Assembly (NCBI RefSeq): GCF_010122465.1
Contig: NZ_WLZY01000006.1
Coordinates: 248,001 to 312,000 of the forward strand
Source of the DNA: Phytoactinopolyspora mesophila
Lineage (GTDB): Bacteria; Actinomycetota; Actinomycetes; Jiangellales; Jiangellaceae
Length of the DNA stretch: 64,000 nucleotides
Reading direction: 5' to 3'
Below are positions 1 through 64,000 of this stretch, piece by piece (position 1 is the first letter of the stretch; every line of letters begins with the position of its first letter). Under the pieces are notes generated by a model. That model had not been told where the DNA came from. It was given only the letters and a program-made list of their open reading frames with translations, and ran no database searches. The translations under genes were made by a program, and so were the position numbers.

Positions 1-2771
1 TGTGGTCTCGCAACACACCGCAGCTGGCGCCGGTGCCGCTGTTCCGGCAGAGCCTGCCCGAGTGGCAGGGCAGCCGGGTCGGGTTGACCCCGGCCCAGGT
101 GGCCATGCAGCTCGCGGTTCCGGAGCTGGAAGGTGGCGCTGTCCCGCTGATCCTCGGCGGCCGGGATGAGCAGAGCGACGCGATGGTCCCGTTGGCCGCG
201 CACGTCGACCGGCTGGCGGGAACAGTGGCGCGGACGGTCGCGCTGCGCCGCAAGGCCAACGCGGACAAGCGGGTGGCCATCGTGATCTTCGGCTACCACG
301 CGGCGCACGGCGTGGTCGGGACGGCGTCGCACCTGGACGTGTTCGCCTCGTTGCACCGGGTGCTGCTGCGCCTCGCCGCCGCCGGCTACTCGGTGGACGT
401 CCCGGAGACGCCGGAGGCGCTGCTCGACCTCGTCGTCACCGACGACGGTGGGGGCCGTCGCACCGAGACGAACGTCGCCGCCCGCTATCACGCCGCCGAC
501 TACCTCCACGCGATGCGCCGGCATGCCGAGCGGGCCACACCCATGTGGGGCCGCCCTCCCGGAGACATCGACACCGACGGTGTTCACCTCGACATCGGCG
601 GTGTCGTGCTCGGCAACGTCTTCGTCGGGGTGCAGCCGTCATTCGGGTACGACGACGACCCGGTTTCGCTGTTGTTCGCCGACCCGCCGGACTCAGCCAC
701 CCCGAGCCACAGCTTCATCGCCTTCTACACCTGGCTCCACCAGGAGTTCGGCGCCGACGCGCTCCTTCATTTCGGCACCCACGGCGCGCTGGAGTTCATG
801 CCGGGCAAACAGGCCGGGCTGGCCCCGGTCGACTGGGCGAACCTGCTGGTCCACGACCTCCCGCATTTCTACCTCTACTGCATGAACAACCCGTCCGAGG
901 GGACCATCGCCAAGCGTCGCTCGCAGGCGACTCTGGCCAGCTACCTCACCCCGCCCCTCGACCGGGCCGGAACCTACGGCGTGCTGGCCTCGGTGAGCGA
1001 AGGGGTGCGCGACGCGCTGGGCCACGAAGAGCCGGGGCGCCGGGCGGCTGCCGCGCGAGACCTGGTCGAGCTGGCCGGCTCGGCCAACCTGGACGCTGAC
1101 CCGGCACTGGCCGAGACCGACCCCGACGCCTATCTGCGCCGGTTGCAATCCAGCGTGGACGAGGTAGAACAGGCATTGATCCCCATCGGCATGCACATCG
1201 TCGACCGCGGAATCGAGCCGGAGGAGGCCCTGGTCATTCTCCGGGCCGCCTGCGACTACGAGCGGCCCGACGCCGCGCTGCCGGCGCTCACCATCGAGTT
1301 CGAGCAAGAGCTGACCGGCGGCACACCGGTCACCAAGCTCCCGCCGGACGACGATGGCCGGATCCAGGTGGAGAACCGGCTCGCCGAGCTCGTCGACGCG
1401 GTGGTGGACGGGAAGCCGGCCGAGGACGACGGATCGCTGCCCGCCCGCTGGCACGGCTTCCTGACCGATCTGCGCGACCGGCTGAGCGGCAACGACGAAG
1501 CAGGGGCGTTGCTGCGTGCCCTGGACGGCGGATATCTGCGGCCCGGACCCGGCGGTGACCCGGCCCGGCAGCTTGCCGCGCTGCCCACCGGACGCAACAC
1601 GCACGCTCTGGACCCGCAACGGGTGCCGACGCCGCTGGCGATCAGCCGGGGTCAGGCCGGTGCCGAAGCGCTGCTGGAGTCCGCCCGGGAAGCTGACGGG
1701 CAGTACCCGGAGACGGTCGCGATCGTGTTGTGGGGAATCGACAACATCAAGAGCGGCGGCGAAGCGTGTGCCCAGGTGTTCGCGCTGCTGGGCGTCGAGC
1801 CGGTCGCCGACACGCTGGGCCGGGTCAGCCGGTTCCGGGTGATCCCGCTGGAAGAGCTGGGGCGGCCCCGGATCGACGTCGTCTGCACCGGCTCCGGGGT
1901 CTTCCGGGACGTGCTGCCAACGACTATCGAGCTGCTCGATCGCGCCGTACGAGCCGTCGCGGTGCTCGACGAACCCGCTGAGCAGAACTACGTGCGCGCG
2001 CACGCGCTGGACCAGGCAGCGGAGCTGGGAATCAGCGTGGAGGACGCGGCCACCCGGATATGGTCGGCGCCGCCGGGCAGGTACGGCTCCGGCGTCAACC
2101 ACGTCGTCGACGCCGGCCAGTGGGAGGCCGAGGCGGACCTCGGCGACATTTACACCCGGCGGATGGCCCACGCCTACGGGCACCGGCTGTCCGGTGAGAA
2201 CCGGGAGAAGCTGCTTCGGCGTGCCCTCGGTTCTGTGCGGGTGACCTTCCAGAACATCGACTCCGCCGAGACGTCGCTGGCCGACACCGATCACTATTTC
2301 GAGTTCCTCGGTGGGATCACCGCAGCGACGGCGGCCGAGACCGGCGTGCGCCCACGGGCGATGGTCGCGGACAGCTACGCCGCCCGGCCGACAGTCCGTG
2401 GCCTGGACGAGGCGATGCGCCTGGAGTCTCGTACCCGGCTGCTCAACCCGAAGTGGTACGAGGCACACCTGGAGCACGGCTACCAGGGCGTGGCTGCGAT
2501 CACCCACCGGCTGGAGAACACGTTCGGCATGCAGGCCACCACCGGCGCCGTCGACGGCTGGATCTTCTCCGCGGCGGCGACCACGTTCATGTTCGACGAC
2601 AAACTACGCCAGCGGATGGAGGAGCTGAACCCGGCATCGGTCAAACGCTTCGCGGACCGGCTGCTCGAAGCTCACCAACGCGACCTGTGGGACGCCACCG
2701 ACGACGAAGTCGAGCGCCTGGACCAACTGAGCGAACGCTTGGACGGCGTTCTGGAAGGAGTTGAGGGATGA
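1..2771 (+). CDS. Magnesium/cobalt chelatase large subunit, BchH-like (5' partial)
   Basis: The frame is open to the left edge, so the N-terminus lies outside; about 920 residues are visible against 1200-1400 for the family. This subunit binds the porphyrin or corrinoid and the metal, while the next two genes supply the ATPase motor. The visible motifs HFGTHGALEFMPGKQ (near nt 769), NNPSEGTIAKRRS and the C-terminal RLLNPKWYE, HGYQGV and TTGAVDG resemble magnesium-chelatase BchH more than the HLGKHGNLEWLPGK form I associate with CobN. No other chlorophyll gene is visible, so the substrate could still be hydrogenobyrinate (cobalamin). It overlaps the next gene by four bases (ATGA at 2768). Chelatase identity is sure; the metal is not. 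Confidence 0.85.
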   Translation, partial: WSRNTPQLAPVPLFRQSLPEWQGSRVGLTPAQVAMQLAVPELEGGAVPLILGGRDEQSDAMVPLAAHVDRLAGTVARTVALRRKANADKRVAIVIFGYHAAHGVVGTASHLDVFASLHRVLLRLAAAGYSVDVPETPEALLDLVVTDDGGGRRTETNVAARYHAADYLHAMRRHAERATPMWGRPPGDIDTDGVHLDIGGVVLGNVFVGVQPSFGYDDDPVSLLFADPPDSATPSHSFIAFYTWLHQEFGADALLHFGTHGALEFMPGKQAGLAPVDWANLLVHDLPHFYLYCMNNPSEGTIAKRRSQATLASYLTPPLDRAGTYGVLASVSEGVRDALGHEEPGRRAAAARDLVELAGSANLDADPALAETDPDAYLRRLQSSVDEVEQALIPIGMHIVDRGIEPEEALVILRAACDYERPDAALPALTIEFEQELTGGTPVTKLPPDDDGRIQVENRLAELVDAVVDGKPAEDDGSLPARWHGFLTDLRDRLSGNDEAGALLRALDGGYLRPGPGGDPARQLAALPTGRNTHALDPQRVPTPLAISRGQAGAEALLESAREADGQYPETVAIVLWGIDNIKSGGEACAQVFALLGVEPVADTLGRVSRFRVIPLEELGRPRIDVVCTGSGVFRDVLPTTIELLDRAVRAVAVLDEPAEQNYVRAHALDQAAELGISVEDAATRIWSAPPGRYGSGVNHVVDAGQWEAEADLGDIYTRRMAHAYGHRLSGENREKLLRRALGSVRVTFQNIDSAETSLADTDHYFEFLGGITAATAAETGVRPRAMVADSYAARPTVRGLDEAMRLESRTRLLNPKWYEAHLEHGYQGVAAITHRLENTFGMQATTGAVDGWIFSAAATTFMFDDKLRQRMEELNPASVKRFADRLLEAHQRDLWDATDDEVERLDQLSERLDGVLEGVEG

Positions 2772-3697
2772 CAACGGCTCCGGCGTTTCCCTTCACCGCG
2801 GTGCTCGGCCAGGACGAGCTCAAACAGGCTCTCCTGCTCAACGCCGTCGACCCAGGAGTCGGTGGCCTGCTTGCACTGGGCGACCGCGGTACCGCGAAGT
2901 CCACGACGGTGCGGGCGCTCGGCGCGCTGCTCGAACGGGCCGGGATCTCGGCGCCCGTGGTGGATCTGCCGCTCGGCGCCACCGAGGACCGCGTCGTCGG
3001 ATCGCTCGACCTGGAGGCGGCGCTGACCGGCGGACGCCGCGAGTTCGCATCCGGACTGCTGGCTCAGGCACACGGCGGCTTTCTCTACATCGACGAGGTC
3101 AATCTGCTGGACGACTACCTCGTGGACCTGTTGCTCGACGTCGCCGCCAGCGGGGTGAACTACGTGGAGCGCGACGGACTGTCGGTGCGGCATGAGGCGC
3201 GGTTCGTCTTGGTGGGCTCCGGTAACCCGGAGGAAGGCGACCTGCGTCCGCAACTGGAGGACCGGTTCGGGCTGTCCACCTACGTGCGCACGCTGAGCGA
3301 CCCACGGCTGCGCACCGAGATCGTGCGGCGGCGCCTCGCCTTCGACGTTGACCCGGCCGGGTTCTGCGACGGGTACGCGGAGCCGCAGACGGAGCTCGCC
3401 GAACGCGTCCGAGAGGCGCGCAAACGCGTGGCCGAGGTGGTCACCGGCCAGGAGGAGCTGGACGAGGCGGTGCGGATCTGTATCGCTGCCGGAGCCGTGG
3501 GCCACCGGGCCGAAGTGGTGCTGGTGCGTGCGGCCCGGGCACATGCCGCCTTGCGAGGAAACGCGGATGTCGAAGGTGCGGACCTGCGGGCCACCGCGCT
3601 GCCTGCTCTGCGCCACCGGGTCCCGCGGGAGCCGTTCGACGACCCCGCGACCGTCGACGCCCGCTTGCGCGAGGTGATCGACGGGGTCGAGCGGTGA
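2768..3697 (+). CDS. Chelatase AAA+ ATPase subunit, BchI/ChlI-like
   Basis: This 309-residue AAA+ ATPase would power metal insertion together with the flanking large and VWA subunits. Walker A is GDRGTAKST at about residues 38-46. Walker B is GFLYIDEVNLLDD, followed by the family's insertion VNYVERDGLSVRHEARF. Sensor 1 is LVGSGNPEEGDLRPQ, and LEDRFGL carries the arginine finger. Length is slightly below the usual 330-350. The start codon overlaps the upstream stop (ATGA) and the end overlaps the next GTG, so the three subunits are translationally coupled. In many actinobacteria the I and D parts are fused; here they are separate. Confidence 0.9.
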   Translation: MTTAPAFPFTAVLGQDELKQALLLNAVDPGVGGLLALGDRGTAKSTTVRALGALLERAGISAPVVDLPLGATEDRVVGSLDLEAALTGGRREFASGLLAQAHGGFLYIDEVNLLDDYLVDLLLDVAASGVNYVERDGLSVRHEARFVLVGSGNPEEGDLRPQLEDRFGLSTYVRTLSDPRLRTEIVRRRLAFDVDPAGFCDGYAEPQTELAERVREARKRVAEVVTGQEELDEAVRICIAAGAVGHRAEVVLVRAARAHAALRGNADVEGADLRATALPALRHRVPREPFDDPATVDARLREVIDGVER

Positions 3698-5319
3698 TGC
3701 CCGACGCTGGTGATGCCCAGGGGCCGGGGCTGCCCGCCGCGCACATGCTCGACGCCGCACCCCGGCTCGACGCCGCCCAACGCGCGGTGGTGCGGGCGTG
3801 GCTGGCCGGAGGCCGGTTCGGCCTGTTGCTCACCGGCGACGGCTGGCTTCGGGAACGGCTCTGGTGGTGGATCCGGGACCAGCTGGATGGCCACCCGCAC
3901 GTCGTCGTCGGCCCTGGTACGGATTCCGCGGCCTTGCACGGTGGGCCGCGCTGGCCGGGCGAGGTGTTGCCCCCGCGTGGTCTGCTCGCCCGTGCTCGCG
4001 AGGGAGCCCTGCTCGTTCCCACGCCCGAGCTGTGCGAACCAGCCACGCTGGCCGCGCTGGCCCGCGCGCCGCGCATCCTCGCGTCGGTCCCACTCATCGC
4101 TGACGTCCCCCACGTCGTGGCCCGGCGGCTCACGGCCGTCGTCCATCTCGAACCGGGCGTGCCGGGCGAGGCAGCCGCTGTCGAGGGATCCGGTCTGCCC
4201 GCCGGTGACGATGTCTGCGTTGGGCTGGCGAGTGAGGTCGTCGAGATCTTGGATGACTACGGACTCGCCGACCACGGCCTGGAACTGGACGCGACGCGGC
4301 TGGCGGCGTCGGTGGCCGCGGCCGGGGCGGATCCGCGCGAAGTGATCCGCCGGTGCGTGTGTGAGCCCCGCATGGCGGACGTCGTCGTTCCCTCGGCACC
4401 GCAACCGCCTGCCGCAGACCAGCCGCCTACCAGCGACGACGATCCCACGACCAGCGACGATGATCCCGCGCCGCCCGACAACGCAGCTGCCGATTCCACG
4501 AACCGCGAGACTATGGCCGAGGGCGAAGTCGAGGCGGGCGGCCCTGATCGGCCGGAAGAACCCGAACCGCTGGTGGGTGGATCGCCGCCGCTGCCCCAGC
4601 CCCGGCGCGTGGCTCGGCGCCGGCCGGCCCGGCGGTACCTCGAAGGGCGACGGGGCGCGGTGCAGCAGAATCCGTTGAGGGGGCGGCCCCGGCGGGTGGT
4701 CCCGGTCGATCGGACCGGCGGGCGGGTCGCCGTCGTGCCCACGATTCAAGCCGCGGCTCCCTGGCAGGTGGTCCGGCGCGGTGCGGCCGGCGAAGGGCGC
4801 CTGGTGATCCGCCCTGAAGACCTCCGCGGTCAGGTGCGCCACCGGCGCGGTGGGCGCGTCGTGCTGGTAGTAGTCGACGCATCGGGATCCATGGCCCGGC
4901 GGGCGATCCGTCGTGCCAAGGCCCATGCGTTGCACGTCCTGGACCAGGCCTACCGCGAACGCGCTCTCGTGGGGATCGTCGTCGTGCGAGGCGATGAAGC
5001 ATCCGTCGGGCTGCCGCTGACCCGCAGCACCACACGCGCCAGGGCTTCGTTGCGAGCACTTCCGACCGGTGGCGGCACGCCGCTGGCCTCGGGCCTGATC
5101 CTCGCTGCCACGCTGGCCGGCCGGTACGAGGCAGAGCAGGTCGAGACGGTGATCTTCACCGATGGGCGGGCCAACGTCGGCCTCGGCGGAGATCCGCGCG
5201 CGGACGCCGAACACGCGGCGCGGCTGCTGGGCGTGGCGAGTGGTGAAGTGCGTGTGGTCGATCCCGCGCCAGGGCGCCGGAACGCTGTGAACTGGCTGTC
5301 GGAGCAGTTCGCCGGCTGA
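3694..5319 (+). CDS. Chelatase VWA-domain subunit, BchD/ChlD-like
   Basis: 541 residues in the BchD layout. An N-terminal AAA-like part (about 1-230) lacks a clear Walker A. An acidic, proline-rich linker (about 235-300) holds DDDPTTSDDDPAPPD. An arginine-rich stretch is followed by a C-terminal von Willebrand A domain with the MIDAS motif DASGSM at about residue 395 and TDGRANVGLGGD further on. D subunits form a hexameric platform for the I subunit and contact the large subunit through the MIDAS metal. The GTG at 3694 overlaps the upstream stop; an ATG follows directly at 3697. It is probably the last gene of the chelatase operon, since 79 bases separate it from the next gene. Confidence 0.87.
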   Translation: MMPDAGDAQGPGLPAAHMLDAAPRLDAAQRAVVRAWLAGGRFGLLLTGDGWLRERLWWWIRDQLDGHPHVVVGPGTDSAALHGGPRWPGEVLPPRGLLARAREGALLVPTPELCEPATLAALARAPRILASVPLIADVPHVVARRLTAVVHLEPGVPGEAAAVEGSGLPAGDDVCVGLASEVVEILDDYGLADHGLELDATRLAASVAAAGADPREVIRRCVCEPRMADVVVPSAPQPPAADQPPTSDDDPTTSDDDPAPPDNAAADSTNRETMAEGEVEAGGPDRPEEPEPLVGGSPPLPQPRRVARRRPARRYLEGRRGAVQQNPLRGRPRRVVPVDRTGGRVAVVPTIQAAAPWQVVRRGAAGEGRLVIRPEDLRGQVRHRRGGRVVLVVVDASGSMARRAIRRAKAHALHVLDQAYRERALVGIVVVRGDEASVGLPLTRSTTRARASLRALPTGGGTPLASGLILAATLAGRYEAEQVETVIFTDGRANVGLGGDPRADAEHAARLLGVASGEVRVVDPAPGRRNAVNWLSEQFAG

Positions 5320-5398
5320 GGTCATGTGCGCAGCCGGCCGATGGCGTGCGGGAGTGCTGATGGATCAGGACACGCTCAAGTAGTGGCACGATGAGGAT

Positions 5399-5947
5399 AT
5401 GCGGCCCGGACCAGGCGAAGTACTCCACTTTTCCGAGAACCCGGATATCCACGAGTTCGCTCCGCATGTAGCGGCAACCGCGCAGGAGAAGGACGCCTAC
5501 GTGTGGGCGGTGGACGCCACCCGTGCGCAGGACTATTGGTTTCCACGGCAGTGTCCCCGAGCGATGGCGTGGCGTGGCCCGAAAACCAGTGCGGATGACG
5601 TCGAACGCCTTCTTGGAGCGGGCGGTGTCCGGGTGCACATGATCGAGTACGGCTGGCTGGACGCGATGCGCACCGTCGAGCTCTACGCATACCGGTTCGA
5701 CGCGGCGGACTTCATCCCGGCGGGGGAGCATCAGCACGCGTATGTCTCGACCACGACGATCCGTCCGCTCGGCCGCCCGCAGCGGGTCGGAGATCTGTTC
5801 GCGTTGCACGACGAAGCCGGGATCGAGCTACGAGTAGTGCGCGACTTGTGGCCTTGGTGGCATGCGGTGATCGAGAGCAGTCTGGAGTTCAGCGGGATCA
5901 GGCTGCGCAATGCCAGGCCGTCCGAGTCTGTCAGTGCTAGTCGATAG
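5399..5947 (+). CDS. DUF6886 family protein
   Basis: 182-residue soluble protein. The pattern LHFSENPDIHEF at the start, VWAVDATRAQDYWFPRQCPR in the first third and SLEFSGIRLRNAR near the end fits the DUF6886 family of unknown function as I remember it. No signal peptide or membrane segment is seen. It ends nine bases before the LLM oxidoreductase, so the two may be co-transcribed. No biochemical role can be assigned. Confidence 0.7.
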   Translation: MRPGPGEVLHFSENPDIHEFAPHVAATAQEKDAYVWAVDATRAQDYWFPRQCPRAMAWRGPKTSADDVERLLGAGGVRVHMIEYGWLDAMRTVELYAYRFDAADFIPAGEHQHAYVSTTTIRPLGRPQRVGDLFALHDEAGIELRVVRDLWPWWHAVIESSLEFSGIRLRNARPSESVSASR

Positions 5948-5956
5948 GGGTGGGGG

Positions 5957-6733
5957 ATGAGATTCGGTATCAGCATGCCCAATACGGGCGAACCCGCCGC
6001 TCTCGTGGACCTTGCCGTCACGGCGGAGCAGCACGGCTGGGACGGCTTCTTCCTGTGGGATCACATCAACGCGATGCCCCAGATGCATGATCCTTGGGTG
6101 CTGCTCGGCGCTATTGCTGCCCGGACCACACGAGTGCGTCTGGGCACCCTGGTGACTCCAGTCCCGCGGCGGCGGCCGTGGAAGCTGGCCAAGGAGGTGG
6201 TCACACTTGATCATCTCAGTGCTGGACGGGCTGTCCTCGGGGTGGGCCTCGGCGTGCCCGTAGACCAGGAGTACGCCGCGTTCGGCGAATCTCCAATGGT
6301 CCGGGAGCATGCCGAGCGCCTCGATGAGGCGCTGCCGCTGCTCGACGGCTTCCTGCGCGGAGACCGCGTCGACCATGACGGCGCCTACTACCAGGTGCAT
6401 GCCCAACTCGATCCGCCCGCCGTGCAGCGGCCCCGGCCGCCTATCTGGGCCGGTGTCACGGTGGCTGGTGAACGCCCCCTGAAGCGAGCCCGGCGGATCG
6501 AGGGGATCTTTCCGCTAGCTGGTCTTCGAGCGCCCACGCCGGACGAGATCGCGATCCTGCTGCAACGGCTGGATCCCCCGGACGGATACGACGTCGTCGG
6601 TGTGCTGAGTGAGGTCGCTAGTGTCGCCGAACTTCGGGATGCGGGTGCCACCTGGGCCATCGACGGTCCTGAAGGACCGGAAGAACCACTCGCCGACATC
6701 CGCGCCCGGATCGAAGAGGGGCCGCCAGCCTGA
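5957..6733 (+). CDS. LLM-class flavin/F420-dependent oxidoreductase
   Basis: 258 residues with the luciferase-like TIM-barrel pattern: MRFGISMPNTG at the start, the strand-helix segment GWDGFFLWDHI, TTRVRLGTLVTPVPRRRPWKLAKEVVTLD, and the LSAGRAVLGVGLG loop that lines the flavin/F420 site in the family. It is a little short compared with the common 280-340. Actinobacterial members usually use F420 or FMN to reduce or oxidise small organic substrates; the substrate here is unknown. The upstream base run GGGGTGGGGG at 5947-5956 can serve as ribosome binding site. Confidence 0.82.
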   Translation: MRFGISMPNTGEPAALVDLAVTAEQHGWDGFFLWDHINAMPQMHDPWVLLGAIAARTTRVRLGTLVTPVPRRRPWKLAKEVVTLDHLSAGRAVLGVGLGVPVDQEYAAFGESPMVREHAERLDEALPLLDGFLRGDRVDHDGAYYQVHAQLDPPAVQRPRPPIWAGVTVAGERPLKRARRIEGIFPLAGLRAPTPDEIAILLQRLDPPDGYDVVGVLSEVASVAELRDAGATWAIDGPEGPEEPLADIRARIEEGPPA

Positions 6734-6806
6734 GCTTATATGTGCGGGCCGTAGTGCGTGAGCTGTGTAGCCGCGTATGGGTTACACACAATTGCATGTA
6801 AGGGGC

Positions 6807-6842
6807 TTGAGGGGAAACGCTTGTTCGATTAAGATCGTACGT
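6807..6842 (+). promoter_or_regulatory. SigA-type promoter for a leaderless DUF222-HNH mRNA
   Basis: A -35 hexamer TTGAGG (6807-6812) and a -10 hexamer TAAGAT (6830-6835) are separated by exactly 17 bases. The ATG at 6843 lies seven bases after the -10, where transcription should start, and no Shine-Dalgarno sequence is present. This implies a leaderless transcript and argues against the longer frame starting at 6777. Confidence 0.6.
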
Positions 6843-8813
6843 ATGTTCGATGGTTGTGGTCCAGAGTTGGCATCCACTGGAGAGTCTCCGGTGGATGCCG
6901 GCGACGCTGCGACGGATCACGCGCAAGTGCGTTGGGCGCGGCACGTTGATGCGGAGCTCACCGCGCTCGAACGGGCATGGGATGAGCTGCTCGCGGCCGG
7001 GATAGATCCGGCCGATCCCATTGCGGCAGATCTGGTCGTGGGCGCATGGATCGAAGCTGAGGAGCAGTTCTCTGGTCCGGCCGGACACGGAGCCGCGGCG
7101 GATGAGATGCCTGCTGGCCATCTTGGCTGGATCGCCGCGCATGCGCGGCTGCTTGACGACGTGCCCGGTGACGGCCCAGCCGATCTGTCCAGCATGGTGC
7201 CGGGAGCTCGCTTGGCCGACGTTCTGGCCACCGAGACATTCGACCAGCTCACCACCAGTCGGCTCGCCGATTCGGTGGCGGCTTGGGAGAAGGTCATCGC
7301 CTGGGCTCAGGCACAGCAGGCGGCCGCGGCGGCAGAGTTGACCCGACGGCCGGAGATGCAGGCTGACAACGCCGAGGGGCGCTCGTCATTGCACCCGGTG
7401 GCAGTCACCGCAGGTGACATTTGCACCGTCTGGCCGTGGACCAAACCTCAGGCGCAGCGGCTGGTCAGCTGGAGCGTACAGCTCATCGACTCCTTCCCCG
7501 CCGTTCACCACGCGCTGGCCGAGGGGCGTCTCGACGCCCGCCGGGCGCGGATACTCACTGATGCGCTGGCTGATCATGACCCGCAAGTAGCCCGGTTGGT
7601 CGAGGCTGCGGTGCTGCCGTACGTGCACCTGTGGACATCGGTCAAGGTGTCGTATGTGGTGAAACGGCTGCTTGCTGAGATCGCCCCGGAAACCGCAAAA
7701 GAACGTCGCCGGAACGCGCGCAAGAAGCGGGCGGTGTGGATCGAGCCGGCTGCTGACGGCATGGCGTGGTTGTATGCCTACCTGCCCGCAGAAGACGCTG
7801 AAGCTCTCATGGCTACGCTCACCGCTGCCGCCGAGGGCTCACGCCTGAACGACGAACAAACCCGTACTTCCGACCATCTCGCAGGCGACGCCGAGACCGG
7901 TGCATCCGCCGCTGAGGCTCCTGCTGCCGACGCGGCCGCCCCTGCGGACGCAGCAACCGATGCCGCCACCGGTACCGCCCCGCCCCCATCCGACGCGGAC
8001 GCCGATGTTCCCGCCGACGTTGATGCCGCCCCTGCGGACGCTCCCGACCCCGCTGGCCCCGCCGACGTTGATGCCGCCCCTGCGGACGCTCCCGACCCCG
8101 CTGACCCCGCCGACGCATCCGCCGATCCCCCTGATGCCGCCTCGCCTGCTCCGCGGTCGTTGGATCAGCGGCGGGCGGATGCGCTGGCGGCGTTGGCTTG
8201 GTCGTCGCTGTACACCGGGCATCTGGGCGGTGACGGGTGTGCTCGATGCGGTTCGCCTGCGGGCGCCCCTCTGGCGTCGGCGCACGGCCGTCCGGTGACG
8301 GTCAATGTCACGGTGTCGTTGTCGACTCTCATCGGTCTGGATGAGGTCCCGGGGGAGCTGGAGGGCTACGGCGCGATCGATGCCGATCTCGCCCGGCGGC
8401 TCGCGGCGGCTGGGGTCTGGCGTTGGGTGGGCACTGACCCGGTGGGTGGATGGGCCCTCGACTACGGCCGAACCCGATACAAGCCACCGAGAGATCTGGT
8501 GGATTTCGTGATTCTGCGTGACCGTGAGTGCATCATGCCCGGGTGCCATCGCTCGGCGTACCGATGCGAGATCGACCATCGGGTCCCGTTCCCTCAAGGC
8601 CCGACGTCGGCGTGTAATTGCTCGGCCTTGTGTAAGCCATGTCATCTACAGAAGCACCACGCCGGATGGCGGCTGGAGCGGGTGGCATCCGGAACTCAAC
8701 GCTGGACCAGTCCGTCCGGACATCAGCAGACCGTGAGCCCGCCTCGGATGGCAGGCGCCGCGGCTACACATCCGTCTCGGAACACCGGTCCGCCGGAGCC
8801 GCCCCCGTTTTGA
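6843..8813 (+). CDS. DUF222 / HNH endonuclease domain protein (13E12-repeat type)
   Basis: 656 residues from the leaderless ATG at 6843; the frame can be extended to 6777, but that N-terminus is atypical. The N-terminal half is the all-alpha DUF222 region, including the family-typical GRLDARRARILTDAL. A disordered alanine/proline/aspartate linker follows (nt 7910-8155). The C-terminal HNH nuclease carries CIMPGCHRSAYRCEIDHR and CNCSALCKPCHLQKHH, with paired zinc cysteines, the DH of the catalytic histidine and the terminal HH. Such proteins are multicopy in actinobacteria and their role is unknown; a link to mobile DNA has been suggested. It stands alone here. Confidence 0.88.
   Translation: MFDGCGPELASTGESPVDAGDAATDHAQVRWARHVDAELTALERAWDELLAAGIDPADPIAADLVVGAWIEAEEQFSGPAGHGAAADEMPAGHLGWIAAHARLLDDVPGDGPADLSSMVPGARLADVLATETFDQLTTSRLADSVAAWEKVIAWAQAQQAAAAAELTRRPEMQADNAEGRSSLHPVAVTAGDICTVWPWTKPQAQRLVSWSVQLIDSFPAVHHALAEGRLDARRARILTDALADHDPQVARLVEAAVLPYVHLWTSVKVSYVVKRLLAEIAPETAKERRRNARKKRAVWIEPAADGMAWLYAYLPAEDAEALMATLTAAAEGSRLNDEQTRTSDHLAGDAETGASAAEAPAADAAAPADAATDAATGTAPPPSDADADVPADVDAAPADAPDPAGPADVDAAPADAPDPADPADASADPPDAASPAPRSLDQRRADALAALAWSSLYTGHLGGDGCARCGSPAGAPLASAHGRPVTVNVTVSLSTLIGLDEVPGELEGYGAIDADLARRLAAAGVWRWVGTDPVGGWALDYGRTRYKPPRDLVDFVILRDRECIMPGCHRSAYRCEIDHRVPFPQGPTSACNCSALCKPCHLQKHHAGWRLERVASGTQRWTSPSGHQQTVSPPRMAGAAATHPSRNTGPPEPPPF
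8013..8108 (+). repeat. Two tandem 48-bp repeats in the HNH linker
   Basis: Two near-identical 48-base units (8013-8060 and 8061-8108) encode ADVDAAPADAPDPAGP and ADVDAAPADAPDPADP. They lie in the low-complexity linker between DUF222 and the HNH domain, so copy number can change without breaking the frame. Confidence 0.85.
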
Positions 8814-8934
8814 CTCTGACCCACCCCTGCACGGCGGGGCCCTTGAATGTGACGCTGCGGGAACCGCCCGCCCGCAGCGTCACCCCGCCGAGTTCGTGAT
8901 CGAAAGGCACCGATGAGTCGTCGAGGTAGTGGCC

Positions 8935-11900
8935 ATGGGATGGCATAACCCGTCCATCTCCTGGCGGGAATTCGAACGGGCGCTGTCATGGGGCAGCGGT
9001 TGGCGCAGTGACGGGGAGAAGCTGCCCCGGGATGTCGGGGCGGTCACTGATCTCTCGGCGCTCAGAGGCGGGGAAAACCAGCTTGCCGGCGACCCTGGTC
9101 CGGCCTGGGCGGAGCTCCACTGTCATTCCGCGTACAGCTTTCTTGATGGTGCATCCGAGCCGGAGGCGCTGGTGGCCGAGGCGATCGTGCAGGGTGTGGA
9201 GACGCTGGCCATCACCGACCACGACGGCATGTACGGCGTCGTGCGCTTCGCCGAAGCCGCGCGGGACGCTTATGAGCTATATGCCGAGAAGCTGAACGGC
9301 CGGAAATTGCACACGGCATTTGGCGCGGAGCTCAGTCTGGGTCTGACGGCCAGGCAGAGCGGCATACCTGACCCTGAGGGGCACCATTTGCTCGTGCTGG
9401 CGCGTGACCCCGAGGGGTATGCGCGGCTGGCGGCGGCCATCACCACCGCCCAGATGCGTGGCGGGAAGGGGCGTCCGGAGTATTACATGGAGGAACTGGC
9501 CGCCCAGCATGAAGGGCACTGGGCCATCTTGACCGGCTGCCGCAAGGGTGTGGTTCCGGCGGCGCTCGAGGCGGACGGTCCGGAAGCCGCGGAACATGAG
9601 CTGCGGTGGCTGGTCGGCCTTTTCGGTCAGGAGAACGTGTTCGTGGAGCTGATCGACCATGATCAGCCGCTCGACGATACCCGCAACGACACCCTGTATG
9701 AGCTGGCGCAGCGGGTGGGGGTGGGGGTGGTCGCCTCCAACAATGTGCACTATGCCGGTCCCGCTGACGCCGATCTCGCTCATGTGCTGGCCGCCATCCG
9801 GGCGCGTAGCAGCCTGGAGGAGCTCTCGGGCTGGCTGCCGTCCAACGGCACGGCGCACATTCGCAGCGGTGCGGAGATGGAGCAGCGCCTGGCCCGGTTC
9901 CCCGGCGTCCGGGAGGCCACGGCGGAGCTGGGCCGGTCATGTGCCTTCGACATCACACTCATTGCTCCGGAACTCCCGGAGCGTGAGGTTCCTGAGGGCC
10001 ATACCGATGCGAGTTTCCTGCGTCAGGAGGTGCGAAAGGGGGCGCTGAAGCGCTACGGGCCACCGGGCACACCGGAGACGGAGCAGGCTTACCGGCAGAT
10101 CGAACATGAGCTGGCCGTCATCGAGCAGCTCAACTTCCCTGGGTATTTCCTCATCGTCTACGAGATCACCCAGTTCTGCGAGCAGAACGGCATCCTGTGT
10201 CAGGGGCGGGGGTCAGCTGCCAACTCCGCGGTCTGTTACGCGCTGGGCATCACCGCTGTCGATCCCATCGCCCATCAGCTGCTGTTTGAACGTTTCCTCA
10301 CCGACGACCGCATTGGTCCTCCGGACATCGACATCGACATCGAGAATGCCCGCCGGGAAGAGGTCATCCAGCACGTATACGACCATTACGGGCGCGAACG
10401 TGCGGCCCAGGTCGCTAACGTCAACAGCTACCGGCAGCGAATGGCGTTGCGTGACGTCGCACGAGCATTGGGGTACAGCTCCGGTCAGGTTGATGGGTGG
10501 TCGCGCCACATCGGCCATCACGAACCGATCGGGGATGACATCGGCATCCCGGAAGATGTCGTTCAGCTGGTCTATCGCATGCTCCGTCTACCCCGGCACC
10601 TGTCGATTCACTCTGGAGGCATGGTGCTTTGCGACCGTCCGGTGGGGGAGGTGTGCCCGGTCGAATGGGCGAGCATGCCGAACCGGAGCATCCTGCAGTG
10701 GGACAAGGACGACTGCGCGGCGGCCGGGCTGGTGAAGTTCGACCTGCTGGGCCTAGGGATGTTGTCGGCGCTGCGGGAATCGTTCGACCTGCTCCGTGAC
10801 CACCACGGCGTGGACTACACGCTGCAGAGCATCCCCGGTGAAGACAAGGCCGTCTACGACATGCTGTGTGACGCGGACACGGTGGGTGTGTTCCAGGTCG
10901 AATCCCGAGCCCAGATGGCGACACTTCCGCGGCTTCGGCCGCAGCAGTTCTACCACCTGGTGGTGGAGGTTGCGCTGATTCGCCCGGGACCGATCCAGGG
11001 CGGCTCCGTTCATCCCTACATTCGCCGCAAGAACAAGAAAGAACCCATCACCTATCCACACGAGAGCATGAAACCCGCTCTGGAGCGCACCCTCGGTGTT
11101 CCGCTGTTCCAGGAGCAGATGATGCAACTGGCCATCGAGTGCGCTGGCTTCAGCCCGCGGGAGTCCGATCAGTTGCGGCAGGCGATGAGCTCGAAGCGGT
11201 CACCGGAGCGCATCGAGCGGCTGCGGGAGCGGCTGCTCACCGGGATGTCGAAGAACGGTATCCCATCCGACGTCGCCGACGACATCTACGGCAAGCTGTT
11301 CGGCTTCGCCAGCTACGGATTTCCCGAGTCGCACGCCTACAGCTTCGCCTATCTCGTCTACGCCAGCGCCTACCTCAAACGGTATTACCCGGCTGCCTTC
11401 ACCGCCGCCCTGCTCAACAACCAGCCGATGGGCTTCTATTCGCCGCAGACACTGGTGGACGACGCCCGCCGGCACGGCGTCACAATCCGTGGCGTGGACA
11501 TCAACGCCAGCGACGTCATGGCGACGCTGGAAGAACACGTGCCCGTCGAATCCACTGACCCGCACGCACCGGAGGGTCTCCAGCCGGCGATCCGCATGGG
11601 GCTGTTGTCGGTGCGTGGCCTGGGCGAGAAGGTCGCCCGCAAGATCGCCGAGGCGAGGCCGTTCGAGGACATCGCCGATGTTGCCAGACGCGTGGGTGCG
11701 CCATTGGCAGCGCTCGAAGCACTGGCGACCGCTGGTGCGTTCGGCTGTTTCGGCCTCGACCGCCGGGAGGCGCTGTGGGCCGTGGGGGCGCTCGCGAACG
11801 ACCGTTCCGACCAGTTGCCGGGCACGACGCCCGGTTCGGTGGCGCCGTCGTTGCCGCAGATGACCGCCGTCGAACAGACCTTCGCTGACCTCTGGGCCAC

Positions 11901-12273
11901 CGGGGTTTCCCCGGACAGCCATCCGGTGCAGCATGTCCGCGATCAGCTGGATGAATGGGGAGCGGTCCGGGCCGGCTCATTGCGTACCTTCGACGACGGC
12001 CAGCGGTTGCTGATCGGCGGGCTGATCACGCATCGGCAGCGTCCCCCCACGGCCGGCGGGGTCGTCTTCATGAACGTCGAGGACGAGACCGGGATGGTCA
12101 ACGTCATCTGCCCGCCTGGGGTGTGGAAGCGGCAACGCCGGATCGCGCTCGAATCGACGGCGGTGGTGGTGGACGGCAAACTCGAACGTGCCGACGGTGC
12201 GGTCAACTTCTACGCCATCCGGCTGGCGCCGTTGAAGGTAACCGGCAGTACAGGCAGCAGAGACTTCCGGTAG
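8935..12273 (+). CDS. dnaE2: Error-prone DNA polymerase III alpha subunit DnaE2
   Basis: 1112 residues, close to the roughly 1080 of mycobacterial DnaE2. The N-terminal PHP domain begins with [14 protein letters not shown] and TDHDGMYG. The C-family polymerase core has [17 protein letters not shown] and the catalytic aspartates in PPDIDIDIE at about residue 462. A helix-hairpin-helix and a C-terminal OB fold ([16 protein letters not shown]) follow. DnaE2 performs damage-induced mutagenic synthesis with ImuA'/ImuB, neither of which is in this window. I prefer ATG 8935 (MGWHNP) over GTG 8929 because GAGG at 8923-8926 is eight bases upstream. No good LexA box was found in the short gap. Confidence 0.93.
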
Positions 12274-12284
12274 CGTCGGTCATC

Positions 12285-12980
12285 GTGCGACTCGTCATTG
12301 CGCGGTGCCAGGTCGACTACGCCGGCCGGCTCACTGCTCACCTCCCACTGGCCATCAGATTGATCATGGTGAAAGCCGACGGCAGCGTGCTGGTGCACTC
12401 CGACGGCGGTTCATACAAGCCGCTGAACTGGATGAGCCCTCCGTGTTCGCTCAATGTCGCCGATCCCGATGACGACGCCCGCGAGGACGGCGTGACATCG
12501 GTGTGGACTGTGCAGAACAGCAAGACCGACGACCGCCTCGTGATCAGCATCCACGACGTCATCGAGGACGCTACCCACGATCTCGGCGACGACCCCGGCC
12601 TGGTCAAAGACGGGGTCGAGGCGCACCTGCAGCGGTTGCTGGCCGAGAATGTCGAAACCTTCGGCGTGGGCTGGCGGTTGGTGCGCCGTGAGTATCCCAC
12701 CGCGATCGGTCCGGTGGATCTGCTCTGCCGGGACGAGACCGGCGTGACCGTCGCGGTGGAGATCAAACGGCGGGGTGAGATCGACGGCGTCGAGCAGCTG
12801 ACCCGGTATCTCGATCTGCTGAACCGGGATCCGCAGCTCAGCCCGGTGCGTGGGGTCTTCGCGGCTCAGGAGATCAAGCCACAGGCGCGCACCCTCGCCG
12901 TTGACCGCGGTATCACCTGCCTCACGGTGGACTATGACGCCCTGCGCGGCGTAGATGATCCCTCTACGCGGCTGTTCTGA
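12285..12980 (+). CDS. nucS: Endonuclease NucS (EndoMS), mismatch-specific
   Basis: 231 residues from GTG 12285. It has the NucS N-terminal pattern [20 protein letters not shown] and [18 protein letters not shown], and the C-terminal RecB-like nuclease core with [20 protein letters not shown] and YLDLLNRD. NucS replaces MutS/MutL in most actinobacteria: it cuts both strands at G-T, G-G and T-T mismatches and is recruited by the sliding clamp. A longer overlapping frame from 11955 is not credible. The gene starts 11 bases after dnaE2. A -10-like TAGCGT overlaps the dnaE2 stop (12271-12276) and could drive a leaderless nucS mRNA. Confidence 0.92.
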
Positions 12981-12983
12981 CCG

Positions 12984-13490
12984 TCATCGCCCGGACCGGA
13001 TGTCCTCCACGACATCGCAGGTGTTCGCTACCGGGTCGAGGTGTTGAGCATGCTGCGCCACCTGTTGGAGCAGTGTGCGTAAGGTGTGGCGCTGATGCTC
13101 GTCCAGCGGGGCAAGAAGGTGTTCTTCCGCGTGTGACAGCTGGAGCCGCAGGCGCTCGAGCAGCTCTTGGCCGGCGGAGGTGACCACGATGCGCCGCGCC
13201 CGCCGGTCGGCTGGGTCGGGTTGCCGTTCGACCAGCCCGGCGCCGGTCAGGTCATCGAGTAGGTACGTCATCACTGTCCGGTCGATACCCAGATGCTGGG
13301 CCAGCGCCAGCTGGCTGCGTGCAGCTCCATGGACAGCCGCAGCCAGGACCTGATAGCCGCGCGGGCCGCCCGGCAGATCCGACAAGATCGCGTCGAACAT
13401 CTTGACGTACGACCTGAAAACCCGGCCCAGTGCCCAGCCGAGGTCAGACTCGAGGCCGGTGACGTCAGGCCGGTCGGTCGCCGTGGTCAT
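12984..13490 (-). CDS. MarR-family transcriptional regulator
   Basis: 168 residues from ATG 13490 (a GTG at 13496 is the alternative). The winged-helix DNA-binding core spans QLALAQHLGIDRTVMTYLLDDLTGAGLVERQPDPADRR and is followed by the wing RRIVVTSAGQELLERL. A -10-like TACACT lies on the minus strand seven bases ahead of the ATG, suggesting a leaderless transcript. It is divergent from the LLM-hemerythrin gene, with a perfect palindrome between them, so it probably represses that gene and itself. Its 3' end faces nucS with only three bases between. Confidence 0.87.
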   Translation of the reverse strand: MTTATDRPDVTGLESDLGWALGRVFRSYVKMFDAILSDLPGGPRGYQVLAAAVHGAARSQLALAQHLGIDRTVMTYLLDDLTGAGLVERQPDPADRRARRIVVTSAGQELLERLRLQLSHAEEHLLAPLDEHQRHTLRTLLQQVAQHAQHLDPVANTCDVVEDIRSGR

Positions 13491-13525
13491 ACACACAGTG
13501 TAGGCGCCCTAAGGAAGAATTGCGG

Positions 13526-13539
13526 GAACATAGATGTTC
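13526..13539. promoter_or_regulatory. Palindromic operator, probably for the MarR regulator
   Basis: GAACATAGATGTTC is a perfect 6-bp inverted repeat with a two-base centre, in the 94-base gap between divergent marR and the LLM-hemerythrin gene. It lies just upstream of a good -10 for the rightward gene (TATGAT, 13549-13554), where a repressor would block polymerase. The six-base spacing between GAAC and GTTC does not fit the actinobacterial LexA box, which has four. Confidence 0.55.
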
Positions 13540-13584
13540 GGGTAGGCATATGATCTGTGCGACAGAACATTCTGGAGGTTCGAT

Positions 13585-15156
13585 ATGGCTGATTACGGGC
13601 ACGAGTTGCTCTTCGGGACGTTCATCACGCCCATCGCGGCGCAGGCGGAGCGGGTTGTCGAGCTGGCACAGCTCACCGACGACCTCGGCCTCGACCTGGT
13701 CACGGTCCAGGATCACCCCTATCAGCAGGCCTTCCTCGACACATGGACGCTGCTGTCGGTGATCGCGGCCAAGACGGCACGGGTCCGGGTGATGCCGAAC
13801 GTAGTGAGCTTGCCGCTGCGTCCCCCGGCGATACTCGCCAAGAGCGCGGCCAGCCTCGACGTCCTCAGCAACGGCCGGGTCGAGCTGGGACTTGGAGCCG
13901 GGCCGTTCCTGGAGCCCATCGCGGCGATGGGCGGCCCAAAGCGCACAGTGGGGCAGAACATCGGCGCGCTCGAAGAAGGCATCGAGATCATCCGTGCCAT
14001 GTGGCGTCCTCAGGACGGCGCGGTCCGGGTCGACGGGGAGCATTACCGGGTCTGGGGCGCCAAACCAGGCCCGGCGCCGGCGCACGAGATCGGGATCTGG
14101 GTGGGTGCGGTCAAGAAGCGGATGCTCGGCGTGACGGGGCGGCTGGCCGACGGCTGGTCGGTCAGTTCGCCGTATGCCGGGCCCGAGGAGCTGCCGGCCA
14201 AGAACAGGCTGATCGATCGGGCCGCGGAGGACGCGGGGCGCGAACCGTCGGCGATCCGCCGGCTGTACAACATCAGCGGCACGTTCGACGGCTCCGGCGC
14301 GGAGTTCCTGCAGGGGCCGCCCGCGGTGTGGGCCGAGCAACTCGCCGAGCTGAGCGTCACCGACGGCATGAGCGTATTCATCCTGGCAAGCGACGACCCG
14401 ACGACGATCCGCCGGTTCGCGGCCGAGGTTGTCCCCGCGGTCCGTGAGCTTGTCGCTCAGGAACGATCGAGCGCAGCGTACGGCAGAGAGCGCAGCGCGG
14501 GAACCGGCGCGACGGAGGCGTCGCCTGAGACCGATCGCCCGTCATCACGTGGTGAGCGCGGACTGGGTGCTCTTCCGACGCCTGACGACGGAATCAGGCT
14601 GAGCGGCGAGCGGGTGTGGGACGAGTCGGACCGCCCCGAGGGCCCGGCACCCGAGCCAGGCCGCACGTACACCGCGCACGAGCAGGCCAGCGGCCGGCAC
14701 CTCGTCGACGTCCATGATCACCTGCGAGCCGAATTGAGCCAGCTCAGAGGTTTGATCGACCAAGTCGCCGCTGGGTCTGTGGGTATCGGCGAGGCGCGCT
14801 CACAGATCAACACCATGACCATGCGGCAGAACAACTGGACCCTCGGGACCTACTGCGAGACGTACTGCCGGATCGTCACCACCCACCACACCCTTGAGGA
14901 CCAAGCGATGTTTCCGCAGCTTCGCCGCGCGGATCCTCGGCTGAAGCCCGTGATCGACCGGCTGGAGGAGGAACACCACGTCATCCACGATGTTCTGGAG
15001 CGCGTCGACGCGGCGTTGGTTGCCCTCGTATCAGGTTCGGGCGGGATAGAGCAGCTACGAGACACTGTGGACTTGCTCACAGATACCTTGCTCTCGCACC
15101 TCTCCTACGAGGAACGTGAGCTGGTGGAGCCACTAGCCCGGCTCGGGTTCTCCTGA
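13585..15156 (+). CDS. LLM-class oxidoreductase fused to a C-terminal hemerythrin (HHE) domain
   Basis: 523 residues in two parts. Residues about 1-290 form a luciferase-like TIM barrel (FGTFITPIAAQAERVVELAQ, LDVLSNGRVELGLGAGPF). A disordered linker, about residues 290-360, is rich in S, E, R and G. Residues about 365-523 form a four-helix hemerythrin-like domain with the iron-ligand pattern VDVHDHL, TTHHTLEDQAMFP, EEEHHVIHD and LSHLSYEERE. A di-iron HHE domain could sense or handle oxygen, NO or iron while the LLM part handles a flavin/F420 substrate. The gene has a TGGAGG ribosome site and is divergent from marR. Domain assignments are firm; the reaction is unknown. Confidence 0.87.
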   Translation: MADYGHELLFGTFITPIAAQAERVVELAQLTDDLGLDLVTVQDHPYQQAFLDTWTLLSVIAAKTARVRVMPNVVSLPLRPPAILAKSAASLDVLSNGRVELGLGAGPFLEPIAAMGGPKRTVGQNIGALEEGIEIIRAMWRPQDGAVRVDGEHYRVWGAKPGPAPAHEIGIWVGAVKKRMLGVTGRLADGWSVSSPYAGPEELPAKNRLIDRAAEDAGREPSAIRRLYNISGTFDGSGAEFLQGPPAVWAEQLAELSVTDGMSVFILASDDPTTIRRFAAEVVPAVRELVAQERSSAAYGRERSAGTGATEASPETDRPSSRGERGLGALPTPDDGIRLSGERVWDESDRPEGPAPEPGRTYTAHEQASGRHLVDVHDHLRAELSQLRGLIDQVAAGSVGIGEARSQINTMTMRQNNWTLGTYCETYCRIVTTHHTLEDQAMFPQLRRADPRLKPVIDRLEEEHHVIHDVLERVDAALVALVSGSGGIEQLRDTVDLLTDTLLSHLSYEERELVEPLARLGFS

Positions 15157-15185
15157 GCCCGCTCAACCGCCGGTGTTCGAACCAC

Positions 15186-15191
15186 TAGGCT
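15186..15191 (+). promoter_or_regulatory. -10 element for leaderless lpd transcript
   Basis: TAGGCT ends seven bases before the lpd ATG and there is no Shine-Dalgarno sequence, the usual layout of leaderless actinobacterial genes. No convincing -35 was found. Confidence 0.4.
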
Positions 15192-15198
15192 GTTCACC

Positions 15199-16599
<1,401 letters not shown>

Positions 16600-16641
16600 G
16601 TAACGCAGCCGGACCGCGTACCGACCGGCGAGTGCGAAGGA

Positions 16642-17813
16642 GTGGCCGTGGGGCGTGAGGTTGTCGTTGTCGGTGCTGGGATTGTAGGTATCTCGCTGGC
16701 TCATGCCTTGGCCACCCGCGATATCGGTGTTACGGTCCTCGACCGTGATGCGCAGGAGCCGCGCGGCTCGACCGCTTACGCTCCCGGCTTCGTTGGTCTC
16801 TATAACGATGTGCCGGTCCTGACTCGGCTGGGACGAGAATCAGCGGCGATCTATAACGCCGCTGACGGTGGTTTTCGTCGTTCCGGCGGGCTTGAGCTGG
16901 CGACCTCGGATGCTGGCGTGGCCGAGGTTGAGCGTCGCGTCGAAGCGGCCCGAGCAGCCGGGCTCCGGGCGGAGTTGTTGACGGCAGCGGATATTCCTAG
17001 CTCGGTGGCCGCGTTCGTGGACACCGGCCTGGTGCTTACGGCGGGCCACTTTGTCGATGACGGATCGGCCGATGTACGGGCCCTGACTCGTGTCCTCCGG
17101 CGGAGGCGCTCGCTCGCGGCGCGCGGCTGTTGTGTGATCGCGAAGTCACGGGTATCGATCAGCGAGGATCGGGTGCGGTCGTGGTGACTGCGTCCGGGGA
17201 TCGTTTCACCGCGGATGATGTCGTGCTCGCGGGCGGCGTCTGGGGTCCATCGCTCGCCGAGTTGACGGGACTCGAACTGCCGCTGTTCCCAGTCGCTCAC
17301 CCCTACGTCTACGGCAGTCCGGCCGCCACATGGAGTCCTGGGCCGTTCGTCCGATGGCCCGAGCACCATGTCTACTCCCGCATCCACGACGACCAGCTGG
17401 GCATCGGCACCTACGACCATCACCCGGTCCCTGTCGGCCAGCGCGAGCTTGCTGCCGGGGCTGGCCTGGCCTGGTCTGAGGACCTTGATCCGGTGATTGA
17501 TGCGGCTCAGCGACTCCTGCGCCCCGAGGCAAGGTTCGCTCCGGAGCACCGCATCAACGGTGTCTTCGCGATGACCCCCGACAACCTCCCGTTCCTCGGC
17601 AGGCACCCCGAGATCGAGAGTGTGTGGATCGCGCAGGCGATCTGGGTCACCCACGCTGCGGGTGCTGCCCGAACGCTCGCTGATGCCATGCTCGACCGAA
17701 GCGACCTGCCCCATGAACTCCACCTGACGAGGTTCGCCGAGTCCGACACTGCCACGCTCCGCGAGAGCGCGTTGCGTCTCTACCGAGACATCTACGCCAA
17801 CGACGCTGCGTGA
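16642..17813 (+). pseudogene. FAD-dependent oxidoreductase (DAO family), split by a -1 frameshift
   Basis: The N-terminal part (16642 to about 17099) reads VVVVGAGIVGISLAHALA and the DAO-family GSTAYAPGFVGLYND. The remainder continues in another frame from about 17100 (AEALARGARLLCDREVTGID) to the stop at 17813, with DNLPFLGRHPEIESVWIAQA and WVTHAAGAARTLADAM typical of the C-terminal FAD region. Together they make a normal protein of about 390 residues. One base appears to be missing at 17094-17106, inside a perfect CCTCCG-G-CGGAGG hairpin, so it may be a sequencing or assembly error rather than a true pseudogene. Codon use is healthy on both sides. The substrate is probably an amino acid or N-methylated amine. 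Confidence 0.8.
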
Positions 17814-17970
17814 GTCGTCGGGAGTGAAGCTGCCGCGGCTGGCAAGCTCAGCTCGTCGGTGTACCTGCCGGAGAAGATCCACGACAGCGAGCTGCAAACG
17901 CTGCCCATCACTGGTGATCATGGGATGGGGGCGCGCGACGACACAATTCACCAGTACGACGCCGCCATCA

Positions 17971-21213
<3,243 letters not shown>

Positions 21214-21564
21214 TGCTTCTTGCTCCGTTCCAGGACGCTCAGCATCCCGAATCAGCCCGATGCGCACGAGCGCACGGATCACCAACGAAATGGTTCAAAG
21301 CAGACTGAACGGTATCAGATAACGATAATCCATCTCATTTGCCTCGACCGTTCCTCGCCTTCTGATCGGGGCAATTGGCTGACTACCCGTCGGGATCTTC
21401 TTGCTTCTTCCATGGAGCCCTTCTGGGTCCGGCACATCGTGGCGGCTGACATGGACAGCTGCTGTTGGGTCGACGAGGTGCCGGCGTCTGGTGCGTTGTG
21501 GGCGCCGGTGGTCTTCTTCGGCGCTGTGCTGACGGCCGCTCTGATAGCGCCGAGTGCGGGATCG

Positions 21565-21717
21565 GCCGGTGAGCTGGTATCTCGCCGGGCGGCGCTGGTC
21601 CTGGACGGTGGCCGTGGCGGTGGTGATCGTGCCGGCGGCGAGTGTCCTGTTGTCGACATCGGTCACCGTGCCCCGGGTGCTCTCCGGCCCGGCAGCGTGG
21701 GCGATAAACGCATAGCC
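21565..21717 (-). pseudogene. Remnant of a SipW-type secreted protein
   Basis: The translation contains GYAFIAHAAGPESTRG followed by TVTDVDNRTLAAGTITTATA. This resembles the start of SipW-signal-peptide secreted proteins, where a short strand after the cleavage site is followed by NxxxAGTIT. Third codon positions are almost all G or C here, unlike the flanks. No intact signal peptide precedes it, and the reading frame loses protein-like character after about 21565. It lies just upstream of the LPXTG gene on the same strand, so it may be the wreck of a neighbouring surface gene. Weakly supported. Confidence 0.3.
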
Positions 21718-21744
21718 GTGTGTAGCCGATGGAAGACCGGGTAC
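21718..21744 (+). promoter_or_regulatory. SigB/SigF-like stress promoter
   Basis: GTGT (21718-21721) and GGGTAC (21739-21744) match the actinobacterial general-stress sigma consensus (GNNT/GTTT, 14-17 bases, GGGTAC/T) with a 17-base spacing, 35 bases upstream of the 76-aa gene. Two better matches lie in the same cluster. Confidence 0.4.
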
Positions 21745-21778
21745 CCGACAGATAGGAGACAATACTAGGAGGATCACG

Positions 21779-22009
21779 ATGGCACAGACCGTGCAGAGCC
21801 CGGTGAAGGACAAGCACTACAACCTCGTGTCGGTGGTGCAAGCTTCGCTGCACTACGCGTGGCAGATGGAGACGTACATCTCAGACGCCGAAGAGGCGGG
21901 CGACACCGAGCTGGCCGAATGGTTCAGGAAGATTCAGCACAACAATCTCAAAGCCGGTGAGCAGGGAAAGGCGATGCTGATTCAGCGGCTCAGCCAGGAG
22001 CAATCCTGA
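21779..22009 (+). CDS. Small conserved helical protein (hypothetical)
   Basis: 76 residues beginning MAQTVQSPVKDKHYN, with an excellent AGGAGG site at 21767-21772. The middle (SVVQASLHYAWQMETYISDAEEAGD) is strongly helical and the protein is charged, with no membrane segment or cysteine. I do not recognise a named family, though the composition resembles small actinobacterial stress proteins. A helix of this kind, with regularly spaced E, H and Y, recalls single-helix fragments of ferritin-like proteins such as the DUF892 gene downstream. It ends 24 bases before the SDR gene and is probably co-transcribed with it. Confidence 0.8.
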   Translation: MAQTVQSPVKDKHYNLVSVVQASLHYAWQMETYISDAEEAGDTELAEWFRKIQHNNLKAGEQGKAMLIQRLSQEQS

Positions 22010-22033
22010 TCAGGTCCCGGGGAAGTACCACGC

Positions 22034-22891
22034 ATGACGCCTGACATATCCCAGCAGCAAGCCAGGCCCGGCCGGACGGCTGCGATGTCGCCGCGGCCAC
22101 GGGACGAGATGGCCGACTATGTCGGCCGTGGACTGTTGGAGGGGCGCACGGCGCTGATCACAGGCGGCGACTCCGGCATCGGCCGGGCCGTGGCGGTGGC
22201 TTTCGCCAAGGAAGGCGCCGATGTGAGCATCGCGTATCTCGAGGAGACCGACGACGCCCGGCACACTATCGACTTGATCTCTGACGCCGGCCGAGACAGC
22301 CTCGGGATGCCCGGCGACATGTCGCATGCCGAGCACTGCCGCGACGTCGTCGCCCGGACGGCCGCGGAGTTCGGCCGGATAGACATCCTGGTCAACAACC
22401 TGGCGTATCAGAGGCCTCAGAAGTCCCTCGAGGCTATCGACGACGAGCAATGGGACCGCACGTTCCGCACCAACGTCTACAGCTACTTCTGGGTCACCAA
22501 GGCAGCCTTGAAACACATCCCCGAGGGCGGATCGATCATCAACACGTCATCGGTCAACGGGTTGAGAGGCAACAGCTCTCTCATCGACTACGCCGCCACC
22601 AAGGGTGCGATCAACGCATTCACCTACTCGCTGGCACAGTCACTCGTTGACCGGCGGATCAGAGTCAACTGCGTCGCGCCGGGACCCGTGTGGACTCCAC
22701 TGATCCCGTCGACGCTCCCCGCGGAGAGTGTGCAGAGGTTCGGGGAAGACACTCCCATGGGCCACACGTCGCACCCGGACGACATCGCGCCGTCCTACGT
22801 GTTCTTCGCCTCAGAGCGGCTGTCGGGCTACTACAGCGGCGAGATATTGGCGCCCACCGGCGGCGAGATCACCGCGGGTTGTCGTCCTTGA
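22034..22891 (+). CDS. SDR oxidoreductase, general stress protein 39 / YhdF type
   Basis: 285 residues, NAD(P)-dependent short-chain dehydrogenase. A roughly 40-residue N-terminal extension (SQQQARPGRTAAMSPRPRDE) precedes the cofactor loop TGGDSGIGRAVA, as in Bacillus stress proteins GSP39/YhdF. LVNNLAYQ, the catalytic serine in INTSSVNGLRG, YAATKGA with the catalytic Tyr-Lys, and the C-terminal GEILAPTGGEI are all present. The substrate is unknown (an aldehyde or sugar alcohol is possible). Its last 23 bases overlap the convergent 57-aa gene. Confidence 0.9.
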   Translation: MTPDISQQQARPGRTAAMSPRPRDEMADYVGRGLLEGRTALITGGDSGIGRAVAVAFAKEGADVSIAYLEETDDARHTIDLISDAGRDSLGMPGDMSHAEHCRDVVARTAAEFGRIDILVNNLAYQRPQKSLEAIDDEQWDRTFRTNVYSYFWVTKAALKHIPEGGSIINTSSVNGLRGNSSLIDYAATKGAINAFTYSLAQSLVDRRIRVNCVAPGPVWTPLIPSTLPAESVQRFGEDTPMGHTSHPDDIAPSYVFFASERLSGYYSGEILAPTGGEITAGCRP

Positions 22892-23042
22892 GTTTCTCTG
22901 TGCCTTCTTTGATGTCGGTCGGGACACGGCGGCCTTTCGCCTCCTCCGCGGGCGTCTCATCCGCGGGACGCGAAGCCACCGGGGCCGGAGCCTCGTTCTC
23001 GATGTTTCGTTCCGGGTGCTGGCCTTTGTATTTGCCGCCCAT
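22869..23042 (-). CDS. 57-residue hydrophilic stress-cluster protein
   Basis: A short gene on the minus strand with ATG at 23042, preceded by GGGAGA seven to eight bases upstream, and TGA at 22869-22871. The product starts MGGKYKGQHPERNIENEAP, continues with A/P/E-rich sequence (ADETPAEEAKGRRVPTDIKE) and ends KLKDDNPR. It is very polar and probably disordered. Third codon positions are mostly G or C. It is convergent with and overlaps the SDR gene by 23 bases, so the two transcripts are partly antisense. A SigB-like GCAT-N15-GGGTAT lies upstream. No family recognised; the coding call rests on the ribosome site, codon bias and promoter. Confidence 0.65.
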   Translation of the reverse strand: MGGKYKGQHPERNIENEAPAPVASRPADETPAEEAKGRRVPTDIKEGTEKLKDDNPR

Positions 23043-23097
23043 GATGTCTCCCTATGTCAGTTGCGCCACGAATGAACGACGAGTCCGGCGTATTCCG

Positions 23098-23122
23098 ATA
23101 CCCCGCCCTGACGATCGCATGC
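23098..23122 (-). promoter_or_regulatory. SigB-like promoter for the 57-aa gene
   Basis: On the minus strand GCAT (23122-23119), 15 bases, then GGGTAT (23103-23098) match the GNNT-N14-16-GGGTAC/T stress-sigma consensus. The ATG is about 55 bases downstream. Confidence 0.45.
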
Positions 23123-23180
23123 AAGGGAACCGTGACTCGGAGAAGCCAGCTGGTGCGGTGTGCTGATGCCGCCTGTGGCT

Positions 23181-23205
23181 GTTTCGGACGTGTCCCGGCG
23201 GGTAG
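23181..23205 (+). promoter_or_regulatory. SigB/SigF-type promoter for the DUF892 gene
   Basis: GTTT (23181-23184), 15 bases and GGGTAG (23200-23205), 38 bases before the DUF892 start codon, match the alternative stress sigma promoter of actinobacteria well. Confidence 0.6.
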
Positions 23206-23243
23206 TGCGGGGAGAAGTACACATCACCAGGGGAGGAGTTGCG

Positions 23244-23720
23244 ATGAACAACCGGGAACGAGTGATCTCTTGGCTCAACGACGCCTACGCGATGGAACAA
23301 GCTCTGGAGGAGAATCTCAAGCGCCACGCTGATGACGCCAAGGACGACGAAGAGGTGAGATCGCGCATACAACAGCACATTCAGGAGACCCGCCATCAGG
23401 CGGAGACGGTCCGTGGCTGCATCGAGTCGATGGGCGGTGAGGTTTCCAGAACGAAGAGCGTCCTGGCGGGAATGTTCGGCGGAATGCAGGGTATGGCGAA
23501 CCGGTTCGTCGAAGACACGATGCTGAAGAACGCGATCGCCGACTATGCTGCCGAACATTTCGAGATCGCCTCGTACAAAGCGCTGATCGCGGCTTGCAAG
23601 GAGATCGGCGAAGACGAAGTGGCGGAGAAGCTGACCAATATTCTGCACGAGGAAGAAGAAATGGCCGCGTTCATCGAAGAGAAGCTCTCCGGAGCTGTCC
23701 AGCATGCGATGTCCGGCTGA
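23244..23720 (+). CDS. DUF892 ferritin-like protein (YciE/YciF family)
   Basis: 158 residues from ATG 23244, which follows GGGAGGAG; the open frame extends to 23160 without support. The four-helix ferritin-like fold of DUF892 is evident: VISWLNDAYAMEQALEENL, QQHIQETRHQAETVRGCIE, AAEHFEIASYKALIAACKE and ILHEEEEMAAFIEEKL. These supply the repeated E and ExxH ligands of a di-iron centre. DUF892 proteins are general-stress proteins (osmotic, oxidative). The SigB-like promoter just upstream agrees. Confidence 0.9.
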   Translation: MNNRERVISWLNDAYAMEQALEENLKRHADDAKDDEEVRSRIQQHIQETRHQAETVRGCIESMGGEVSRTKSVLAGMFGGMQGMANRFVEDTMLKNAIADYAAEHFEIASYKALIAACKEIGEDEVAEKLTNILHEEEEMAAFIEEKLSGAVQHAMSG

Positions 23721-23898
23721 GCGCAGAAGGTGACCGCAACACAGAGTGTCTTCGACGGATACGACCTCATACCGCAGGGCAGGGCGACCACAACTGGGAC
23801 CATCGCACGCGTCGATCGGTCTCGGACGCCCCAGATATGCTGGAACCGGTCGAGAGCAGGGGATGATGTCCTCGAGTGCGCTTGCGGGAGGTTGACCC

Positions 23899-24405
23899 AT
23901 GACACAGCGCAAACCGGCAGGTATGGGGTTCGAATCGTGGATCGATCGGCAGATCCGCGAGGCGGAAGAACGTGGTGAGTTCGATGATCTTCCGGGCGCG
24001 GGTAAGCCTCTGACCAATCTCGGCCGGTCTAACGATGAGATGTGGTGGATCCGGGAGAAGCTCGAACGGGAAGGGCTATCCACCGATGCGGTTCTGCCCA
24101 CGCCGTTGAAGTTGCGCAAAGAGGTCGACCAATTGCCGGAGATCGTGCGTGGGCTGCCGACAGAGGACGACGTACGCGCCGCTGTGGAAGAGGTCAACGA
24201 GCGGATCAAGGCGTACTGGCGAGACCCGTCGAGTTCGATGGGCCCCCAGGTGCCGGTGGCACCAGCGGACGTGGAGAAGGTCGTGGAGCGGTGGCGCGCC
24301 GAACGTGCCGGCAGCGCCGGGAACCAACCCGAGCCCGTACCTGAGCCCTCGGCGCCGGCACAGCCCAAACCCCGGCGGCGCTGGTGGAAAAGATCGGGCG
24401 GCTGA
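23899..24405 (+). CDS. DUF1992 (DnaJ homologue subfamily C member 28-like) protein
   Basis: 168 residues. The opening FESWIDRQIREAEERGEFDD and LPGAGKPL is the DUF1992 signature shared with human DNAJC28, although no J domain is present. The middle is helical, and the C-terminal 35 residues are proline-rich then basic (PKPRRRWWKRSGG), possibly disordered or nucleic-acid binding. GGGAGG at 23887-23892 is the ribosome site. It ends three bases from the convergent TPR gene. Function is unknown in bacteria. Confidence 0.85.
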   Translation: MTQRKPAGMGFESWIDRQIREAEERGEFDDLPGAGKPLTNLGRSNDEMWWIREKLEREGLSTDAVLPTPLKLRKEVDQLPEIVRGLPTEDDVRAAVEEVNERIKAYWRDPSSSMGPQVPVAPADVEKVVERWRAERAGSAGNQPEPVPEPSAPAQPKPRRRWWKRSGG

Positions 24406-24408
24406 ACG

Positions 24409-25488
24409 CTACGTCTCGGCTTCGCCGCGGATGCCGGCCAGTGTTTTGGTGACGTGGTCGAGTTCACCCAGGTACGGGTCCGGTGTCCTGGCGGCGAGTT
24501 TGCCAAGTATCTGCTGTGCTTGTCCCAGCTTCCGCTCGGCGGTATCGAAGTCGTCGGCATGAAGGGAGCAGGTGCCCAGCAGCTTGAGCGTGGTGGCCAG
24601 ATCCGGCAGGTAGTCCGGATCCATCTCTACCAACGACCACAGGCGCGTTTCGGCCTCCGACGCGTACGTGAAGGCGCTTCGGTAGTTGCCGAGCGACAGG
24701 CAGGTGCCGCCAAGTCTGAGGGCGATGCTGGCGTAGATCGAAACGGAGGCGACGGGCTCGAGCTGTGCGAGGCGCTCGCACACGTCGTAGGCCTCGCGCA
24801 GAGCGGCGAACGAGTCGTCCGGGTGCGTGAAGGTGAGGCTGAGCGCTTCCAGCGCTTGCGCCAGCTGGAGTAAGGACAACGCGTCCGAGTCTTCGGCCAC
24901 CTGCCGGAAGATGTGCACCGACTCGGTGAACGCTCCTACCGCCTGGGTTGGTCCTTCGACGCTGGCCAGATTGTGGCCGTGGACCTTCAACGCCGCTGCC
25001 AACCTGGACGCATGGGCGGCGGGAGAGTGCTCGACCGCCGCCGTCAGCACGGCGACCAGTTGCTCGGATGCTGCCAGCGCATCGGACAACGAGCGGCCGT
25101 TCGCGCGGTCCTCTAGCTCGCCCAACTGGGCTTCGCTGGGTTTCCGGTCAGGTTCAGCCGCCTGGACCTTCGGTGTGGGTTCGCCCCCGGCGACTCGCTG
25201 CAGATCCGCCATGAAGTCGCTGAGCTCGAGATGGAAGCCGGGGTCACCAGCCGCGGCCTGTTCCAAGGTGGCCATCAGCTCTTCCAGGACATCGTCGCTG
25301 ATCTGGTCTTCGCCGACCTCGACGCGTAGCCGTTCGAGATTGGGGTCGTCGCCCAGTTTGGCGAACACCGCTGCCCGCAGACCGTCGAGACTGGTCTTCT
25401 CGTGGGTAGACAGATGGAGGCCGGCGGTATTGAAGCTGCGCATCAACAGCAGTGTGGCCATGGCGGAGGCGAGTGGGGCACGTGCCAC
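24409..25488 (-). CDS. Tetratricopeptide-repeat protein
   Basis: 359 residues, cytoplasmic, all helical. The C-terminal 230 residues read as consecutive TPR-like helix pairs (ALSLLQLAQALEALSLTF, YASIALRLGGTCLSLGNYRSAF, DLATTLKLLGTCSLHADDFDTAE). They resemble the TPR blocks of large actinobacterial regulatory proteins, but no NTPase or DNA-binding domain is attached. The N-terminal 100 residues (KTSLDGLRAAVFAKLGDD) resemble small regulatory modules near CHAT/TPR genes. The start is uncertain: GTG 25488 or ATG codons within the next 45 bases. Likely a protein-interaction scaffold. Confidence 0.7.
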   Translation of the reverse strand: MARAPLASAMATLLLMRSFNTAGLHLSTHEKTSLDGLRAAVFAKLGDDPNLERLRVEVGEDQISDDVLEELMATLEQAAAGDPGFHLELSDFMADLQRVAGGEPTPKVQAAEPDRKPSEAQLGELEDRANGRSLSDALAASEQLVAVLTAAVEHSPAAHASRLAAALKVHGHNLASVEGPTQAVGAFTESVHIFRQVAEDSDALSLLQLAQALEALSLTFTHPDDSFAALREAYDVCERLAQLEPVASVSIYASIALRLGGTCLSLGNYRSAFTYASEAETRLWSLVEMDPDYLPDLATTLKLLGTCSLHADDFDTAERKLGQAQQILGKLAARTPDPYLGELDHVTKTLAGIRGEAET

Positions 25489-25693
25489 GGCTGGTCTCCA
25501 AACGCTGACAGTCGGAGATCAATTCATACCGCACGATATCGGGGCCCACAACTCCATCGGCGATGTGGCGCAGATCGGCCGTCCGGGGCGGCGCGAACGG
25601 GAGCGCAAGGGTTTGCGAACATGGTCATGAGGTATAGATCCGGGGCGAGGTCCGTTCCGTGTGACATCTTGACCGGTGACGAAGGAGTGACAG

Positions 25694-27271
25694 GTGCCGT
25701 GCGATCGATCCATCCTCACCACCACTGACCGGACCATACGGCGTGGACGCGTCGAGCGTACGGGCAATGCGCAGGAGTACTACTCGCTGCGGTACGCGTC
25801 GGGCGAGGCGCACATAGTCCGCACCGACCTGGGTGGTCGCCGGACCGGCTCGCTGGGCCGAAGCCTGGGTTACATCGCCCATGTCACCGATGTCCAGTTG
25901 CTTGATGTCCAGTCACCGGCCCGGCTGGAGGCCGTCCACGAACTCGGTGACCGGCCGGACGTGGGGCCGTTGCTGCCGATGTGGCGCCCTCAGGAACTGC
26001 TCGCCGCACACGCTACCGACGCATTGGTACGCACCCTCAACGCAGCCCGGATCAGCCCGCTCACCGGTGCCTCCCTCGACCTGGCGTTGACGACTGGAGA
26101 CAACGTCGACAACATGCAGTGGAACGAGGTCCAGGCCTACCTGGGGCTGCTCTCCGGTGGGCCCGTATCGATGGACTCCGGCGGAACGGCCTACGAGGGC
26201 GTGCAGGACGGAGCTGTCACCTGGGCGTGGGATCCGGAACGTGCCGACTCAGCCTGGGCGCTGGATCACGGCTTCCCGCCAGTGCCCGGGCTTGTCGAGG
26301 CTGGTCTGCGGCGCTTCACCGCCGCTGGATTCGACGTGCCCTGGTTGACCTGTTACGGCAATCACGACGGGTTGGTGCAGGGCAGAACCCGGATCACCGC
26401 CGAACTCGCAAAGATCATGATCGGCGAACGCAAGGTCTACGGCTTCCCGGCAGGGGAGCTGGGCGACTTCGTGCGGGACCCGCTGCCGTTGTTTTCCGGG
26501 CCGGCCCGGGCGGTCGACGCGAGCGAGGACCGCCGGCCGGTGGAGCGGCCGGAGTTCGTCCGCGCGCACTTCGACGAAGGTGGCTTGCCCGACGGGCATG
26601 GTTTCACCAAGAAGAACCTGGACACCGGCACCGCGTACTACGCCTATGACGGCATATCCGGCGTCCGGATCATCGTCCTGGACACCACCAATCCGGGTGG
26701 TCACTACGAAGGCAGTATCGACGAGACACAGCTGGCCTGGCTCCAGCGACGCCTGTCGGAGGTGCACGGCGGGTCCGACGATCGACTGGTCGTGATCGCC
26801 TCACATCATCCGCGCAGCAGCATGACCAACACACTTCCGGTGCCTCCCGGACACGCTGATGCCGGCCGCCGAGTGCTTGGCGACGAGCTGGCGGCAACGC
26901 TGGAGCGATTCCCGAACGTCGTGGCCTGGGTCAGTGGACACACTCATCGTCACCACGTACGCCCGTGGCGGCACGCCAAAGGCGGCTTCTGGGAGATCAC
27001 CACCGGCTCGGTGATGGAATGGCCGAGCCAGGCGCGGCTGCTGGAGATCGTCGAGAACGACGACGAGACGCTCTCGCTCGTCTCCACCATCGTCGACCAC
27101 TCCGCGCCGGTCACGCCTGAGGGGATCGATACACCGGACGGACTAGCCGCATGGCACCGCGAACTCGCGGCGAACAGCCCGTACAGCGTGGGCGGTGTGG
27201 ATGCAGGGGGAGAACCGACGGATCGCAACGTCGAGCTGGTGCTGGCCGATCCCCGGGTACGCGGCCGATGA
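25694..27271 (+). CDS. Metallophosphoesterase, TIGR03767 (PPA1498) type
   Basis: 525 residues from GTG 25694, preceded by GAAGGAG six bases upstream. Calcineurin-like metal-binding motifs occur in order: HVTDVQLLD (D-x-Q replacing the usual D-x-H), TTGDNVDN, CYGNHDGL, IASHHPRSS and SGHTHRHHV. The length and DVQ variant fit the TIGR03767 actinobacterial family. There is no signal peptide by eye. The phosphoester substrate is unknown. It is divergent from the TPR gene with a 205-base gap that must carry its promoter. Confidence 0.85.
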   Translation: MPCDRSILTTTDRTIRRGRVERTGNAQEYYSLRYASGEAHIVRTDLGGRRTGSLGRSLGYIAHVTDVQLLDVQSPARLEAVHELGDRPDVGPLLPMWRPQELLAAHATDALVRTLNAARISPLTGASLDLALTTGDNVDNMQWNEVQAYLGLLSGGPVSMDSGGTAYEGVQDGAVTWAWDPERADSAWALDHGFPPVPGLVEAGLRRFTAAGFDVPWLTCYGNHDGLVQGRTRITAELAKIMIGERKVYGFPAGELGDFVRDPLPLFSGPARAVDASEDRRPVERPEFVRAHFDEGGLPDGHGFTKKNLDTGTAYYAYDGISGVRIIVLDTTNPGGHYEGSIDETQLAWLQRRLSEVHGGSDDRLVVIASHHPRSSMTNTLPVPPGHADAGRRVLGDELAATLERFPNVVAWVSGHTHRHHVRPWRHAKGGFWEITTGSVMEWPSQARLLEIVENDDETLSLVSTIVDHSAPVTPEGIDTPDGLAAWHRELAANSPYSVGGVDAGGEPTDRNVELVLADPRVRGR

Positions 27272-27290
27272 TGGTCTGCTCGCGGGGCCC

Positions 27291-27319
27291 TTTTCCCGGA
27301 TCGCGAGTGGTGGGATAAT
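27291..27319 (+). promoter_or_regulatory. Possible promoter for the small gene and frdABCD
   Basis: GATAAT (27314-27319) is a strong -10. TTTTCC, 17 bases upstream (27291-27296), is a weak -35. It lies directly after the metallophosphoesterase and ahead of the small gene and frd operon. Confidence 0.4.
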
Positions 27320-27356
27320 GAGTCAAACTGCGTGACGCCCAGCCAATTGTCGAGGG

Positions 27357-27602
27357 ATGTGGTGGGCGATGACAGTCACGAGCGACCGCTTCACAGCGAA
27401 GCTTGCGCCTTGTGGGCGCATCCAGGGCGGGGAACACCGCGAAAGCCGGGACGAGCAGGGTTTGTCCAACGACGAAACCCGGTTCACGTGCGGCTGCAGG
27501 ACCAGCCGTGAGGAGTACCACGACGGCAGCATCGAGCACGTGGTGATCCGACACGACGGCAAGCTGCTGAGCCACGAAACGATCGGCGAACGCGGGGCCT
27601 GA
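27357..27602 (+). CDS. Small protein preceding the frd operon (hypothetical)
   Basis: 81 residues from ATG 27357, or 77 from ATG 27369 (MTVTSDRF). It has three cysteines, with one CxC in FTCGCRTSREEYHDGS, and ends RHDGKLLSHETIGERGA. No membrane segment. The distance to frdA is 15 bases, so it is probably the first gene of the frd operon. The Cys and acidic residues suggest metal or thiol chemistry, but I know no characterised relative; an assembly or accessory role for the Frd complex is only a guess. Confidence 0.6.
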   Translation: MWWAMTVTSDRFTAKLAPCGRIQGGEHRESRDEQGLSNDETRFTCGCRTSREEYHDGSIEHVVIRHDGKLLSHETIGERGA

Positions 27603-27617
27603 CGCCCCGGGGTGCCC

Positions 27618-29360
27618 ATGACGACGGCACACGATGTCGTCCTCGTCGGCGGCGGCGGAGCAGGCCTACGCGCTGCTATTGCCGTCGCCGAGATGAACCT
27701 TGATCTTGACGTCGCGATCGTCTCGAAGGTCTACCCGATGCGTAGTCATACGGTGTCGGCCGAGGGCGGGGCGGCCGGCGTCGTCGGTAAGGACGACAGC
27801 CTCGATGAGCATGCTTATGACACCGTCTCGGGCAGTGATTGGCTCGCCGACCAGGACGCGGTAGAACTGTTCGTCGAGGAAGCACCGCGTGAGCTGCTCC
27901 GTCTTGAACACTGGGGTTGCCCTTGGAGCCGTGAGCCGGACGGACATATCGCGGTGCGCCCGTTCGGCGGCATGAAGAAGAAGCGCACCTGGTTCGCCGC
28001 GGACAAAACCGGCTTCCACATGCTGCACACGCTGTTCCAGACGTCGCTGAAGTACGGCACGATCCACCGTTACGACGAGTGGTTCGTCACCAAGCTGCTG
28101 GTCGACGACGGCCGGGTGCAGGGCGTCGTCGCGATCGAACTGTCGACCGGCCGGATTGAGACCATCACCGCCAAGGCGGTGATCCTTGCCACCGGCGGCT
28201 GCGGACGAGTCTTTCCGTTCACCACGAACGCGGCGATCAAGACCGGCGACGGCATGTCGTTGGCCTACCTTGCCGGCGCGCCGCTCAAAGACATGGAATT
28301 CGTGCAGTACCACCCGACCGGCCTGCCATTCACCGGCATCCTGATCACGGAGGCCGCCCGTGCCGAGGGCGGCTGGCTGCTCAATTCTGAAGGCTACCGC
28401 TACCTGCAGGACTATGACCTCGGTAGACCGGAGCCGACGGCAGTGATGCGCAGCATGGAACTCGGGCCTCGTGACCGGCTTTCGCAGGCGTTCGTCCACG
28501 AGGTGGAGAAGGGACGCGCCATCGACACGCCGTACGGGCCGGTGGTCAACCTCGATCTGCGCCACCTTGGGAAGGAGGTCATCGATAACAAGATCCCGTT
28601 CGTCCGCGAGCTATGTCTCAAGTACCAGAACGTTGACCCTGCCACCGAACTCGTCCATGTCCGGCCGGTCGTCCACTACATGATGGGTGGGGTCCATACC
28701 GACATCGACGGCACAACGCCGATCGACGGTCTGTACGCCGCTGGTGAGGTGGGATGCGTGAGCATCAACGGGGCCAACCGGCTGGGCTCGAACTCGTTGC
28801 CGGAGCTGCTGGTCTTCGGCGCGCGGGCCGGTCGGGCCGCCGCCGGGTACGCGGCGAGCGCTCCGGGACCCAGCCGCGCCGGTCTCGCCCAGGCCGACGA
28901 CGAGCACCGGCGGATCTGGCGCGATCTGAGAGGCAGGCGTAGACACAGCGCCGAGAGGATCGCGGATATTCGGGAGGAGATGCAGCACACGATGGAGGGC
29001 TGCGCAGGCATCTACCGGTCCGGCGACTCGCTCACCAAGGCGGTCGACTCGCTGCGCGAGTTACAGGCGCGGCTCGGGGAAGCAACGCTCGACGACCGAA
29101 CCGCCACGTTCAACACCGAACTGCCGGCCCTCCTCGAGCTGTCGGCGATGCTCGATGTCGCTGAGACGATCGTCCAGTCGGCCCTGCGTCGCGAAGAGTC
29201 GCGAGGTGCGCACCAGCGCACAGACCATCCGGCGCGTGACAACGAACGCTTCTTGGCTCATTCGCTTGCGTCGCGGGCGGCGGACGGTTCGTGCCACGTG
29301 ACGTACCTGCCGGTCACCATCACCCGATGGCCGGTGGGCGAACGCGTTTACGGGAGGTGA
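27618..29360 (+). CDS. frdA: Fumarate reductase/succinate dehydrogenase flavoprotein subunit
   Basis: 580 residues from ATG 27618 (GTG 27612 is possible). Visible are the FAD site [16 protein letters not shown], the covalent-FAD histidine in [10 protein letters not shown], the substrate region [24 protein letters not shown] with the catalytic arginine, and the C-terminal [17 protein letters not shown]. The [16 protein letters not shown] motif and the four-subunit context favour the fumarate reductase (FrdABCD) branch, as in mycobacteria; direction of catalysis cannot be read from sequence. First of four tightly packed genes. Confidence 0.92.
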
Positions 29361-29367
29361 GCATCCG

Positions 29368-30111
29368 GTGGCTGAATCCATCACCTTGGAGGTGACGCGT
29401 TACCAGCACGACGTGGACGACGAGCCTTGGACGCAGGAGTACGATATCCCGCTGCGTGAGAACTGGGTGGTTCTGGACGGGCTCAACCACATCAAGGACC
29501 GTTTGGACGGGACTTTGTCGTACCGGTGGTCGTGCCGGATGGGAATCTGTGGCAGCTGCGGCATGATGGTCAACGGCGAGCCGCAGCTGACCTGCGCGGC
29601 ATTCCTGTTCGACTATGCGCCCGGGCCGATTCGGGTGGAGCCCTTGGCCAACTTCCCGGTGGTTCGGGATCTCATCGTCGATATCGGCGACTTCATGGAG
29701 AAACTGCCGCGGGTCTCGCCGTGGATCGTGCGTGAGGAGGAACAGCCGACCTCGGAGGGCGAGTATCTGCAGACGCCGGCCGAACTCGACGAGTACAAGC
29801 AATACAGCATGTGCATCAACTGCATGTTGTGCTATTCGGCGTGCCCCGTCTACGGGATCGACCCCGACTTCGTGGGGCCGGCAGCGATCGCATTGGCCCA
29901 GCGCTACAACCTCGACTCCCGGGACGAGGGTGCCGCCGAGCGACTCGAGACGTTGATCCATCCGGACGGTCTGTGGGCCTGTACCTACGTCGGCGAGTGC
30001 ACGACGGCCTGCCCCAAGGATGTCGACCCGGCCGGTGCCATTCAACGTTACAAGCTGAGCGCCGCCATCGAGACGGCCAAGTCCTATCTGTTGCCGGGAC
30101 GCGAGTCATGA
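29368..30111 (+). CDS. frdB: Fumarate reductase/succinate dehydrogenase iron-sulfur subunit
   Basis: 247 residues from GTG 29368 with GGGAGG ten bases upstream. The [2Fe-2S] ligands are C56, C61, C64 and C76 in [16 protein letters not shown] and LTC. The C-terminal ferredoxin-like domain supplies [13 protein letters not shown] and [17 protein letters not shown] for the other two clusters. It passes electrons between the flavoprotein and the membrane quinone site. Its stop overlaps the frdC ATG (ATGA). Confidence 0.94.
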
Positions 30112-30509
30112 CCGGCGTGCCTGCTCGGCCGCGTGGGTACCGGCAGCAGCCGTCGCTCTGGTGGTGGATGCACAAGCGCTCGTACACGCTGTTCATCCTT
30201 CGTGAGCTGAGTTCGGTCTTCGTTGCCTGGTTCGTCCTGTTCCTCCTGCTGTTGGTCTACGCGGTCGCGGGAGGAGCGGAGCGGTACCAAAGCTTTCTGG
30301 ACTCGGCGGCGAACCCGGTGGTGATCGGCCTCAATGCCGTTGCGCTGGCCTTCGTGTGTCTTCATGTCGTCACGTGGTTCAATCTCACCCCACAGGCCAT
30401 GCCCGTACGTGTGCGTGGCCGACGGGTTCCGTCGGCGGTGATCGTTGGATCGGAATACCTCGCCCTGGCGATCGTGTCGGCTTTCGTGGCGTGGCTGGTG
30501 GTGGGCTAG
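30108..30509 (+). CDS. frdC: Fumarate reductase membrane anchor subunit C
   Basis: 133 residues from ATG 30108, which overlaps the frdB stop; the longer frame from 29811 is a shadow. The N-terminus [23 protein letters not shown] is the FrdC signature, followed by three membrane helices ([58 protein letters not shown]). It anchors FrdAB and forms part of the menaquinol site. Confidence 0.92.
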
Positions 30510-30863
30510 ATGCCGAAACGACAGGTCGAGCCCTTCGCCTGGCTGGCGTTCAGCGCGGGTGGCGTGATGGCGGCGTTGTTCGTCCCGATGCTTCTCTTCC
30601 TCTTCGGGTTGGCGTTCCCCTTGGGCTGGATCTCGGCTCCGAGCCACCCGGAGCTATTGGACCTGCTGAGTCATCCCGTCAGCCGGATCGTTCTGCTTGG
30701 CGTCTGCGTACTGGCGTTGCTTCACTTCGCGCACCGCTTCCGGTACACACTGCACGATGGTCTGCAGTTGAAGGCGATGACTGGGGTGATCGGCGCGGCG
30801 TGTTACGGCTGCGCCGTCCTCGGCTCCGTAGCCGCGGCCTACCTGCTGGTGATCTACCTCTGA
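30510..30863 (+). CDS. frdD: Fumarate reductase membrane anchor subunit D
   Basis: 117 residues, starting on the base after the frdC stop. Three hydrophobic helices (GVMAALFVPMLLFLFGLAFP, ILLGVCVLALLHFAHRFRY, GAACYGCAVLGSVAAAYLLV) and the N-terminal PFAWLAFSAGG match FrdD. Heme ligands are not expected in this subgroup. It completes the complex. Confidence 0.9.
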   Translation: MPKRQVEPFAWLAFSAGGVMAALFVPMLLFLFGLAFPLGWISAPSHPELLDLLSHPVSRIVLLGVCVLALLHFAHRFRYTLHDGLQLKAMTGVIGAACYGCAVLGSVAAAYLLVIYL

Positions 30864-30920
30864 GATGGTCCGGTGCGGGCGGGCTTTGCTGCGACTTGGG
30901 GTCTGGAACTTCGATTCGGC

Positions 30921-30936
30921 GCTAAATCGATATAGC
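30921..30936. promoter_or_regulatory. LacI-type operator (autoregulation)
   Basis: GCTAAATCGATATAGC is a 16-bp palindrome with one mismatched pair, about 50 bases before the lacI ATG. It lies in the 17-base spacer between a weak -35 (TTCGAT, 30910-30915) and a -10 (TAGCCT, 30933-30938). The core TAAATCGATATA recurs, with one change, upstream of the ABC transporter operon at 38162-38173, so both are probably sites for this regulator. Confidence 0.6.
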
Positions 30937-30984
30937 CTCATCTTGCTGCCATCTCGCGGCAGCCGGCTATCTGAAGGGGGTCCG

Positions 30985-31977
30985 ATGGCGCATCCGCCGA
31001 GCATCAAGGATGTTGCGCGGGAAGCAGGTGTCTCGCCCACCTTAGCGAGTTTCGCGCTCAACGGACGTGAAGGTGTGGGGGAGAAGACGCGCCAGCGCAT
31101 CCTTGCTGTGGCCGCGGAGCTCGGCTATCGCGGAAATCCGTATGCCCGTGCGCTGCGAACCGGCAGCAGCAACTCCTTCGGACTGCTGATCCGCAACCTC
31201 GGTAACCCGATCTTCCTCGACGTCATCGCGGGTGCGCAGGAAGCCGCCATCGAATCGGAGACGACGGTCCTGGTGGCCGATTCGGACTACTCATTCGATC
31301 GCGAGCGCCAGCACATCGAGCGCTTCGCGGCCAACCGGGTCGACGGGCTCGCCATCGCGCCGGTTGGACCAGGGGAGTCGGTCGAGCTCTGGCACGAGCT
31401 GCGGCCGGGCGCTCCAACAGTGGTGCTTTACGCGACGGCGCAAGGCCTCGACAACGTGATTCGGGTGGGCCCCGACGCGCGGCGGGCGGTGCGCCTCGCC
31501 GTCGAGCACCTGGTCGAATATGGTCACCGGGACATCGCGTTCCTGACCGCGCCCCCGGAACTGATGGCCGACCATGATCGGCTGGCGGAGCTGGAAGTGG
31601 TGTGTGCCGAACTTGGTATCACCCCCCGCCCGGTCGCCACACTGCTCAATCTCACCGCGGTGACCGAGCGGACCACGAAGCTGCTGTCCGGCCCCGGCGC
31701 GCCCACCGCGGTGATCACCAACTCCGACTACACCGCGCACGGTGTGTATCTCGCCGCCCGCGAATGTGGCCTGGTCATCGGACGAGACCTCAGTGTGGTG
31801 GGGCACGACGACCTGCCGACGGCTGCCTTGCTGGACCCACCGCTCACCACCATCACGATGGACGGGCGCGCACTCGGCCGGGCACTGGTCGCGCGCCTGC
31901 GCCAGTCCGACCAGACCGACCATGCTGAATCGGTCGGCCTGGTCGTCCGGCGCTCGACGGGCCCCGCACCCAGCTGA
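30985..31977 (+). CDS. LacI-family transcriptional regulator (Ugp-like operon)
   Basis: 330 residues from ATG 30985; the frame is open from 30865, but the helix-turn-helix starts here (SIKDVAREAGVSPTLASFALNG), followed by the hinge helix KTRQRILAVAAELGYRGN. The rest is a periplasmic-binding-protein-like effector domain (VDGLAIAPVGP, HRDIAFLTAP, VVGHDDLPTAALLDPPLTTI). It is convergent with the ABC importer/glycerophosphodiesterase operon, whose promoter carries the same operator, so it likely represses that operon until a sugar- or glycerol-phosphate-like effector binds. Confidence 0.9.
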   Translation: MAHPPSIKDVAREAGVSPTLASFALNGREGVGEKTRQRILAVAAELGYRGNPYARALRTGSSNSFGLLIRNLGNPIFLDVIAGAQEAAIESETTVLVADSDYSFDRERQHIERFAANRVDGLAIAPVGPGESVELWHELRPGAPTVVLYATAQGLDNVIRVGPDARRAVRLAVEHLVEYGHRDIAFLTAPPELMADHDRLAELEVVCAELGITPRPVATLLNLTAVTERTTKLLSGPGAPTAVITNSDYTAHGVYLAARECGLVIGRDLSVVGHDDLPTAALLDPPLTTITMDGRALGRALVARLRQSDQTDHAESVGLVVRRSTGPAPS

Positions 31978-32000
31978 CGACGCGAGCTCGGCGCGTAGAA

Positions 32001-32112
32001 CTCCGGAAGATGGATTCTCTCCATGGTGTGGTGGGCATCAGCGAGGGAGGCCGATGGCGCAGCCTCCCTCCGACCGAGTCTGCTGGGCGAGGAGAGAATC
32101 CATCTGCCGGAG
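32001..32112. repeat. Long-armed inverted-repeat element, copy A
   Basis: Arms 32001-32022 and 32091-32112 are 22-bp inverted repeats with one mismatch. They enclose a 68-base core that contains its own hairpin (GGGAGGC/GCCTCCC, 32045-32068). The core is clearly related to the core of copy B at 60352-60419, also 68 bases, though the arms differ completely. It fills nearly the whole gap between two convergent genes and could end transcription from both sides, but no U-run follows. Confidence 0.75.
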
Positions 32113-32114
32113 CC

Positions 32115-33776
32115 CTAGCCGTTCAGCTCCGCATGCAGCTGGGTCGCGTACTCCTCGTCGCCGCCGGTGCCGCTGGCGCCGATACGCCACTTGCCGCCGT
32201 CGTACTCACCGGCCGGCCAGTCGCGCCCACCACTCTCCCAGTGGGGCGTCCAGGCGATGAAGTTGTGCGCGGTGGAGAAGAACACGTCGTCGTCGGCCCA
32301 GGCGGAGCCGTCCTGGTACGCGGCGACGACCGTCAGGTTGTCGTCCCACGCAACGGTCCAGTCGGACATCGGCATGGCATGGCTGCGTTCCCGGTCGAGA
32401 ATCTCGTTGTCGCCGATCCGCGGCAGGCCGGTGTCGAGGCCCCAGCCGACCTGGTAGACCGGCTCGGACGTCTCACCGTTGACATGCCAGGTCATTTCGT
32501 GGTCGAACCATTCGTCCTCGAAACGGAACTCCCAATCCACCTCGATCGGCTCGCCGAGCATGGGAATGCCGAGCAGGCTCAGCTCCCGGCCGTCGTCGGA
32601 CTGCACGATCTCAGCCGGCTCGCCGATGGGCAGGACCGGGCTGAACTGGCCGACGCCCACGAACGGCACGGTGCCGCGCGTGGTGTGGTTGAGGATCTCG
32701 CGGTGTTGCCCCTGCCCGGACGGGTCGAAGCCGAGATTGACGATCCGGGTGTCGGGCGAGGTCGAGAGCACCAGCCGGTAGTGGCTGGATTCGAACACGA
32801 TGTCTTCGGCGTCGTCCTCCGGAGGTTCGAACTCCAGCCCGAGCAGGCCGTGGTCGATCATCTCCCGCAGCATGTCCGGGTAGTCCGTGGCAACAGCGGC
32901 GGCGCCGAGATCGTAGGCGTCGTACATCCGGCCGGCGTCGTTCAACGTGTAGAGACCGAAGTTGAACCCGAGGTCATGCAGGTCGTCGTGCAGCCGCGGG
33001 TTGTTCGCGACGTTGTCGAAGGCGGTGATCATCCAGTCGGTGTACTCGGCTGTCTCCTCGAGCGCCTCCCGGCTGGGGATGTTCCCGGCGCCCCACATGG
33101 GCACGAAGGTGATGCCGTCCGGTGCGATCGGCATGAAGTCTTCGGTGAGCCATTCCCGGTCGAAGGCGAGCACCTGGATGAGTCCGCGCTTCAGCGCCCC
33201 GGGGAGGTATCCGGGCACGGCCTCGAGTTCCTCGATGATCCGCTCGGATATCCCGGGGTAAAGGTGTGGCGACTTCACGTCCAGCTGGACACCCGCGCGA
33301 TGATTGATGAGCTCGATCGCCTCGCGCAGAGTCGGGACCTCTTCACCGGTGAAGCGCGGGTTGAATGGGCTGCCGGCATCGAGCTGTTTGATCTCGTCCA
33401 GGGTGAAGTCGCGTACCCGCCACGGAGCTCGGTCAGGGAAGAGCTCCCGGACGTTCGTGGTCGTGTCGAGGACGGTGTCGTGAACAAGCACGATCTCGTC
33501 GTCGGCGGTCAAGTGCAGGTCGAATTCGATGAAATCGGCCTTCTGCTTGATCCCGAGAGAGAAGGCGGTGAGCGTGTTCGACGGCGCCATACCTGATGCG
33601 CCCCGGTGGGCGGCGATGAGCATTTCGCCGGATGAATCAGCTGGCTTCTTCGTGTGTTGCACTTCGTCTGGACTGGCGGACGCTGCTGCGAACAGCGCTG
33701 CCGCGGTCGCGACCACGACGGCGAGCACAACGGCGATACCGCGCCTCAACGTCCTCGATACGGCTAACGAACCCAT
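32115..33776 (-). CDS. Secreted glycerophosphodiester phosphodiesterase
   Basis: 553 residues from ATG 33776 (GGGAGG eight bases upstream); the longer frame to 34118 is a shadow. A signal peptide (TLRRGIAVVLAVVVATAAALFA) precedes a GDPD TIM barrel with LIAAHRGASGMAPSNTLTAF, the catalytic EFDLHLTADDEIVLVHD, and VQLDVKSP. The last 250 residues or so (after EFEPPEDD) form a beta-rich, tryptophan-rich region I do not recognise, possibly a carbohydrate- or lipid-binding module. It would hydrolyse glycerophosphodiesters outside the cell to glycerol-3-phosphate and an alcohol. It is the last gene of the importer operon. Confidence 0.88.
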   Translation of the reverse strand: MGSLAVSRTLRRGIAVVLAVVVATAAALFAAASASPDEVQHTKKPADSSGEMLIAAHRGASGMAPSNTLTAFSLGIKQKADFIEFDLHLTADDEIVLVHDTVLDTTTNVRELFPDRAPWRVRDFTLDEIKQLDAGSPFNPRFTGEEVPTLREAIELINHRAGVQLDVKSPHLYPGISERIIEELEAVPGYLPGALKRGLIQVLAFDREWLTEDFMPIAPDGITFVPMWGAGNIPSREALEETAEYTDWMITAFDNVANNPRLHDDLHDLGFNFGLYTLNDAGRMYDAYDLGAAAVATDYPDMLREMIDHGLLGLEFEPPEDDAEDIVFESSHYRLVLSTSPDTRIVNLGFDPSGQGQHREILNHTTRGTVPFVGVGQFSPVLPIGEPAEIVQSDDGRELSLLGIPMLGEPIEVDWEFRFEDEWFDHEMTWHVNGETSEPVYQVGWGLDTGLPRIGDNEILDRERSHAMPMSDWTVAWDDNLTVVAAYQDGSAWADDDVFFSTAHNFIAWTPHWESGGRDWPAGEYDGGKWRIGASGTGGDEEYATQLHAELNG

Positions 33777-33813
33777 GTGAACGGCCTCCCTTTTCAGTGG
33801 CGGCTGGCGGGGG

Positions 33814-34641
33814 TTACTTGATCCCAGAGCGCATAAAGCTCTGGATGAACTGCCGCTGAGTGAGCAGGAACAACGCGAGCAGCGGCGCGACGACGATGAC
33901 GGTCCCTGCGGTGAGCGAGGCGAAGTCGATTCCGGTCTCGGGGGAGAGGAAACGCACGATCCCGACCGTGATCGGGCGGGACTCCGGCGAGCGGGTGATG
34001 ACCAGCGGCCAGAGGAAGTTGTTCCAATGGAAGCTGATCGACACCAGACCGAACGCGACGATGGTCGGGCGGGCGATCGGCACGTAGACCTTCCACAACG
34101 TCTCCAGCCGGGAGGCACCTTCGATCTCGGCCGCTTCGACCAGTTCGCTGGGGACCGTCTTGAACTGCTGCCGAAGGAGGAAGATGCAGAACGCGCTCGC
34201 CGCGTACGGGATGGCGATACCGGGGATCGTGTCTTGTAGCCCGAGGTTGGAGACCAGCCGGTAGTTCTCCGTCAGCAGGATCTCCGGGAAGATCATCAGC
34301 TGTAGCAAGACGAAGGCGAACACGATGTCCCGGCCCGGGAACGTGTAGCGAGCGAGCGCATACGCGGCCAGCACGCCGAGGATCAACTGGACGACGACCA
34401 GACTGCTGACCAAGATCACCGTATTCATGAAGTACCGGTCGAACGGCGCGGCGTTCCACACCGACTCCACGTGGTCGAACGTCCAGCCCTGGAACGGGTT
34501 GAGGGTCAAGGCCACCGCGGGTTGCCGGAACGCCGCCCAGAACACGTACAAGAGCGGCGCGATCCAGAGGAATCCGAGCAGCCAGGCCATCCCGACTTCG
34601 ATCTTGTCGGAGATGCGCGGCAACAGCGTTGTACGGTTCAT
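33814..34641 (-). CDS. ABC importer permease, UgpE/MalG type
   Basis: 275 residues with six predicted membrane helices. The EAA loop that docks to the ATPase is VEAAEIEGASRLETLWKVYVP. The N-terminus is WLLGFLWIAPLLYVFWAAFR and the C-terminus QRQFIQSFMRSGIK, as in carbohydrate (CUT1) permeases. It pairs with the upstream permease, eight bases away. The operon's secreted phosphodiesterase suggests glycerol-3-phosphate or glycerophosphodiesters as substrate. Confidence 0.92.
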   Translation of the reverse strand: MNRTTLLPRISDKIEVGMAWLLGFLWIAPLLYVFWAAFRQPAVALTLNPFQGWTFDHVESVWNAAPFDRYFMNTVILVSSLVVVQLILGVLAAYALARYTFPGRDIVFAFVLLQLMIFPEILLTENYRLVSNLGLQDTIPGIAIPYAASAFCIFLLRQQFKTVPSELVEAAEIEGASRLETLWKVYVPIARPTIVAFGLVSISFHWNNFLWPLVITRSPESRPITVGIVRFLSPETGIDFASLTAGTVIVVAPLLALFLLTQRQFIQSFMRSGIK

Positions 34642-34649
34642 CTACTCGC

Positions 34650-35627
34650 CTACCGGTAGTGGATGCGACGTTCGAACAGACGGATTTGAATGAGCGCCAG
34701 GACGATCAGGATGAGCACGAGCACCACGGTGATCGCCGCGGCGTACTCGGGCCGGCGCTGCGGGAACGTGGTCTGCCAGATGTAGTAGAGCAACATGTTG
34801 CTGGCGTTGTTCGGCCCGCCCTGAGTCGTCACGAAGATGAAGTCCACCTGCTTGAAGCTGTTGGCGAGCCCGACGATCGAGGTGAACAGCGTGGTCGGCA
34901 TCAGCAACGGGAAGGTGACTCTGCGGAAGTGGTACCAGCGCCCGGCACCTTCCAGCTGGCTGGCTTCGTCGAGCTCAGGAGAGATGAGCTGCAGCCCCGC
35001 CAGGTAGAAGAGCATGAACAACCCGGCTTGGTGCCAGATCATCATCACCATGAGCGCCGGCAGCACCGTCGACGGGTTGCCCAGCCAGTTCTGTCCTTCG
35101 AAGCCGAGCCATCGGGCGATCGTGTTGAGTGCGCCGAAGTTGGGCTGGTAGAAGAACAGCCAGATCGCCGCGGCGGCGACTACCGGGAGCATCGCGGGCG
35201 TGAAGTATGCCAGCCGAAGCAGGCCCCGCCCGCGGAGCTTCTTGTTCACCAGCACCGCCATCAGCATTGCCACAGCGATGCTCACGGGAACAGTGATGAA
35301 GGAGAACAATAGGTTGTTGATGAGGCTCCGCCGGAAGACGGCGTCGCCCATCATCTGCTCGTAGTACGCCGGCCCGATGCCTCCGTCGATCCCTGGCTCT
35401 TGAAGGCTGCTCCACAGCGCGCTGATCGCCGGGAACACCGTGAAACCGCCGAGGAAGAGCAACGACGGCACCATCAGGAGCCAGGCGAAGACCGGGTTGG
35501 GTATCCGCCGGAGGTGATGGAGCGGACCCTGGCGGGGCCGGGAGAAGGTCGGCAGGACCTCCTCCGCGGCTTCGCCGGGCGGGCGCTCTTGAATGGTCGC
35601 CATAGGGTTGTTGTGGTCTCGTTCCAC
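34650..35627 (-). CDS. ABC importer permease, UgpA/MalF type
   Basis: 325 residues from 35627; an internal ATG at 35603 (MATIQERPPG) is an equally good start. After a soluble N-terminal tail come six membrane helices beginning WLLMVPSLLFLGGFTVFPAI. The EAA loop is LDEASQLEGAGRWYHFRRVTFP, and TQGGPNNASNMLLYYIWQ is typical of MalF/UgpA. It forms the channel heterodimer with the next gene. Confidence 0.92.
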   Translation of the reverse strand: MERDHNNPMATIQERPPGEAAEEVLPTFSRPRQGPLHHLRRIPNPVFAWLLMVPSLLFLGGFTVFPAISALWSSLQEPGIDGGIGPAYYEQMMGDAVFRRSLINNLLFSFITVPVSIAVAMLMAVLVNKKLRGRGLLRLAYFTPAMLPVVAAAAIWLFFYQPNFGALNTIARWLGFEGQNWLGNPSTVLPALMVMMIWHQAGLFMLFYLAGLQLISPELDEASQLEGAGRWYHFRRVTFPLLMPTTLFTSIVGLANSFKQVDFIFVTTQGGPNNASNMLLYYIWQTTFPQRRPEYAAAITVVLVLILIVLALIQIRLFERRIHYR

Positions 35628-35638
35628 GGGGCGCGGGC

Positions 35639-36963
35639 TCAGTTCTGGTACGGGCCGAGGACGTTGTCGGCCTGTTCCTGGGCGTGGCGCATGGCTTCCT
35701 CCGCCGTGGTATCGCCCACGATGGCGCCCTGGAGCGCGTCGGTGACGATCTCGTAGATCTGACCACGGGCATAGGTCGTGAGCTCCCGGACCGCGTATTC
35801 GAGCTGGTCACGAGCGACGGCTGCCTCCGGGAAGTCGGCGACGTACTCCTGCATCGCCTCGGTCTCCCAGGCCTCTGGCAACGGAGCAACGTACCCAGTC
35901 GCGATACCCCACTCGGCGGCCTGCTCCGGCTGGGTGAGGAAGCGGATCAACCGCATGGCGGCGATCTGCTCGGCCTCAGATGCGTCGGCGAAGAGGAAGA
36001 AGTTGCCGCCGCCGGTGGGCGAACCGCGGCGCACGCCCTCGGGCAACATGTCGACGCCGAAGTCGAACGACGCGTTGTCGCGAACGTTGGTGAGGTTGCC
36101 GGTGGTGGTCCAGATCATCGCGACCTGCTCCTGGAGGAAGTCCTCCGGGGTGGTGCCCCAGTCGACGATGCCGGGCGGGTGCACGCCGTGGTCCTGAGAC
36201 AGGGACAACCAGAACTCGAGAGCCTCGATCACCTGGGGCTGGTCGAGGTACACCTCGGTGCCATCCGCGCTGACGATCTCAACGTCGTTCTGGGTGGTGA
36301 ACGCCTGGAAGAGCCAGTACGGGAAGCCGGATGACGGCATCTGGACACCCCAGCGCGCATCCGTTTCCGCTTGCACCTGCTCGGCGATCTCGATCATCTC
36401 GTCCCAGGTTTGCGGCGCGTGATCGGGATCGAGGCCGGCTTCCTCGAACAGGTCCTTGTTCCAGTACTGCACGATGGTCGAGCGCTGGAACGGGATACCC
36501 CAGGTCCGGCCTTCGGGGTCCCGGCTGTTGGCCATAAAGGCGTCGTAGAACGAATCGAGCCAGGCTCGTTCTTCATCCGTGGACACCACGTCGTCGAACG
36601 GCACGATCATGTCGTCGTCGATCAGCTGGAACATGTCCGAAGACAGCAGCACGGAAGTCACCGGGGCGTCGCCACCGTCGACCGCGGTCTGCACCGCGAC
36701 GATCGTCTCGTCATAGTTGCCGCTGTACACGGCTTGCACCGAGATCTCCGGGTTCTCACTCTCGAAGTCGTCGATCAGCCCGTCGACGACGTCCTGGAGC
36801 GGGCCCCCCACGGCGATCGGGTAGTACATCGTGATCTCGATCGGGTTGTCCGCCGTTGCTTCCTCGAGCGCGGATTCTCCGTCGTCCGATCCGCAGGCAG
36901 CGATCAAGAGCGCAAGCGCCGAGATTGCGGCGACCGCGGATGCCGGGCGTGTACGCATTCGTC

Positions 36964-36967
<4 letters not shown>
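35639..36967 (-). CDS. ABC importer solute-binding lipoprotein (UgpB-like)
   Basis: 442 residues from ATG 36967, whose ATGA overlaps the ATPase stop. A lipoprotein signal (AISALALLIAACGSDD, cysteine in the lipobox) is followed by the cluster-1 sugar-binding fold: FESENPEISVQAVYSGNYDETI, GDAPVTSVLLSSDMFQLIDDD, WGIPFQRSTIVQYWNKDLFEEAGLDP and PTGGGNFFLFADASEAEQIAA. The SGNYDET and RSTIVQYWNKDLF segments match the UgpB subgroup, which binds glycerol-3-phosphate or glycerophosphocholine. Anchored outside the membrane. Confidence 0.9.
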
Positions 36968-38103
<1,136 letters not shown>

Positions 38104-38161
38104 CGCTCCCCTGTTCGTTGGTGCCCGGCGCGGCCTGACGCGCTGTACTATTCACGGCAAC

Positions 38162-38173
38162 TACATCGATTTA
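38162..38173. promoter_or_regulatory. LacI-type operator upstream of the importer operon
   Basis: Read on the minus strand this is TAAATCGATGTA, identical in 11 of 12 bases to the operator before the lacI gene (30923-30934), and both are followed by TAG. It lies 59 bases upstream of the ATPase start codon, in the promoter region of the operon. Confidence 0.6.
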
Positions 38174-38323
38174 ACAAACCTGGAATGAAACGCAAGTGAA
38201 CCGTGCACCAGCAGTTCCGTCAACCCCCCACACCGAAAGAGACGATGTGAGACGAGCGCCGCCGCAACGGATGGGAAGGGACCCGAAGGCCCGGTAGCAC
38301 CGTGTGCCCCGGCTGATCGGCCG

Positions 38324-40447
38324 CTAGTGGCTCAACTGCAACCGTCGCTGAACTCTACGCAGCGGACCGGGCGCCCACCAGTTGGCTCGGCCCATCAGCT
38401 TGAGCAGCGAGGGGACGAGCAGCATCCGGATGACCGTCGCGTCCAGCGCGAGGGCGAAGATCATCCCGATGCCGATGAATCTCATCATCTGGATACCTGA
38501 CAACGCGAACGCGCCCGTGACGACGATCAGCAACAGCGCCGCCGCCGTGATCACCCGCCCGGAACGGACCATCCCGGTGCGGATCGCAGTCTCGGTGTCT
38601 GCACCCTTGGAACGCGCCTCGACGATCCTGGACAGCAAGAACACCTCATAGTCGGTCGACAGCCCGAAGATCACCGCGGCCATGAGAACTATCACACCGA
38701 TCTCCATCGGCTGCGGTGTCACATTGAGCAGGCCCGCGCCATGACCCTCGACGAAGATCCAGGTCAGAACCCCGAAGGTGGCCGACAGGCTGACCGCTGC
38801 CATGATCGCCGCCTTGATCGGCAGCACGATCGAACCGAAGGCGAGGAAGAGCAGGATGAAAGTGGCTCCGAGCAAGATGACCGCCATCAAGGGCAGCCGA
38901 TCGGTGATCGCGTCGAGGCTGTCCATGTCGACCGCGGTGGCGCCGCCGACCAGAAGTTCGACGCCGTCCGGCGGATCGATGTCGCGGATCGCGGCCACGG
39001 CATCCCGTGCATCCGCGCCAGCGGCGGCACCGTCGTAGCGAGCTTCGAACACCACCACGGAGGCCTCGACGGGGCTGGTGCGGTCGACCGCCGTCACCTC
39101 CGGCAGCGAGTCCACCTGGTCGGCGACGGCTGCGGTCGCGGCGGCGTCTAACGGACCGGACGAGGTGTCGCCACGCAGCACCACCTGGATGTTGTCTCCG
39201 CCGATGGCCGGGAACTCCGCGCTGAGATCCTCGATCGCTACCCGTGCCGGGTCACCCTCAGGAAGCACGCGCTCATCCGGCGAGCCGAACGTGGTGTTCA
39301 GGAACGGCGAGATCAAAAGCACCAAGACGGCGAGGATGGGCACCGAAACCAGGACGGGGCGACGCATGACACCATTGGCCAGTCGGGTCCAGAACCTCGT
39401 ACGATCTTTGCCGCGGCTGCGGAACCAGGGTATCTGCCAGGCGTCAATCCGGTGCCCCATGAGAGCGAGCATCGCCGGCAGCGCGGTCAGAGCCACGATG
39501 GCGGCGAGCGTCACGGCCGTCATGCCGCCGTAGGCGAGTGAATTGAGGAAACTCTGCGGGAACAGCAACAGCGTGGACAGCGCCACCACAAGCAACAGCG
39601 CTGAGAACGCGACGGTGCGCCCGGCGGTCGCCATAGTGTTGCGGACCGCGTCCTGGGCCGGAACGCCGGCGTCTCGTTCTTCGCGGAACCGGCTGACGAT
39701 GAACAAGCCGTAGTCGATCGCCATCCCGAGACCGAGCAGCCCGGCGACATTGACGGCGAACTCGTTGACCTCGGTGACGTTCGCGACCAGCCGCAGAATG
39801 CCCAGCGCGATCGAGACCGTCAGCACCCCGATGAGCACCGGCAACGACGCGGCGACGACACCGCCGAAGATCACGATCAGCAAGAACATGACGACGGGCA
39901 AGGCAATGCCCTCGGCCAGGAAGAGGTCACGCTTGGTCTGGTCCGAGATCGCTGCCTCGACCGGGGCCGAGCCGGTGAGCGTTGTCCCGACACCGTCGAC
40001 ATAGAGCGCGTCCTCGACATCGGCGAGAATCGCCTGCTTCGCGGCTGTGTCTTCGCCGGAGAGCGTGACCAGTGCCAGCGCGCTTCGCCCGTCCTCGCTG
40101 ATCAGGAATGGCGCCTCGGTCTGCCAGTACGTGGTGACACTGGCCACGGCATGTTCGGGAAGATCAGCCAGCGCGGTGCCGACGGTGGCGGCAAACGTCT
40201 GCGAGTCTGCCCGCTCTCCTTCGGGCGCGGTGTACACGGCGACGACATCCGCGGTGGCGGTAGCCGGGTCTGACTGCATGGCGCGATGTGCGTGGACAGC
40301 CTCGCTGCCTGGGTCTTCGTAACCGCCCTGGCTCATGGCGTCGAAAACGCCGATCCCATACGTGCCGCCGAGCGTCGCCACGACGATCATGGTCGCGAGC
40401 ACGATCGACCGGCGCCGGGCTACGAACGATCCCCACCGCGCGAACAT
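38324..40447 (-). CDS. MMPL/RND-family membrane transporter
   Basis: 707 residues with the MMPL arrangement: one N-terminal helix (SIVLATMIVVATLGGTYGIG), an extracytoplasmic domain, five helices containing GMAIDYGLFIVSRFREER, a second large extracytoplasmic domain, and five further helices with GLSTDYEVFLLSRIVE. The two GxxxDY sites carry the proton-relay aspartates. Such proteins export lipids, siderophores or drugs. The start codon directly abuts the ATG of the divergent small gene (CATATG, 40445-40450), so the promoter must lie inside that gene or the mRNA is leaderless. Confidence 0.9.
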   Translation of the reverse strand: MFARWGSFVARRRSIVLATMIVVATLGGTYGIGVFDAMSQGGYEDPGSEAVHAHRAMQSDPATATADVVAVYTAPEGERADSQTFAATVGTALADLPEHAVASVTTYWQTEAPFLISEDGRSALALVTLSGEDTAAKQAILADVEDALYVDGVGTTLTGSAPVEAAISDQTKRDLFLAEGIALPVVMFLLIVIFGGVVAASLPVLIGVLTVSIALGILRLVANVTEVNEFAVNVAGLLGLGMAIDYGLFIVSRFREERDAGVPAQDAVRNTMATAGRTVAFSALLLVVALSTLLLFPQSFLNSLAYGGMTAVTLAAIVALTALPAMLALMGHRIDAWQIPWFRSRGKDRTRFWTRLANGVMRRPVLVSVPILAVLVLLISPFLNTTFGSPDERVLPEGDPARVAIEDLSAEFPAIGGDNIQVVLRGDTSSGPLDAAATAAVADQVDSLPEVTAVDRTSPVEASVVVFEARYDGAAAGADARDAVAAIRDIDPPDGVELLVGGATAVDMDSLDAITDRLPLMAVILLGATFILLFLAFGSIVLPIKAAIMAAVSLSATFGVLTWIFVEGHGAGLLNVTPQPMEIGVIVLMAAVIFGLSTDYEVFLLSRIVEARSKGADTETAIRTGMVRSGRVITAAALLLIVVTGAFALSGIQMMRFIGIGMIFALALDATVIRMLLVPSLLKLMGRANWWAPGPLRRVQRRLQLSH

Positions 40448-40702
40448 ATGAGAGACGATATCGGGGTGAACGAGGCGATTGAGACGTGGCCGGACGGAGA
40501 CTGGGTGGTCCGCAGTATCACCGGGAGCGCGTCAACGAAACCGTACCGCTGCCCGGGGTGTGACCAGCTCATCCGGCCGGCAACACCACACGTCGTGGCC
40601 TGGCCGGCCGAGAGCACGTCGTTCACCGGTGCCGGCATCGACGAACGTCGCCACTGGCACACGGGCTGCTGGCGAGCCCGCCATCGCCGCCGACGCAGCT
40701 GA
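40448..40702 (+). CDS. Small zinc-ribbon-like protein
   Basis: 84 residues from ATG 40448, or 78 from GTG 40466, which has GGGG close upstream. It contains YRCPGCDQLIRPATPHVVAWP and HWHTGCWRARHRRRRS: a CxxC pair plus a distal H-x-x-C pair that could bind one zinc, and a basic tail. Similar small proteins are common in actinobacteria, sometimes labelled ATP/GTP-binding without evidence. Function unknown. The last codons are part of a tandem repeat. Confidence 0.7.
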   Translation: MRDDIGVNEAIETWPDGDWVVRSITGSASTKPYRCPGCDQLIRPATPHVVAWPAESTSFTGAGIDERRHWHTGCWRARHRRRRS

Positions 40703-40780
40703 GTGTTCAACAGGGCGCGCGACCGCCGCCGACCCAGGTGAGTGTTCACCGGGCACGCGACCGCCGCGGACGCAGCTGAG
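40685..40780 (+). repeat. Imperfect 39-bp tandem repeat at the 3' end of the zinc-ribbon gene
   Basis: About 2.5 units starting at 40685, 40724 and 40762. Each begins CGCCGCCGAC or a close variant, continues with an AGSTGAGTGTTCA-type sequence and a GCGACC junction. The first unit encodes the C-terminal arginines and stop; the rest fills the gap to the coiled-coil gene. Confidence 0.7.
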
Positions 40781-40799
40781 GTGGTGAGCTAACTACGAC

Positions 40800-42092
40800 C
40801 TACTTGTCGTCGATCACTTCTGCTTCAACCACGTTGTCGTCGCCGGATCCGGCGCCAGGAGCGGCCTCCAAGCCCGGTGCACCGACCCCACCGAGCAGGC
40901 TGCGCAGCTGGTTGAGGTGCGAGCTGATGCCATCGCGCTGCCGAGTCAGCTCGGCGACCTCGCGCTTTGCGGCAGTCACGCTCTGGTGTGCCTCGGCCTT
41001 GGCCTCGGACAGTTGCTTCTCAGCCTGCTGCTTGGCATCGCTGATGAGGTTGTCCGCGTTGCGGCGGGCACTGGCCAAGAGCGCCTTGGCTTGTTCGTCG
41101 GCGTCGCGGCGGACCTTCTCGGCGCGTTCCTGCGCAGACTTGGCGCGGGCGTCGGCATCGCCGGCGCGGGTCTCGGCCTCGGCCACCATCTTCTGTGTCT
41201 CGGCAACCGCGGACTCGTGCCGCTCGCTGATCTCGCGCTCCAGCTGTTCGCGCTTGGCGACCAGCGTCAGCTCCAGGTCGGTGAGTTCCTTGTCGGCGCG
41301 GGCGCGGGCGTCGTCCAGCCTGCTCTGCGCTTCGGCCTTCATCTCCTCGACCTCTTGCTGCGTGGACTTGCGCAGCTCTTCGACATCACGCTTGGTGTTG
41401 TTGCGCAGCTCCTCGGCCTCGCGCTTGGCGGTGGCCCGAAGCTCCGCTACCTCGCGCTCGCCCGCTGCCCGCACCCGGTTGAGCTCGCGCTCGGCGTTGG
41501 CCTTGCGCTCGCTGACCTCGTGCTCGACCGACGAGCGGATCTTGGCCGCCTCGCGCTTGGCGCTGTCGACCATCTCTTCGGCTTCGCGAGATGCCGAAGA
41601 ACGCAACTCCTCTGCCTCTACTCGAGCGTCGTCGACCATTTCCTCGGCGGTCCGGCGGGCATTGACTCGGAGTTCGGACGCGTCGCTCTCGGCAGCCGCG
41701 CGCATCTCCGATGCCTCGGCCTGAGCCTCCGCACGCATCTCGGAGGCCTCGCTGTCAGCCTGAGCCACGAGCTCGCTCGCCTGCTCCTCCGCCAGCCTCA
41801 GCAACTGCTCGATGCGGGCGCCCAGCCCGGAGTACGACGGCCGTTCGACCTCGCGAAGTTCGGTCGTGGCCTCAGCTAGCTCCTGTCGCAGCCGCACGAC
41901 CTGCTTGTCGAGATCAGATGCACGGCTGCGTACCTGTGCAAGCGTCGCCTCGAGCTGCCGGACGTGCTGCTCGACTTGAATACGGTCGTAGCCACGCATC
42001 GCGATGGTGAATCCACCTGTGGGTGAGCTGTCGAAGATCGACAGGCCGTCCGAACCCGATTCGCTGATGGCTACTTCTTGTACCTCGCTCAT
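40800..42092 (-). CDS. FilP/Scy-like long coiled-coil cytoskeletal protein
   Basis: 430 residues. A DivIVA-like N-terminal motif (FTIAMRGYDRIQVEQHVRQLEATL) is followed by about 330 residues of heptad coiled coil built from tandem 11-residue-like units such as AKREAEELR and ASREAEEMVDS. It ends in a short acidic disordered tail. Streptomyces Scy/FilP polar-growth proteins have this makeup, and their genes there lie next to methylmalonyl-CoA epimerase, thiolase and meaB, the order found here to the right. It is likely a filament-forming scaffold for polar growth or cell shape. The adjacency is remembered, not checked. Confidence 0.8.
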   Translation of the reverse strand: MSEVQEVAISESGSDGLSIFDSSPTGGFTIAMRGYDRIQVEQHVRQLEATLAQVRSRASDLDKQVVRLRQELAEATTELREVERPSYSGLGARIEQLLRLAEEQASELVAQADSEASEMRAEAQAEASEMRAAAESDASELRVNARRTAEEMVDDARVEAEELRSSASREAEEMVDSAKREAAKIRSSVEHEVSERKANAERELNRVRAAGEREVAELRATAKREAEELRNNTKRDVEELRKSTQQEVEEMKAEAQSRLDDARARADKELTDLELTLVAKREQLEREISERHESAVAETQKMVAEAETRAGDADARAKSAQERAEKVRRDADEQAKALLASARRNADNLISDAKQQAEKQLSEAKAEAHQSVTAAKREVAELTRQRDGISSHLNQLRSLLGGVGAPGLEAAPGAGSGDDNVVEAEVIDDK

Positions 42093-42164
42093 GGTCTCCC
42101 TCGTCGGGGGTGCGGCCCGACCCGGGGCCGCACGTGTCTCGGTCCTACAGTTAGATCAATATTG

Positions 42165-42192
42165 ACGTTGATCATGTCATCACGATCAACGT
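42165..42192. promoter_or_regulatory. Inverted repeat in the divergent filP-like/mce promoter region
   Basis: ACGTTGATC (42165-42173) and GATCAACGT (42184-42192) are perfect 9-bp inverted repeats separated by ten bases, located about 75 bases upstream of the coiled-coil gene start. It could be an operator; no regulator is evident. Confidence 0.4.
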
Positions 42193-42263
42193 GTCATGAT
42201 CGCACTTGAGCTGCTTCCGGGATCCCCCGTCGCAATCGCCTCGCCGCCCAGACAAACAGTACT

Positions 42264-42288
42264 CGCCTACGGTAGTGGTCCGTAGGCG
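42264..42288. other. Perfect 9-bp hairpin in the divergent intergenic region
   Basis: CGCCTACGG and CCGTAGGCG form a perfect stem with a seven-base loop, 64 bases before the mce ATG. No U-run follows, so it is not a classic terminator. It may be an operator or an RNA structure if the mce mRNA starts upstream. Confidence 0.45.
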
Positions 42289-42351
42289 TGCCCACCACCC
42301 CTCAAGGGGCAGAACTGTAAATATCTCCGCGTGTCGGTGAGTATTGTGGTC

Positions 42352-42780
42352 ATGTCTGTCTTCACGACGATCGATCATGTCGGGATAGCTGTTCAAGATC
42401 TGGACGATTCGATCTCTTGGTACCAGAACACCTTCGGCATGGAAGTGGTCCATATCGAGGAGAACGAGGAGCAAGGCGTCCGCGAGGCCATGCTGCGTGT
42501 CTCCGGCGAGGATGCCGGCGCTCAGATCCAGTTACTGGCTCCGTTGCGCCCCGACTCGCCGATCGCGAAGTTTCTCGACCGGTCCGGCCCCGGGATGCAG
42601 CAGCTCGCCTACCGGGTCGCCGATGTCGCGGCCGCCGCGGCGGAACTGCGAGGCCGCGGTCTGAGGTTGTTGTACGACGAGCCACGGCGCGGCACTGGTG
42701 GATCGCTGGTCAACTTCATCCATCCCAAGGACGCGGGCGGTGTCCTCGTGGAGCTGGTTCAGCAGCCGCGCGCCCACTGA
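42352..42780 (+). CDS. mce: Methylmalonyl-CoA epimerase
   Basis: 142 residues from ATG 42352 (GTG 42331 would add seven). It interconverts (S)- and (R)-methylmalonyl-CoA in propionate catabolism. The glyoxalase/VOC fold shows TTIDHVGIAVQDLDDSISWY (metal histidine), EGxxVREAML-like EQGVREAMLRV, GMQQLAYRVADV (second histidine) and VNFIHPKDAGGVLVELVQ with the last metal glutamate. It leads a group with thiolase and meaB. Confidence 0.93.
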   Translation: MSVFTTIDHVGIAVQDLDDSISWYQNTFGMEVVHIEENEEQGVREAMLRVSGEDAGAQIQLLAPLRPDSPIAKFLDRSGPGMQQLAYRVADVAAAAAELRGRGLRLLYDEPRRGTGGSLVNFIHPKDAGGVLVELVQQPRAH

Positions 42781-42803
42781 CCTGAGCGCGTTACCCTGAT
42801 CGT

Positions 42804-43979
42804 ATGGCGGTCATAGTTGGCGGTGCGCGCACGCCGATCGGTAGGTTGCTCGGCTCCTTGTCGCAGTTCTCGGCGACCGATCTCGGCGGATTCGCGATCA
42901 AGGCAGCGTTGGAGCGATCCGGGGTGGCGCCGGATACCGTCGAATACGTGATCATGGGTCAGGTGCTCACGGCAGGCTGCGGGCAGATTCCAGCCCGGCA
43001 GGCCGCGGTCAAAGCCGGTGTGCCGATGACGGTGCCGGCGCTGACGGTGAACAAGGTGTGTCTGTCAGGTATCGATGCCATCGCATTGGCAGATCAGCTC
43101 ATCCGGGCCGGCGAGTTCGACGTCGTGGTGGCCGGCGGCATGGAGTCGATGAGCCAGGCCCCGCATCTGCTGCCGGGTTCCCGGACCGGCCACAAGTACG
43201 GCGACGCGTCACTGGTCGACCACATGGCCTACGACGGCCTGTATGACGCTTTCACCGATCAAGCCATGGGTGCGCTGACCGAAGCGTGCAACACGTCGGG
43301 GCTCGGCCTGACCAGGGAGGAGCAGGACGCTTTCGCGGCCCGTTCTCACCAGCGCGCCGCCCAGGCGTGGAAGGACGGCACCTTCGACGAAGAAGTAGTA
43401 CCGGTAGAGATCCCGCAGCGTAAAGGCGAACCGGTCGTGTTCGATTCGGACGAGGGGATCCGCGCCGACACCACTGTGGAGTCCCTCGGGCGATTGCGCC
43501 CGGCCTTCCAGTCCGATGGCACGATCACAGCCGGGTCGGCTTCGCAGATCTCCGACGGCGCCTGTGCGGTGGTGGTGATGAGCGAGGCCAAGGCGGCCGA
43601 GCTCGGACTGGAACCGCTCGCCTCGATCGGTGCGCATGGCGTGGTGGCCGGTCCTGACTCCACCCTGCAGAGCCAGCCGGCCGCGGCCATCCGGGCGGCA
43701 TGCGCCCGGGAGGGCGTCGACCCGGCCGCGCTGGACGTCGTGGAGATCAACGAAGCCTTCGCGGCCGTCGGTATCGCATCCACCAGAGAGCTCGGCATCG
43801 ATCCTGACCTGGTCAACGTCAACGGTGGTGCTATCGCTATGGGCCATCCGATCGGCATGTCTGGAGCGCGTCTTGTGCTGCATCTTGCGCTGGAACTGCG
43901 CCGCCGTGGCGGCGGAACGGGTGCCGCGGCGCTGTGCGGTGGTGGCGGTCAGGGCGATGCGCTGGTGCTGAACGCGTGA
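42804..43979 (+). CDS. Acetyl-CoA C-acetyltransferase (thiolase)
   Basis: 391 residues, the usual length. Visible are the nucleophilic cysteine in [32 protein letters not shown], the EINEAFAA and [15 protein letters not shown] histidine motifs, and the second catalytic cysteine in [13 protein letters not shown]. It condenses two acetyl-CoA, or cleaves acetoacetyl-CoA. A TACCCT -10 (42792-42797) six bases before the ATG allows a leaderless start. Its TGA overlaps the meaB GTG. Confidence 0.93.
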
Positions 43980-44920
43980 ACGTCGATGAGTTGGTCAAGC
44001 GGGCCCGCGACGGCGATCCGCGTGCCGTGGCCAGGATGATCTCCCTGGTTGAAAACGACGCTCCGCAGTTGCAGGAGCTGATGGCGGCGATCGTCGCGCA
44101 CGCCGGCACAGCCGCGGTCATCGGCATCACCGGCTCGCCCGGCGTGGGCAAGTCAACTATGACTTCCGCGCTGGTCAAGGCCTTCCGCGCACAGGAACGC
44201 CGGGTCGGTGTGCTGGCCGTCGACCCGTCGTCGCCGTTCACTGGTGGTGCCCTGCTGGGCGACCGGGTGCGGATGCAGGACCACGCGATGGACTCCGGCG
44301 TCTATATCCGTTCCATGGCCACTCGAGGCCACCTCGGCGGGCTGTCCGCAGCGACGCCTCAGGCGGTACGAGTGCTCGACGCGGCCGGGTGCGACGTCGT
44401 CTTGGTCGAGACCGTCGGGGTCGGGCAGTCCGAGGTCGAGGTCGCGGCTCTGGCCGACACCACCATCGTGTTGCTGGCTCCCGGCATGGGCGACGGTATC
44501 CAGGCCGCCAAGGCCGGCATCCTCGAAGTGGGCGACATTTTCGGGGTGAACAAAGCCGATCACGACGGCGCCGACCACGTCGTCCGCGACCTGAAGAACA
44601 TGACGCGGATGGTGGAGCGCGATCCCGGCGACTGGCGCCAGCCCATCGTCGCCACCGTCGCCTCGACCGGCCAGGGGATCGACGATCTCGTCGATGCGAT
44701 CAGCAAGCATCGCGACTGGCTGGCCGAGTCGGGTGAGCTGGAGCGGCGCCGGCGCGCCCGGGTGCGAGACGAGATCGAGGCGCTCGCGCTCGCGACACTC
44801 CGGCAGCGGTTCGCCGATCTTCACGGCGACGAACGGCTCGACACGTTGGCGGACAAAGTTCTCCTCGGCGAGCTTGACCCGTACTCTGCTGCCGGGGAGA
44901 TCGTGGCGGCTGTGTCATGA
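43976..44920 (+). CDS. meaB: Methylmalonyl-CoA mutase-associated GTPase MeaB
   Basis: 314 residues from GTG 43976, overlapping the thiolase stop. G3E-family GTPase with the P-loop [36 protein letters not shown] (switch I), [15 protein letters not shown] (Walker B and switch II), and [11 protein letters not shown] (base recognition). MeaB guards B12-dependent acyl-CoA mutases by gating cofactor loading and removing damaged cofactor. The matching mutase here is probably the isobutyryl-CoA-type enzyme at 48.5-50.3 kb. Confidence 0.94.
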
Positions 44921-45057
44921 TCGAGAGTGGTAGATTTCGGCGTGGCGTCCGGACAGGGGCAGCCTTTGTGCGGTAGAAATCCAGGATGGCGGTCTTGTGA
45001 CCTCGAGATCCGTCAACGCATCGTGACCATCAGGGGCCAGCAGAAAGGAGGGCGGCG

Positions 45058-45210
45058 GTGAAGAAAGCGCTGATCATCTTGCTCATCGCATTCGTGGTGT
45101 ACTTCCTGCTGGCCGAGCCCGAAGGAATGGCCGCGATATTCACCAGCATCGGGTCGTGGTTCGCCGATCTGTTCAACGCCATCATCACGTTCTTCACTGA
45201 ACTGTTCTAG
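45058..45210 (+). CDS. 50-residue single-helix membrane protein
   Basis: GTG 45058 follows a very strong AAAGGAGG (45044-45051) at ideal spacing and ends with TAG at 45210. The product starts MKKALIILLIAFVVYFLLAEP, one clear membrane helix, and has a second amphipathic aromatic segment (IFTSIGSWFADLFNAIITFF). It is 11 bases upstream of the PH-domain membrane protein and likely co-transcribed with it. Function unknown; possibly a small partner of that protein. Confidence 0.7.
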   Translation: MKKALIILLIAFVVYFLLAEPEGMAAIFTSIGSWFADLFNAIITFFTELF

Positions 45211-45221
45211 GGCGTGGACTC

Positions 45222-45908
45222 GTGCGCACGCCGAGGGACCTGCTCGACGGTCTGACCGACCGGTTCGTGCGTTGGCTGGACCGGGTCGCCGAAGACGGCC
45301 TCATCCGGCTCCTGTGGTGGCGGGTCAAGTCCTGGTTCGGTCACCGCATGGTGGCGCGCAAGCTCGTGTCCGGGGAACGGATCATCGTCGAGGTATGCCA
45401 CAGCGCGATCCTCTACGTGGTGCCTGTCCTGATCGGGCTGGCCGGTCTGATTCTCGGCATCGTCATGGTGCCGTTCGTATCGGCCAACGTCGCGTGGTTC
45501 GGAATCCTGGTGTCGCTCGGTCTCATCGGATACAGCTTCGGCAGATCGCTGTACATCGCCCGAGACAGGTTCGTCGTCACCGATTCCCGGGTCTTTCGCG
45601 TCTGGGGCCTGTTCTCGTTGCACGAGGCCGAGATGGAGATCGTCCGGTTGCTGGACATCACGGTGAGCCGCCCGTGGTACCTGCGACTGTTCGGGTCCGG
45701 GCACCTGGTGCTGGAGAACGCTGCCCAGCAGCAAGGGCTTCGAGACATCGTGTATATCCCGCACCCGCACGGCCTCGCCCGGGTGATTCACAAACGGCGC
45801 CGGGAGATGAGCGGCGCCGGCCCGAAACCACCCGAGAAGAAGAAGCCCAACCCGCGGCGACCTGACCATCCGGCCACTAACCGGCCGGTGACGGCTCGCC
45901 GGAGGTGA
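45222..45908 (+). CDS. Membrane protein with bacterial PH (bPH2) domain
   Basis: 228 residues from GTG 45222. An N-terminal basic helix region precedes two membrane helices (ILYVVPVLIGLAGLILGIVM and AWFGILVSLGLIGYSFG). A bacterial PH domain of the YdbS/YdbT type follows: RDRFVVTDSRVFRVWGLFSL, MEIVRLLDITVSRPWYLRLF, GHLVLENAAQQQGLRDI. A basic, proline-rich C-terminal tail follows. The domain faces the cytoplasm by this topology. Role unknown; such proteins are linked to membrane stress and protein scaffolding. Confidence 0.83.
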   Translation: MRTPRDLLDGLTDRFVRWLDRVAEDGLIRLLWWRVKSWFGHRMVARKLVSGERIIVEVCHSAILYVVPVLIGLAGLILGIVMVPFVSANVAWFGILVSLGLIGYSFGRSLYIARDRFVVTDSRVFRVWGLFSLHEAEMEIVRLLDITVSRPWYLRLFGSGHLVLENAAQQQGLRDIVYIPHPHGLARVIHKRRREMSGAGPKPPEKKKPNPRRPDHPATNRPVTARRR

Positions 45909-45917
45909 GGAGGGACT

Positions 45918-46439
45918 GTGCCGGAGCCCCTGGATCTGAACTTTGACCCGATCGAACGTGCCGGGTCCATCTGGCAGGAGCGTTTCGGTCCGGCGGAAGC
46001 CATGGCGGCGGCCACCTCCATCATGCGCGTACAGCAGCTGTTGCTCGGTGAGTTCGACCGCATCTGCCGGCCCTACGGACTGACGTTCGCGCGCTACGAA
46101 GCGCTCGTCCTGCTCAGCTTCAGCCGCACCGGCGCGCTTCCGATGGCCAAGATCGGTGAGCGTCTGATGGTCCATCCCACGAGCGTCACCAACACGATCC
46201 AGCGGCTGGAGACTGCCGGCTTCGTGACCCGGGAGCCCAACCCCCGTGACGGCCGCGGCACCCTGGCCCGGATCACCGACTCAGGGCGCGACGCGGTGAA
46301 GAAAGTGACGTCGGAGTTGATGGACGCCGAATTCGGACTGACCGCGCTCGACGACGAGCAGCGACTGGCCGTGTTCGAGCTGCTGCGCACGGTCCGCGTC
46401 GCCGCCCGCGACTTCCACACCGATGATCATGAACACTAA
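45918..46439 (+). CDS. MarR-family transcriptional regulator
   Basis: 173 residues from GTG 45918 with GGAGG upstream. The winged helix is MAKIGERLMVHPTSVTNTIQRLETAGFVTREPNPRDGR, and LARITDSGRDAVKKV is the wing strand. A longer N-terminal helix (EAMAAATSIMRVQQLLLGEF) forms the dimer interface. Synteny with the meaB region recalls Streptomyces AbsC, though that is from memory. Its last codons (DDHEH and the TAA stop) are encoded by the left arm of the palindrome at 46420. Confidence 0.88.
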   Translation: MPEPLDLNFDPIERAGSIWQERFGPAEAMAAATSIMRVQQLLLGEFDRICRPYGLTFARYEALVLLSFSRTGALPMAKIGERLMVHPTSVTNTIQRLETAGFVTREPNPRDGRGTLARITDSGRDAVKKVTSELMDAEFGLTALDDEQRLAVFELLRTVRVAARDFHTDDHEH

Positions 46440-46476
46440 GTGACCGTATCGGTCACGTAGTGTTCATGATCATCGG
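46420..46476. repeat. 57-bp near-perfect palindrome, copy 1
   Basis: Arms of 27 bases (46420-46446 and 46450-46476) with one mismatch and a three-base loop form a very stable hairpin. The core GATGATCATGAACACTA and GTGACC is shared with copy 2 at 47501-47553. It contains the stop codon of the MarR gene and may terminate transcription, although the run of U expected of an intrinsic terminator is missing. Confidence 0.9.
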
Positions 46477-46548
46477 GAGGGCGTCGGGTTATCCACATTC
46501 TCGCCGGAACGCTTCCGCCCGCTCGGCTTCGCGTCGAAGATCGATTGC

Positions 46549-47505
46549 GTGTCCGAGAATACGATGCCGCCTGAACTCGCTGAACTCATCGAACAGCAGG
46601 CCGGAATGGTCTCCTGGGCGCAGTTGCGCGCGGCCGGAGTCGGCCGCGCGGCCATCCGGTCGCGACGATGGCGGCAGCGTCACCGGGGTGTTTATGCGAC
46701 ATTCAGCGGCCCGCTGAGCCGCGAGGCCGAGATTTGGGCGGGCGTGCTAAGGGCCGGTCCCGGAGCGGTTGCCAGCCATCAGACCGCAGCCGAGCTCTAC
46801 GGGCTCACTGAGCGCATCGATGACCGGATCCACGTCACGGTTCCCGCTGATCGCCGAGTGCGTGGGAAGATCGACGGCGTGGTGATCCACTACGCGCATC
46901 GCCTGCCGAAAACTCGGCATCCATCCAAGCGCCCTCCCCGGACGCGCATTGAAGATACGGTGCTCGATCTCGTCGACACGTCCCACCATCCTCGCGCTGT
47001 CGAAGGATGGGTCACGCAGGCTTGTCAGAAGCGACTGACCACTCCGGAACGCCTCGCAGAAGCCATGGCGGAACGAAAAAAGATCAAGTGGCGGCCGATG
47101 ATGGAGTCGATGCTCGGCGATGTTGCCGAGGGTGCCCATTCTCCATTGGAACTCAAGTATCTGCGTTCGGTTGAACGCGCGCATGGGCTTCCTCGCGGAA
47201 TCCGGCAGAGCCGACCATCCGGTGCGCGTATCGTCTGGACCGACGTTCACTACAAACAGTTCCGGTCGGTGGTTGAACTCGATGGACGCGTCGGCCACGA
47301 GGGGGAGGGGCAGTTCCGAGATCGTCGCCGGGACAACCGATCCATGGCAGACGGTCTGTGGACGTTGCGTTACGGCCACGCTGACACCTTCGGTTCTCCC
47401 TGCGACATCGCCGCCGAAGTCGCGCGCGTCTTGCGTTCGCAGGTTTGGGCAGGTGAACCGAGGCCCTGTTCAGCGGATTGCCCAGCACCGGAACTCAACC
47501 GATGA
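46549..47505 (+). CDS. AbiEi-like antitoxin N-terminal domain fused to DUF559 (Vsr-like) nuclease fold
   Basis: 318 residues from GTG 46549 (ATG 46564 also possible). The N-terminal winged helix resembles type IV antitoxin AbiEi (MVSWAQLRAAGVGRAAIRSRRW, RHRGVYAT, AVASHQTAAELYGL). The middle (RTRIEDTVLDLVDTS) continues that family. The C-terminal 120 residues follow the DUF559/Vsr endonuclease pattern: SPLELKYLRSVER, VWTDVHYKQFRSVVELDGRVGH and RDRRRDNRSMADG, with the conserved E, D, E and R/N of the family. Solitary copies are common in actinobacteria; no toxin gene adjoins. It is bracketed by two palindrome copies. Confidence 0.8.
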   Translation: MSENTMPPELAELIEQQAGMVSWAQLRAAGVGRAAIRSRRWRQRHRGVYATFSGPLSREAEIWAGVLRAGPGAVASHQTAAELYGLTERIDDRIHVTVPADRRVRGKIDGVVIHYAHRLPKTRHPSKRPPRTRIEDTVLDLVDTSHHPRAVEGWVTQACQKRLTTPERLAEAMAERKKIKWRPMMESMLGDVAEGAHSPLELKYLRSVERAHGLPRGIRQSRPSGARIVWTDVHYKQFRSVVELDGRVGHEGEGQFRDRRRDNRSMADGLWTLRYGHADTFGSPCDIAAEVARVLRSQVWAGEPRPCSADCPAPELNR

Positions 47506-47553
47506 TCATGAACACTACGTGACCAATACGGTCACGTAGTGTTCATGATCATC
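47501..47553. repeat. 53-bp palindrome, copy 2
   Basis: Perfect 24-base arms (47501-47524 and 47530-47553) with a five-base loop, same sequence family as 46420-46476. It lies between the convergent AbiEi-like and CnoX-like genes and overlaps both stop codons, so a bidirectional terminator role is plausible. Confidence 0.9.
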
Positions 47554-48490
47554 AGAAGAGAGCGCTGGCCAGTGACGCTCGGGCTTTGACAACTCGCGGG
47601 TCAGTGGGGCCGATGATCTCGAACAACTCCACCAGTCGCGTGCGTACCCTCTCGCGGTCGTCACCTGCCGCTTGGCGGACGGTGTCGATGAGCCGCTTGA
47701 AACCACCGTCCACGTCGCCCTTGGCGAACTCGACATCGGCCGCGACCAGCTGCGCCTCGATGTCAGCGGGATTCGCGTCCGCCGCTGCGCGGGCAGCGGA
47801 CTCGTCGACGCCCGTGATGCGCCGCAGGAGCTCGACCCTGGCCAGGCCTGCTTTCGCATCGGCGTCGGCCGGAGACTCGGCCAGCACCTGCTGATACGCG
47901 GCCGCGGCGGCATCGAAGTCGCCGTTGTTCAACGCCTCATACGCGGCGTCGTACCGGGGATCAGATGCTTCTTCCTCTTCCTGACTCACCTCGGCGCCCG
48001 GAACAGGCTCGGCCCGCCCCGTGACTCCGTTCTGAGCCGCCACCTTGAGTAGCTCTTCGAGTACACGACGTACGTCTGCTTCGGGCAACGCCCCCTGGAA
48101 TAGCGGGACGGCTTGGCCGCCGATCACGGCCAGCACCGTGGGGATGCTCTGTACCTGGGCCGACGCCGCGATCTGCTGGTTGGCGTCGACGTCGATCTTG
48201 GCGAGGACGAAGCGGCCGGCATATTCGGCGGCAAGCTTCTCGAGAATCGGCGAGAGCTGCTTACACGGCTGGCACCAGGTGGCCCAGAAGTCGATCACGA
48301 CCGGAACGGACGCCGACCGGTTGATCACTTCGGCCTGGAACGTCGCCTCGGTGACGTCGATGACGAATCCGCCGCCCGCGCTGCCGGCGGAAGTGCCGCC
48401 GCCGGACGAGCTTGCCGGCTGGGCTGGCTGATTCCCCTTCAAAGACGACAGATCCACGGCACCAGGACGACTGAATCCCTTCGAGTTCAT
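47552..48490 (-). CDS. Thioredoxin-TPR co-chaperone, CnoX/YbbN-like
   Basis: 312 residues from ATG 48490. After a disordered Ser/Gly-rich N-terminus, a thioredoxin domain (VPVVIDFWATWCQPCKQLSP, with WCQPC as active site, and SIPTVLAVIGG) is followed by helical repeats (YDAAYEALNNGDFDAAAAAY and so on), the CnoX arrangement. In E. coli this protein holds unfolded or chlorinated substrates and hands them to GroEL or DnaK; having two cysteines suggests redox activity too. It sits between the AbiEi-like gene and the acyl-CoA mutase. Confidence 0.9.
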   Translation of the reverse strand: MNSKGFSRPGAVDLSSLKGNQPAQPASSSGGGTSAGSAGGGFVIDVTEATFQAEVINRSASVPVVIDFWATWCQPCKQLSPILEKLAAEYAGRFVLAKIDVDANQQIAASAQVQSIPTVLAVIGGQAVPLFQGALPEADVRRVLEELLKVAAQNGVTGRAEPVPGAEVSQEEEEASDPRYDAAYEALNNGDFDAAAAAYQQVLAESPADADAKAGLARVELLRRITGVDESAARAAADANPADIEAQLVAADVEFAKGDVDGGFKRLIDTVRQAAGDDRERVRTRLVELFEIIGPTDPRVVKARASLASALF

Positions 48491-48550
48491 GGTCCTATCC
48501 TCCATGGCCCGGTCCTGGACTCGCCACAGGGGTCGAGTCCGTTGGTTGGG

Positions 48551-50260
48551 TCAGAAACGGGCGGGCTCGGTGTAGGACCCCCACTCGTCGCGCAGCGCTT
48601 GGCAGATCTCGCCCAGGGTGGCCTCGGCACGGGCAGCGTCCAGCATCGAGGGGATGATGTTGTCGGTGGTCTTGGCCACCTCGGCCAGGTGCGCGAGCGC
48701 CGCGCGTACCGCGGTATCGTCGCGGTCGGTGCGGCGCTGGGTCAGCACTCGCCGCTGCTCTTGCTCGACCTCATGAGATACCCGCAGGATGTCGAGATCA
48801 CCCGAGACGGTGTCGTGGTGGACGTTCACGCCGACCACCCGTTTCTCGCCCTTCTCGAGCTTCTTCTGGTATTCGAAGGCGGAGTCGGCGATCTCGGACA
48901 TGAACCAGCCGTCTTCGATTCCGCGCAAGATCCCGGCCGTCATCGGTCCGTATTCGCGCTGCCAGCGAGTGTCCCGCTCACCCATCGTCTGAATCTGGGC
49001 GAAGATCGACTCCGCTTCGGCCTCGATGCGGTCGGTCAGCGCTTCGACATACCACGAGCCACCGAGCGGGTCGGCGACGTTGGCGACACCGGTCTCTTCG
49101 TTGAGGACTTGCTGGGTGCGCAGTGCGATCTCGGCTGCGTGCTCGGTTGGTAGCGCCAGTACCTCGTCCAGGGCATTGGTGTGCAGCGAGTTGGTGCCGC
49201 CCAGTACCGCGGCAAGCGCCTCGACGGCGGTGCGGACGACGTTGTTGTAGGGCTGCTGCCCGGTGAGAGAGACACCGGCGGTCTGGGTGTGGAAACGCAG
49301 CCATTGCGCCTTCTGCGTCTTGGCGCCGTAGACATCGCGCATCCACCGAGCCCATATCCGGCGTGCGGCGCGGAATTTGGCGATTTCTTCGAAGAAGTCG
49401 ATGTGTGCGTCGAAGAAGAACGAGAGTCCGGGCGCGAACAGGTCGACATCGAGTCCGCGCGAACGGCCGAGCTCGACGTAGCCGAAGCCGTCGGCGAGAG
49501 TGAAGGCGAGTTCCTGTGCTGCCGTGGATCCTGCCTCACGGATGTGGTAGCCGGAAACCGACAGCGGCTTGTACGCCGGGATGGTCTCCACGCAGTACTG
49601 CATGAGGTCACCGATCAGGCGCAGGTGCGGCTCGGGGCCGAAGAGCCACTCCTTCTGGGCGATGTACTCCTTGAAGATGTCTGTCTGCAGGGTCCCGTTG
49701 AGAACCGACGGATCGACGCCCTGGCGTTCGGCGGCGACGACGTACATGCAGAAAATGGGCACGGCGGGGCCGCTGATGGTCATCGATGTGGTGACATCGC
49801 CGATCGGAATGCCGTCGAAGAGCATATCCATGTCGGCTGCGGAGTCGATCGCCACTCCGCAATGGCCGACCTCACCGATGCTTTGTGGGTCGTCGGAGTC
49901 GCGACCCATGAGTGTCGGCATGTCGAAGGCGACCGAGAGCCCACCACCGCCCGAGCGCAAGATCATCTTGTAGCGCTCATTGGTTTGCTGGGCGTTGCCG
50001 AACCCGGCGAACTGGCGAATGGTCCACGCCCGGCCGCGGTAACCCGTCGAGTAAAGGCCGCGGGTGAAGGGGAACTCGCCCGGCCACCCGATGCGCTCGA
50101 ATCGAGGGTCGTCGACGCCTGGCTCGGGGCCGTAGACCGGATCGACCTCAAGCCCGGAAAGTGTGGTGAAGTCGGCGTCGCGGACTTGGCCGGCATCGAT
50201 TGCTGTTTGCATCCGTTGCCGCCACCGCTGGCGTCCGGCCTCGATCTCGTTTGCCTGCAC
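48551..50260 (-). CDS. icmA: B12-dependent acyl-CoA mutase large subunit, isobutyryl-CoA mutase type
   Basis: 569 residues, the length of IcmA, with the TIM-barrel substrate domain but no B12-binding domain; a separate small subunit is needed and is not in this window. Substrate-pocket residues favour isobutyryl- over methylmalonyl-CoA: RQFAGF has Phe at 84 (Tyr in methylmalonyl mutase) and FKEYIAQKEW has Gln at 202 (Arg in methylmalonyl mutase). SISGPAVP-like TSMTISGPAVPIFCMY and LSVSGYHIREAGST are family motifs. It interconverts isobutyryl- and n-butyryl-CoA. MeaB and epimerase are encoded nearby. Confidence 0.85.
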   Translation of the reverse strand: MQANEIEAGRQRWRQRMQTAIDAGQVRDADFTTLSGLEVDPVYGPEPGVDDPRFERIGWPGEFPFTRGLYSTGYRGRAWTIRQFAGFGNAQQTNERYKMILRSGGGGLSVAFDMPTLMGRDSDDPQSIGEVGHCGVAIDSAADMDMLFDGIPIGDVTTSMTISGPAVPIFCMYVVAAERQGVDPSVLNGTLQTDIFKEYIAQKEWLFGPEPHLRLIGDLMQYCVETIPAYKPLSVSGYHIREAGSTAAQELAFTLADGFGYVELGRSRGLDVDLFAPGLSFFFDAHIDFFEEIAKFRAARRIWARWMRDVYGAKTQKAQWLRFHTQTAGVSLTGQQPYNNVVRTAVEALAAVLGGTNSLHTNALDEVLALPTEHAAEIALRTQQVLNEETGVANVADPLGGSWYVEALTDRIEAEAESIFAQIQTMGERDTRWQREYGPMTAGILRGIEDGWFMSEIADSAFEYQKKLEKGEKRVVGVNVHHDTVSGDLDILRVSHEVEQEQRRVLTQRRTDRDDTAVRAALAHLAEVAKTTDNIIPSMLDAARAEATLGEICQALRDEWGSYTEPARF

Positions 50261-50291
50261 GGCTTCCTCCGTCGGATCGCGGCAGAGTTGC

Positions 50292-50318
50292 TAGGACGTC
50301 AAGTTGTTGGACGTCCTA
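50292..50318. promoter_or_regulatory. Operator between the mutase and Rrf2 genes
   Basis: TAGGACGTC (50292-50300) and GACGTCCTA (50310-50318) are perfect 9-bp inverted repeats separated by nine bases, in the 117-base gap between the divergent genes. Size and position suit a dimeric regulator such as the adjacent Rrf2 protein controlling both directions. Confidence 0.55.
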
Positions 50319-50377
50319 CTAATTATGACAGCTTTGGGTCCCACGCGCACAGGTGCATCGGTGGCAAGATCTGACGT

Positions 50378-50833
50378 GTGCATGTGACCGCCCGCGCCGA
50401 CTACGCCGTCCGCGCCGTGATCGAGCTCGCTTCGGTCCGGCCGGCCTCCGCTACCCGGCAACGTCTGGCTGAAGCTCAGGACATACCTGGCAAGTTCCTC
50501 GAGGCGATCCTCGGGGACCTGCGCCGCAACGGGATCATCGAGGCGCAACGCGGGGCGTCGGGCGGCTATCGCCTCAGCCGCGACCCGAGCGACATCACCT
50601 TGGCCGAGATCGTGCGCGTGGCCGAAGGGCCGTTGGCAGCCGTACGGGGACTGCCGCCCGAGGACACCCTGTATCCGGGGCCGGCCGCACCGCTGACCCA
50701 GGTCTGGGTAGCGGTGCGTGCCAGCTTGCGCGACGTGCTGGAGGCCACCAGCGTCGCCGACATCCTGTCCGGGGAGTTCCCGTCGCAGGTGACGGCTTTG
50801 CTGGCCCGGCCCGACTCCTGGACCCGTCGCTGA
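50378..50833 (+). CDS. Rrf2-family transcriptional regulator
   Basis: 151 residues from GTG 50378. The N-terminal winged helix has VTARADYAVRAVIELA, RQRLAEAQDIPGKFLEAILGDLRRNGII and QRGASGGYRLSRDPSDITLAEIVRVAEGP, all characteristic of Rrf2. The three cysteines that hold an iron-sulfur cluster in IscR/NsrR are absent, so it should sense something else, perhaps a metabolite or thiol-free signal. Divergent from the mutase with a palindrome between. Confidence 0.88.
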   Translation: MHVTARADYAVRAVIELASVRPASATRQRLAEAQDIPGKFLEAILGDLRRNGIIEAQRGASGGYRLSRDPSDITLAEIVRVAEGPLAAVRGLPPEDTLYPGPAAPLTQVWVAVRASLRDVLEATSVADILSGEFPSQVTALLARPDSWTRR

Positions 50834-50869
50834 TCACCAGCGCTCATGGCCGGTTGGGCGGCGGCGGTC

Positions 50870-51916
50870 TCAGATGCGAGCGACCTGTGCCGCCGGTCGC
50901 CTGGCGTGGCCGATCGCGGCCAGCGCCACACCGAGCACGATCCAGGTGCTGAGTACCAGTACAGGGCCTCCGGCTGCGGCGCCGTCGAAGAATGACGTCG
51001 ACCTCAGCAGGTTTCCGCCCGCGCCCGGTGGGAGCAACTGGCCCAGTGCTCCCCACCCGGTGGGGAGCATTTCCGGCGCCGATGTGACACCGGACAGCGG
51101 GTTGCCGAGCAAGAAAATCACGGCGGCGCCGAGGCCGATGCCGGCCGGGCCGATGAGCGCGTTGAGGCCGATCAGAGTGAACGCTATCGCGGCGATCGTC
51201 AACGCGATGACACTCGCGTTGGCCAGATAGTTGCCCTCGAGGGTGCCGAGCCACGGTTGGACGACGAGCGCCGCGACCAATCCGCCACCGATGGCCGCGA
51301 TCGCCCCGCCGGCCACCCGGCGCCACACGCCGGCGACGGCGAAAGACAAGGCGATTCCGACGATCATGCCGCCCATCACCATCGGGAGTGCGGCAGCGGA
51401 GAAACCGGCACCTCGCGGATCGTCGTCGGGCAGCGGGACCACGTCCTCAATCGGTGCTTGAGGCGCTCCCTCTGGGCCACTGGTCATCTGGGCAGCGATC
51501 GCCTGCACGACCTGTGCCACTGCGGGGCTGGCTGCCGACGCGGTCAGCACGTGCGGCGGGCCGTCGGGGGTCAGGACGATGGCACCGTACACCTCGCGGT
51601 CCTCGATCAACCCCTGCGCTTCAGCGGCATCGGCGACGGGTTCGAGATCGAAGCCATCAGGCACGGCGGCATTGAGCTGCTGCTCCACCTGGGCGACCGC
51701 CTCGGGCGGGCCGGCGACGGCGAGTGGAACGTCACGGGGTTCTGTGTTCGCCGCAGGCCACGCGAACGCCGTGATCAAGACGCCCACGAGAAGCGAGAGT
51801 CCGATGCCGATCCTGATGGCGGTGTGCCACGACGTTGCCGCTGGTGTGGGCGGGGAAGTGCTGGATTCGGCCGGCGCCGATGTGACGTCGGCTGGCGCCT
51901 CGGTTCGTTTGGTCAT
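50870..51916 (-). CDS. ABC-2-like integral membrane protein
   Basis: 348 residues. One N-terminal helix (IRIGIGLSLLVGVLITAFAWP) is followed by an extracytoplasmic domain of about 120 residues containing VPLAVAGPPEAVAQV and EVYGAIVLTPDG. Five more helices follow from GFSAAALPMVMGGMIVGIALSF. This resembles YhgE/Pip-like and ABC-2 permease folds, but no ATPase gene is near. AGGAG lies seven bases before the ATG. An operator-like 19-mer just upstream also precedes the glutamate dehydrogenase gene. Cargo unknown. Confidence 0.75.
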   Translation of the reverse strand: MTKRTEAPADVTSAPAESSTSPPTPAATSWHTAIRIGIGLSLLVGVLITAFAWPAANTEPRDVPLAVAGPPEAVAQVEQQLNAAVPDGFDLEPVADAAEAQGLIEDREVYGAIVLTPDGPPHVLTASAASPAVAQVVQAIAAQMTSGPEGAPQAPIEDVVPLPDDDPRGAGFSAAALPMVMGGMIVGIALSFAVAGVWRRVAGGAIAAIGGGLVAALVVQPWLGTLEGNYLANASVIALTIAAIAFTLIGLNALIGPAGIGLGAAVIFLLGNPLSGVTSAPEMLPTGWGALGQLLPPGAGGNLLRSTSFFDGAAAGGPVLVLSTWIVLGVALAAIGHARRPAAQVARI

Positions 51917-51930
51917 GTCAACGCTCCTAT

Positions 51931-51949
51931 AAAACGAATGTCCGTTCTC
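51931..51949 (-). promoter_or_regulatory. Operator-like 19-mer, copy upstream of the membrane-protein gene
   Basis: Read toward its gene, the sequence is GAGAACGGACATTCGTTTT, identical to 52310-52328. The core ACGGACATTCGT is an imperfect palindrome like TetR-family operators. It starts 15 bases before the start codon of the membrane-protein gene. Confidence 0.6.
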
Positions 51950-52309
51950 TTAGCTTGTCACATCCAACCTTCCTGCGCAAAGTCGCCTTTGGGGTGCGGG
52001 CAATGGACCGCGTCCAGGGGGAGTTCAGCGATCCGAGCGTCGCCGTGCAGGTGACTCTGGATGCGGGGGCAGGAGGCAACGTTCTCGGCGAGCGGGGCCG
52101 GGAAGCGATCGAAGCTGCTGAGCGGTTGGCCGTGGAGGTCCTGGGCGCGGACGTGCCGTCAAAGACTCTCCTGCCTCGGTGGCGATCGACGCCACACCGC
52201 GCAATGCCGGTGGCGCCCTGGCCGGTTCGGCCGGCGTCAGGTAGGCCGGCCCGTGAGGGGTGGATGCGGAGCTGATGCCGCCCTGTGCGTGTTAGTGTCG
52301 TCAAGAAAG

Positions 52310-52328
52310 GAGAACGGACATTCGTTTT
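52310..52328 (+). promoter_or_regulatory. Operator-like 19-mer, copy upstream of glutamate dehydrogenase
   Basis: The same 19 bases as at 51931-51949, again oriented toward the gene it precedes, 48 bases before the dehydrogenase start. Two identical copies in divergent promoters suggest one shared regulator, possibly the TetR protein at 53734. Confidence 0.6.
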
Positions 52329-52376
52329 TCTGCTAGTCGAACCGTGTCCGCTACCGGAATCATGTGGAGGTTCCTC

Positions 52377-53651
52377 GTGACCGCTGTTGAGCCGTTCATC
52401 GCCCCGGTTGATGAACTACCTGCTGACGAAGCCATCCGCCGACACGTCGACGAAGCGGCGAGGGCCATTGGGCTCGAGTCCGACGTGGGCGAGGTGCTCG
52501 ACTCCAGCTACCGCGAGATCAGCGTCCAGGTGCCGCTGCGCCGGGACGACGGCAGCCTGCTGGTTGCCAGGGGATACCGGGTGCAGCACAACGGTGCGCG
52601 CGGACCGTACAAGGGCGGCCTGCGCTTCCACCCGGATGTGGATCTCACCGAAGTTCGCGCGCTCGCGTCGCTGATGACCTGGAAAGCCGCGCTGCTCGAC
52701 TTGCCGTTCGGCGGTGCGAAGGGAGCGCTGCGGGTCGATCCGGGAGAACTGTCCGATCGGGAGCTTCAGGCGCTGACTCGCCGCTTCGCGATATCGATCA
52801 GCCATGTGATGGGCGTGTACCGTGACATCCCAGCCCCTGACGTGGGGACGAATGCTCAGGTCATGGCCTGGTTCATGGACGCTTTCAGCAGTCGCCACGG
52901 ATACTCGCCGGCTTCGGTGACCGGCAAGCCGGTGGATCTCGGGGGTGCGCCAGGGCGCGAGGCCGCTACGGGGCGCGGGCTGGTCTACATGCTGGAGGCC
53001 GCGGCCCGCCGGTGGGGCTGGGATCTCACCGACCGACGGATGGTGGTCCAGGGGTTCGGCAATGTCGGCTCCTGGGTCGCTCGCGAGCTGGACGCGCTTG
53101 GCGCCCGGGTCATCGCGGTCAGCGATGTGAGCGGTGCCATGCTCAACGACAACGGGCTGGACATACCCCGGCTGGTGCAGACGGTCAATGCCGGCGGCCG
53201 TGTCACGGACGCGGACATCTCCTACGTCAAGCTGTCCCACGACGAGCTGCTGACGCTCGAATGTGATGTGCTTGTTCCGGCCGCGCTGGGAGACTGCATC
53301 ACCTCGGCGAACGCCAGGAACATTCAAGCATCGGTAGTGCTGGAAGGTGCTAACCATCCGGTGACACCACAAGCCGATGCCGAGCTCGCCGAGCGAGGGA
53401 TCACGGTCATTCCGGACATCCTCGCCAACGGCGGTGGCGTTACCGGGTCCTACTTCGAGTGGACCCAGAACATTCAGCAATTCACGTGGACGGAGAATCG
53501 CTTCAACGCTGAGCTCCGCGAACGGCTCGACCGGGTGTTTGACGAGGTCGCGTCTTACGTGGAACAGCGCGAATGCACGTATCGGCAGGCGGCATACGCC
53601 ATCGCCCTCGAACGGGTGGTGCGGGCCATTCAGCTACGCGGATACGTCTGA
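52377..53651 (+). CDS. Glu/Leu/Phe/Val dehydrogenase family, probably glutamate dehydrogenase
   Basis: 424 residues from GTG 52377, which has GGAGG six bases upstream; GTG 52344 is less likely. Substrate-binding and catalytic lysines are in RGPYKGGLRFHP and LDLPFGGAKGALRVDP, followed by DIPAPDVGTNAQVMAW, and the NAD-binding VVQGFGNVGSWVARELDALG. Length and motifs fit hexameric glutamate dehydrogenase (oxoglutarate + ammonia to glutamate), while leucine dehydrogenases are usually shorter. It has its own promoter with an operator-like 19-mer. Confidence 0.92.
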   Translation: MTAVEPFIAPVDELPADEAIRRHVDEAARAIGLESDVGEVLDSSYREISVQVPLRRDDGSLLVARGYRVQHNGARGPYKGGLRFHPDVDLTEVRALASLMTWKAALLDLPFGGAKGALRVDPGELSDRELQALTRRFAISISHVMGVYRDIPAPDVGTNAQVMAWFMDAFSSRHGYSPASVTGKPVDLGGAPGREAATGRGLVYMLEAAARRWGWDLTDRRMVVQGFGNVGSWVARELDALGARVIAVSDVSGAMLNDNGLDIPRLVQTVNAGGRVTDADISYVKLSHDELLTLECDVLVPAALGDCITSANARNIQASVVLEGANHPVTPQADAELAERGITVIPDILANGGGVTGSYFEWTQNIQQFTWTENRFNAELRERLDRVFDEVASYVEQRECTYRQAAYAIALERVVRAIQLRGYV

Positions 53652-53720
53652 GCGGGCCTGGTGGTGTCTATCGAGAGCATCGTCGTGGCTGTCCGCCGCC
53701 TGCGCAAGCCGGCGCCTCGC

Positions 53721-53726
53721 TATGGT
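53721..53726 (+). promoter_or_regulatory. -10 element for leaderless tetR transcript
   Basis: TATGGT ends seven bases before the tetR ATG, with no Shine-Dalgarno sequence between, the leaderless pattern seen elsewhere in the window. Confidence 0.4.
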
Positions 53727-53733
53727 GGCACTT

Positions 53734-54342
53734 ATGCCGCGCGTCACTGAAGCCCATCTAGCTGCTCGTCGTCAGCAGATCCTCGAGGCGGCCTGGCGGT
53801 GTTTCGCCCGCAACGGGTTCCACGGAACGTCCATGCAAGACATCTTCGAGGAGTCGGGGCTTTCGGCCGGCGCAATCTACCGTTACTTTCCCGGCAAGAT
53901 CGATCTCGTCCAAGCCACCGCCGAATCCGTGACCGGAGATATCGCGGAGGTATTCGACCTGATCGACGCCATCGAGCCAGTTCCCGATCCGCCGGCGACC
54001 TTCCGGCTGGTCATCGAGCGGATTGTCAGCGCCATCGCCGACGGCGAGGTCGATCGGAGCAGGATCGCGGTACATGTCTGGTCGGAGGCGCTCCGGGAAC
54101 CCCAGGTCGGAGTCCTGGCTCGTGAGGTGGGCAGGGCAGTCAGGGACAGATGGGTGCCCATCGCCGCTCGATGGAGAGCTGCCGGGCACATGCCCGCGGA
54201 CAGCGATCCCGCCGAGGTGGCCCGCCTGATGTACGGGCTCATGGTCGGATTCGTCCTTCAACGCCAGCTGTTGGGAGACATCACGCCGGCTCAGTATCTT
54301 GATGGGTTTTCCAGCCTCTTTCGTGGCGGCGAGCAGAGCTGA
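53734..54342 (+). CDS. TetR-family transcriptional regulator
   Basis: 202 residues from ATG 53734; the open frame extends upstream into gdh and is not real there. The N-terminal helix-turn-helix is ILEAAWRCFARNGFHGTSMQDIFEESGLSAGAIYRYFPGKIDL, canonical TetR. The ligand-binding domain is helical (VIERIVSAIADGEVDRSRIAVHVWSEAL). It may act on the twin 19-mers flanking the gdh/membrane-protein interval. Its effector is unknown. Confidence 0.9.
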   Translation: MPRVTEAHLAARRQQILEAAWRCFARNGFHGTSMQDIFEESGLSAGAIYRYFPGKIDLVQATAESVTGDIAEVFDLIDAIEPVPDPPATFRLVIERIVSAIADGEVDRSRIAVHVWSEALREPQVGVLAREVGRAVRDRWVPIAARWRAAGHMPADSDPAEVARLMYGLMVGFVLQRQLLGDITPAQYLDGFSSLFRGGEQS

Positions 54343-54401
54343 CCCAAGCTCGCTGCCGCCGTCGATCCTTCGCTCGCGCGTAACGGCTTGATGTCGGTGG
54401 G

Positions 54402-54431
54402 TTGACACCCACGTGTCCGAGGGCCTTCAAT
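54402..54431 (+). promoter_or_regulatory. Promoter of the ribosyl-hydrolase operon
   Basis: TTGACA (54402-54407), a perfect -35, and TTCAAT (54426-54431) at 18-base spacing. Transcription would begin near 54438, at the start of the long hairpin and just before the first operator, so a bound repressor would block initiation or elongation. Confidence 0.55.
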
Positions 54432-54471
54432 GGTCGCCATCCCGGAAGCGCTTCCGCCGGGATGGCGACCA
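54431..54471. promoter_or_regulatory. Perfect 15-bp inverted repeat enclosing a LacI operator
   Basis: TGGTCGCCATCCCGG (54431-54445) and CCGGGATGGCGACCA (54457-54471) are perfectly complementary around an 11-base loop. The palindrome CGGAAGCGCTTCCG (54443-54456) overlaps the left arm and loop. DNA here can thus adopt two alternative palindromic structures, and the mRNA leader would fold into a GC-rich hairpin upstream of the ribosome site. Confidence 0.8.
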
Positions 54472-54474
54472 GGC

Positions 54475-54490
54475 TCGGAAGCGCTTCCGA
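54475..54490. promoter_or_regulatory. LacI-type operator O2
   Basis: TCGGAAGCGCTTCCGA is a perfect 16-bp palindrome, identical in its central 14 bases to 54443-54456. The centres are 33 bases apart, about three helical turns, suitable for cooperative binding. It lies directly before GAGGAGG, the ribosome site of the lacI gene. Confidence 0.75.
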
Positions 54491-54506
54491 GGAGGACTCC
54501 AAACTG

Positions 54507-55520
54507 ATGAGCGGACCGTCTCGACCCACCATTTACGCGGTCGCCAAGGTCGCCGGCGTCTCTATCTCCTCGGTATCGAGGGCGCTGAACGGCAACACGT
54601 CGAATCTGGACATGGTGGCCAGAGTCAAAGCCGCCGCCGAACAGGTCGGCTACGTCCCCAGTGCGGTAGCGCAGTCGCTGACGACGCAGCAGACCGGGCA
54701 GGTCGCCTTCGCCATGGAGGACATCGGCAACGCGGCGTATCTCGCGATGGTCCGCGAGATCCAGCCCCGGCTCCGCGAGGTCGGGTACCGATTGCTGTTG
54801 CACGCCACCGGCGCCGACGTCCAGGACGAGATCGAGGTAGTCGAGAGCCTGGCGCAGAAATACGTCGATGGGCTCATCCTGTGCCCGATCCGAGTAACCA
54901 GCCGGCATATCGCGGCGCTTCGCGACCCCGCGGTGCCGGTGGTCGTGATCGGTCAACTGCCCGATGAGGTTGCCGTCGACAACGTGCGCACCGACTCCCG
55001 CCTCGGAGCGCGGCTCGCGGTGGAACATCTTCATGCCGGAGGTGCGCGCCGCATCGCGTTCGTCAATGGCCCGGCGGACACGATCCCCGGGCAGGCACGT
55101 TACGCCGGATACCAGGACGGGCTGCGAACCTGCGGACTGGGCCTGGACGACACCTTGGTCGAGTTCGCCGACTTCCAGGTCGGTGCCGGGCGCGACGCGG
55201 CGGCCCGGCTGCTCGCGCGAAGCGACCTCGATGCCATCTTCGGTGCCAACGACCTGATCGCCCTTGGCGCCATGCACGCCCTCCGTTCGGCCGGCCGGTC
55301 GATCCCGGACGACGTCCAGGTTGTCGGCATGGACGACACCACGCTGGCCGAGACCAGCTTCCCGCCACTGACCAGCGTGTCGCTCGGGTCACGCGAGCGC
55401 GGCCGCATCGCCGCGGACATGCTGCTCGGCCGGCTGCGCGCGGAAGCGAACGTGCCGCAGCGAGTCACGGTGGCTCCGTCGTTGACAGTCCGCGAGAGCA
55501 CCCGGGAGGTGACAGGTTGA
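54507..55520 (+). CDS. LacI-family regulator of the ribosyl-hydrolase operon
   Basis: 337 residues from ATG 54507. Helix-turn-helix TIYAVAKVAGVSISSVSRALNG, hinge AAAEQVGYVPSAVAQSL, then the effector domain (YVDGLILCPIRVTS, RIAFVNGPADTIPGQARY, VVGMDDTTLAETSFPPLTSV). It is the first gene of the operon it likely represses through the twin CGGAAGCGCTTCCG sites. The stop overlaps the next start (TTGA, 55517-55520). The inducer should be a substrate or product of the pathway, perhaps ribose-like. Confidence 0.92.
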   Translation: MSGPSRPTIYAVAKVAGVSISSVSRALNGNTSNLDMVARVKAAAEQVGYVPSAVAQSLTTQQTGQVAFAMEDIGNAAYLAMVREIQPRLREVGYRLLLHATGADVQDEIEVVESLAQKYVDGLILCPIRVTSRHIAALRDPAVPVVVIGQLPDEVAVDNVRTDSRLGARLAVEHLHAGGARRIAFVNGPADTIPGQARYAGYQDGLRTCGLGLDDTLVEFADFQVGAGRDAAARLLARSDLDAIFGANDLIALGAMHALRSAGRSIPDDVQVVGMDDTTLAETSFPPLTSVSLGSRERGRIAADMLLGRLRAEANVPQRVTVAPSLTVRESTREVTG

Positions 55521-56452
55521 GCGTGCAGGCACCTCCCCGCCGGGGAAAGGCGCGAACACAGCCCACTGCGCGCCGCAACTTCCTCGGGCTCGACCGGGAA
55601 GGGCTGATGCTGGCCGTGCCGGCGCTGATCCCCGTCGTCATCTTCAGCGTCTACCCGCTGCTGCGGGGTATCTACCTCGGCTTCACCGATGCCCAGGCCG
55701 GGCGGAACACCGAAACGAGCTTCACCGGGTTCGAGAACTATCAGCGGCTGATGGGGGACTCCTACTTCTGGGAGTCGTTTCGAGTCGGGCTGATCTGGGC
55801 GTTCTCCGTCACGATCCTGCAGTTCTTCGCCAGCCTAGGGCTGGCCCTGCTGCTCAACCAGAAGATCCGGATGCGCTGGCTGGCCCGGACGCTGGCGCTG
55901 GTGCCCTGGGCCATGCCACCCGTCGTCATCGGCATCATGTGGCGGCTGATCTATCACCCGAACGCGGGGCTGGCCAACAGTGTGCTCAAAGACGTGGGGC
56001 TGATCAGCGAGAACATCGACTGGTTGTCGTCATTCTCGCTTGCGCTACCGGCGGTGATCCTTGTTGGTGTCTGGGCCGGTATGCCGCAGACCACCGTCGT
56101 GTTGCTGGCCGGGTTGCAGAGCGTGTCACGAGAACTGCACGAAGCCGCCTCCATGGACGGGGCCAGCACGTGGCAGCGGTTCCGGAACGTGACCTGGCCG
56201 GCGATCGCTCCTGTGGTCACCGCCATGACCACACTCGACTTCATCTGGAACTTCAACTCGTTTGGGTTGGTCTACGTGCTGACCGAGGGCGGCCCCGGCG
56301 GCGCGACGCGGTTGCCGCTGCTGTTCGCCTATGAGGAAGCGTTCCGCTACGGCAACTACGGGTATGCCGCTGCCCTCGGCAACGCGATGGTCCTGGTCAT
56401 AGCCGTGTTCGTCGTCTTCTACCTCATCCGTCGTATGAGGGAGGCGAAGTGA
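55517..56452 (+). CDS. ABC importer permease, MalF type
   Basis: 311 residues starting with TTG at 55517, overlapping the lacI stop. Six membrane helices begin LMLAVPALIPVVIFSVYPLLRG. The EAA loop LHEAASMDGASTWQRFRNVTWP and VLTEGGPGGATRLPLLFAYEEAF identify a CUT1 sugar permease. Overlaps the next gene by four bases. Confidence 0.92.
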   Translation: MSVQAPPRRGKARTQPTARRNFLGLDREGLMLAVPALIPVVIFSVYPLLRGIYLGFTDAQAGRNTETSFTGFENYQRLMGDSYFWESFRVGLIWAFSVTILQFFASLGLALLLNQKIRMRWLARTLALVPWAMPPVVIGIMWRLIYHPNAGLANSVLKDVGLISENIDWLSSFSLALPAVILVGVWAGMPQTTVVLLAGLQSVSRELHEAASMDGASTWQRFRNVTWPAIAPVVTAMTTLDFIWNFNSFGLVYVLTEGGPGGATRLPLLFAYEEAFRYGNYGYAAALGNAMVLVIAVFVVFYLIRRMREAK

Positions 56453-57288
56453 TGGACCGTTCCCGCCCCGTCGCCACCACGCTGAAATACGCGGCGCTGT
56501 TCGCCTATCTGGTCTTCCTGGCGTTTCCGCTGTTCTGGCTCATCTCCACGGCGTTGAAGACGCCCCAGGAGATCGCGCTGATCGAGCCGACGATGATCCC
56601 GAATGAGCCGACGTTCGACAACTTCCGGGCGGCGTTCAGTGAACAGCCGATCGCTCGCTCGATCGTCAACACCGCCTTCGTGTCCAGCGTGTCGGCGTTC
56701 CTGACCGTGCTGCTGTCGATCCCGGCGGGCTACGTGATGGCGCGTTATCGCTCCGTCGTGAGCCGAGCCGCCATCGTCTGGGTCCTGCTCAGCCAGATCT
56801 TTCCATGGGTGCTGGTGATCATTCCGCTGTTCCTGCTGCTCCGGGACTTCGGGCTCTACGACAGCCATCTCGGGTTGATCACCGTGTACGTGGTGTGGAG
56901 TATGCCCTTCGCGCTCTGGATGCTGCGCAGCTACGTCGCCGGTATCCCTTATGAACTCGAGGAAGCAGCCGCGATGGACGGGGCTACCAAGGCGCGGACG
57001 TTGCGCGAGGTCATCGCTCCGCTGCTTGCCCCGGGCGTCGTAGCCGCTGGACTGTTCGCGTTCGTCTCGGCGTGGAACGAGTTCCTGTTCGCCTTGGTGC
57101 TGATCCGTGATCCGGATCTGCAGACCCTGTCGCTGACGCTGGTCAAGTTCATCGGCGCCGAAGGAGTGGCCCGGCTCGGGCCGCTCGCTGCCGCGTCGCT
57201 GGTCGCGACCATCCCCAGCCTGATCTTCTTCGCCTTCATGCAGCGTCGCCTGACCGGCGGCCTGCTCGGCGGAGCCGTCAAGTCGTGA
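56449..57288 (+). CDS. ABC importer permease, MalG type
   Basis: 279 residues from GTG 56449, directly followed by an ATG at 56452. Six helices (YAALFAYLVFLAFPLFWLIS at the start) and the EAA loop LEEAAAMDGATKARTLREVIAP. It forms the channel with the upstream permease. No ATPase gene is present in the visible operon, so a shared MsiK/UgpC-like ATPase is needed. Confidence 0.92.
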   Translation: MMDRSRPVATTLKYAALFAYLVFLAFPLFWLISTALKTPQEIALIEPTMIPNEPTFDNFRAAFSEQPIARSIVNTAFVSSVSAFLTVLLSIPAGYVMARYRSVVSRAAIVWVLLSQIFPWVLVIIPLFLLLRDFGLYDSHLGLITVYVVWSMPFALWMLRSYVAGIPYELEEAAAMDGATKARTLREVIAPLLAPGVVAAGLFAFVSAWNEFLFALVLIRDPDLQTLSLTLVKFIGAEGVARLGPLAAASLVATIPSLIFFAFMQRRLTGGLLGGAVKS

Positions 57289-57311
57289 GTCCCCAACGAA
57301 GGAGAATGAGC

Positions 57312-58649
57312 ATGATCACCAGGAGACGGTGCACCAGCGCAGTGGCCGGGCTCGCCGGCGTCGCGTTGCTGTTGAGCGCGTGCGGCAGCGATGACTCGAA
57401 CGGATCGACGCGGTCGAACGACTCCGAACAGTCTGACGACGCCGGCACCCCCGACGAACCGATCAGTCTCACGTTCCAGACGCTGGCCTGGCAGACCGCC
57501 TCGGTCGAGGCCAACGAGGCGATCGTCGAGGCATGGAACGACGAGAACCCCAACGTGCAGGTCGAGCTTCTGCAAGGGGACTGGAACAACGTCAACGACC
57601 AGTTGCTGACCGCTTTCGAAGGTGGCACCGCGCCGGACGTTTTCCACTACGAGTCCACCACGCTGCAAGAGTTCGCCGACCGCGGCAATGTGCTCGACCT
57701 GGCCGGGTACCTTTCCGACGAGATCCGTGCGGACATCCGCGAGGGCGCCTGGGACACCGTCACTTACGGCGAGGGCGTGTACGGCGTGCCATTCCTGCAG
57801 GAGTCGCAGGTGGTCTTCGCCAACGCGTCGATCCTGGAGGACGAGGGCATCGAGCTGCCAACGCTCGACGATCCGTGGACGTGGGACGAGTTCGCCGAGG
57901 TGGCCCGGGAGCTCACCACCGACGACCGATACGGCGCCGTCTACCCGCTGCGCTCGCCGGCCAACCGAATCCTCAACCTCTCGCGCAACTTCGGCGGGGA
58001 CTTCTTCAGCGACCCGGCGGGAGAGGCGACGGCGGTGTTCGGCGATGCCGAGAGCGAGGCGCTGAGCCGGATCCACGACATGCTTTACGTCGACGAATCA
58101 GCCGCTCCGGACGGCCTCGGCATGTCCGCGTCGGATTCGTTGCCGGCATTCTTCGATGGCCAGTACGCGATGCTGCCTGGGGCCATCTGGCTGCGGCAGC
58201 AGCTCATCGAACAGGCTCCTGACGACTTCGAGTGGGTGACACTGCCCGCGCTGGCCGGAGACAGCCAGGCCCAGGGGGCCGTCGCACAGACCATGTCCGT
58301 CTCCGCCGACACGGAGTACCCCGAGCAGGCGGTCGAGTTCATCGAGTACTTCCTCAACCCGGAGAACCAGGTCCAGTTGGCCGCCGGTGACTGGCTGCTG
58401 CCGACGAGTCAGGAAGCCGCCGCCGCGCCGGAGCTCAACGACCCCGAGACCGGCTGGGACATCGCCGTGGCCACGGCCGACGACCTGGAGATCGCTCCCT
58501 TCCAGTTGGTCAAGGGGTTCGAGGAGTGGAAGGACAAGGTCGCCAACCCGGCCCTGCAGGAATTTTTCAGCGATGAGATCACCCTCGACGAGCTCGGCCG
58601 TAAGCTGACCGACGAGGGCAACAGCATCCTGGAGCGGTACCACAGGTGA
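57312..58649 (+). CDS. ABC importer solute-binding lipoprotein
   Basis: 445 residues from ATG 57312, with AAGGAG (57299-57304) seven bases upstream; the GTG at 57285 and ATG at 57306 are less likely. Lipoprotein signal GVALLLSACGSDD with the lipobox cysteine, then a cluster-1 sugar-binding fold (VEAWNDENPNVQVELLQGDW, GGTAPDVFHYESTTLQEFA, YGVPFLQESQVVFANASIL). It determines what the importer takes up; the neighbouring hydrolases imply a ribosylated compound or ribose-containing sugar. Its stop overlaps the next GTG. Confidence 0.9.
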   Translation: MITRRRCTSAVAGLAGVALLLSACGSDDSNGSTRSNDSEQSDDAGTPDEPISLTFQTLAWQTASVEANEAIVEAWNDENPNVQVELLQGDWNNVNDQLLTAFEGGTAPDVFHYESTTLQEFADRGNVLDLAGYLSDEIRADIREGAWDTVTYGEGVYGVPFLQESQVVFANASILEDEGIELPTLDDPWTWDEFAEVARELTTDDRYGAVYPLRSPANRILNLSRNFGGDFFSDPAGEATAVFGDAESEALSRIHDMLYVDESAAPDGLGMSASDSLPAFFDGQYAMLPGAIWLRQQLIEQAPDDFEWVTLPALAGDSQAQGAVAQTMSVSADTEYPEQAVEFIEYFLNPENQVQLAAGDWLLPTSQEAAAAPELNDPETGWDIAVATADDLEIAPFQLVKGFEEWKDKVANPALQEFFSDEITLDELGRKLTDEGNSILERYHR

Positions 58650-59596
58650 ACCCAACCGAGCGGGCGCGAGGCTGCCTCGTCGGTCTCGCGGTCGGAGACG
58701 CGATGGGCGCCCCGGCAGAGAACATGACCGCCGGGGCGATCGCCGAACGCTGGGGCCAGGTCACCGGCTTTCTCACCGATGCCAGGGCCGGCACGGACGA
58801 CACGGAGTACGCCGCCTTCAGCGCGCTGCTGCTGCTTGACCACGGCTCTGCCCTGACCAGCGAACACGTAGCCGATGCGTGGACGAAGCACCTGGTCCGT
58901 CGCACCGGCGGTTTCCCTGGTGCGGGGTTCAGCGAGCTGGGCACGGTGGAGAACCTCCGGTCCGGTCTCCGGCCGCCGGCCAGCGGGGAGCATCTGCATT
59001 CGTGGAGCGACGGCTTGGCGATGCGGGCCGCCGTGCACGGCGTGTTCGCGGCCGGCGACCCGGTGGAGGCAGCACGGCTCGCCGCGGTCGACGGCGCGGT
59101 GAGTCACGCGGGCGAGGGTGTCTACGCCGGTCAGGCCGTGGCAGCCGCGGTGTCCGTCGCGATGTCCGGTGCTGATGTGGATGGGGTGGTCGCTGCGGCC
59201 CAGGCGGCCGCGCCTCCGGCGTCATGGACCGCCCGATCGCTCGACTCGGCTGTGGCGCTGCACGCTGATCCGGAAGCGTTGCTCGATGCACTGGTGACCC
59301 GCCGCTACCCGTGGACCGACCTCGCACCGGAGGCGGCCGGCCTGGCCTTCGGCGCGTTCATTGCGGCCCGCGGCGTATTCGAAGCGGCAGTCCCGGCCGC
59401 CGTGTCGATGGGCCGGGACGCCGACACCACCGCGGCCATCGCCGGCGCCCTGGCCGGTGCATCCGGCGGGCTCGCGGCGATCCCGAGCCAGTGGTCCGGA
59501 TCGATCGGCCCGGTGACGGGGCGCTGCCTCGGCGACGTCGTCGCGGGACTACATCTGGCCGGCCTGGCCGACCAACTCGTAGGAGCGACGCCGTGA
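58646..59596 (+). CDS. ADP-ribosylglycohydrolase family protein 1
   Basis: 316 residues from GTG 58646. All-alpha ADP-ribosylglycohydrolase (DraG/ARH) fold: ARGCLVGLAVGDAMGAP at the N-terminus, the first metal-binding motif TDDTE at 50-54, SHAGEGVYAGQAVAAAVS in the centre, and the second metal motif GRDADTTAAIAGALAGA from about 256. Both halves of the dinuclear magnesium site are intact, so it is probably active on an N- or O-ribosyl bond. First of four paralogues in a row. Confidence 0.9.
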   Translation: MNPTERARGCLVGLAVGDAMGAPAENMTAGAIAERWGQVTGFLTDARAGTDDTEYAAFSALLLLDHGSALTSEHVADAWTKHLVRRTGGFPGAGFSELGTVENLRSGLRPPASGEHLHSWSDGLAMRAAVHGVFAAGDPVEAARLAAVDGAVSHAGEGVYAGQAVAAAVSVAMSGADVDGVVAAAQAAAPPASWTARSLDSAVALHADPEALLDALVTRRYPWTDLAPEAAGLAFGAFIAARGVFEAAVPAAVSMGRDADTTAAIAGALAGASGGLAAIPSQWSGSIGPVTGRCLGDVVAGLHLAGLADQLVGATP

Positions 59597-61071
59597 ACGA
59601 TGACCCCAGCGTCCTGCGAAGTGAGGGTCACGACGCTCGCTCGGCAGGACGCAACGGACGAGGCGGGGCGTTGATCGGCCTGGCGATCGGCGACGCCGCC
59701 GGCTGGCCGGCACGGCAGCACCGCTCGCACCTCTTGCCTTCGTGGACTCGGAGGCTGCGGCGTGAGCTCGACACGTTCGCCGAGGCCGAGGAGGTCACCT
59801 CGCTCCCGGTGCCGTTCGCGCTGAACCAGGAGCCGGGTCCGCTGCGCCTCGGTCCCAGCGACGACGCTGAATGGGCCGCTTGGACCCTCACCTGGCTGCG
59901 CGCCACCGATCCGCTCACCCGCCAAGCCGTGCACGACACATGGCGCGAAGCAGCGACATCGGAGAATCTGCCGCGAGGGCGGATCAGTACGGCAACGGCG
60001 GCCGACGCTCTGCGCAAGGGATCTCGTCCGCCTCAGACCGGGCAACATAATCCACATCACTTCGACGACGCTGCGGCCGTGCGTGCGGTCGCCATCGGAG
60101 CGGTCATCGCCGACCCGGATCGCGCCGCGGACGTCGCCGAATGGGACGCCGAGGTCACCAACGCCGGCGACGGCGTGTACGCGGCCCGCGCCATCGCGCG
60201 GATGGTCTCGTTGGCAGCTTCATGGCCTCCTGTAACGGGTAGCGAGGCTGAGCGGCTCGGAAACGTTACGCCAGGCCACGAAGTAGCCGCACCCGCAGAA
60301 GGTGAGACGCGTACGGAGGGCGAGGGGCTGGAGAGCGGCGGAGGTCCGTCCAGGGCTCGGGCGGGCATCGGCGAGCGAGGACGATGGCGAAGCCCGTCTC
60401 CGAACGAGTCCGCGGGCGGGGACGGACCTCCGCCGCCCTCCAGACCTGCGGAGGTGGTGCGGGGCGAGCGCCGGGATGGACCTCCGGCGCCGTCCAGCCT
60501 CGCGGGGGTGGTGCGGGGCGAGCGCCGGGATGGACCTCCGGCGCCGTCCAGCCTTGCGGGGGTGGTGCGGGGCGAGCGCCGGGACGGACCTCCGCCGTTC
60601 TCCGGCCTTGCCGAGGCGGCGCGCGAAGTGCTGCTGGCGGAACTGCCTCCGGAGACGCTGATCGGCCGGACGACGCGGCGGGCGCTCGAGCTGACGAGGG
60701 ACGCGTCGTCGCCGGCCGAGGCGGTGCCGTTGCTCGACGACGTGGTGGACCGGGTGTACTCGTACGGCACGGCGGCCGCGCAGACTGTCGCGGTGGCGGC
60801 GGCTCTGGCCGGGGCAGCGCTGCGTAACGGCACACTGCCGATCGAGGCGGTCACGGCGGCGGCTTGTCTGCCGTCGCTCGCCGATAGCGCTCCAGCCTTG
60901 ACCGGCGCGTTGGTCGGTGCGGTGGTGGGTGTTGATGCGTTCCCGGCGAGCTGGGTCGAAAGATGCAGGGTGCTGGCCGGGTGCTGTGCTCCGCCGCTGG
61001 CCGGCGTGGACATTCTCGATCTTGCCGGAGGCTCCGGTGATCTTGCACATGACGAAGGGAAATATCTGTGA
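59593..61071 (+). CDS. ADP-ribosylglycohydrolase family protein 2, degenerate site with inserted repeats
   Basis: 492 residues from GTG 59593, overlapping the previous stop; the frame is open from 59311 but the fold starts here (RGGALIGLAIGDAAGWPA). The first metal motif has changed from TDDTE to SDDAEW (89-94), and the second reads LADSAPALTGALVGA in place of GRDxDTxxxxxGAxxGA, losing key aspartates. NAGDGVYAARAIARMVS remains. Residues about 245-340 are a foreign, Arg/Pro/Gly-rich insertion made of repeat element copy B and three 18-residue repeats. It may be a regulatory or non-catalytic paralogue. Confidence 0.82.
   Translation: MNDDPSVLRSEGHDARSAGRNGRGGALIGLAIGDAAGWPARQHRSHLLPSWTRRLRRELDTFAEAEEVTSLPVPFALNQEPGPLRLGPSDDAEWAAWTLTWLRATDPLTRQAVHDTWREAATSENLPRGRISTATAADALRKGSRPPQTGQHNPHHFDDAAAVRAVAIGAVIADPDRAADVAEWDAEVTNAGDGVYAARAIARMVSLAASWPPVTGSEAERLGNVTPGHEVAAPAEGETRTEGEGLESGGGPSRARAGIGERGRWRSPSPNESAGGDGPPPPSRPAEVVRGERRDGPPAPSSLAGVVRGERRDGPPAPSSLAGVVRGERRDGPPPFSGLAEAAREVLLAELPPETLIGRTTRRALELTRDASSPAEAVPLLDDVVDRVYSYGTAAAQTVAVAAALAGAALRNGTLPIEAVTAAACLPSLADSAPALTGALVGAVVGVDAFPASWVERCRVLAGCCAPPLAGVDILDLAGGSGDLAHDEGKYL
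60325..60446. repeat. Long-armed inverted-repeat element, copy B, in frame within a gene
   Basis: Arms 60325-60351 and 60420-60446 are 27-base inverted repeats with two mismatches. The 68-base core between them matches copy A (32023-32090), including GGGCATC, GATGGCG, AGCC, TCCGA and CGAGTC at corresponding places. The arms are unrelated to those of copy A. The element keeps the reading frame and encodes a region with GRWRSPSPNESAGG. Confidence 0.8.
60453..60614 (+). repeat. Three 54-bp tandem repeats next to element B
   Basis: Units start at 60453, 60507 and 60561; the third diverges toward its end. Each encodes about 18 residues, VVRGERRDGPPAPSSLAG. The unit includes a variant of the right arm of element B (GGAYGGACCTCCG), suggesting the tandem array grew out of the arm. 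Confidence 0.88.
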
Positions 61072-62237
61072 TCAGCAATGCCCCGCCCCCGGGTTCTTCG
61101 CGGCTGACCGATCGAGCGGTCGGCTGTCTGCTGGGGGCGGCCGTCGGCGATGCGCTGGGTGGCGCGACAGAAGGATGGTCGCCTGCCCAGATCCGCGAGC
61201 GCTGGGGTGGGTGGGTGGAGGGCATCGTCGGCCCGTACTACGAGAACTGGCGCACGGCCCGGCCGATCGCGCCGTATCACAAGGGCGATGGCCACATCAC
61301 CGACGACACCCTCATGACGCATCTGCTGGTAGATGTGTATACGCAGGCCAAAGCCCATCTGACGGCGTACGACGTGGCGGAGCGGCTGGTGCCGCTGATG
61401 ATCGGGCGGCAGGTGTGGATCCCGGAACTGGAGACGGAGGCGCTGCCGCTTCAGCGGGTGTTCCTAGCGGAGAAATATATGGCGTTACGGCTGCACTGGG
61501 CCCATGCAGACCCCCGCGAAGCGGGTGTCGGTAACGCCGTGAACTGTGGGGCGGCCATGTACATCGCGCCAGTCGGCATTGTGAACGCGGCGGACCCGGA
61601 TGCGGCTTACGCGGAGGCGGTCGACGTCACCGGTGCACATCAGGCGTCGTACGGGCGTGAGGCGGCTGGGGTTATGGCGGCGTGTGTGGCCGAGGCGGCC
61701 CGGCCGGGCGCCACGGTCGATGACGTGGTCGCGGTGGCGCTGCGGCTGGCCAAGGACGGTACCCGGGCCGCGATCGATGCCGTCGTCGAGGCGGCTTCGG
61801 GAGCGCGGCACTGGACGGACGCGATCGAGTCGGGGCAGTTGCGCAAGGCGATGCGGGCCTACGACACGGTTGGCGAAGACTACCGCGACCAGGGCCTGGG
61901 AGCCCGCCGGCCGAGCCGGACGCACAGCATCGAGGAACTTCCCGTTGCCCTCGCCATGCTGGTGATCAGTGGTGGTGAATGGCGGGACGCGGTACTGGGC
62001 GGGGTCAATTACGGGCGTGATTCGGATTCGATCGCGTCGATGGCCGGGGCCATCGCCGGGGCCCTCGGCGGGCAGGCCGTGGTGCCAGCCGATCTGGCGG
62101 CGGATGTCGCCGAGGCGAGCCGCACCGACCTGCTTGAGCCTGGCGAGCGGCTGGCCGAGGTAGCGGTGGAGATCCGCGCGGCGGATCGGGCCCGACGGGC
62201 CGCCGCGGACGAGGACTTCCGGCGGATGCTCGAATGA
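61068..62237 (+). CDS. ADP-ribosylglycohydrolase family protein 3
   Basis: 389 residues from GTG 61068, overlapping the previous stop. DRAVGCLLGAAVGDALGGATEG, the first metal motif HITDDT (TDDT at 78-81), REAAGVMAACVAEAAR in the centre, and the second motif NYGRDSDSIASMAGAIAGALGG (GRDSDS from about 316). Both metal-binding halves are intact. An insertion with many aromatic and polar residues (VEGIVGPYYENWRTARPIAP) near the active site suggests a substrate different from that of protein 1. Confidence 0.9.
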   Translation: MISNAPPPGSSRLTDRAVGCLLGAAVGDALGGATEGWSPAQIRERWGGWVEGIVGPYYENWRTARPIAPYHKGDGHITDDTLMTHLLVDVYTQAKAHLTAYDVAERLVPLMIGRQVWIPELETEALPLQRVFLAEKYMALRLHWAHADPREAGVGNAVNCGAAMYIAPVGIVNAADPDAAYAEAVDVTGAHQASYGREAAGVMAACVAEAARPGATVDDVVAVALRLAKDGTRAAIDAVVEAASGARHWTDAIESGQLRKAMRAYDTVGEDYRDQGLGARRPSRTHSIEELPVALAMLVISGGEWRDAVLGGVNYGRDSDSIASMAGAIAGALGGQAVVPADLAADVAEASRTDLLEPGERLAEVAVEIRAADRARRAAADEDFRRMLE

Positions 62238-63607
62238 TGCGCTTGACGTGGGTACAGCCAGAGGATCTGGTTGGGCATGCGCTGCATCAGGCGGCATACG
62301 ACGGAATCGACGTTGCCGATCTGCGAGAGCGCTGGGTGGCTGCCGGAGGGAACCCGGAACCGTTACATTCGGGTGCGTCGGGGCGAGCTGTCGGTGAAGC
62401 TCTGCGCCGATTGGCGTTAGATGTGCTCGACGAGGTGGATGGGCGTCCGTCGCCGTTCGACGTCGACGAGCCGACGGATCTGGATGCGATCCGGGCCGTG
62501 GCGCCAGGATTCGCGGCCGGACGAGTTTTGCCTGAACCCGGGCATGGAGTACTTCTCGACCGGATTCAGGGCGCCTGGACCGGCCGGGCAGCTGGATGCC
62601 TGCTGGGCAAACCGGTGGAGAAGGTCCCGCGGGCCGGCATCCGGGAGATCCTCGAGTCGACCGGACGCTGGCCGCTGAATGGCTGGTTCACTGCTGAGGG
62701 CCTTCCCGATGACGTCGCGGCACGCTGGCCCTGGAACCGGCGGAGCGCGGCCACCAGCCTGGCCGAGAACATCGACGGCATGCCCGAGGACGACGACCTC
62801 AACTTCCCCATGCTCAATCTGTCTCTCCTCGAACGGCACGGCGCGGCACTGAGCACCGACGACGTCGCCGCCGGGTGGCTGGCCGAGCTCCCCGCCGGCC
62901 GGGTGTTCACCGCGGAGCGCGTCGCGTACCGAAACCTTCTGCTGGGCATCGCGCCCGAGCGGGCTGCCCGGGTGCGCAACCCCTTCCACGACTGGATCGG
63001 CGCCCAGATCAGAGGCGACGTGTACGGCTGGGTCAACCCGGCAGACCCGGCAGCCGCGGCGGAGCTCGCCTGGCGAGACTCGGTTCTGAGCCATACCCGC
63101 AATGGGGTCTACGGTGCGATGTTCGTGGCCGCGGCCGGTGCCGCGGCCGTGGTCTCGGACACGGTCGACGACGCTCTCGACGCGGGCATGTCCGTCGTGC
63201 CCCCGGCGTCCCGATACGCCGAGGCGGTCCGGTTCGCACGCTCGTTGCCTGGGGTATACGACGACTTCGAATCGGCAGTGGACGCGATCGAACGGCGATT
63301 CGCCGGTCTACATTGGGTGCATGTGCTCAACAACACCGCGTTGATGGTCGCGGCGCTCGTGTTCGGTCAAGGGGATTTCGCCCGATCGGTCACATTTGCC
63401 GTCAGCGGTGGGTGGGATACCGATTCCAACGGCGCAACTGTAGGTTCTTTGGCGGGTGGTCTGTCGGGATCGTCCTCGTTGCCGGAATACTGGGCCGCGC
63501 CGTTGCGAAATCGAGTCACGTCGACGCTGGCCGGTTTCGACGGCATCGGCTTCGACACGCTCGCCCGGCGCACCCTCGCCGTGTCCGGGTGGATGGGAGA
63601 GACATGA
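62234..63607 (+). CDS. ADP-ribosylglycohydrolase family protein 4
   Basis: 457 residues from ATG 62234, overlapping the previous stop. An N-terminal segment of about 110 residues unlike the other three precedes the fold (RIQGAWTGRAAGCLLGKPVEKVPR). The first metal motif is changed to MPEDDDLNF, keeping acidic residues. The second, SGGWDTDSNGATVGSLAGGLSG, keeps DxDS. LSHTRNGVYGAMFVAAAGAAA corresponds to the central motif. This is the branch often seen with sugar-catabolic genes. Probably catalytic. The stop overlaps the ribokinase ATG. Confidence 0.88.
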   Translation: MMRLTWVQPEDLVGHALHQAAYDGIDVADLRERWVAAGGNPEPLHSGASGRAVGEALRRLALDVLDEVDGRPSPFDVDEPTDLDAIRAVAPGFAAGRVLPEPGHGVLLDRIQGAWTGRAAGCLLGKPVEKVPRAGIREILESTGRWPLNGWFTAEGLPDDVAARWPWNRRSAATSLAENIDGMPEDDDLNFPMLNLSLLERHGAALSTDDVAAGWLAELPAGRVFTAERVAYRNLLLGIAPERAARVRNPFHDWIGAQIRGDVYGWVNPADPAAAAELAWRDSVLSHTRNGVYGAMFVAAAGAAAVVSDTVDDALDAGMSVVPPASRYAEAVRFARSLPGVYDDFESAVDAIERRFAGLHWVHVLNNTALMVAALVFGQGDFARSVTFAVSGGWDTDSNGATVGSLAGGLSGSSSLPEYWAAPLRNRVTSTLAGFDGIGFDTLARRTLAVSGWMGET

Positions 63608-64000
63608 GCGAGAAGACCATCGTGGTCCTGGGCAGCGCCAACATGGATCTAGTCGTCAGTACTGAACGGGCCCCTGACATGGGAGAAACGGTGACGGGGC
63701 GCACGTTCCGCACCGTGCCCGGCGGGAAGGGGGCCAATCAAGCTCTGGCCGCCGCCCGAGCTGGCGGGACGGTCCGATTTCTCGGCGCCGTAGGCGACGA
63801 CGAGTTCGGGCACCGTATCCAGAGACTGCTCTCCGCCGACGGAGTCGACGTCAGCGGGATGACCGCCAGCAACGAGCCGACCGGCACGGCACACATCACC
63901 GTGGACGGTGGCGGTGGCAACTCCATCATCGTGGTGCCTGGTGCCAACGGCACCGTCACGACGCTCACCGACGAGCACCGGGGCGTTATCTCGTCGGCGG
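63604..64000 (+). CDS. rbsK: Ribokinase (3' partial)
   Basis: 132 residues are visible before the right edge. PfkB-family N-terminus: VVLGSANMDLVVSTERAPDMGETVTG, the ribose/substrate motif TVPGGKGANQALAAARAGG, FLGAVGDDEFG, and NSIIVVPGANG. Ribokinase makes ribose-5-phosphate from ribose; the GGKGANQA form favours ribokinase over fructokinase. Coupled by ATGA overlap to the fourth hydrolase, it links the hydrolases to the pentose-phosphate pathway. Confidence 0.9.
   Translation, partial: MSEKTIVVLGSANMDLVVSTERAPDMGETVTGRTFRTVPGGKGANQALAAARAGGTVRFLGAVGDDEFGHRIQRLLSADGVDVSGMTASNEPTGTAHITVDGGGGNSIIVVPGANGTVTTLTDEHRGVISSA

What the first reader, a model, noticed from the sequence alone, without database searches (positions are those of the whole stretch)
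32001..32112. Repeat family with a conserved 68-bp core and sequence-variable long inverted arms
Copies at 32001-32112 and 60325-60446 share a core of exactly 68 bases, with long identical stretches (GGGCATC, CGATGGCG, CGAGTC). Their flanking inverted arms (22 and 27 bp) are each self-complementary yet unrelated to each other. Conserved core with private, compensating arms is unlike IS ends or ordinary REP/MITE elements, where the ends are the conserved part. The arms may be copied from the target or rewritten on insertion, or the hairpin itself may be what is maintained.
Basis: seen in the sequence. Interest (0 to 1): 0.8.

Follow-up and report, generated by a model that had tools for sequence, protein, structure and literature searches.

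The report
Mobile hairpins with matching, ever-changing stems
This actinomycete carries dozens of copies of a small mobile DNA hairpin, mostly just behind genes, whose loop is conserved while the two sides of its stem keep changing in step; at the one site that could be compared closely with relatives, the whole stem arrived with the element and was not copied from the insertion site.

Summary
The repeat is real. Both window copies belong to one element with 80 covariance-model matches in this genome, found in 18 of 22 family genomes and 0 of 18 others. The inner core is conserved (45/55 between the window copies). Arms of about 24 bp are nearly perfectly complementary (39 mismatches in 1361 trimmed pairs), although their sequence diverges strongly between copies. 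Of 53 intergenic copies none lies between divergent genes, and 35 start within 20 bp of a stop codon. At one well-aligned site seven relatives lack both arms and any hairpin, so there the palindrome arrived whole, not copied from the target. Orthologous arms change mostly in pairs, including symmetric indels. Best reading: a MITE-like mobile palindrome at gene 3' ends, probably a transcription terminator, whose arms stay complementary by arm-to-arm copying (template switching) plus selection. Placement, mobility and paired change are shown; terminator function and template switching are inferred, and a mild G·T excess among mismatches partly favours selection. No Y1 transposase in 14 family genomes tested; the mobilising enzyme is unknown.

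The parts
32001..32022 (+). left arm of copy 1
   Evidence: pairs with 32091-32112, 21 of 22 positions complementary
32023..32090 (+). 68-nt loop of copy 1 (spacer ATGGTGTGGT, conserved core, spacer)
32033..32087 (+). conserved 55-nt core of copy 1 (long form, with inner hairpin)
   Evidence: aligned with copy 2, 45 of 55 columns identical
32091..32112 (+). right arm of copy 1, 2 bp from the stop codon (TAG, minus strand) of the GDPD-domain gene
30865..31977 (+). LacI-family regulator gene upstream of copy 1 (convergent); start uncertain (30985 by codon usage)
   Evidence: (PF00356, PF13377)
32115..34118 (-). glycerophosphodiester phosphodiesterase-domain gene downstream of copy 1 (convergent); start uncertain (33728 by codon usage)
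   Evidence: (PF03009)
60328..60351 (+). left arm of copy 2 (24 bp, 1 mismatch; imperfect pairing continues to 60325)
60352..60419 (+). 68-nt loop of copy 2
60363..60416 (+). conserved core of copy 2
60420..60443 (+). right arm of copy 2
60419..60611 (+). 3.6 tandem copies of a 54-bp unit that begins with the right-arm sequence of copy 2
59311..61071 (+). ADP-ribosylglycohydrolase-domain ORF that reads through copy 2 in frame (start uncertain, 59671 by codon usage); the linker holding it is much shorter in G001, G003 and G004

Best explanation
A mobile palindromic element (MITE-like, about 80-125 bp), nearly restricted to one actinomycete family, settles immediately downstream of stop codons. 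Shown: it is dispersed; at one well-aligned site it arrived as a whole palindrome; it avoids promoter (divergent) regions; and its two arms change together in place. Inferred: its hairpin acts as a transcription terminator or 3'-end structure for the adjacent gene, which explains why it is tolerated and kept. Inferred: complementarity is renewed at DNA level by replication template switching between the arms (quasipalindrome correction), with selection for the hairpin as a second force. Inferred: the conserved core is what an unknown mobilising enzyme recognises. The core may be lost by slippage between repeats at the inner arm ends, leaving a plain hairpin (one candidate case, L370).
For: Copies: 59 exact core-pattern matches against 0 for the reversed pattern in the own genome; covariance model 80. 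Whole-palindrome insertion: at L367 seven relatives (G006, G010, G012, G013, G015, G016, G021) have the empty site, and no arm lies nearby. Placement: 0 of 53 intergenic copies in divergent gaps (23% of intergenic bp, P=7e-7), 30 of 53 convergent (18% expected, p=5e-10), 22 of 53 at <=5 bp and 35 of 53 at <=20 bp from a stop codon (two overlap the gene end), core orientation 40:13. Hairpin swap: at L371 five relatives have an ordinary hairpin (stem 11-13 bp, read by eye) between the flanks where G018 has the element. Paired change: 18 short-core copies, 338 of 357 arm cells paired, 143 changed on both sides, 7 on one side with pairing kept, 19 unpaired (partners slid by 1-3 columns pair in 38-52%). 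Orthologs: 38 paired columns against 10 one-sided in 21 comparisons, including a symmetric 2-nt indel (L366/L377) and 1-nt indel (L352/L397). Wobbles are rare: G.T 13 and A.C 8 of 1361 own-genome pairs. Tandem units that break off at or within the right arm (L067, L070, L122, L051) look like template-switch or slippage products. The process itself is published for other sequences (passages of PMC8794818).
Against: No transcript data; no T-run is seen behind copy 1 on either strand. Strong selection for pairing with fast compensation could also give few mismatches. 27 of 57 own-genome elements have at least one mismatch; 4 of 60 fetched g3 loci hold a decayed or cut-off element and a fifth lies at a contig end. 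Arms were delimited by their complementarity, which lowers the counted mismatches. The cruder first alignment of orthologs gave 66 paired against 32 one-sided columns. No template-switch event was caught in strains close enough to show it as one step. Whole insertion was shown at one site. At L371, G012 holds a decayed copy, G019 another hairpin and G015 none. No mobilising enzyme identified. Four of 57 armed copies lie inside predicted ORFs, where a terminator would be harmful.
Confidence: 0.57

Rival explanations
1. Pure RNA-level selection: the element is a structural 3' RNA hairpin (terminator or mRNA stabiliser) and arms diverge through ordinary compensatory mutations; no copying between arms.
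For: Position and orientation next to stop codons; strong folding; covariation; lean to G.T among mismatches on the core strand, 25 against 12 A.C over both genera. Odds raised from 0.25 to 0.28 on recounting this.
Against: G.T and A.C together are 21 of 1361 arm pairs in the own genome, few for stepwise compensation through wobble pairs; the nearer gene's transcript in the own genome mostly reads the other strand (40:13), where wobbles would appear as A.C; even the most similar copies (<=3 differing columns, 105 pairs of elements) differ on both sides 182 times against 49; symmetric indels in orthologs.
Confidence: 0.28
2. Insertion into pre-existing terminator hairpins: the core alone is mobile and enters the tip of a hairpin already present, so arms are private because terminators are.
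For: Plain hairpins exist at some orthologous gene ends (L202, L213; L371 locus); at the L370 locus G017 has an arms-only hairpin of the same arm family, which could be a precursor as well as a remnant.
Confidence: 0.08
3. Arms copied from the target on insertion (inverted duplication of flanking DNA).
For: Short-core copies have private arms of up to 33 perfect bp (L130); degraded palindromes extend further out in some copies (L001, L006, L118).
Against: No arm sequence at or near the empty sites of L367.
Confidence: 0.05
4. Ectopic gene conversion: arms of one copy are replaced as a block, core included, by those of another copy in the same genome.
For: Mosaic copies exist (short core with long-core type arms, L079, L115, L118).
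Against: Only 4 of 1176 pairs of 49 own-genome elements have identical inner 18-bp arms, so donors are few; paired changes of single columns between orthologs are smaller than a conversion of both arms would give.
Confidence: 0.12

Closest known systems
REP elements / REPINs with RAYT (Y1) transposases
   Same: Short palindromes in gene 3' extragenic space, many copies, no coding capacity.
   Different: REPs are tagged palindromes (GTAG or CGTC; title and start of abstract of PMC3733652 in the listing); here the loop is conserved and the stem varies. No Y1 transposase in 22 genomes, 14 of them of the family.
MITEs, in particular SPRITE of Streptococcus pneumoniae (terminator-like element)
   Same: Small non-autonomous mobile palindrome; SPRITE is described as rho-independent-terminator-like (passages of PMC10969869).
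   Different: In MITEs the ends are the conserved part (recalled); here the ends vary, the host is high-GC, and no related transposon was found.
Rickettsia palindromic elements (RPE)
   Same: Palindromic, sometimes inserted in frame in coding genes, like window copy 2.
   Different: RPE arms lose identity with time according to PMC6649704 (passages); here most arms stay matched. Mostly intergenic here.
Coding palindromes of nematomorph mitochondria (PMC6649704)
   Same: Near-perfect inverted repeats whose match seems actively renewed; template switching is discussed as a possible mechanism (passages).
   Different: Mitochondria of animals; I saw no shared mobile core described in the passages.
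Template-switch mutations that create and maintain RNA hairpins (PMC8794818)
   Same: Same proposed process for paired stem changes (passages).
   Different: Described for RNA genes such as rRNA and microRNA, not for a dispersed bacterial mobile element in the passages seen.

Membership tests
REP/RAYT elements | Y1 (RAYT/IS200-type) transposase in the genome | tested here: not met
   PF01797: 0 of 22 genomes (14 of the family, G000-G013; G014-G021 were not in that call), 5 of 14 control genomes positive
REP/RAYT elements | conserved palindrome with a tag tetranucleotide at its foot | tested here: not met
   flank listing of 57 elements shows no shared tag; arms variable. CTAG within 25 nt on the right in 12 of 57 copies only
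MITE | short, dispersed, present/absent at orthologous sites | tested here: met
MITE | conserved terminal inverted repeats shared with an autonomous transposon | tested here: inconclusive
   ends variable between copies; no autonomous relative searched for beyond PF01797
MITE | target-site duplication | tested here: inconclusive
   possible 3-bp CCG at L367, read by eye; one site only
Intrinsic transcription terminator | GC-rich hairpin directly behind stop codons, absent from promoter regions | tested here: met
Intrinsic transcription terminator | U-tract behind the hairpin | tested here: not met
   no T-run after copy 1 on either strand, read directly; other copies not scanned
Intrinsic transcription terminator | terminates transcription | not testable with these tools
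   needs Term-seq or reporter
Rickettsia palindromic element | in-frame palindromic insertion in protein genes | tested here: met
   copy 2; 4 of 57 copies inside predicted ORFs
Rickettsia palindromic element | sequence relationship to RPE families | not tested
   no RPE model or sequence was compared
Known Rfam RNA family | covariance-model match | tested here: not met
   0 matches at gathering score in the window; only chance-level matches (E 0.28, 0.49) around copy 1; copy 2 not searched at relaxed threshold

The most novel reading that the evidence does not exclude
A self-renewing mobile palindrome: the conserved core promotes replication template switching, so that each element rewrites both arms together. 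Spreading copies thereby seed new, private, perfect hairpins that serve as terminators and outlive the core. This would be a mutational, not purely selective, source of compensated stems in bacteria.
Probability: 0.2. Interest if true: 0.85.

Novelty: new variant of a known kind. Interest (0 to 1): 0.62.

Why it matters
Compensated changes in stems are normally taken as evidence of selection on RNA structure. Here is a natural system with dozens of copies per genome, orthologs in related species and empty sites, in which selection and template switching can be told apart. If the hairpins terminate transcription, it also shows a mobile element handing out and replacing terminators. In the listings of the literature searches made here no description of this element turned up; those searches cover open-licence papers only and are not proof that none exists.

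Tried and rejected
Known RNA family: Rfam gave nothing. REP/RAYT: no Y1 transposase. Target-copied arms and insertion into existing hairpins: disfavoured by the empty site at L367. Same-genus empty sites: gene ends were found in G001-G004 but the intergenic DNA is too diverged to align, so they show presence or absence of hairpins only; some relatives carry an element with other arms and another core at the same gene end (L169, L175, L184, L198). G.T against A.C as a strand test for RNA selection: 13 against 8 in the own genome, 12 against 4 in g3, a mild lean that I first left out. Arms-only hairpins with typed inner-end patterns in 1.26 Mb: none. The motif GAGCGAGGNACGAGCGAG is wider than the element (37 of 393 genomes, 19 of 137 genera); in the 30 loci fetched there, stems of >=18 bp were seen only in the window's family, and two family loci (L286, L298) lacked them. 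One covariance hit outside the family (G117, E 3e-5) was not followed.

Empty-site query: 12 elements were sent; both flanks aligned in fetched relatives' loci for L367 and L375 (one and the same locus), L371, L370 and L355 only; the other seven gave no readable site. At L355 (G013) three relatives (G012, G016, G019) lack the element within aligned, apparently coding flanks. At L371 relatives G014, G016 and G020 were not read; at L370 only G017 and G021 were.

Rows dropped: of 67 deduplicated core hits in G000, 57 had arms of >=18 bp in register and entered the counts; the rest are mainly tandem or truncated copies. Of 60 g3 loci fetched, 45 entered (plus L290, L296); 15 were dropped: 9 have other core variants with long arms, 4 have the core with decayed or cut-off arms, 1 (L354) lies at a contig end, 1 (L351) has a 12-bp stem. 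The ortholog set L368/L383 (4 paired, 7 one-sided columns) was left out. Orthology of L365/L379 is uncertain, and L372/L392, L376/L296 and L374/L290 align poorly; these four are included in the totals, where L372/L392 alone contributes 6 of the 16 symmetric-indel columns through a shifted arm boundary. Comparisons within a set, and tandem copies, are not independent.

Full report
Observation. Each is a hairpin with a 68-nt loop; the conserved part is a 55-column block with 45 identical positions. Copy 1 lies between a LacI-type regulator and a convergent GDPD-domain gene, 2 bp from the latter's stop codon. Copy 2 lies inside an ORF with ADP-ribosylglycohydrolase domains and is read through in frame. 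In G001, G003 and G004 the same gene has a much shorter linker there; G002 has a different element, with other arms and another core by eye, in the same linker.

Copies. The pattern GGGCATCRGCGAG...CGAGTCYGC has 59 exact matches in the window's genome and none for the reversed control; the four other same-genus genomes have at most one each. The covariance model R1, built from 18 short-core copies, finds 80 in the own genome, 26 in G001, 32 in G011, 21 in G018, and matches in 18 of 22 genomes of the family (none in G007, G008, G015, G019) against 0 of 18 genomes of other families (the number of candidates scored per genome is capped). In a wider class sample, with stricter filters, 15 of 197 genomes match: 14 of the family and one marginal outsider, G117. 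There are two core forms in G000, long with an inner hairpin and short without, and further core variants in relatives. A genome-contig scan with a short-core pattern, which may leave out the window's own genome, found one match, in an actinomycete MAG.

Arms. In 57 own-genome elements 39 of 1361 arm pairs are mismatched and 30 elements are perfect; median arm length is 24. Arms were delimited by their complementarity, so decayed outer parts are not counted. Arm sequence is far less conserved than pairing: mean identity between copies at positions 13-20 is 57% (32 long-core) and 34% (18 short-core). In 18 short-core elements 338 of 357 cells pair, 19 of 20 pairs show a change on both sides, 143 cells are changed on both sides, 7 on one side with pairing kept, and 19 do not pair. 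Sliding the partner by 1-3 columns lowers pairing to 38-52%. In 47 g3 elements 28 of 1075 arm pairs are mismatched and 26 elements are perfect.

Place. Of 57 armed copies 30 are in convergent, 23 in tandem and 0 in divergent gaps, and 4 in ORFs. Divergent gaps hold 23% of intergenic bases in 464 kb of this genome (P=7e-7). Of 53, 22 lie at <=5 bp and 35 at <=20 bp from a stop codon. The right arm faces the nearer stop in 40 and the left in 13 (p=2.7e-4). That stop is TAG in 24 of 53 against 63 of 383 genes (p=9e-6), so the element may sometimes supply the stop codon; this was not followed. Gene calls come from a simple codon-usage script and are approximate; tandem copies are not independent.

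Insertion. In genus g3 the flanks of elements align between species. At the L367 locus G017 has the element 16 nt behind an apparent TGA stop. In seven relatives the aligned flanks, which end 10-13 nt left and 1-5 nt right of the arms, are joined with -3 to +4 nt between them, without any arm or hairpin. G019 has a 31-nt stretch there; G018 has an element in the opposite orientation with other arms; G020 has another variant within an extra stretch of about 850 bp. The outer 18 nt of the arm are not found within about 1.5 kb of the sites of these eight relatives (the seven and G019) at <=4 mismatches. Here the palindrome arrived whole, and the spot was probably hit more than once. At L371 five relatives (G006, G010, G013, G017, G021) have an ordinary hairpin (11-13-bp stem by eye) where G018 has the element; G012 has a decayed element, G019 another hairpin, G015 none; three more genomes were not read. 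At L370 G017 has an arms-only hairpin and G021 nothing. Of 12 elements queried only these loci and L355 gave readable sites.

Change in place. In 12 sets of likely orthologs (21 pairwise comparisons, not independent) 405 columns are unchanged, 38 changed in pairs, 16 are symmetric indel columns, 10 one-sided, 1 changed on both sides without pairing, and 2 indel mismatches; a thirteenth set, poor in pairing, was left out, and the cruder alignment gave 66 paired against 32 one-sided columns. The clearest set (G021, G012, G018, G013) is perfect in all four species with 1-4 paired differences per comparison and no one-sided one, while the flanks are 82-96% identical. L366/L377 differ only by a symmetric 2-nt indel and L352/L397 by a symmetric 1-nt indel. 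Of 60 g3 loci, 4 hold the core with decayed or cut-off arms, so renewal is not universal.

Mechanism. Selection on an RNA hairpin explains position and pairing. It does not readily explain the rarity of wobble pairs (21 of 1361), the symmetric indels, and the dominance of two-sided differences among the most similar copies (182 against 49 columns in 105 pairs). Replication template switching between arms does, and is described elsewhere (PMC8794818, passages; PMC7202029 and PMC8604942, search listing with abstract starts). Tandem units broken off at or within the right arm fit that picture. Against it, the mismatches that do occur lean to G.T on the core strand (25 against 12 A.C over both genera), as RNA selection would give if that strand is the transcript. 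Both forces may act. Terminator function rests on position and on the hairpin swap at L371 only.

Wider setting. The genus is rich in other long hairpins, mostly outside genes: in 400 kb, 16 (G000) and 14 (G003) with score >=20, 2 in G010 of genus g3, none in one Markov-resampled control each. Some of these families also combine conserved inner arms with private matching outer arms, so the process may not be peculiar to this element.

Noticed in passing
window 46420-46476 and 47501-47553: Two copies of another palindromic repeat (GATGATCATGAACACTA...), each at or overlapping a predicted gene 3' end; similar hairpins occur in G000 C1 and in G003.
   Followed up: partly
window 60419-60611: 54-bp tandem repeat within the ADP-ribosylglycohydrolase ORF, made of the right arm of copy 2 and following sequence; encodes a repeated peptide.
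   Followed up: partly
window 18358-18454: Perfect hexamer array TGTCGG, 16 copies.
   Followed up: no
L078, L139, L141 (mid-locus): Three element copies carry the same foreign sequence (...GGAGCCGGCAAGCG[T/C]GACCATCAGCTGG) joined at the CATCAGC part of the core: possibly another small element that targets this one.
   Followed up: no
G003 C1 (L238-L257), positions 251614-251711 and 352099-352264: Stems of 47 and 63 bp; other repeat families with private, matching outer arms.
   Followed up: no
L302, L304 and the table (G102 24 matches, G064 10 matches): The core motif GAGCGAGGAACGAGCGAG recurs in other actinomycete families without long arms, e.g. within GTCGAGTAGCCGAGCGAGGAACGAGCGAGGCGTATCGAGAC.
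   Followed up: partly
G000 element-adjacent genes: TAG stop codons are enriched next to elements (24 of 53 against 63 of 383).
   Followed up: no
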